21,400 nucleotides of DNA from a virus. Position 1 is the first letter of the stretch, and each line of letters begins with the position of its first letter. The notes below the pieces were generated by a model, which was not told the origin of the DNA, made no database searches, and saw only the letters and a program-made list of their open reading frames with translations. The stretch spans positions 1-21,400 of the IMG/VR virus record IMGVR_UViG_3300009320_000939. One strand, given 5' to 3'. The translations under genes and the position numbers were made by a program. Positions 1 to 21,400 of the stretch are shown here, in pieces.

Positions 1-37
1 CACTATAACATGGGTTTTTATCAATTTTGGGCCATGT

Positions 38-85
38 GGGAGAAATCAGGGTGAAATCGAGGTGAAATAGGGGGGAAATAGGGTG
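38..85. repeat. Four tandem 11-bp repeats
   Basis: GAAAT recurs at 42, 53, 64 and 75, exactly 11 bp apart. The unit is close to GGGTGAAATMG: GGGAGAAATCA, GGGTGAAATCG, AGGTGAAATAG, GGGGGAAATAG, then a partial GGTG. One repeat per helical turn puts all sites on one DNA face, as in iterons, operators or small-terminase binding arrays. The array lies just beyond the 3' end of the 66-aa HTH gene and about 0.5 kb beyond the terminase gene. The repeat is seen directly; its role is inference. Confidence 0.75.
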
Positions 86-114
86 TTAAAGTTCTTGACA
101 CAGCTTTTCAGGTG

Positions 115-315
115 TCATTCGGGGATGGTAATTGAGCCTTGCTTTTTAGTATTCTTCCGAAACCAATCATCCAGATTGTCGGCATGGGCATACCAGCGGG
201 TGTTGATCTGCACCGCCGGCAACCCTATCTTTAAAAAATGTTCAAACAGCCGATTGCTGATTTGCATATATTTCAAAATATCGTCTTTACTGGTAAATAT
301 TTTGTTTGATTTCAT
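115..315 (-). CDS. Small HTH DNA-binding protein
   Basis: This 66-residue protein is predicted to be a MerR/excisionase-like winged-helix domain. The order is SKDDILKYMQISNRLFEHFL (helix-turn-helix), a GLPAVQINTRWYAHADN wing, then a last helix DDWFRK. The layout matches small phage regulators and Nu1-like terminase small subunits, in which a helix-turn-helix precedes a hydrophobic wing and a DDWxR helix. It is the last leftward gene in the window and follows the large terminase after a 286-bp AT-rich gap. No Shine-Dalgarno sequence is visible before the ATG at 313-315, only an A-rich stretch. Phased 11-bp repeats lie just past its stop and could be its binding site. Fold family is moderately certain; the exact role is unknown. 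Confidence 0.7.
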   Translation of the reverse strand: MKSNKIFTSKDDILKYMQISNRLFEHFLKIGLPAVQINTRWYAHADNLDDWFRKNTKKQGSITIPE

Positions 316-319
316 TTAA

Positions 320-601
320 GGTTTTTTTTAAATATATAACTTATAAATATTTGAAAGACGTTGTGAATAATAATTAAAAATAATAACTGTAAGCCTTTGT
401 TTTTATTGTATTTTATTTTTTATGTGGTTACGGTTGGCTTGTCGGAACTCGCTTTTTCATAACCTGCTGTTTTTTACAGTATATATAGATCGAAAATAAA
501 TAGAGATTATTTTTTATACATGGGAGTAGTTGCGGCACTGGAAGATCGTCGCATATACGGCCAATGACGCCGCCGCTTGTTTTTGGCTTATTTAAATAAA
601 A
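320..601. other. AT-rich intergenic region
   Basis: This stretch separates the terminase gene from the 66-aa HTH gene. It is very AT-rich except for a GC-rich patch at about 535-585 next to the terminase stop. I see no open frame with a plausible start, no tRNA and no strong hairpin with a T-run. A short minus-strand frame at about 445-460 (MKKRVPTSQP) ends at once. It may hold a promoter for the HTH gene, but I cannot assign one. Confidence 0.5.
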
Positions 602-2584
602 TCAGAATCCAATACCAACGCTTCTGACCTTGCGGCCTGTCTTTTGCCCTGGTGTTTCCTGATTTTCCGGCACCTTCCAATGCATCATCCCCTGAATATC
701 ATGGGCCACCAGGCATAAAACCGCGCAGTCCCACAGATGGTTGGCCTTGCCGGACGGGCATTCCCATAAACCCTTTTCGTTGGTAAACTCGGCCGTCATG
801 TGGCGGGCCCAGTCCGGGGCAAACTCGGCGTTTTCGTGCCAGGCCCCGGGATCGGCCGGGTCCACTTCCAGTATCCGGGAAAGTTCGTCTTTGTAATATT
901 TGGTGTTGACGTTGATGGCTTTCAGGCCGCCGGGGATCGGCTTTTGACGGCCGGGGTAATATTCCAGGTTACGCCACGTAAACGGCTGAGCCATGGTGTC
1001 GCGCCCGAATGAAGGGAATATCCTTCCGCGATGTTTGCGGCAAAAATCGTACACCTCGGACGTGCGGTGCCCCAGGGCATCCTGGATGGTCATCATCACC
1101 GGGTAGCGATTGCCCTCGGCATCCAGATACTGATCTTCCCACAGCACCCGTTCCAAGGCCCGAAAATCCGACTTTTTGTCGCTGCCCACCATGGCCAAAT
1201 ACCCTTCCCGGATGCCCCAGGATTCTTTTAAAAGCTCGGTGCCGCCGTACCCAAAGGCCCGGATGCGGTACCAAAGGCCGTGATCCTGGGTGTCCACACT
1301 GGCCAGCAGGCCGGCCACAACCCCGCCGCCCGGGACCCGGCCCCTGGGGCGGTCGTCGCGCAACAGCAAAATGCGATCTTCGTGGCGCTCCTTGACATAC
1401 TCTTTCCACGGCCCGGCTGCAAAACCGTTTAAAAAGTCTTTTAGCTTGATTTTATCTTTCAGGCCCTTTAAAAACGCGGCCGCGCATTCGGACAAACTCA
1501 CAAAAGGGGAAAGCCAGGCCGGTATGTGAAACCCGATCACCCGGGGGCGGAAGGTTTTTAAATATGTAAACAGGGAAAGCCCCTTTTCGCGGTCGCGCCA
1601 CTCACCCATACGCACCGCAAAGTTGCGCTTGGCGTCCGACCACTCACTGTTACATTTTTCGCACTCGTAATGCGCTGTTTTTTTGGTTTCAACGATGCGT
1701 GCATCAGCCCCGGATCCGTCCGGCCACTTGATCTGCTCAAAATTCATTTTCTGCATGGCGCCGCAATCCGGGCAGTGCACCCAAAAATCGAACACCACCT
1801 CGGCCTCGGGCGCAATCATCAGGCCGGGGTTGTCAGGATCCGGGCAGCCTTCCAGGGCCCGGGACACACCTTCATCTTCCTTGGTCGGGGATGAAAGGCG
1901 CCACAGCTTGCGCATGTGCGGAAAATTGCGCATCCGTTTGCGCAGCAGATCCACCGGCCCGGCCTCTTTTTTGCCGACAGTTAAAGGATATTTGTTTTCT
2001 TCATCCGCCACGCCGTAGGGCAGGGGCCGCTGCGCCAATCGCGCCGCCGACGTGGCCCAGGCCATATGGATAATCTGGTGTTGTAGCTTGATTTTAAGCG
2101 TGGTTTCATCGTCTTCATACCCGGTGCGGTAAGATGCCAGGCGTTTTGAATCCCGAATGGTGGTTTGCAGGCGGTCCTTGCATGTATCGCCGGACTCTTT
2201 TTCATTGGGCGCAACCCACAGCACGTTGCCCGGCTTGCGGTCGGCAGCATACCCCAGACAATTGATCACGCACTGGGTTTTGCCGGTCTGGGGCGCGGCG
2301 CACACGATAATTTCCTGCACCGAATCAAAAAACGATGCATCCATGATCCCGGCCAGGTACGGCGTGGTGTCGTTTTTCCAGCGGCCCGGCATGGGCGAAT
2401 CCTGGGGCAGCACAATGTGATTTTCAACCCACTTCGACGGCCGGATGTCGCGCTTTTTGCGCAGCATCTTCTTTTCGCCCCGCGACCACTTGACGGTCAT
2501 TTTAACGGGCTTGTCCGGCGTAGCCTGCAAGGCGAAGCCGGAAAGCCAGGCCGGATCAATCTCTATCGGTTGCGGTATCGCCAT
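602..2584 (-). CDS. Phage terminase large subunit, GpA family
   Basis: This is the ATPase-nuclease motor that cuts and packages phage DNA (lambda gpA type). The length of 660 aa is normal for the family. Visible features: Walker A APQTGKT at about 97-103; acidic Walker B DEEN at about 194-197; coupling motif SSPTKEDEG at about 231; a zinc-ribbon insertion with CPDC (271-274) and CEKC (308-311). The nuclease half has ASVDTQ (D431), TIQDALGHRT (D502) and a late NHLWDCAV motif. The start ATG (2582-2584) overlaps the preceding small Cys-rich gene by 29 bp, which suggests translational coupling; the local SD is weak. Its promoter-proximal end abuts a 54-bp tandem duplication. Gene context (HTH proteins upstream) fits a packaging module with structural genes farther left. 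Confidence 0.95.
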   Translation of the reverse strand: MAIPQPIEIDPAWLSGFALQATPDKPVKMTVKWSRGEKKMLRKKRDIRPSKWVENHIVLPQDSPMPGRWKNDTTPYLAGIMDASFFDSVQEIIVCAAPQTGKTQCVINCLGYAADRKPGNVLWVAPNEKESGDTCKDRLQTTIRDSKRLASYRTGYEDDETTLKIKLQHQIIHMAWATSAARLAQRPLPYGVADEENKYPLTVGKKEAGPVDLLRKRMRNFPHMRKLWRLSSPTKEDEGVSRALEGCPDPDNPGLMIAPEAEVVFDFWVHCPDCGAMQKMNFEQIKWPDGSGADARIVETKKTAHYECEKCNSEWSDAKRNFAVRMGEWRDREKGLSLFTYLKTFRPRVIGFHIPAWLSPFVSLSECAAAFLKGLKDKIKLKDFLNGFAAGPWKEYVKERHEDRILLLRDDRPRGRVPGGGVVAGLLASVDTQDHGLWYRIRAFGYGGTELLKESWGIREGYLAMVGSDKKSDFRALERVLWEDQYLDAEGNRYPVMMTIQDALGHRTSEVYDFCRKHRGRIFPSFGRDTMAQPFTWRNLEYYPGRQKPIPGGLKAINVNTKYYKDELSRILEVDPADPGAWHENAEFAPDWARHMTAEFTNEKGLWECPSGKANHLWDCAVLCLVAHDIQGMMHWKVPENQETPGQKTGRKVRSVGIGF

Positions 2585-2837
2585 GTTTCTTAATTTTATT
2601 AAATAATTTCATCAAACATTTATAATGATGACTTCTTTGTTTCTTAATTTTATTAAATAATTTCATCAAACATTTATAATGATGACTTCTTTCATATTCA
2701 CCAATAGCTTTAATCGAAAGCGCTTCTTCATTTTCCAAAATTGTTTTTTCACATATTTGGCAAGTTGGTTTTTTACCTCTGGTTTTTTTTCTAATTCCAC
2801 CAATTACAAACAATCTGCCCATTTTAAATTCATACAT
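2556..2837 (-). CDS. Small Cys/His-rich protein with an internal 18-residue duplication
   Basis: This 93-residue protein is of unrecognised family. It has a CxxC (C26, C29) followed by HHYKC (H52/H53, C56), a plausible single zinc-binding module like LIM or HNH-type knuckles. The stretch RSHHYKCLMKLFNKIKK occurs twice in a row because the underlying 54 bp are duplicated in frame, so the H/C half-site and basic helix are doubled. The start ATG lies 1 bp past the upstream HTH stop with an AGGG about 5 nt before it. The 3' end overlaps the terminase start. Position between an HTH protein and the large terminase suggests a packaging or regulatory accessory, but no function can be assigned. Confidence 0.7.
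   Translation of the reverse strand: MYEFKMGRLFVIGGIRKKTRGKKPTCQICEKTILENEEALSIKAIGEYERSHHYKCLMKLFNKIKKQRSHHYKCLMKLFNKIKKHGDTATDRD
2584..2692. repeat. Perfect 54-bp tandem duplication
   Basis: The block beginning TTTCTTAATTTTATTAAATA at 2586 recurs identically at 2640. The period is 54 bp and the identity runs to 2692. It equals 18 codons, so the 93-aa frame is kept open. Absence of any mismatch implies a recent slippage event, or an assembly artefact. Confidence 0.95.
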
Positions 2838-2838
2838 T

Positions 2839-3069
2839 TTAACCCTTTTTTTCGGTTTGCTTTTCCAGCCAGGCCATCACATCAGCCAGCACAAAACGCC
2901 GATATTTCCCCACGACGACCCTGGGCATAGACCCCAGTCCGGTTTCCTTGGTCCTGGAATATACCCAGCTCTTAGGTACCCGTAAAACACCCGCAAGCTC
3001 ATCAACCGTTAATAGATCCACCGTAATAAACTCATGAGCATGGAGTTTGAACTTATCCAATTCAACCAT
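2839..3069 (-). CDS. AlpA/excisionase-like HTH protein
   Basis: This 76-residue protein carries an AlpA/MerR-type winged helix: LLTVDELAGVLRVPKSWVYS (helix-turn-helix, about 19-38), a wing with RVVVGKYRRFVLADV, and a last helix MAWLEKQ. The family includes excisionases, prophage activators and small terminase-like DNA binders. A strong Shine-Dalgarno AAAGGAG lies about 8 nt before the ATG at 3067-3069, so the start is well supported. It is tightly followed (1 bp) by the Cys-rich gene and then terminase, forming a compact cluster. In this position a packaging-site or late-gene DNA-binding role is as likely as excision. Another Xis-like protein lies next to the integrase. Confidence 0.8.
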   Translation of the reverse strand: MVELDKFKLHAHEFITVDLLTVDELAGVLRVPKSWVYSRTKETGLGSMPRVVVGKYRRFVLADVMAWLEKQTEKKG

Positions 3070-3251
3070 TGTAAAATCTCCTTTTTTTTGTTTAAGATTT
3101 TTATTTCGTTTAAAAATTCCTGCCCACTCTATCGGTTATTCTTATAGGTAGACTTTAAGTCTTTTTTTACTATAACTTTTAAAAAGAAAAAAAAGAAAAT
3201 TTATATAGAAAGTTTATGCACAGGGACCTTTTAGGTCTACCAGGGTAGCTG
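3070..3251. other. Intergenic region with inverted repeats
   Basis: This purine/pyrimidine-biased AT-rich spacer lies between the alpha-CTD/D5 fusion gene and the HTH gene. GGTAGAC (3147-3153) and GTCTACC (3235-3241) form a long-range inverted repeat, and a compact GACCT-TTT-AGGTC hairpin sits at 3225-3237. On the leftward transcript the hairpin is followed about 30 nt later by a long T-rich tract, so partial termination or a promoter boundary is possible. No coding is seen. Confidence 0.45.
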
Positions 3252-4013
3252 TTATTCAATTTGAAGTGAAATACCTTTATAAACATAAGCACCTTTAATC
3301 TTTCGCTTTTCAAACCGCATTCCAAGCCACTGGCCGAATCGCCGTTGTTTGGGAGGATTTTTCGAAACTTTTTTCGTCCACCAATTTTCGAAACAATCAT
3401 AGAGAACAGATGCGCCTTCATTCAATTCCGGTCCGATCTCGCAACACTCATCAAGAAAGTCTGAAAGAATATCCTCGCTGGACCAGGCCCTGCGGATTGT
3501 CCGCTTCCGCCTGTATTCCGCGAGGGCCTGTTTTACGGTGGAACATGATCTGGGATGGGATTTTTCCATCCTTGGGTGGTGCCATTGGGATATATATTCC
3601 ATAGGAGGCGGGTTTAAACCTTGCTTCTGCCACAACAGGTAGCCTTCAACCAAGTTTATTTTATCAGTCCATAAACCTCTTACGGACATAGCTTCTTCTC
3701 TTAGCCTTTTTAATATTTCATTCATATATTTTATTTGCGCTCGTAATAGGCTTAATTCTGTTTCAAGCTCCCCCCATTTTTCTCTTAACCATGACGCTGT
3801 AATTTGTTTTGAAAAACACTCTGTAATTTCTATAAATGTTTTATCTCCTATTCCTTTAATTTTTTTCAACTGACCACTTTCGACCATTTTTAAAATATCT
3901 TCTATAGTATGATCAATAATCAAATAAGATAATATTCTTGTTGCTCTCATGCTAAGCTCGAAATCACAAATCAATATATTTCTTAATTTTGTTCTAATAA
4001 CTACATTGGGCAT
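3252..4013 (-). CDS. RNAP alpha-CTD-like domain fused to a D5 helicase C-terminal domain
   Basis: This 253-residue protein has two recognisable ends. Residues 8-70 resemble the C-terminal domain of the RNA polymerase alpha subunit: ELSMRATRIL and GIGDKTFIEI match the two helix-hairpin-helix parts, keeping the equivalents of E. coli R265 (R23), K298 (K58) and E302 (E62), but with R26 where N268 would be. Residues 75-115 are probably coiled coil. Residues 118-253 parallel the last 130 residues of the D5 helicase at 6286: shared WQK-GL-PPP, DFLDECC, GAS-L, FE-WW, PKQ--FG, FEK-KI and a Y-Y-G core. It lacks every ATPase motif. The ATG follows a perfect SD (GGAGGT) in the end of the upstream gene. 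A DNA-binding regulator or competitor of the helicase is inferred. Confidence 0.75.
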   Translation of the reverse strand: MPNVVIRTKLRNILICDFELSMRATRILSYLIIDHTIEDILKMVESGQLKKIKGIGDKTFIEITECFSKQITASWLREKWGELETELSLLRAQIKYMNEILKRLREEAMSVRGLWTDKINLVEGYLLWQKQGLNPPPMEYISQWHHPRMEKSHPRSCSTVKQALAEYRRKRTIRRAWSSEDILSDFLDECCEIGPELNEGASVLYDCFENWWTKKVSKNPPKQRRFGQWLGMRFEKRKIKGAYVYKGISLQIE

Positions 4014-4745
4014 TTACTTACCTCCTTTCCTAACCAAAACTTCTATTTCATCCATATTGCCGAATTCGTGCAGCAGATCATCCACATCGGCATAAAACAA
4101 TTCCTGCCACACCCGCACTTTTTTGGGATCGCCGCCCACAGCCACAATCCAGTCAACAGCCTTGATCATGGCCAGGTGTTTTAACCCCGATTCCAAAGCC
4201 CCGATTTTAACGGCCGTGGCGGTTTCAGCGTCCGAGCGCAAAATATGCAGTTTTTTATCTTTTTCAAAATCGAACCTTAATTTTTCAATCTGTATTTTCA
4301 GCTTTTCGTTTTCGTTGACCAGTTTTTCAGCCTGGGTTTTACTCATATTGCCGAATTCATCGGACGTGCGCTTTAAATCCCCCCGTAAAATATAATCAGA
4401 CACATCGGCTTTCAAAACCGTGCCGTCGGCCTGCACCGCCAAAAGCCCGGCCTTGGCGTCGTTATACAGTTTGCTTTTTTTGATTTTATACCCCTGGCCC
4501 TGCAAATACTTTAAAGCCTCGGTGCGGGTTGCAAACGGCGGTTCCACAGACAGATACCGGGCTTCCAGGCCCGCAATCGCCCCGGCCAGGCCGTCTTTGG
4601 CCGCGTCCCAGTTGCGCTTGGCCGCCGCCGAATAGTCCGCCTGGTACGCCTTGCGGGTTTCTTCCACCGCTGTCTGCAACAGCGCCAGATCCTCGGCCTC
4701 TTCCCCGGTGATCTTATCTTTCAGCTTTTCAATCTTTGCGTTCAT
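4014..4745 (-). CDS. HTH and coiled-coil protein, possibly a small terminase subunit
   Basis: The product is about 243 residues. I place the start at ATG 4743-4745, which has AGGA 8 nt upstream; a TTG at 4778 would add 11 residues. The N-terminus is helical and charged. Next comes a wing-helix-like segment beginning PFATRTEALKYLQGQGYKIK, with KSKLYNDAKAGLL and a DVSDYIL helix, as in Nu1-like DNA binders. A long coiled coil follows (KLVNENEKLKIQIEKLRFDF), then a C-terminal domain with VGGDPKKVRVWQELF. The tripartite DNA-binding, oligomerisation and C-terminal plan recalls terminase small subunits, and large terminase lies downstream in the same transcription direction. No direct family recognition; the role is inferred. 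Its stop abuts the next start. Confidence 0.6.
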   Translation of the reverse strand: MNAKIEKLKDKITGEEAEDLALLQTAVEETRKAYQADYSAAAKRNWDAAKDGLAGAIAGLEARYLSVEPPFATRTEALKYLQGQGYKIKKSKLYNDAKAGLLAVQADGTVLKADVSDYILRGDLKRTSDEFGNMSKTQAEKLVNENEKLKIQIEKLRFDFEKDKKLHILRSDAETATAVKIGALESGLKHLAMIKAVDWIVAVGGDPKKVRVWQELFYADVDDLLHEFGNMDEIEVLVRKGGK

Positions 4746-4795
4746 TTTCAGCATCCTGCCGCCATCCGCAGCCGTCAAAACAGCAATTCATATAC

Positions 4796-6028
4796 TTATC
4801 CCTTCGCCGGGCAAAACTCATAATGTTCACCATACCAGCCGCAAACCTTGCATTTGTGCTTTTTTTCCAATTCCGCGCCCAGTTCTTTTTCCGGCGCCGC
4901 CGCCGCTTTTTCCGCGACCGTTTCCGGTAAAATATCCGCGCCCCCCTTTTTTCCACAATCCAAAAAAGAACGTCCGACGGTCATAGATGGAGGCAGGCCC
5001 GCATACACCCAGGCGTACAGATCCACCCCGGCTTTGATGGCATCGCCCGGATCCTTACCGTCGGGTACCGGCCAACGCTCGGCCTGGGGATATTGTTGCT
5101 GCCACCACTGCCAGGCTTTGGCTCCGGCCTCGTCGAAATCAAGGGCCACCAGTATCCGGTCCGCGTGTTTCAGGATCGCCGCGGCCGCCATATCCGGTTT
5201 GGTTGAAGATGATCCCACAGCCAGGGCACCGATATCGTCCGGGCAGGCCGCGGCCGTGGCCATGGCGTCCAGCTCGGCCTCGAGTATCACAAAAAGGTTG
5301 GCATGCAGCCGGATCAGCATGGTATCCATACCGGAACCGGGCACGATGTAGTATTTACGGCCTTTTTCGGTTTTCAGGTCCGCCTTCGGCCGCCGGATCC
5401 GGATCCGCAGCGGGATGTTCGACCCGATGCCGTTAACCAGGTACGGAATCACGATCCCCCTGGGTATCCACAGTTTTTTGGGCTTTTTGTCGGCCTTTAA
5501 GATCGTTTCCAGGCCCCAGGATTCCCGCGATCTGAAGTAATTATCCAGATTTACACCCAGCTTAAACGCCTTTACCGCCTCGATATCCAACCCGCGGCCG
5601 GCCAGCCAGGCCAGTTTTTCCGGTTTTATGAGTAAATCCGAGTGACATTTATCGATAAACGCGCCTGCTTTTTTCCGCCACAGTTCCGTAGGCGCTTTAT
5701 ATTCGGTTGGTTTCCAAGCTGTTTTTGCGGTTTTTGGCCGCTGAAACGGCCGCCTGAAACTCTCGGACGAAGGAATTTCCCGGCCCAGGGCCGTACAGGC
5801 CTCCGGAAAGGTCTTGTTTTCAAAATCCATTAAAAACTGGATCGCGTCGCCGCCCTTGTCACACCGGCGGCACCAGTACGATCCGCCGCCGTTGTTTTGC
5901 GCCGGCCAGACGTGGAACCGATCATCACCACCGCACCCGGGGCACGGCGACCACCATTCCCCGCCCTTGCTGGACGATGCTTTTACCGGTTCGATCCCGA
6001 ATTTTATTAACAAATCCAATACGTTCAT
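4796..6028 (-). CDS. TOPRIM DNA primase with N-terminal zinc finger
   Basis: This 410-residue protein should make primers for phage DNA replication. The N-terminus holds a primase zinc ribbon CPGC (29-32) and CRRC (53-56) with GGDDRFHVW and GGDAIQF, typical of CHC2/P4-type primases. The TOPRIM domain follows: FVILEAELDAMA (E250) and LVALDFDEAGAKAW (D297, D299), then GKDPGDAI. A second cysteine cluster, CKVC (393-396) and C406, ends the protein. The ATG lies beside an AT-rich palindrome-rich region separating it from the D5 helicase, and no clear SD precedes it. Primase and D5 helicase adjacent is a standard replication module; P4 carries both in one chain, whereas here they are split. Confidence 0.9.
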   Translation of the reverse strand: MNVLDLLIKFGIEPVKASSSKGGEWWSPCPGCGGDDRFHVWPAQNNGGGSYWCRRCDKGGDAIQFLMDFENKTFPEACTALGREIPSSESFRRPFQRPKTAKTAWKPTEYKAPTELWRKKAGAFIDKCHSDLLIKPEKLAWLAGRGLDIEAVKAFKLGVNLDNYFRSRESWGLETILKADKKPKKLWIPRGIVIPYLVNGIGSNIPLRIRIRRPKADLKTEKGRKYYIVPGSGMDTMLIRLHANLFVILEAELDAMATAAACPDDIGALAVGSSSTKPDMAAAAILKHADRILVALDFDEAGAKAWQWWQQQYPQAERWPVPDGKDPGDAIKAGVDLYAWVYAGLPPSMTVGRSFLDCGKKGGADILPETVAEKAAAAPEKELGAELEKKHKCKVCGWYGEHYEFCPAKG

Positions 6029-6314
6029 AATTTTATTTTATTAATATCAGGACCTTTAAAAAAAGGTCCTGTTTATAGTCATATTTATAATTTATTAATA
6101 TTATTATTAATAAATATAGTTATGGATGATAGGACTATAAGACGGTATAAACATTCAAAGTGATACTTAAAAACAAAGTTTTTCTTATATATAGGGCCTC
6201 AATGGTCCTATATGGCAAAAATAGAAATCCGTTAAATTAAAACAAGTGATTTAAAATAGTTATAACTATATAAAATCAGGACAATTTAAATCAAATGGTC
6301 CTGATCGTCCTGAT
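6029..6314. other. Candidate replication origin, AT-rich with several palindromes
   Basis: The 257 bp between the helicase and primase genes, plus the last codons of the helicase, hold four symmetric elements: CAGGACCTTT and its complement (6048-6071, 10-bp stem, 4-nt loop); ATTTATTAATA and its complement (6090-6115, 11-bp stem); ATATAGGGCC with GGTCCTATAT (6189-6213); and the 14-bp palindrome ATAGTTATAACTAT (6256-6269). The octamer ATCAGGAC occurs at 6046 and 6275, and inverted as GTCCTGAT at 6298 and 6307. Such structure beside the primase and helicase is typical of phage and P4-like origins. The elements are seen; origin function is inferred. Confidence 0.5.
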
Positions 6315-7986
6315 TGGGCCCGTAACGGATCAGTGTTTCAAGTTCAATTTCTTTTATAGCTTTATTTTGATCCAAATATGCTTGCAGGTGATCTTTAAGC
6401 CGTACGCCATAATATCGATAAACACCGCCGATTTTATCTTTTTCGAACTTTTTACCCATCAAATTACCGAATGATTTTTGTTTGGGCGCGTGTTTTGAAA
6501 CATTGATCTTCCACCAGACTTCAAAAACCGTAAAAAGATGCGATGCCCCGCCGGTGGACTCTTTTTCTGTAAGGCAGCATTCATCCAAAAAATCCAGCAG
6601 CACATCTTCCCGGCGCCGGTATTTTTGTTTGGCCGCTAAAATCTCCGGCGGCGGGTCCAGGCCATCTTTTTGCCACAACAGACAACCTTCCACTATCCAG
6701 GCCAGAATACCCGGGGCCTGCGCTTTGAGTTTTTCAGCTAAATACAAATCCGCTTTACGTTCGTGCGGCTCTTTGGGATCGCGGTTGACAAACGATATAT
6801 TGTGCGGGATCTGCAGAATTCTTTCCCAGAAGGCATCATCATCCGCCGGCGCGTGCGGCTCGTAATTGGTTAGTAAAAAAAGCGTATGGGTCGGTTTGAA
6901 TGTAGTCGGGTATTTATCGTGCGGATTGCGGCCGGTAAGCTCTTCACCGCCTGAAAACCATTTTACCCGGGCGGCTGAAAACCGCGCGTGTTCGTCTGTT
7001 TCAGTGGCAAACGCAAACCGCAGCCCGCGCAGGGACATAATATCCGGCGTGGGCCCCGATGAACTACCCTTGGTCGCTTGGGCCAGCAGCATTTCCGGCG
7101 TGATCGGCGCGGCCAGCTGGCCCAAAACGTGCAGCAGCATCCCCATAAAAATAGACCCTTTGCCGTTGCGGCCGCGCTTGCCGATCAATACCGCAAAAAT
7201 ATGTTCGATCACCGCGCCCACCAGAGCGCAGCCGCAAAGTCGCTGCATAAAACCGACCACCGCCGCATCATCATCATAAATTTGCATCAGCGCCGATTCC
7301 CAGGCGTCCCTGGGTGCATCGATCCCGGCCCATTTTACCCGGCAGGCTTTCAGAAGGTAATCATCCGGCCGCCCACCTCTGAAAATACCGGTTTTTAAAT
7401 CCACAACACCATTAGGGCAGGGCAGCAGCCACGGTTGATTATCGATTTCATCCCCTTGGATGGCGACCGGATCGTCGGTCGTGTGCGCAAATAAAAGGCA
7501 GTTTTGCCGGCGGGATTTGCCGCGCAGGGCGTTTATACGGCTTTTAATCGATTTTCTAACCGATTTCATGTACCCCAGGGCCGGGTCTTTTTCATCCATT
7601 TTCTTGATTTCGATATCAACCCGGTTAAATTCCTTCTGATATTCGGCCACAACACCTTCCACCGCGGCCAGTGCCGCGTCCATGTAATCGATTTCCCAAT
7701 GGTGGCCATTCCAGATCATCCAACAGGCCATTGCTTTATTGTAGAGAAATTTCCCACGATACAATTCCTTGAAAAGCATCCCGTCGCCGAATTCATTGGC
7801 GTTTAAACAGTCGCGGATGAACCACGGCAGAATTTCCTTTACAGGATCATCCGTTTTATACTTCTCCGCCTCGGCTGCTTTACGCTCTTCAACCTGCTTT
7901 TTATACCGCTCAACCTTATCCTGGTCCGGTCGGTCCGTTTGATCCGTCAAGCCGCCACCTTTAAAGGAAATTCTGCCGTGGTTCAT
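6286..7986 (-). CDS. D5/P4-family primase-helicase (SF3 ATPase)
   Basis: About 566 residues from the ATG at 7984-7986; an in-frame TTG lies two codons earlier. This is the replicative helicase of the phage. Order: a variable charged N-terminus, a D5_N-like region (about 60-230, with PCPNGVVDLKTG), then the superfamily 3 ATPase: Walker A GKRGRNGKGS (271-280), FATETDE Walker B region (about 329-334), LLTNYEP sensor asparagine (376) and FWERI arginine (391). The C-terminal wing-helix region (about 435-545) carries WQKDGLDPPP and DFLDECC and is the paralogue of the protein at 3252-4013. It overlaps the Lar-like gene by 26 bp. Its 3' end contains two GTCCTGAT copies of the origin octamer. Confidence 0.93.
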   Translation of the reverse strand: MNHGRISFKGGGLTDQTDRPDQDKVERYKKQVEERKAAEAEKYKTDDPVKEILPWFIRDCLNANEFGDGMLFKELYRGKFLYNKAMACWMIWNGHHWEIDYMDAALAAVEGVVAEYQKEFNRVDIEIKKMDEKDPALGYMKSVRKSIKSRINALRGKSRRQNCLLFAHTTDDPVAIQGDEIDNQPWLLPCPNGVVDLKTGIFRGGRPDDYLLKACRVKWAGIDAPRDAWESALMQIYDDDAAVVGFMQRLCGCALVGAVIEHIFAVLIGKRGRNGKGSIFMGMLLHVLGQLAAPITPEMLLAQATKGSSSGPTPDIMSLRGLRFAFATETDEHARFSAARVKWFSGGEELTGRNPHDKYPTTFKPTHTLFLLTNYEPHAPADDDAFWERILQIPHNISFVNRDPKEPHERKADLYLAEKLKAQAPGILAWIVEGCLLWQKDGLDPPPEILAAKQKYRRREDVLLDFLDECCLTEKESTGGASHLFTVFEVWWKINVSKHAPKQKSFGNLMGKKFEKDKIGGVYRYYGVRLKDHLQAYLDQNKAIKEIELETLIRYGPNQDDQDHLI

Positions 7987-8293
7987 CCGCAATCTCTACC
8001 TGCCATTTTCGCCATTCCAACACCGCCATATCCGGCATCGGCTGCGGATCAATTCCAGCTTCACACCCACAATCCGGACACATCACCGAAAAACCACTAA
8101 AACCAGGGAATCCACACCAGCCCTCGGCATATTCCACCAGGCAACAACTCCGCCCTTGACCGCTCATTACCGATGAAAGAAAACCGGATAGTGAGTTCTT
8201 GGTAATGGTTCCCCTTCGTTCATGGGCTCGCTCATCCTTGCAATTCGGGCAAATCCTATCTTGCGGCTCTAAACACTTATAAAATTTAACCAT
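7961..8293 (-). CDS. Lar-like zinc-ribbon protein
   Basis: This 110-residue protein has CPNC (15-18) and CPDC (72-75). The second pair is followed by a run ending AVLEWRKW, the A-x-x-x-W ending typical of Lar/restriction-alleviation zinc ribbons (CPxCG, then an alanine and EAWNxR). Several further cysteines (C50, C51, C60) lie between. Lar of Rac prophage relieves host type I restriction; many phage relatives have unknown roles, so an anti-restriction function is only inferred. An AAGGA lies about 10 nt before the ATG. The helicase start is inside its 3' end, so both are probably translated from one message. Confidence 0.65.
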   Translation of the reverse strand: MVKFYKCLEPQDRICPNCKDERAHERRGTITKNSLSGFLSSVMSGQGRSCCLVEYAEGWCGFPGFSGFSVMCPDCGCEAGIDPQPMPDMAVLEWRKWQVEIADEPRQNFL

Positions 8294-8713
8294 TTTCCAT
8301 TTTCCTTCCGATTTTCAAAATTAAGTGTACCCTTCACCCGCGCCACTCGAAACCGTATAAGAGCGGGGTCTCTGGAAGGACCCATTGTTATATATAGCCA
8401 TCCGCATCCTAATTGGATGATTGGACTGAAATTTTTTAGTTAAGCCAGGCGGGCCGGCGGGAAAAGCGCGATTCGGTTTTGTATCTATCCAGACAAAAGG
8501 TCTCATAAGTTTGCTAACGGTCTTGTTTTGGTGGTTTAAATAGAGACAATTGGCCTTTTAACGATGTGCCAATCAGAGCTATGTGCCGGCATGTTGATAG
8601 GTGTCTGATTCGTTCCAGGTGTAAGCCGGCGAACCTGGCCGTGGCATAGACATTGACACCCATTTGCTTGCTTAGAATCAATCGCTCCAATGGATATATC
8701 CATGATGGTAAAT
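8294..8713. other. 420-bp gap without a confident gene
   Basis: The stretch between the HNH and Lar-like genes has open frames on the minus strand (8321-8506 and 8536-8742) whose products show no family features and look compositionally random. The second begins inside the HNH 3' end (ATG at 8740-8742), so a small translated gene cannot be excluded. Short inverted repeats are present: GGGTC/GACCC at about 8367-8384, and CCAGGT (8615-8620) with ACCTGG (8633-8638). It may hold a promoter for the replication genes or a small RNA, but I see no clear hallmark. Confidence 0.4.
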
Positions 8714-9535
8714 TCATATGTTTTTACTGTGTCCCTTTTCAAATGCTTTTACTTCAAGTTTGGCCAACGCCAGTATGCTCGGCTTTAATTCATCGGGCGC
8801 GTCTTTGTATCCATGCTTGTTTAACCGGAGTAGCTCCGCACGCGAAATCAGCATCAGGTTTTCTGGCTCGCAGTTTGTTTTATCTCCACCTTTAAATGCT
8901 ACGACCACTCCCTCCGGTACCGGGCCGTTCTCCTGCTCCCATATGTAAACGTGCTTATGCTTATAGCGCGTCGGGAATCCGGTATACGGGTCAACCTCCG
9001 GAACTTTCATTAATACAAACCCATCCTTCGAACAAACCCTCTCGCTCCACAGTGGTTTGCGGTTCGCCGGCACGTTCCCTTTTTTAAAAGAGCCGCTATT
9101 CGGGCCCGTTAATCCCTGCCCTTTTGTACCGTGATTCCAAGGCGTGTTACCCTTTTCAAAACAGCCTGTCCGGCCTGACCGGATCTTATGGTTTTTTACA
9201 TACGTTTTAATTTGCCCTACGGTAAAGCCGGTATTGAATTTCGCGTTAAGCATGGTTGTCAATTCACGCTGGCTCAGTTTTATATAATTGTTTTTTATAA
9301 ACTGATCTTGCTCCGGAGTGCATAGCCGGCGGAGAGTAACCAGCCTGTCTTTGTGAGCTCGCCCGCAGGTTATTTTACGATTAGCCAAGGCCGATTTAAT
9401 TGCAGTTTCGGTTTTGCTGGCGCCGTACTTTGCATTGAAGGCTTTTGTCAGATCGCGGGTGTTCATAGACTGATAGCCCTCCCGCAAAAACTCGATCTGT
9501 TCCGGTGTGTATCTATTCGGCTTCGTCATAGCCAT
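8714..9535 (-). CDS. HNH-type nuclease-like protein with tandem HTH repeats
   Basis: This 273-residue protein has two similar N-terminal helix-turn-helix modules: YTPEQIEFLREGYQSMNTRD (about 8-27) and CTPEQDQFIKNNYIKLSQRE (about 72-91). Each continues as a K-x-T/L-x-x-A/I-K motif, recalling DNA-binding repeats of phage HNH and intron-endonuclease proteins. The C-terminus is a HNH_3-like core: KHVYIWEQENGPVPEGVVV, then GGDKTNCEPENLML. The usual histidine pair after GxVV is replaced by AFKGG, as in many phage copies, so catalytic competence is doubtful although the first His and the final Asn are kept. The start overlaps the upstream 85-aa gene by 23 bp. A free-standing homing-type nuclease, or a DNA-processing protein near replication genes. 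Confidence 0.85.
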   Translation of the reverse strand: MAMTKPNRYTPEQIEFLREGYQSMNTRDLTKAFNAKYGASKTETAIKSALANRKITCGRAHKDRLVTLRRLCTPEQDQFIKNNYIKLSQRELTTMLNAKFNTGFTVGQIKTYVKNHKIRSGRTGCFEKGNTPWNHGTKGQGLTGPNSGSFKKGNVPANRKPLWSERVCSKDGFVLMKVPEVDPYTGFPTRYKHKHVYIWEQENGPVPEGVVVAFKGGDKTNCEPENLMLISRAELLRLNKHGYKDAPDELKPSILALAKLEVKAFEKGHSKNI

Positions 9536-9770
9536 CTAATCCAAGCATTTTGGGCGGTTTTTTGATTAGATGTTCATATATTATTTTTTGTGCATCCAGC
9601 GCCAACTTTGCGTTACCTATGATCTGACTGGCCACAAAACCGATCGACTTTGCCCGCGTGATTTCTTCCGTGAGATTATCGCCTTTCAGATCTTCGTCTG
9701 ACAAGCGTTCCATTTGGGCAAATAAATGATCGTTTAAATGTATCAGTTTATTTTTCGTATTGTTTTTCAT
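9513..9770 (-). CDS. Small conserved phage protein, unknown function
   Basis: This 85-residue protein is mainly helical and charged: IHLNDHLFAQMERLSDEDLK then NLTEEITRAKSIGFVASQII and AQKIIYEHLIKK. I recall similar short proteins beside HNH and methylase genes in proteobacterial phages, carrying the same NDHLFAQLERL-like start; their role is not known to me. The ATG (9768-9770) has AAAGGGAG 8 nt upstream, so expression is well supported. Its 3' end overlaps the HNH start, suggesting coupled translation. Probably a small dimeric helical protein. Confidence 0.75.
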   Translation of the reverse strand: MKNNTKNKLIHLNDHLFAQMERLSDEDLKGDNLTEEITRAKSIGFVASQIIGNAKLALDAQKIIYEHLIKKPPKMLGLDGYDEAE

Positions 9771-9784
9771 AAGCCAAACTCCCT

Positions 9785-9913
9785 TTATCCGGCGACGTTT
9801 TCAATGGATTTCTCCAGATTTTCAAACTCAGGGCCGTCAAACCGTTGGCGCGGGTTGTGCGGATTGGCCCGGATCTTTGATAGTGAAATTTCTATAAATT
9901 GTTCACCAGGCAT
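9785..9913 (-). pseudogene. ParB N-terminal fragment (42 aa)
   Basis: A minus-strand frame from ATG 9911-9913 to TAA 9785-9787 encodes 42 residues. Residues 7-42 match the first part of ParB/Srx nuclease-like domains: IEISLSKIRANPHNPRQRFD then EFENLEKSIENVAG. The usual continuation (GVLQPI, then GERR) is missing because a stop follows at once. It fits in the 55-bp-range space between the methylase stop (9923) and the 85-aa gene, with no SD before it (A-rich only). ParB-type domains are often fused or linked to phage DNA methylases, which makes a decayed or trimmed partner likely. A functional micro-protein is possible but less likely. Confidence 0.55.
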
Positions 9914-9922
9914 TTTTTTTGG

Positions 9923-10867
9923 TTAATTAAAAAGGCCGACTTGTTTTTGCTCCCACGCCACCTTGTCAAGGTTTTTAATAGCCTGTTTGTAATACGATTC
10001 TTTTAATTCAACACCAACAAACTTACGGCCCATTTTCAACGCCTGATACCCGACCGAGCCAACGCCCGAAAACGGATCTACCACAACATCGCCCGGATTA
10101 GACCATAAATCTAAACACCTGCCTATTGTATCAAGTTGCAGCGGGCAAATATGTTTTTCATCATTCTCGTCTCTGGCAGCCCGTATGTTTAATGTGTTAG
10201 TTTGGTTAATATCAAACCACACGGGGGATGCGTATCGCTGCCAAACCTCATGGCTATATTTGTTTTTTCGTGGATCATCGTTTTTTTGTCTTTTTGGCTC
10301 TGGCATTTCGCCTATATACCGCTCAAACCCTCTGCCGTGGGATATTGGTTCCGGGTTTTCTCCCGCCTTGCGCATTGTAATTATATAATCAGGCAGGCCC
10401 ATATTACACCTTGACGAGTCTTTTGATATTTGCTTATGGGCCAACCCCAAAGCCTTTGTCCTGACAGCCTGCACAAGCGGATCTTTCCATATACAAACCC
10501 TTGAATGGTAGATAAAGCCAGCCGCCTCAAATAGCCTTATAATTGATCCAGAAAAATCTTTTAGTCCGATAAATCCATCTTTTGTAATAGTAGCCAGCAG
10601 GTCCATACAGTGAACACTAACCAACCTGCCGGGCATTAGTGCCCTGTATATATCTTTTACCAAAAACCCAAAATGCTTATCAAACTCGCCCTTCTTGCAG
10701 TTTCCAACATCCCTCTCTGAGTCAGAATATGTAAACAGGTCCTCAAACGGCGGGCTAAACAAAAAATAGTGCGCCGAGTTGTCAGGGATGGGCTTAATAA
10801 CCTCAACCGAATCCCCATGATACATTGCCCAACCATCACCAAGTTTCTGATCTAAAACATTAGCCAT
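9923..10867 (-). CDS. DNA methyltransferase (N4-cytosine/N6-adenine type, beta class)
   Basis: This 314-residue protein should transfer a methyl group from S-adenosylmethionine to an exocyclic amino group in DNA. The catalytic motif SPPF is at 38-41. The SAM-binding FxGxG-like motif is DPFSGVGS at 264-271, preceded by motif X-like ICPLQLDTIGRCLDLW and followed by FVGVELKESYYKQA. Catalytic motif before SAM motif is the beta order. SPPF leans towards N4-cytosine, but N6-adenine cannot be excluded. The start ATG overlaps the helicase 3' end by 16 bp and has GGAG about 8 nt upstream. No restriction endonuclease is adjacent, so it is most likely a phage protective or regulatory methylase. It forms a pair with the SNF2 helicase. 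Confidence 0.92.
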   Translation of the reverse strand: MANVLDQKLGDGWAMYHGDSVEVIKPIPDNSAHYFLFSPPFEDLFTYSDSERDVGNCKKGEFDKHFGFLVKDIYRALMPGRLVSVHCMDLLATITKDGFIGLKDFSGSIIRLFEAAGFIYHSRVCIWKDPLVQAVRTKALGLAHKQISKDSSRCNMGLPDYIITMRKAGENPEPISHGRGFERYIGEMPEPKRQKNDDPRKNKYSHEVWQRYASPVWFDINQTNTLNIRAARDENDEKHICPLQLDTIGRCLDLWSNPGDVVVDPFSGVGSVGYQALKMGRKFVGVELKESYYKQAIKNLDKVAWEQKQVGLFN

Positions 10868-12243
10868 TGCGGGAGCTCCATTTCTTTTTTGGGGTTATAT
10901 GGTGCTGTTTTGATCTCAAGATTTTCTAATTGGTGAAGTGTATTTTTTTTCATATACCCCACCATTTCATGAAACATATTCTTTGCATCAGCCTCCTTTC
11001 TTTTAACGTTATCAAGAACAGACTTCTCTTTTTCGCCAATCACAATATGCAGGTTGACGGGCTTTTTTTGACCGAACCGCCAACACCGCCGGGTAGCTTG
11101 ATAGAACTGCTCATAACTATCAGACAACCCAAAAAATATAACATTATTACACACCTGCCAGTTTACACCAAAGCCAGCGATTTTAGGCTTTGTCACGAGC
11201 GATTTTATATCACCATTCGAAAACCCAATTATTGAATTTTCTTTATGTTCGACAGAATCCGAGCCCTTGACCTCGACACACCCACTAATAGACTTTTTAA
11301 GCATGTCGCTTTCGATGTTAAGGTTGCACCATGTAAGCCAAATTTCGCCGGGATCGTCTTGAATAATTTGCAGGGTCTTTTTTAATCTTCCGGGCATAGA
11401 TTCTTTTCTTGATGCCCGGCGCTCTGAAAGCGTTCTCGCTTCTTCTGTAAATAAAGACGTTTTTGCGCCGTTGTATTTTATAATGTGTTCGTGAATGTAA
11501 AGCGGGGGCAGGTCAAAGCCGTTGTTTGGGTAGCCGACATCTTGCGGTTTTTGCATAATTACGGCCCATGTTGAAATCCACTCCCAAAACTTATTATCTT
11601 TGACATACCCCTTCAGCCTCCATGTTCCTGTTTTTGAAGCATCGTTAATGAAATACATGGACAGCATTTCTGCCCGCGTCATTATCCCTAAAAACTCTGA
11701 CGTATTGCCAAGTTCCATATAATCGTTTGGTGCCGGGGTTGCTGTGCAGCACAGTTTATACGGTGTATATAAAAAAGCATCGATTATGTAGTTGCGTATC
11801 TTGCCGGCAAAGTTTTTCAGGATGCTGGATTCATCCAGCACGATCCCAACAAATTCACCCGGATCAAATTTTTCCATGCGCTCATAATTGGTTATATTGA
11901 CGCCCGAGACCATATCGGATTGATCCTTGCACGCATTAACATCGATGCCGAACTTCTGGCCCTCATGTTTCGTCTGAATCGACACCGCCAATGGTGCAAA
12001 CAACAGGACACTTCCGCCTGTTTTGCGGCAAACCTTATCGGCCCATTCAAGCTGCATCAGAGTTTTGCCAAGACCGCAATCTGCGAAAATGGCCGCCCTG
12101 CCCTTGAACAATGCCCACCTAATCAAAACCTTCTGCCAGTCAAAAAGCATGGGGTTTAAATCGTCAAGCGAAACATCAAATCCGCTTGCTTCGTGCTGTA
12201 TTATTTTCGACTCCAAAAACTTCTGATATTCCATTAAATGCAT
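10852..12243 (-). CDS. SNF2-type DEAD/DEAH helicase
   Basis: This 463-residue superfamily 2 DNA translocase has LFDWQKVLIRWAL (about 34-46), Walker A ADCGLGKT (54-61), a DESS box in VGIVLDESSILKN (about 132-144), motif III TATP (167-170) and motif VI QATRRCWRFGQKKPVNLHIV near the C-terminus. The order and the TRR-RxGQ motif are typical of SNF2-like phage helicases. These are often found next to a methylase in phage replication regions, where they may remodel or unwind DNA for replication or recombination. The ATG (12241-12243) follows AAAGGAG at 10 nt. The 3' end overlaps the methylase start, so the two are probably co-translated. Confidence 0.93.
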   Translation of the reverse strand: MHLMEYQKFLESKIIQHEASGFDVSLDDLNPMLFDWQKVLIRWALFKGRAAIFADCGLGKTLMQLEWADKVCRKTGGSVLLFAPLAVSIQTKHEGQKFGIDVNACKDQSDMVSGVNITNYERMEKFDPGEFVGIVLDESSILKNFAGKIRNYIIDAFLYTPYKLCCTATPAPNDYMELGNTSEFLGIMTRAEMLSMYFINDASKTGTWRLKGYVKDNKFWEWISTWAVIMQKPQDVGYPNNGFDLPPLYIHEHIIKYNGAKTSLFTEEARTLSERRASRKESMPGRLKKTLQIIQDDPGEIWLTWCNLNIESDMLKKSISGCVEVKGSDSVEHKENSIIGFSNGDIKSLVTKPKIAGFGVNWQVCNNVIFFGLSDSYEQFYQATRRCWRFGQKKPVNLHIVIGEKEKSVLDNVKRKEADAKNMFHEMVGYMKKNTLHQLENLEIKTAPYNPKKEMELPQWLMF

Positions 12244-12259
12244 CAGTTTTTTTGCTCCT

Positions 12260-12997
12260 TTAGGCGGCTTTTTCGGTTTTTTGGTTTTGGAGAAGTGAGA
12301 ATTCTTTCAGCCAGTATAAGACCTGGCCTTCGGGTGTTCGAACTTCATCATAGGCCACGCTCCGGATCTTTTTCAGCACATCCGGAAATTTTGAAAAATC
12401 GATCACCAGGCTGCAATCCGATGGAATCGTTGCCGGCGCCGCCTTCTTTTTTTTGTTCGGTTCAGGCTTTTTAACGGATTTCTTTTTTATCCCGTTTTTA
12501 AATCTTCGGGCCATGCACTCTTTGCATATCTCCAATGGCTTCTGACTGGGCCCATGAATCTGAAAATTGGTATCTACAGGCTGCGGTTCGCCATTAGATT
12601 CACAATCAGGATCTTTACAAACCTGTGTGGCGGCTTCATCTTCACGGGCCCAGTCAGAAGCCATCTTTATTTTTGATAACCGTTGGCTTATTGCAGCAGG
12701 GGAAAGGTTCAGCAGCTGGCCGAGATTCTGCTGTGATAATTCCGGATGATTTGCCTGCAGTTCCGACAGAATCTTATCTTTGAGGTCTGAATATTCTCTT
12801 GTTCTTACTCCTTGCCTAAGAAAGGCCTTAATATCAAGCCCGGCATCCCGGACCATTTTGACGACCAGAAGGTTGGGATGCAGTTTTGTTTCATCGTCCT
12901 GGTTGTCGATCGGTAATTTTTCGCCTTTTTGCTTGATACAGATGGCGCATGTTTCAGGCGTCAAATTCGAATTATGGATACACACTTCTTTTTCCAT
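12260..12997 (-). CDS. Zinc-binding HTH protein, unknown role
   Basis: This 245-residue protein does not match a family I know. Visible order: an N-terminal CxH/CxxC knuckle (C6, H8, C17, C20); a helix-turn-helix segment KILSELQANHPELSQQNLGQ then LLNLSPAAISQRLSKIK (about 75-110); a second cysteine cluster C127, C132, C158, C161; a basic linker of lysines; and a C-terminal segment with VIDFSKFPDVLKKIRSVAYD. The HTH suggests DNA binding, probably a regulator or replication initiator acting early. A strong SD (AGGAGGG) precedes the ATG at 12995-12997. It opens the replication operon just after the small beta-rich protein, 16 bp before the helicase gene. Confidence 0.75.
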   Translation of the reverse strand: MEKEVCIHNSNLTPETCAICIKQKGEKLPIDNQDDETKLHPNLLVVKMVRDAGLDIKAFLRQGVRTREYSDLKDKILSELQANHPELSQQNLGQLLNLSPAAISQRLSKIKMASDWAREDEAATQVCKDPDCESNGEPQPVDTNFQIHGPSQKPLEICKECMARRFKNGIKKKSVKKPEPNKKKKAAPATIPSDCSLVIDFSKFPDVLKKIRSVAYDEVRTPEGQVLYWLKEFSLLQNQKTEKAA

Positions 12998-13166
12998 TTC
13001 TTTGCCCTCCTATTTTTTGAGCCAACCAAGTCGGGATAAAAACCCGGTTGCCGAACCGTTCGGTTTGACTGATCGGCAATTTTAATTCATCGCCATTTTC
13101 TTTGATGACTGTTACGGTGTTTTCTGCTATCTCTTTAACCTTGATTATTTTGATTGAGGTTTTCAT
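12972..13166 (-). CDS. Small beta-rich protein, unknown
   Basis: 64 residues from the ATG at 13164-13166. An upstream extension to 13268 would run through the att arm repeat and terminator region, so I reject it. The sequence MKTSIKIIKVKEIAENTVTV then DELKLPISQ looks like a small beta barrel ending in a basic helix with TWLAQKIGG. It lies first after the att site and terminator, so it is probably the first gene of the leftward replication operon. Its 3' end overlaps the next gene by 26 bp. No SD is obvious. Confidence 0.6.
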   Translation of the reverse strand: MKTSIKIIKVKEIAENTVTVIKENGDELKLPISQTERFGNRVFIPTWLAQKIGGQRNGKRSVYP

Positions 13167-13191
13167 GTTATGCAAAAATCGTTCGTTAAAA

Positions 13192-13210
13192 GTTCTGCAG
13201 TTCTTACGCA
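13192..13210 (+). repeat. Left copy of att arm repeat
   Basis: GTTCTGCAGTTCTTACGCA lies here and is repeated in the same orientation as GTTCTGCTTTTCTTACGCA at 13391-13409, 17 of 19 positions alike. The copies bracket the tRNA-derived core about 200 bp apart, as expected for arm-type integrase or excisionase binding sites. Seen directly; the function is inferred. Confidence 0.7.
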
Positions 13211-13247
13211 CAAAGGGGCCAAAATGCCCCAATATGCGGACATACGG

Positions 13248-13296
13248 CCCAAAAAACAAAAAAGGCATTTCGGATATAAGTATCCGAAATGCCTTT
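13248..13296 (-). terminator. Strong intrinsic terminator next to att core
   Basis: AAAGGCATTTCGGATA (13261-13276) pairs perfectly with 13281-13296 across a 4-nt loop, a 16-bp stem. On the minus strand the stem is followed by a T-rich tract (TTTTTTGTTTTTT, 13248-13260), the classic layout. It lies 8 bp beyond the CCA end of the tRNA fragment, so after integration it would terminate the reconstituted tRNA gene and isolate the phage operon from it. A weaker GGGGC/GCCCC hairpin follows at 13215-13230. Confidence 0.85.
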
Positions 13297-13304
13297 AAAC
13301 ACTA

Positions 13305-13353
13305 TGGAGCCGACGAGCAGATTTGAACTGCTGACCTGCTGATTACGAATCAG
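13305..13353 (-). other. attP core: 3' fragment of a tRNA-Thr(CGU) gene
   Basis: On the minus strand this is the last 49 nt of a tRNA. It starts with CTGATTCGTAATCAG (anticodon arm, loop TTCGTAA, anticodon CGT), then variable AGGTC-like bases, the T arm AGCAGTTCAAATCTGCT, and the 3' acceptor CGTCGGC with TCCA. No 5' half (acceptor, D arm) lies upstream; the sequence there is unrelated AT-rich phage DNA. A 3' tRNA fragment close to an integrase is the standard attachment identity block. Phage genes flank it on both sides, which favours attP. Thr is assigned from the CGU anticodon. Confidence 0.85.
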
Positions 13354-13390
13354 ATTGTGGGTGTAATGATTTCGCATAGTTACATTCAAT

Positions 13391-13409
13391 GTTCTGCTTT
13401 TCTTACGCA
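13391..13409 (+). repeat. Right copy of att arm repeat
   Basis: GTTCTGCTTTTCTTACGCA is the partner of the copy at 13192-13210, in the same orientation and about 200 bp away, on the integrase side of the tRNA fragment. It is likely an arm-type site for integrase. Confidence 0.7.
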
Positions 13410-13428
13410 GCTGGATTAAATTTTTTTG

Positions 13429-14031
13429 TTATAAATCGATATTTACTTCCGCTTCAGACACTACCCAGCGGCGGGGATTTTCTCCGCGACCGGAGACATC
13501 GGCCAGATAAATTTTTATGTCGTGGGGTGAAAAGCCGGTGCGGTTTCGGAAGCCTTCAACCAGTCTGTCAACACTCTGCAATATGTCTTTTTCAAGTTCG
13601 TCTTTCTCTTCTTTAAATTCTTGTATTTCCATATCTAAAGCTTCAGATATTTCAAGCAAACGCGCAAAACTTGCCGTTCTATAGTCGTTTGCCTCATAAC
13701 GCTGGATTTGTTGTTCTTTAAGACCGAGCCGTTGCGCAAGCTTCTTTTGAGTTAGTCCAGACGCGATGCGCGCTTTTATTAGAGTCAGAGGTAGTTCCTC
13801 CAGAGATCTGATTCGCGGTATAGTTACCTCTCCAGATTGTAATTCCTCATATTCACTGAGCTGTGTTTTAAGCTCTTCTAATTGGCTGCGTAGAGCCTTG
13901 CTTTCCAACTTCTGGAGAATGGGGTGGATCTTGTTATCCTCAACTGACTTTTTTTGAATAGATGCCAAGGCACTTTCAAATTTTTGTGCCTGGGCCTTGG
14001 TGATACGATACTGTCTCTCGTTTTTTATCAT
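13429..14031 (-). CDS. XRE-family HTH regulator, antitoxin-like
   Basis: A 200-residue protein. Residues 1-65 are helical (MIKNERQYRITKAQAQKFES, then a coiled coil SQLEELKTQLSEYEEL). An XRE helix-turn-helix follows at about 82-115: LIKARIASGLTQKKLAQRLG then LKEQQIQRYEAND, typical of Cro/C1 and HigA-type antitoxins. The C-terminal part has SPHDIKIYLADVSGRG. The N-terminal NERQYRITKAQA signature is familiar from antitoxin-like XRE proteins. The SD GAGG sits in the end of an upstream open frame with no start (14036-14167), as if it once followed a partner gene. It lies between integrase and att, so it could be a cargo antitoxin or an integrase regulator. Confidence 0.8.
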   Translation of the reverse strand: MIKNERQYRITKAQAQKFESALASIQKKSVEDNKIHPILQKLESKALRSQLEELKTQLSEYEELQSGEVTIPRIRSLEELPLTLIKARIASGLTQKKLAQRLGLKEQQIQRYEANDYRTASFARLLEISEALDMEIQEFKEEKDELEKDILQSVDRLVEGFRNRTGFSPHDIKIYLADVSGRGENPRRWVVSEAEVNIDL

Positions 14032-14035
14032 GTTG

Positions 14036-14167
14036 CTAAACCTCTTGAAGGTTGATCATTATTATTCCTTTAGGTTCACCAGTTTCTCTATCAATGGCAA
14101 AAAATTCCAAAAAGGTTTTCCCTGACCCGTTCTCTGTAAATTGGGCAGGAAAAAGCTCTCCTCCATA
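14036..14167 (-). pseudogene. Orphan C-terminal tail of an unknown gene after integrase
   Basis: Directly after the integrase TGA, and in the same frame, 43 sense codons run to a TAG at 14036-14038. The product is protein-like: GELFPAQFTENGSGKTFLEF then AIDRETGEPKGIIMINLQEV. There is no ATG start in this frame; the only possible one is a TTG inside. The end carries the SD of the XRE gene 4 nt before its ATG, the geometry of a co-translated toxin-antitoxin pair. I infer the tail of a partner gene whose 5' part was replaced by the integrase. Its family is unrecognised. Confidence 0.45.
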
Positions 14168-15217
14168 TCAGCCTCGGCGGTTGATTTCGTCTTCTACTAC
14201 CTGATCGTAAATGGTGGCGTAGATCTGGGTTGTGCGGATATCGCTGTGGCCCAGGATCTGCTGGATGATCTCTAGGCGGTAGCCTTTTTCTACCATGCGG
14301 GTTGCGGCGGTGTGGCGCAGGGCGTGCATGGTGATGCCCAGGCCGTCCAATCCGCAGGCTTTTACGGCGGCCCGGATGCGGTGCGAAATATTGTCCGGAT
14401 GGTGCTGTAAAAATACCGGGCCGATGTCCGGGACAGAGCCCATGGCCGCCAGGGCCTCTTTGATCAGGGGCGTGTTGCGCTCTTTATCGCCCTTGCCGAT
14501 AATGCGGGCGCGGCCGTACACTTTCTGGTTGGGCTGTTCGTACATGGTGATATCCGGACCGGTCAGGCCGTGGATCTCGGACAAACGGCAGCCGGTGGCC
14601 AGGGCGAATTCAGCATAGCGCCATATTTCAAAATCGTTGGCCTTTAGATAGGGCAGCAGCACATCCAGATGATGGGACGGTATGACCTTGGGCAGTCTTT
14701 GCGGCCGCCGCATCCGGGGGACCCGGGGCGCCTTTTGGCGGTAGCCGGCTTCGACGGCAAAATTCAGGGCCGCCTTGATATGGCCCATGTATGATATCAC
14801 GCTCCAGACAGACAGGCCGCGATCAAGGCACACCTGTTTGAATTTTTTTAGATCACTGGAATTAACGGCGCGGACGGCCCGGGAGTGACCGACAACGTTG
14901 CCCAGGCTTTTCAGGGCCAGGGCGTCCATGCGCAGGGTATCGGGGCTGAGATCGGCCCGCCCGGGATCCTCGATGTATTCTTTGCTAAAATCTTCTAATG
15001 AAATGCGGCGGCCGCGCTGGAGCTCGGCCATTTTGGATTTTAAATTGGTTTTTTTAACACCATCGAATACCTGCTGCGCTTCATCCGGATCGGTGATGGA
15101 ACGGCCCACGATTTTACGCATGGATATCAGCTTGCCGTCGGGCGGCACTTCGGTGCGCGAATAACGGATGTAATAGGTCCCGTATTTAGGCATTTTATAC
15201 AGCTGCATAAAATCCAT
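14168..15217 (-). CDS. int: Tyrosine integrase
   Basis: About 349 residues from the ATG at 15215-15217, chosen because AAAAAGGTG lies about 7 nt upstream; a longer frame to 15238 would overlap the excisionase-like gene. It catalyses site-specific recombination between attP and a tRNA-Thr gene. In the longer numbering the catalytic residues are R218 (CRLSEIHG), K249 (IIGKGDKE), H305 and R308 (HALRHTAATR), H331 (LGHSD) and the nucleophile Y340 (QIYATI). The N-terminal part (about 80-170) is a SAM-like core-binding domain with SPDTLRMDALALKSLG. It reads towards the att core about 0.8 kb away and is preceded by a HTH/Xis-like gene overlapping its non-ATG extension. Complete and apparently functional. 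Confidence 0.95.
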   Translation of the reverse strand: MDFMQLYKMPKYGTYYIRYSRTEVPPDGKLISMRKIVGRSITDPDEAQQVFDGVKKTNLKSKMAELQRGRRISLEDFSKEYIEDPGRADLSPDTLRMDALALKSLGNVVGHSRAVRAVNSSDLKKFKQVCLDRGLSVWSVISYMGHIKAALNFAVEAGYRQKAPRVPRMRRPQRLPKVIPSHHLDVLLPYLKANDFEIWRYAEFALATGCRLSEIHGLTGPDITMYEQPNQKVYGRARIIGKGDKERNTPLIKEALAAMGSVPDIGPVFLQHHPDNISHRIRAAVKACGLDGLGITMHALRHTAATRMVEKGYRLEIIQQILGHSDIRTTQIYATIYDQVVEDEINRRG

Positions 15218-15219
15218 GG

Positions 15220-15453
15220 TTACACACCTTTTTGGCAAAATTCAACTATTTTCAGTTTATCGATGCGGACTTGGGTGTTTTTATACATGCCCTCAAAGTG
15301 CTTATCGATGCTTTTGCGGTCGATAAACCAGGCGTTTTTCTTGTGCTGAGACTGGCCGCCGTCGATTTCGCCTTCCTTGATCAGCTCGATCAGCTTTTTT
15401 TCGCCGTATGGGCAGTATTCCATTGCTTCTTTTAAAGACAGCCAGCGTTTCAT
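15220..15453 (-). CDS. Excisionase-like HTH protein
   Basis: This 77-residue protein has an AlpA/Xis-type winged helix: WLSLKEAMEYCPYGEKKLIE then LIKEGEIDGGQ, a wing with AWFIDRKSID and a final helix. It lies directly upstream of the integrase with 2 bp between its stop and the chosen integrase ATG. This is the usual place for a recombination directionality factor that bends DNA to favour excision. Its start overlaps the stop of the 71-aa gene by 4 bp (ATGA). The function is inferred from fold and position. Confidence 0.75.
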   Translation of the reverse strand: MKRWLSLKEAMEYCPYGEKKLIELIKEGEIDGGQSQHKKNAWFIDRKSIDKHFEGMYKNTQVRIDKLKIVEFCQKGV

Positions 15454-15665
15454 ATTTCATCACCGCCGATCTTTTTAATGATGCTCTGAATTACCGGGAC
15501 CCGGCTCGAATCGATATCGAATTTTTCTACTGGTTCATTTGCAATGTCGATGTCAATCAGCACATATCGAAGCCGCCACACAGGTTTGTCACGATAAGCA
15601 CACTCCAGTTCATTAACCGCGTATTCGTAAATTTCATCAATTTCTTTTTGGTCGAATCTTTTCAT
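15450..15665 (-). CDS. Small acidic protein, unknown
   Basis: 71 residues from ATG 15663-15665, supported by GGAGA about 8 nt upstream; an upstream GTG would add 20 residues with no support. The product is MKRFDQKEIDEIYEYAVNEL then ECAYRDKPVWRLRYVLIDID and a C-terminal IDSSRVPVIQSIIKKI. It reads as a small alpha/beta protein, unrecognised. Its stop overlaps the excisionase-like ATG (ATGA), so the two are coupled in one leftward unit leading to integrase. Confidence 0.65.
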   Translation of the reverse strand: MKRFDQKEIDEIYEYAVNELECAYRDKPVWRLRYVLIDIDIANEPVEKFDIDSSRVPVIQSIIKKIGGDEI

Positions 15666-15827
15666 AACGACAATTCTCCATTTTTTTTCAAAAAGGGGCC
15701 GGTCTCTCCCGACTGTCACGCCCACTAATTTTCACTATTCCTTGGGGGCCGGTGCGTCCACCGGGGTCTATTCTCCCCTCATGATGGTCACGTTGACGTT
15801 TAGACCGCTGGCCGGTACATTCAGGGG

Positions 15828-16016
15828 CTATCGCGGATTGCCGTTAACCATATCTTCTATCCAGTCTATCCGGCAATCTATTAAAAAACTAAATTTGGAG
15901 ATATCGATATATATTAGCCGACCAGACCAATATTTATTAATTTTGCAAGCATTCCATTTATTATGTCTAAAATAGTGTACTGTTATTTTCCCGTTTAATA
16001 TTCTCGGAATATTCAT
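15828..16016 (-). CDS. Small protein, unknown
   Basis: 62 residues, ATG at 16014-16016 with GGAG about 8 nt upstream. The sequence MNIPRILNGKITVHYFRHNK then WNACKINKYWSGRLIYIDIS and SFLIDCRIDWIEDMVNG is aromatic and beta-rich, with two cysteines. No family recognised. Its SD lies in the end of the open frame that finishes at 16019, so it may have been co-translated with a gene now broken. Moderate support from the RBS; expression is otherwise unproven. Confidence 0.5.
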   Translation of the reverse strand: MNIPRILNGKITVHYFRHNKWNACKINKYWSGRLIYIDISKFSFLIDCRIDWIEDMVNGNPR

Positions 16017-16103
16017 TTCTACATCTCCGTGGGTTGTATCCAGGCGTAAAGGTCCGTTAACTCTCCATAATCATATACATCTAACCATTCGTCCCATTTA
16101 AAG

Positions 16104-16175
16104 CTATAAAGACAGATACAATTGGATGTTGCACCGGCTGGTGAGCTCTACGTTTATGCTTGATAGTCCGTGCAT
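16104..16175 (-). pseudogene. Truncated radical SAM N-terminus
   Basis: ATG 16173-16175, with AAAGGGTG about 4 nt upstream, opens a frame MHGLSSINVELTSRCNIQLY then a stop at 16104-16106. The start MHGLxSINxELTxRCN is the usual opening of radical SAM enzymes with CxxxCxxC, here losing the rest after the first cysteine. A different frame (16019 to about 16148, ending ELTDLYAWIQPTEM) continues to the next gene and may be part of the same damaged locus or of a replaced gene. A decayed second radical SAM enzyme beside the intact one is the simplest reading. Confidence 0.5.
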
Positions 16176-16179
16176 ATCA

Positions 16180-16461
16180 TCACCCTTTATTGACCAACCC
16201 TCTTATTCTGACCTTGTTAAGTTTAAAAACATCGCAGATAAACTCAAAGCTGTTTATGCCCCCGTTGGCCCTGCTGTTGATCCAATGCTTTGCGCTGCGG
16301 CCGTGCCGTAAAGCCCGGCCGAAGCCATAAGGCTCCTTGGCCCCGGCCAGCACCTCACGCTCCAGCCGATCGGCCTTTTGGGCATCATCAATGGCTTGCA
16401 GGACAACAGAGATCCACAAGCCCTTGTATGGCTGATAGTCAACCTCTCTTACTCCAATCAT
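16180..16461 (-). CDS. Small phage protein with putative HTH, unknown
   Basis: 93 residues: MIGVREVDYQPYKGLWISVV then a helical DDAQKADRLEREVL and a C-terminal AKHWINSRANGGINSFEFIC with DVFKLNKVRIRGLV. The A-W-x-x-S then SFxxIC-x-x-LxLxxxxVR ending resembles a widespread small family of phage and mobile-element proteins with a DNA-binding-like helical end; I do not know its function. The start overlaps the stop of the upstream gene by 4 bp (ATGA). The stop is 4 bp before the truncated radical SAM start and carries that start's SD. Confidence 0.7.
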   Translation of the reverse strand: MIGVREVDYQPYKGLWISVVLQAIDDAQKADRLEREVLAGAKEPYGFGRALRHGRSAKHWINSRANGGINSFEFICDVFKLNKVRIRGLVNKG

Positions 16462-16670
16462 AACAACCCCAAATGATCATTGAACCGGTAGAATCGTCCT
16501 GACATTCCTTCTTCATAGAAAGGGACGGATTCTTTTTTAATCAAATTGCTATCTAAATCCACATAGGCAATGTTGAGACAAGTTTCAGAAACATGAATTA
16601 CAAGAGCGCTATGCGACACGCCTTTTCCATCAACAAAAGATATACTATCCCCAATTTTCCATTCTCCCAT
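16458..16670 (-). CDS. Small beta-rich protein, unknown
   Basis: 70 residues from ATG 16668-16670, preceded by a strong AAAGGAGA 7 nt upstream. Longer frames reach into the radical SAM gene and are rejected. The product GEWKIGDSISFVDGKGVSHS, ALVIHVSETCLNIAYVDLDS and a C-terminal RFYRFNDHLGLL looks like a small SH3-like beta barrel. No family recognised. It is co-directional with, and 37 bp after, the radical SAM gene, and overlaps the next gene by 4 bp. Confidence 0.65.
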   Translation of the reverse strand: MGEWKIGDSISFVDGKGVSHSALVIHVSETCLNIAYVDLDSNLIKKESVPFYEEGMSGRFYRFNDHLGLL

Positions 16671-16707
16671 TTGTATTCTCCTTTCTTTAGAGATCCATTT
16701 GTACATT

Positions 16708-17472
16708 TTAAAGCTCCGTGAGTGATTTTTTAAGGTAGTAATCGGCGCCCAGCGAATCGAGCAGGGCCACGGCGTCGGTGCGAAATTGCAGCCAGTCATG
16801 TTTTTGCTCGATGTCCGGATCGTGGTTGATCTTGCCGACTTTCCAGTGGTCCACGAATTCGTGGCATTCGCGGACAATCCGCAGGGCCTGGTCCGGGATG
16901 ATCACCGGCTCCAACGACACCCAGGTTTTGATGCCGACCTTTTTGGCCAGCCGTATGGTTTCGACCCGGACCCAGTAGTCCGCGGCATTGGGCTCCCAGT
17001 ACGCGCAATCGGCAGCCCGGTTTAATGTCAGGGTTGTGCCGAAACTTGCTTTGGGATAATCTTTGATCAGATAAAAATCACGGATGGCACGCAGGCCGCC
17101 CTTGGTTAAAATGGTAAAGGGCAGATCGTGCTGGATCAGGATTTTGATAATGTTGCGGGTTAGTTTAAGATCGATTTCGGCCGGCTGGTAGGGATCGCCC
17201 ACAAAGGACACCAAAATTTCGGGGCAGGGGTTGGACGCCAGTTTGTAAATTCGGGCCAGTTTGGCGGCGTCTCTGCGCACTTTGATCAGCACGTCGCTTT
17301 TGGGCTCCGGACCGGCAAAGAAATCAGAGCCGCCGCCAGCCATGCGGGCCTTGACAAAGGGCGCATCCTGGTTGAAACAGTATTTGCAACCGTGGGTGCA
17401 GCCGCTGTACGGGTTCAGGGCCAAACCGGCATACTCCCGGGCGCGACCTTTGGGCTGGTAGATGATATTCAC
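16708..17472 (-). CDS. SPL-like radical SAM enzyme
   Basis: This 254-residue iron-sulfur enzyme has the cluster motif CTHGCKYC (C25, C29, C32), the Cx3Cx2C of radical SAM proteins, in SGCTHGCKYCFN. It continues with typical (beta/alpha)6 features: VSFVGDPYQPAE, TLTLNRAADCAYWEPNAA, and VSLEPVIIP. The overall order is that of spore photoproduct lyase-like phage radical SAM proteins. These are often found in phage genomes, with no agreed substrate. The start is GTG (17470-17472) with GGAGG 8 nt upstream, overlapping the stop of the 39-aa membrane protein. DNA repair or base modification is possible; nothing nearby decides it. Confidence 0.88.
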   Translation of the reverse strand: MNIIYQPKGRAREYAGLALNPYSGCTHGCKYCFNQDAPFVKARMAGGGSDFFAGPEPKSDVLIKVRRDAAKLARIYKLASNPCPEILVSFVGDPYQPAEIDLKLTRNIIKILIQHDLPFTILTKGGLRAIRDFYLIKDYPKASFGTTLTLNRAADCAYWEPNAADYWVRVETIRLAKKVGIKTWVSLEPVIIPDQALRIVRECHEFVDHWKVGKINHDPDIEQKHDWLQFRTDAVALLDSLGADYYLKKSLTEL

Positions 17473-17588
17473 TGGCTTTCCTCCACATCGTCTATGTCCG
17501 GCAGGCCGCCGGATGTGGCCGCCAGATATACGGCAACAGCAAAACCGAAAACCGATATGGTCGCCAAACAGATCAATAAATTTATCAT
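17469..17588 (-). CDS. 39-aa single-pass membrane protein
   Basis: ATG 17586-17588 has GAGGTG 6 nt upstream. The product is MINLLICLATISVFGFAVAV then YLAATSGG and an acidic tail DIDDVEESQ. The first 24 residues form one transmembrane helix. The stop overlaps the GTG of the radical SAM gene and its last codons hold that gene's SD (GGAGG), so translation of the two is coupled. The ATG in turn overlaps the stop of the upstream basic frame. It is too short to assign; possibly a membrane anchor or a small lysis-control peptide. Confidence 0.65.
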   Translation of the reverse strand: MINLLICLATISVFGFAVAVYLAATSGGLPDIDDVEESQ

Positions 17589-17800
17589 TTGCGCACCTCT
17601 TTGCGGTTTTTTTGCTCCCAGATCAGGGCCTGAAAATAAACGCGCCGGGGGCTGCGTTTAATTTTGCGCCGCTCGGGACCGGTATATTTTTTCGCGTTGC
17701 CGCCTTCTTCGGTTAGATGCTTTGCGGCGATCTTTGAATTCCTGCAAAGATTCGCCCGGGTGCATCTTTTTAAAAGCAGGTCGTGGGTTTTGGGGAACAT
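17585..17800 (-). CDS. Basic protein, reading-frame partner of the next gene
   Basis: An open frame of 71 codons to TGA 17585-17587. The downstream half, KKYTGPERRKIKRSPRRVYF then LIWEQKNRKEVRK, looks like real protein and its stop overlaps the next ATG (ATGA), typical of a coupled gene. The upstream half overlaps the 98-aa gene in another frame for about 140 bp, with no alternative ATG. Either the two frames are one gene joined by a shift around AAAAAA at about 17690, or only one is real. I keep it at low confidence. Confidence 0.4.
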   Translation of the reverse strand: MFPKTHDLLLKRCTRANLCRNSKIAAKHLTEEGGNAKKYTGPERRKIKRSPRRVYFQALIWEQKNRKEVRK

Positions 17801-17954
17801 TGCTTTTCACCAATCGCAAATGTTTTATTGCTTTTTTTCTGTGTTTGTATTCTTTTTTGGATTTAGACTGCCTTGCTATTTTTTTTGCCTTGACTCTTCT
17901 CATAATAACCCCGCAAACATTGAAGCGATTCGTTCTGGCTGTTTTAGTTTTCAT
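17658..17954 (-). CDS. Lysine/arginine-rich small protein
   Basis: 98 residues, strongly basic: MRRVKAKKIARQSKSKKEYK then HRKKAIKHLRLVKSNV and a C-terminal SLQEFKDRRKASNRRRRQRE. A start at ATG 17952-17954 is preceded by AGAGGT about 9 nt upstream; an internal ATG at residue 18 is an alternative. Highly basic short proteins of phages usually bind nucleic acid. No family is recognised. Its 3' half overlaps the frame at 17585-17800, see that entry. Confidence 0.5.
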   Translation of the reverse strand: MKTKTARTNRFNVCGVIMRRVKAKKIARQSKSKKEYKHRKKAIKHLRLVKSNVPQNPRPAFKKMHPGESLQEFKDRRKASNRRRRQREKIYRSRAAQN

Positions 17955-18047
17955 GCCTTTAACCTCTTCTAAAAGTTGCCCCTGAATTACCCGGCAGGGG
18001 CGTCCGGTTGGAGGTGGTTTGGCCCGTTACTCCCTGATATTTTCAGG

Positions 18048-18218
18048 TCAGCGCCACGGCGCCGGGCGCTGTGCAATGACAGCAGATAAATAGGCGCACA
18101 GAAAAATTAAAACTCCGAATATGTTTATCCAGGGCATCCACGCGCCTTCTGATCCGGCGATCAGGATGCCGGCGGCAAACATGCTGCCCTGAATCCATTT
18201 GTTGTTTAGTTTCTTCAT
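18048..18218 (-). CDS. Two-TM small membrane protein
   Basis: 56 residues from ATG 18216-18218, preceded by GGGGGG about 9 nt upstream (a GTG six codons earlier is unlikely). It has a hydrophobic segment MFAAGILIAGSEGAW and a second one INIFGVLIFLCAYLSAVIAQ, giving two transmembrane helices around WMPWI. Similar tiny proteins sit in the early regions of phages and may affect the host envelope or entry exclusion. No family recognised. It is the first leftward gene after the control region. Confidence 0.65.
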   Translation of the reverse strand: MKKLNNKWIQGSMFAAGILIAGSEGAWMPWINIFGVLIFLCAYLSAVIAQRPAPWR

Positions 18219-18321
18219 CCGAATAATGCCCCCCACAAAAGGTGCTGGATGGCCTGGGCCGGGTTGTTGTGATCGGTGCGGGGGATGGGGAAAGCCACAG
18301 ATTTTGACCTCGAATAACTAA

Positions 18322-18350
18322 TTTACATTTGGCGGCGGCATGCTTATTCT
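18322..18350 (+). promoter_or_regulatory. Candidate rightward promoter
   Basis: TTTACA (18322-18327), a 17-bp spacer, and TATTCT (18345-18350) form a good sigma-70 pair. The ATG of the 50-aa gene begins 7 bp after the -10 box, with no SD, so the transcript would begin at or next to the start codon. Confidence 0.55.
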
Positions 18351-18356
18351 GACAAC

Positions 18357-18509
18357 ATGGCCACCGATGAACAAAAAGAAAAAGCGTTAAAAGACGCCAT
18401 TGAAATCGCCAAGGTCTGCGCCGCAGCCGGCATTGAAAGAGGCTCCCCGGCCAAGATCATCCGGGAGACCTATCGCGAAATTATCAAGATCCATGATGCT
18501 GCCGGTTAA
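18357..18509 (+). CDS. 50-aa helical protein, possibly leaderless
   Basis: ATG 18357-18359 to TAA 18507-18509. The product is MATDEQKEKALKDAIEIAKV then CAAAGIERGSPAKIIRETYR and EIIKIHDAAG: regular, charged and helical with realistic codons, so it is probably real although very short. No SD is present, and a sigma-70-like promoter ends 7 bp upstream, as in leaderless messages such as lambda cI from PRM. Its 3' end overlaps the converging Ner-like gene by 26 bp, so transcription through either could interfere with the other. Function unknown; position points to the control region. Confidence 0.55.
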   Translation: MATDEQKEKALKDAIEIAKVCAAAGIERGSPAKIIRETYREIIKIHDAAG

Positions 18510-18795
18510 ACAGTTCATCAGGTTCAAGCTCCAGCCGGGCGGCCAACAGCTGCATGGCCTCGGCATTGGCCGAGCCGCCGTTAGCCTTGATGGCCTTGGA
18601 CACGGTGCAAACAGCCACCTGGCCGGCGGCGATCTGGTTCAGGCTGAAACCATTCAGGCACACCAGGGCCTTGCGGATGTTGGGCATTTCATAGCCCAGT
18701 TCCAGGGCGGTTTGCAGCAGCACCCGGTTGCGATTGGTTTTCGGTTGAAATAATTTTCCAAGTCTGGTATTTTGAAATCTCTTAGAAAGGCTCAT
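18484..18795 (-). CDS. Ner/Nlp-like HTH regulator
   Basis: Up to 103 residues. The region 39-97 has the Ner/Nlp plan: MPNIRKALVCLNGFSLNQIA, AVCTVSKAIKANGGSANAEA and a last helix MQLLAARLELEPDELF. These match IRxALxxxGxSLxxIA, xTVSxA and LgLxPxELW. Ner-type proteins act like Cro, turning down early or repressor promoters. A start at ATG 18793-18795 lacks an SD; residue 37 (ATG 18685-18687) is an alternative. It points leftward, opposite to the XRE repressor, as a Cro-like partner would, although a rightward small gene lies between. Confidence 0.65.
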   Translation of the reverse strand: MSLSKRFQNTRLGKLFQPKTNRNRVLLQTALELGYEMPNIRKALVCLNGFSLNQIAAGQVAVCTVSKAIKANGGSANAEAMQLLAARLELEPDELFNRQHHGS

Positions 18796-18799
18796 TATT

Positions 18800-19042
18800 A
18801 TGACTCACGCTGATATTATCGTTCAATTGATTTCCGAACACGGCGGCATCTCGCTGGAAGAAGCCAGATTCGTATTTACAGAGTTTCGCTTTGATTTCCC
18901 CGGCCCAAACTGCCTGGATGACGATTTGACGGAAAAAGAGGCGGCCGCAATGCTCAACTCTTATCGGGCAAACAAATCTTTGTTTGATTGGATAGCCCAG
19001 GTAATGGTTCGGCATGGCCGTCGGCCGCTGCCCAGCGCATAG
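18800..19042 (+). CDS. Small helical protein, unknown
   Basis: 80 residues from ATG 18800-18802 with AAAGG about 9 nt upstream. The product is MTHADIIVQLISEHGGISLE then EARFVFTEFRFDFPGPNCLD, with a C-terminal LTEKEAAAMLNSYRANKSLF then DWIAQVMVRHGRRP. It is helical with realistic composition. Its start is only 4 bp from the Ner-like ATG on the other strand, so the two are divergent. Unrecognised; probably a small control-region protein. Confidence 0.6.
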   Translation: MTHADIIVQLISEHGGISLEEARFVFTEFRFDFPGPNCLDDDLTEKEAAAMLNSYRANKSLFDWIAQVMVRHGRRPLPSA

Positions 19043-19149
19043 CGCCGGATATCAGCCATGATAATATTTGCTCGGCCTGAGTTTTTAATTTTGTCATTTC
19101 ATGTTCCTTGGTGTGAAATTTTTTTTGGTTTTAAATAATTTTTTCTATA

Positions 19150-19184
19150 GTAGACGTATAATAGAAACAAAATAGAAATGTCAA
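19150..19184. promoter_or_regulatory. Bidirectional promoter with three 11-bp operator repeats
   Basis: GTAGACG (19150), ATAGAAA (19161) and ATAGAAA (19172) lie exactly 11 bp apart, one helical turn; a related ATAGACA is at 19213 inside the repressor gene. On the minus strand TTGACA (19184-19179) faces TTATAC/TATACG (about 19161-19155) at 17-18 bp, a strong leftward promoter. On the plus strand TATAAT (19157-19162) gives a rightward -10 with no good -35. The repeats lie between the leftward boxes, where repressor binding would block it, as in lambdoid switches. Confidence 0.55.
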
Positions 19185-19194
19185 GAAGTTTTTT

Positions 19195-19779
19195 ATGAAA
19201 AATATACACAAAATAGACATGAAGGTTTTTAGCGAAAGATTACGGGCATTTTTGAAATATAAAAATTGGTCGCAAACTGATTTGGCATCCGCTTCTGGCC
19301 TAACAACTCGATCTATCAGCCGCTGGATGAAAAAAAACAAACCTATCAGTATTAAAAGCTTGAAAAAAATATCTGAAACAACCAGAGTAAATCCTCGATA
19401 CCTTCAGGGCGATGAAGACACAATGATACTTGTAAGAGACTTAACACAGGCAGAGTTGATAACTGGGCAGGGTTTTAAATATAAAGAAAAAATAAAGGAG
19501 CCAGATAAAGAATACGATCTGCAAGGCGGCTGGGAGCCTCACAAAATGGATTCCGAGGATTATGCCTTGCTTGGCCAGGCTTTTGAAATTCTACGATCTA
19601 AAAGCACTTACAGGACGGCCCTGGTGTATAATATCAAGGCGTTTCATCGGGCTATAAAAAGCGAAAGTATCAAAAACATAAAGATCGAGCGCCTTGAAAG
19701 TGATATTGATGAATTAAGAGAAAGGATCGACGTACTTGAAAAAGAAAAGGCTTTTGACAAGGGGGAATGCCAGCCCTGA
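19195..19779 (+). CDS. Phage repressor, XRE family
   Basis: 194 residues. The N-terminus (about 9-70) is a Cro/C1 helix-turn-helix: VFSERLRAFLKYKNWSQTDL then ASASGLTTRSISRWMKKN, followed by SLKKISETTRVNPRYLQG. A flexible middle (LQGGWEPHKMDSEDYALLGQ) and a C-terminal coiled coil (ESIKNIKIERLESDIDELRE) suggest dimerisation. There is no LexA/S24-type protease domain, so induction by RecA cleavage is not expected. It is read rightward from a promoter with phased repeats, opposite to the leftward early genes, so it is probably the lysogeny repressor and the repeats its operators. Clear TATAAT, weak -35, as in PRM. AT-rich compared with neighbours. Confidence 0.8.
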   Translation: MKNIHKIDMKVFSERLRAFLKYKNWSQTDLASASGLTTRSISRWMKKNKPISIKSLKKISETTRVNPRYLQGDEDTMILVRDLTQAELITGQGFKYKEKIKEPDKEYDLQGGWEPHKMDSEDYALLGQAFEILRSKSTYRTALVYNIKAFHRAIKSESIKNIKIERLESDIDELRERIDVLEKEKAFDKGECQP

Positions 19780-19848
19780 TGAGTGTGATAATAATGCCCA
19801 TCGGGGCCATTTTGATATTGTAATTTTTAAATAACAACGGAGGGTATT

Positions 19849-20202
19849 ATGAAAAAAATACTTTTATACGTTCTGGCTTTTTCACTTTTTACAGGAATAT
19901 CTTTTGTTTCGGCGAGCGATGAAGCTGTTTTGAAAGATCATCTAAAATATCTAAATGATATAACTGAGATTTCCTGGGTGGAATTCAACGACAATAACGT
20001 TTATATCGGTTTTAATTCAAAACCGTCTGATCTCAGAATGATCATAAACGGAGCTGCCCTTAAAGGAAACCGGGCTATTGAAAGGGGCGTGCATGTGTGG
20101 GCCACCGCAGCGGATCAAAGAGGGTGGCGGCCAGGAAAAGGACCATATTATTGCTCGGCAACGGCACGCGGAGGCAGGGTCAAAAAAAGTGATTGCAGAT
20201 AA
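19849..20202 (+). CDS. Secreted small protein, probable lysogenic-conversion gene
   Basis: 117 residues. It starts with a signal peptide: MKKILLYVLAFSLFTGISFV then SASDEA, with cleavage likely after SAS. The mature part has EISWVEFNDNNVYIGFNSKP then DLRMIINGAALKG, a mixed beta/alpha fold, and a C-terminal pair of cysteines (YYC and DCR) that could form a disulfide in the periplasm. SD GGAGGG lies 6 nt before the ATG. It follows the repressor in the same direction, so it is likely expressed in lysogens; a superinfection-exclusion or fitness role is inferred. No family recognised. Confidence 0.7.
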   Translation: MKKILLYVLAFSLFTGISFVSASDEAVLKDHLKYLNDITEISWVEFNDNNVYIGFNSKPSDLRMIINGAALKGNRAIERGVHVWATAADQRGWRPGKGPYYCSATARGGRVKKSDCR

Positions 20203-20208
20203 GGAAGG

Positions 20209-20250
20209 GGCCCGGCGGCGGTGGCTCAGGCCGCCGTGATCCGGGCCTTT
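20209..20250 (+). terminator. GC-rich hairpin between convergent genes
   Basis: GGCCCGG (20209-20215) pairs with CCGGGCC (20241-20247), with an inner GGCGG/CCGCC, followed by TTT. It sits just after the secreted-protein gene and faces the leftward holin gene, so a rightward terminator is likely. The T-run is short (TTTA). The next 70 bp are also GC-rich with CGGGC/GCCCG repeats. Confidence 0.5.
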
Positions 20251-20324
20251 AGGAAGGCACTTGCCCCGTGATTGCGGTCCGTCCCCTCAAACGGGCCGCT
20301 GCCCGGCACAGGGCCACCGGGGAT

Positions 20325-20903
20325 TTATCTTTTTTTAAAGGCCGATATGAGATCGGTTAAAAATCCGGTGTTTTTCAGGCCGGGACTGCCCATGGCATAA
20401 CGGGTCTGTTTTTCTTTGGTTCTGAGGCCGAAGTAGGCCCGCAGCAGGGCGATTATGGGACCTAATACCGACAGCACCATGGGCCAGGATGCGTTTAATT
20501 TGTCCAGGGTCTGGGTCTTGTCAAAGCCGATGGATATGGCCCACACGCCGATAAAAATAGAAACGGCAAAGGTCAGCAGCCAGGCCATCATCAGGGCGAT
20601 TTTGGGGCGCGTGCTGGCGCCGGCGGCATCGGCACCGGCCAGGGCGGTTACGATATTTGTAAATCCCTCGATTTCGGCGATCTGAACGTCAAACTCTTTG
20701 GCCATCAGCTGCCCGCGCTGCTGGGCCGGAAGTGAATTTACCGCGCTTTGCAGATCGCCGCCCGTGGCCGTGGCCGGCAACTTTTTATCATCCGGCAATA
20801 ATTCATTGACGGCATCGATGACAATGCCGGCGCCGGGCACCACATTTTTTAAGGCGATTTTGCCTACTTTCGCCCCGAAATCGAGTATGCTTTTTAAGTC
20901 CAT
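20325..20903 (-). CDS. Holin, 3TM (GTA-type) family
   Basis: 192 residues. The N-terminus is amphipathic (KNVVPGAGIVIDAVNELLPD). Two clear transmembrane helices follow at about 102-126 (IALMMAWLLTFAVSIFIGVW) and 139-160 (SWPMVLSVLGPIIALLRAYF). The ending is basic, KEKQTRYA then LISAFKKR. This is the layout of holins related to the gene-transfer-agent 3TM family. It sits 15 bp after the lysozyme gene in the same direction, a usual lysis pair. It permeabilises the inner membrane so that lysozyme reaches the wall. Start ATG 20901-20903, with AGAAAAAAAAG just upstream. Confidence 0.8.
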   Translation of the reverse strand: MDLKSILDFGAKVGKIALKNVVPGAGIVIDAVNELLPDDKKLPATATGGDLQSAVNSLPAQQRGQLMAKEFDVQIAEIEGFTNIVTALAGADAAGASTRPKIALMMAWLLTFAVSIFIGVWAISIGFDKTQTLDKLNASWPMVLSVLGPIIALLRAYFGLRTKEKQTRYAMGSPGLKNTGFLTDLISAFKKR

Positions 20904-20918
20904 CTTTTTTTTCTCCGT

Positions 20919-21400
20919 TTAAACAAACATTTTCAGGACCCGGTCGGCCCGCTGTGTCACCTGTTTGTACCAGCGCGAGTCCATGCCCTCGATCAGGGCC
21001 AGGGGCCAGTCGTTTTGTTTAATGGCCGCGATCATGTTTTTGAAACCCTTGAAACGATTGGGGCCCAGCTGATAGCGCATATTTAAAAGGGCGCCTTTGC
21101 GGTTGTCGTTAAGGGTATCGAAGCCGGCAAAGACGCGCCGAAGATCAGCCAGGCAATCCACAATATCATTGGTAAGCATCAACTCGGCCTCTTCTATGGT
21201 GATTCCCCGGCCTTCAAGGTTGCGGCCATAGGCAATGGTCAGCTTGCCGGCGGTGCACCTGTAAGGCTTCAAACGCAGGCCCTCATCTTGTTTGATTTGT
21301 TTGATGGCGTTTTCCATTTTGAAACACCCCGTACACAGCTTGCCGTGGTTTTGATTGACGTGGATGGCATACACATCAGCCTGGCAGTGTTCGCATTTCA
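20919..21400 (-). CDS. GH24 (T4-type) lysozyme with N-terminal CxxC pair; runs off the window edge
   Basis: The frame is open to the last base. Reading back from it gives ?TG AAA TGC GAA CAC TGC, so an ATG is likely if base 21401 is T on the plus strand. That would give 160 residues: an N-terminal CEHC...CTGC pair (residues 3-26), then a GH24 muramidase from MENAIKQIKQDEGLRLKPYR. The catalytic Glu (E40) is present. The Asp of the T4 enzyme is replaced by Cys (C49) in YRCTAGKLTIAYG, a common variant in phage lysozymes. T55 matches the third residue. A start at the internal ATG (21315-21317; GGGGTG 7 nt upstream) would give the plain 132-residue enzyme. No signal peptide, consistent with holin export. 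Confidence 0.85.
   Translation of the reverse strand, partial: KCEHCQADVYAIHVNQNHGKLCTGCFKMENAIKQIKQDEGLRLKPYRCTAGKLTIAYGRNLEGRGITIEEAELMLTNDIVDCLADLRRVFAGFDTLNDNRKGALLNMRYQLGPNRFKGFKNMIAAIKQNDWPLALIEGMDSRWYKQVTQRADRVLKMFV

Follow-up and report, generated by a model that had tools for sequence, protein, structure and literature searches.

An alpha-CTD-like domain joined to a D5 helicase-type C-terminus in a phage protein carrying two antisense copies of its own phage's sequence

Introduction

Several described systems resemble parts of the locus reported here. Primase-helicases of the D5/P4 family (TIGR01613, PF03288) possess an RFX-type winged helix and the motifs VEGxLLWQ..GL.PPP, DFLDECC, FG and Y.G, all of which recur in P0001, the protein that is the subject of this report. 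The C-terminal domain of the bacterial RNA polymerase alpha subunit (alpha-CTD, PF03118) has an HhH fold that is also recognised by profile in P0001, along with equivalents of its residues R265, G296, K298 and E302. Among phage regulators of the Bro-N (antirepressor) type, one protein joins the D5 C-terminal module to a regulatory domain and has no ATPase. At the level of DNA, templated insertion by template switching is known in yeast and tumours; such insertions (MMBIR) at breaks in yeast and cancer genomes consist of pieces some tens of bases long, in many cases inverted, which derive from other parts of the same genome and show short junction homology (PMC11724301, PMC8421209). The palindromic elements of Rickettsia are likewise short in-frame insertions in unrelated genes.

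P0001 is encoded in a stretch of 21,400 nucleotides of viral DNA (IMG/VR record IMGVR_UViG_3300009320_000939, positions 1 to 21,400), referred to below as the window. The window overlaps by 119 nt at both ends with a contig of 19,735 bp (L007/L022; 3300009320_000830), and the two close to a circle of 40,897 bp. This circle represents the genome of a temperate phage, with integrase, repressor, gpA terminase, capsid and tail genes.

Results and Discussion

Composition and setting of the gene

The P0001 gene (4013 to 3252, minus strand) is predicted from the list of open reading frames to yield a protein of 253 residues. Its ATG comes directly after the stop codon with which the ORF before it ends, and a GGAGG motif lies a few bases 5' of it. 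The gene is a compositional chimera: the codons for residues 1-120 have a GC content of 29% (GC3 22%) and the remainder 40-67%, compared to 50-57% in the genes for the upstream neighbour P0003, primase, D5 helicase and terminase. P0001 lies between the gene for P0003 (4014-4778, minus strand), an HTH and coiled-coil protein whose homologues in relatives are found between the D5 and terminase genes, and, downstream, that for the large terminase subunit of gpA type (602-2584, minus strand; Pfam GpA_ATPase, E=1e-54). In one such relative (L083), with a terminase 50% identical and a P0003 homologue 37% identical to those of the window, the slot of P0001 is taken by different genes. The position before the terminase gene is thus variable and accessory, which points to P0001 as an accessory regulator rather than a component of packaging or replication. 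An AT-rich ORF nearby (2556-2837) features a perfect in-frame tandem duplication of 54 bp at 2584-2692.

The gap between the D5 and primase genes contains an AT-rich, palindromic intergenic stretch (6029-6285), a candidate origin or operator. Palindromes of the type GGACCTTTT are found both in this gap (6049-6070) and after P0001 (3223-3232). With 6 matches against 1.6 expected, a number reached in 2 of 100 shuffles and hence statistically weak, GGACCTTTT can be put forward as a weak lead to a possible operator shared by the 3' region of P0001 and the D5/primase gap.

An alpha-CTD-like domain followed by a coiled coil

The AT-rich half of the gene encodes an alpha-CTD-like HhH domain (3813-3989, minus strand; residues 9-67), identified by Pfam, hhalign, the GC profile and a structural model. 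Pfam RNA_pol_A_CTD (PF03118) matches these residues with E=6e-7 and 29.5 bits, above its curated cut-off of 23.8, and the generic HHH_5 profile is far weaker (E=0.009). Comparison by hhalign with a profile built on nine sequences, alpha-CTD and alpha-CTD-like, gave a probability of 86% (E=5e-6). In the alignment, R23, G56, K58 and E62 correspond to R265, G296, K298 and E302 of E. coli alpha, while R, I and T stand in place of N268, C269 and S299, i.e. three of the seven classical contact residues of alpha-CTD are changed. The single-sequence models have four helices in this region with pLDDT 70-87 (about 80), Foldseek searches with single-sequence models returned no significant PDB match and leaned weakly towards the generic HhH of RuvA/PolX, and the sole match in a PDB sequence search was a weak one to the Thermus alpha-CTD (1doq, E=1.1). 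A Pfam scan of the 253 residues detected no alpha N-terminal domain.

Residues 73-112 (3678-3797, minus strand) form a predicted coiled coil of five heptads (L76 W80 L83 L87 L90 I94 M97 L101 L104 A108), over which the model draws one long helix. All 12 a/d positions are apolar, which was equalled in 3 of 20,000 shuffles. A match of P0001 to locus L053 of another genome (G120) was dismissed as a chance match of the coiled coil.

Relationship of the C-terminal domain to the D5 helicase

The rest of the protein (3255-3653, minus strand; residues 121-253) proved by sequence comparison to be paralogous to the C-terminal part (Pox_D5, RFX-type winged helix) of the P4-family D5 primase-helicase ATPase encoded in the same window (6286-7992, minus strand; Pfam D5_N, E=1e-23; NCBIfam primase_Cterm). 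The similarity begins only past the ATPase, at the VEGxLLWQ motif, with 68% identity over residues 121-139, and extends through the wing with 52% identity over residues 179-251 (E=6e-21); BLASTP of P0001 against this D5 protein gave E=3e-27. Neither the Pfam scan nor the D5 alignment revealed a D5_N, Walker or AAA+ segment in P0001. The phage family phrog_1156 matches the same module with E=2e-8, and Pox_D5 (PF03288) itself falls just under its cut-off of 21.4, at 18.5 bits (E=0.0027). One further profile comparison was discarded as circular, the profile having included P0001. The C-terminus of the window's D5 protein is either the parent or a paralogue of this domain; a tree of D5 C-termini did not place P0001 firmly beside it.

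Among 14 D5 C-termini collected, all match Pox_D5, five match RFX_DNA_binding (best E=3e-7) and two match Cdc6_C, and a profile built from them finds the C-terminus of a giant-virus primase as well as, among PDB entries, the winged helix of RFX1 (E=0.05). These family matches indicate that the D5 C-terminal module is a winged-helix DNA-binding domain. P0001 itself has no direct match to RFX_DNA_binding, its relation to RFX passing through the D5 C-terminal family, and its C-terminal module is accordingly best described as a predicted DNA-binding winged helix of RFX type. The C-terminal half of the single-sequence AlphaFold model was poor and unusable.

The original prediction had proposed, from inspection of the letters, an alpha-CTD-like N-terminus retaining four E. 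coli contact residues, a C-terminus parallel to the end of the phage's own D5 helicase, and a lack of ATPase motifs. All three proposals are borne out by the profile, alignment and BLASTP results above: the alpha-CTD profile outperforms the generic HhH, and the C-terminal similarity is highly significant.

Two antisense inserts

In the alignment of P0001 with the D5 C-terminus there are exactly two clean gaps, one of 21 residues (138-158) and one of 9 residues (170-178), and each coincides with a piece of DNA copied in antisense from elsewhere in the same phage. Insert 1 (3538-3602, minus strand; net 63 bp) matches, at 63 of 65 nt and in inverted orientation, part of a metallopeptidase-like ORF in the tail region (L007 3820-3884, i.e. 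circle 25101-25165); a search with the whole of P0001 had returned contig L007 on the strength of a match around the first gap only. Insert 2 (3480-3506, minus strand; net 27 bp) is identical over 25 of 25 nt, 3480-3504 corresponding to 16894-16870, to an inverted stretch (16870-16894, minus strand) within a gene at 16708-17472, assigned to the radical-SAM family by a family match. Both inserts are multiples of three in length and leave the reading frame open, and once both are removed the Pox_D5 score of P0001 rises to 21.0 bits. The parallel drawn in the original prediction between P0001 and the helicase thus holds as paralogy, but it overlooked that the two gaps are antisense copies of the phage's own sequence. 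Both inserts are present in all three strains that cover P0001, namely the window and contigs of two other metagenomes, which are available as assembled contigs rather than reads and may stem from one study. The assembly of sample 3300009314 (contigs G001/G003) breaks at 3477-3480, adjoining insert 2, which hints at another allele; none was found at this break when sought.

Copied snippets elsewhere in the phage genome

Further snippets of this kind are evident in the circle, in which six inverted repeats that are non-tandem and exact over 19 nt or more were counted. The same count in six other phage genomes is 0, 0, 0, 2, 1 and 0, and in random sequences of similar composition inverted repeats reach 15-18 nt at most. 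Contigs from other metagenomes, 99.3-100% identical to the phage, differ by the presence or absence of such snippets. An inverted 29-bp copy of 7813-7841, from D5 codons, occupies 7962-7990 in the window and in G001; it is absent from G002, which keeps a stop/start overlap of two genes at this site and therefore appears to hold the ancestral allele, the copy being in all likelihood a recent insertion. The window also features a compound snippet from the major capsid gene (8190-8231; an inverted copy of circle 36475-36500 followed by a direct copy of 36507-36523), of which G002 has a longer version (29+34 nt), and a direct 24-nt match (8098-8121) to circle 22759-22782 in a tail gene. The small zinc-ribbon-like ORF at 7961-8293 is a patchwork of capsid, tail and D5 snippets, with other versions in G002.

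In the HTH gene at 12260-12997, the linker includes a patchwork stretch (12535-12664) with two inverted snippet copies, 12535-12564 being the inverse of 12635-12664 and 12611-12637 that of 15569-15595. Within the latter stretch, at 15576/15577, three strains have 0, 6 (TGCCAG) and 6 (TAGAAA) extra bases, and it is the window allele that agrees with the HTH gene's inverted snippet. G002 has an insertion of 52 bp, of which, together with its edge, 47 nt derive from circle 34121-34167, with a junction homology of 7 bp (TTTTGTC). Larger differences exist as well: the region 13636-14161 with a repressor-like HTH_3 ORF is missing in G001 and G002 (junction overlap 7-8 bp), and a module of methyltransferase and SNF2-type helicase genes (9922-12243) is missing in G001 (junction overlap about 11 bp).

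Since the snippets are polymorphic between near-identical strains, self-templated insertion must be recent and recurrent in this phage. A distant copy, unrelated flanks and junction microhomology, the features by which templated insertion is recognised, are shown by the 52-bp insertion of G002, with the 29-bp copy of the window, absent from G002, as a further case, and we infer template switching as the mechanism of which the overall pattern is a signature. No description of such insertions in phages was found in a literature search, to which most subscription journals were out of reach. It is tempting to go further and imagine an elevated, perhaps phage-promoted, copying of the phage's own 20-65-nt pieces, mostly inverted, into early accessory genes, which repeatedly makes new in-frame protein segments and of which the chimeric P0001 regulator would be one product; we regard this extension as distinctly unlikely.

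Other origins of the inserts were considered. Whole-genome amplification is known to yield chimeras with inverted pieces, and the 119-nt overlaps at the contig ends represent breaks in the assembly graph, so that the inserts might be artefacts of assembly or amplification. They recur, however, in the window and in the contigs of two other metagenomes, with both flanks continuous, in frame and matching the alignment gaps, which makes an artefact very improbable. An origin of the inserts from a mobile palindromic element resembling those of Rickettsia is hardly credible: the 65-nt stretch of insert 1 can form a hairpin on one strand (z = -2.2), but IMG/VR matches to its 28-nt core are confined to contigs of this phage group, the sources are internal parts of genes, and the snippets differ from each other in sequence and length, and such an element was rejected as the source of the 65-nt insert. 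A diversity-generating retroelement was likewise rejected, as the copies are mostly inverted and the two mismatches in insert 1 show no adenine bias, nor did the ORF lists reveal an evident reverse transcriptase.

Possible function of P0001

The two domain matches together with the coiled coil are best read as a dimeric, two-headed dsDNA-binding regulator, and with moderate confidence we propose that P0001 is a phage accessory regulator binding dsDNA as a dimer through its alpha-CTD-like and RFX-type winged-helix domains. An alpha-CTD-like HhH of foreign, AT-rich origin would have been joined via the five-heptad coiled coil to the paralogue of the D5 C-terminus. After duplication, the C-terminal domain gained its two antisense in-frame inserts, in a manner that fits microhomology-guided template switching, a process that is still generating strain differences. 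Dimerisation by the coiled coil would present two alpha-CTD-like and two winged-helix heads; the winged helix would recognise sites like those of the helicase C-terminus, e.g. in the AT-rich stretch 6029-6285, the alpha-CTD-like domain would add a second contact in the minor groove, and binding would control how the early region is expressed or replicated.

Three other functional readings deserve consideration; competition with the helicase at the origin and a link to transcription had been suggested in the original prediction. P0001 might occupy the DNA sites of D5, or mix with D5, and so throttle replication, as its 52% identity to the helicase C-terminal module and its location in the same genome and on the same strand would allow; we consider this somewhat unlikely, since P0001 has no oligomerising ATPase, the 48% divergence leaves its DNA specificity open, and the combination of Bro-N with a D5 C-terminus favours regulators generally. 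A coupling to transcription, in which the alpha-CTD-like domain mimics host alpha at UP elements, sigma or activators and thereby recruits or titrates host RNA polymerase, would agree with the preference for the RNA_pol_A_CTD profile over a generic HhH and with the four retained residues. This reading is nevertheless doubtful, given the replacement of N268, C269 and S299 and the occurrence of alpha-CTD-like domains in proteins other than polymerase; moreover, the polymerase contacts lie mostly outside the HhH and are unreadable from sequence. To a similar degree it is doubtful that P0001 is recombination debris, i.e. a chimeric ORF of recent origin that serves no selected function and owes its extra length to random insertions, as the GC break, the two inserts, the lack of homologues and the variable slot might suggest. 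Both insert lengths are multiples of three and the frame is open, residues conserved in the D5 family are retained at 52% identity, the ribosome-binding site is strong and the heptads are perfect; a decayed chimera is less likely on account of the retained residues, the open frame and the ribosome-binding site. A dimeric accessory regulator remains the reading that we prefer, and it may simply serve as a repressor or antirepressor.

Distribution and comparison with known systems

Scans for proteins that combine an alpha-CTD-like domain and a D5 C-terminus, which detect close relatives best and may let a distant case escape, found none in 50,697 phages, 72,556 plasmids, a genome collection and 395 genomes of one phylum, and in IMG/VR the pairing was seen in near-identical contigs only. 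Homologues of the same architecture being restricted to this near-identical phage group, conservation is unusable as an argument. No paper on such a fusion was found in a literature search, most subscription journals lying beyond its coverage. P0001 appears, from these comparisons, to combine known DNA-binding modules in a new way. The two partners have been used separately: in another genome, locus L050 encodes a protein that unites Bro-N and the winged helix of a D5 C-terminus, an apparent precedent for joining this module to a phage regulatory domain, and alpha-CTD-like domains outside rpoA were found in one (G196) of the ten genomes checked. Loci L072 and L073 of G196 encode proteins other than RpoA in which the alpha-CTD-like domain occurs once or several times, in one of them as three copies.

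P0001 is a further case in favour of the idea that regulators are made from helicase C-termini. Of possibly greater importance than the domain pairing are the inserts: they show, at the nucleotide level and between near-identical strains, phage proteins lengthened by copies of the phage's own unrelated genes, and with this strain-level evidence it becomes possible to test directly how new coding sequence arises in phages. Compared to a D5/P4-family helicase, P0001 is devoid of D5_N and AAA+ segments, carries two self-copied inserts, and is fused to another DNA-binding domain. Unlike RNA polymerase alpha it has no alpha N-terminal domain, has N268, C269 and S299 replaced, and is a phage protein of 253 residues with a coiled coil, and in contrast to the Bro-N regulator of locus L050 it carries an alpha-CTD-like domain in place of Bro-N. 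With respect to Rickettsia palindromic elements, the phage snippets do not represent one repeat, each copying a different phage gene. Finally, the insertions differ from those of yeast and cancer genomes in that they lie within open genes of a phage, keep the frame in the case of P0001, and are polymorphic between strains, template switching being here the probable mechanism.
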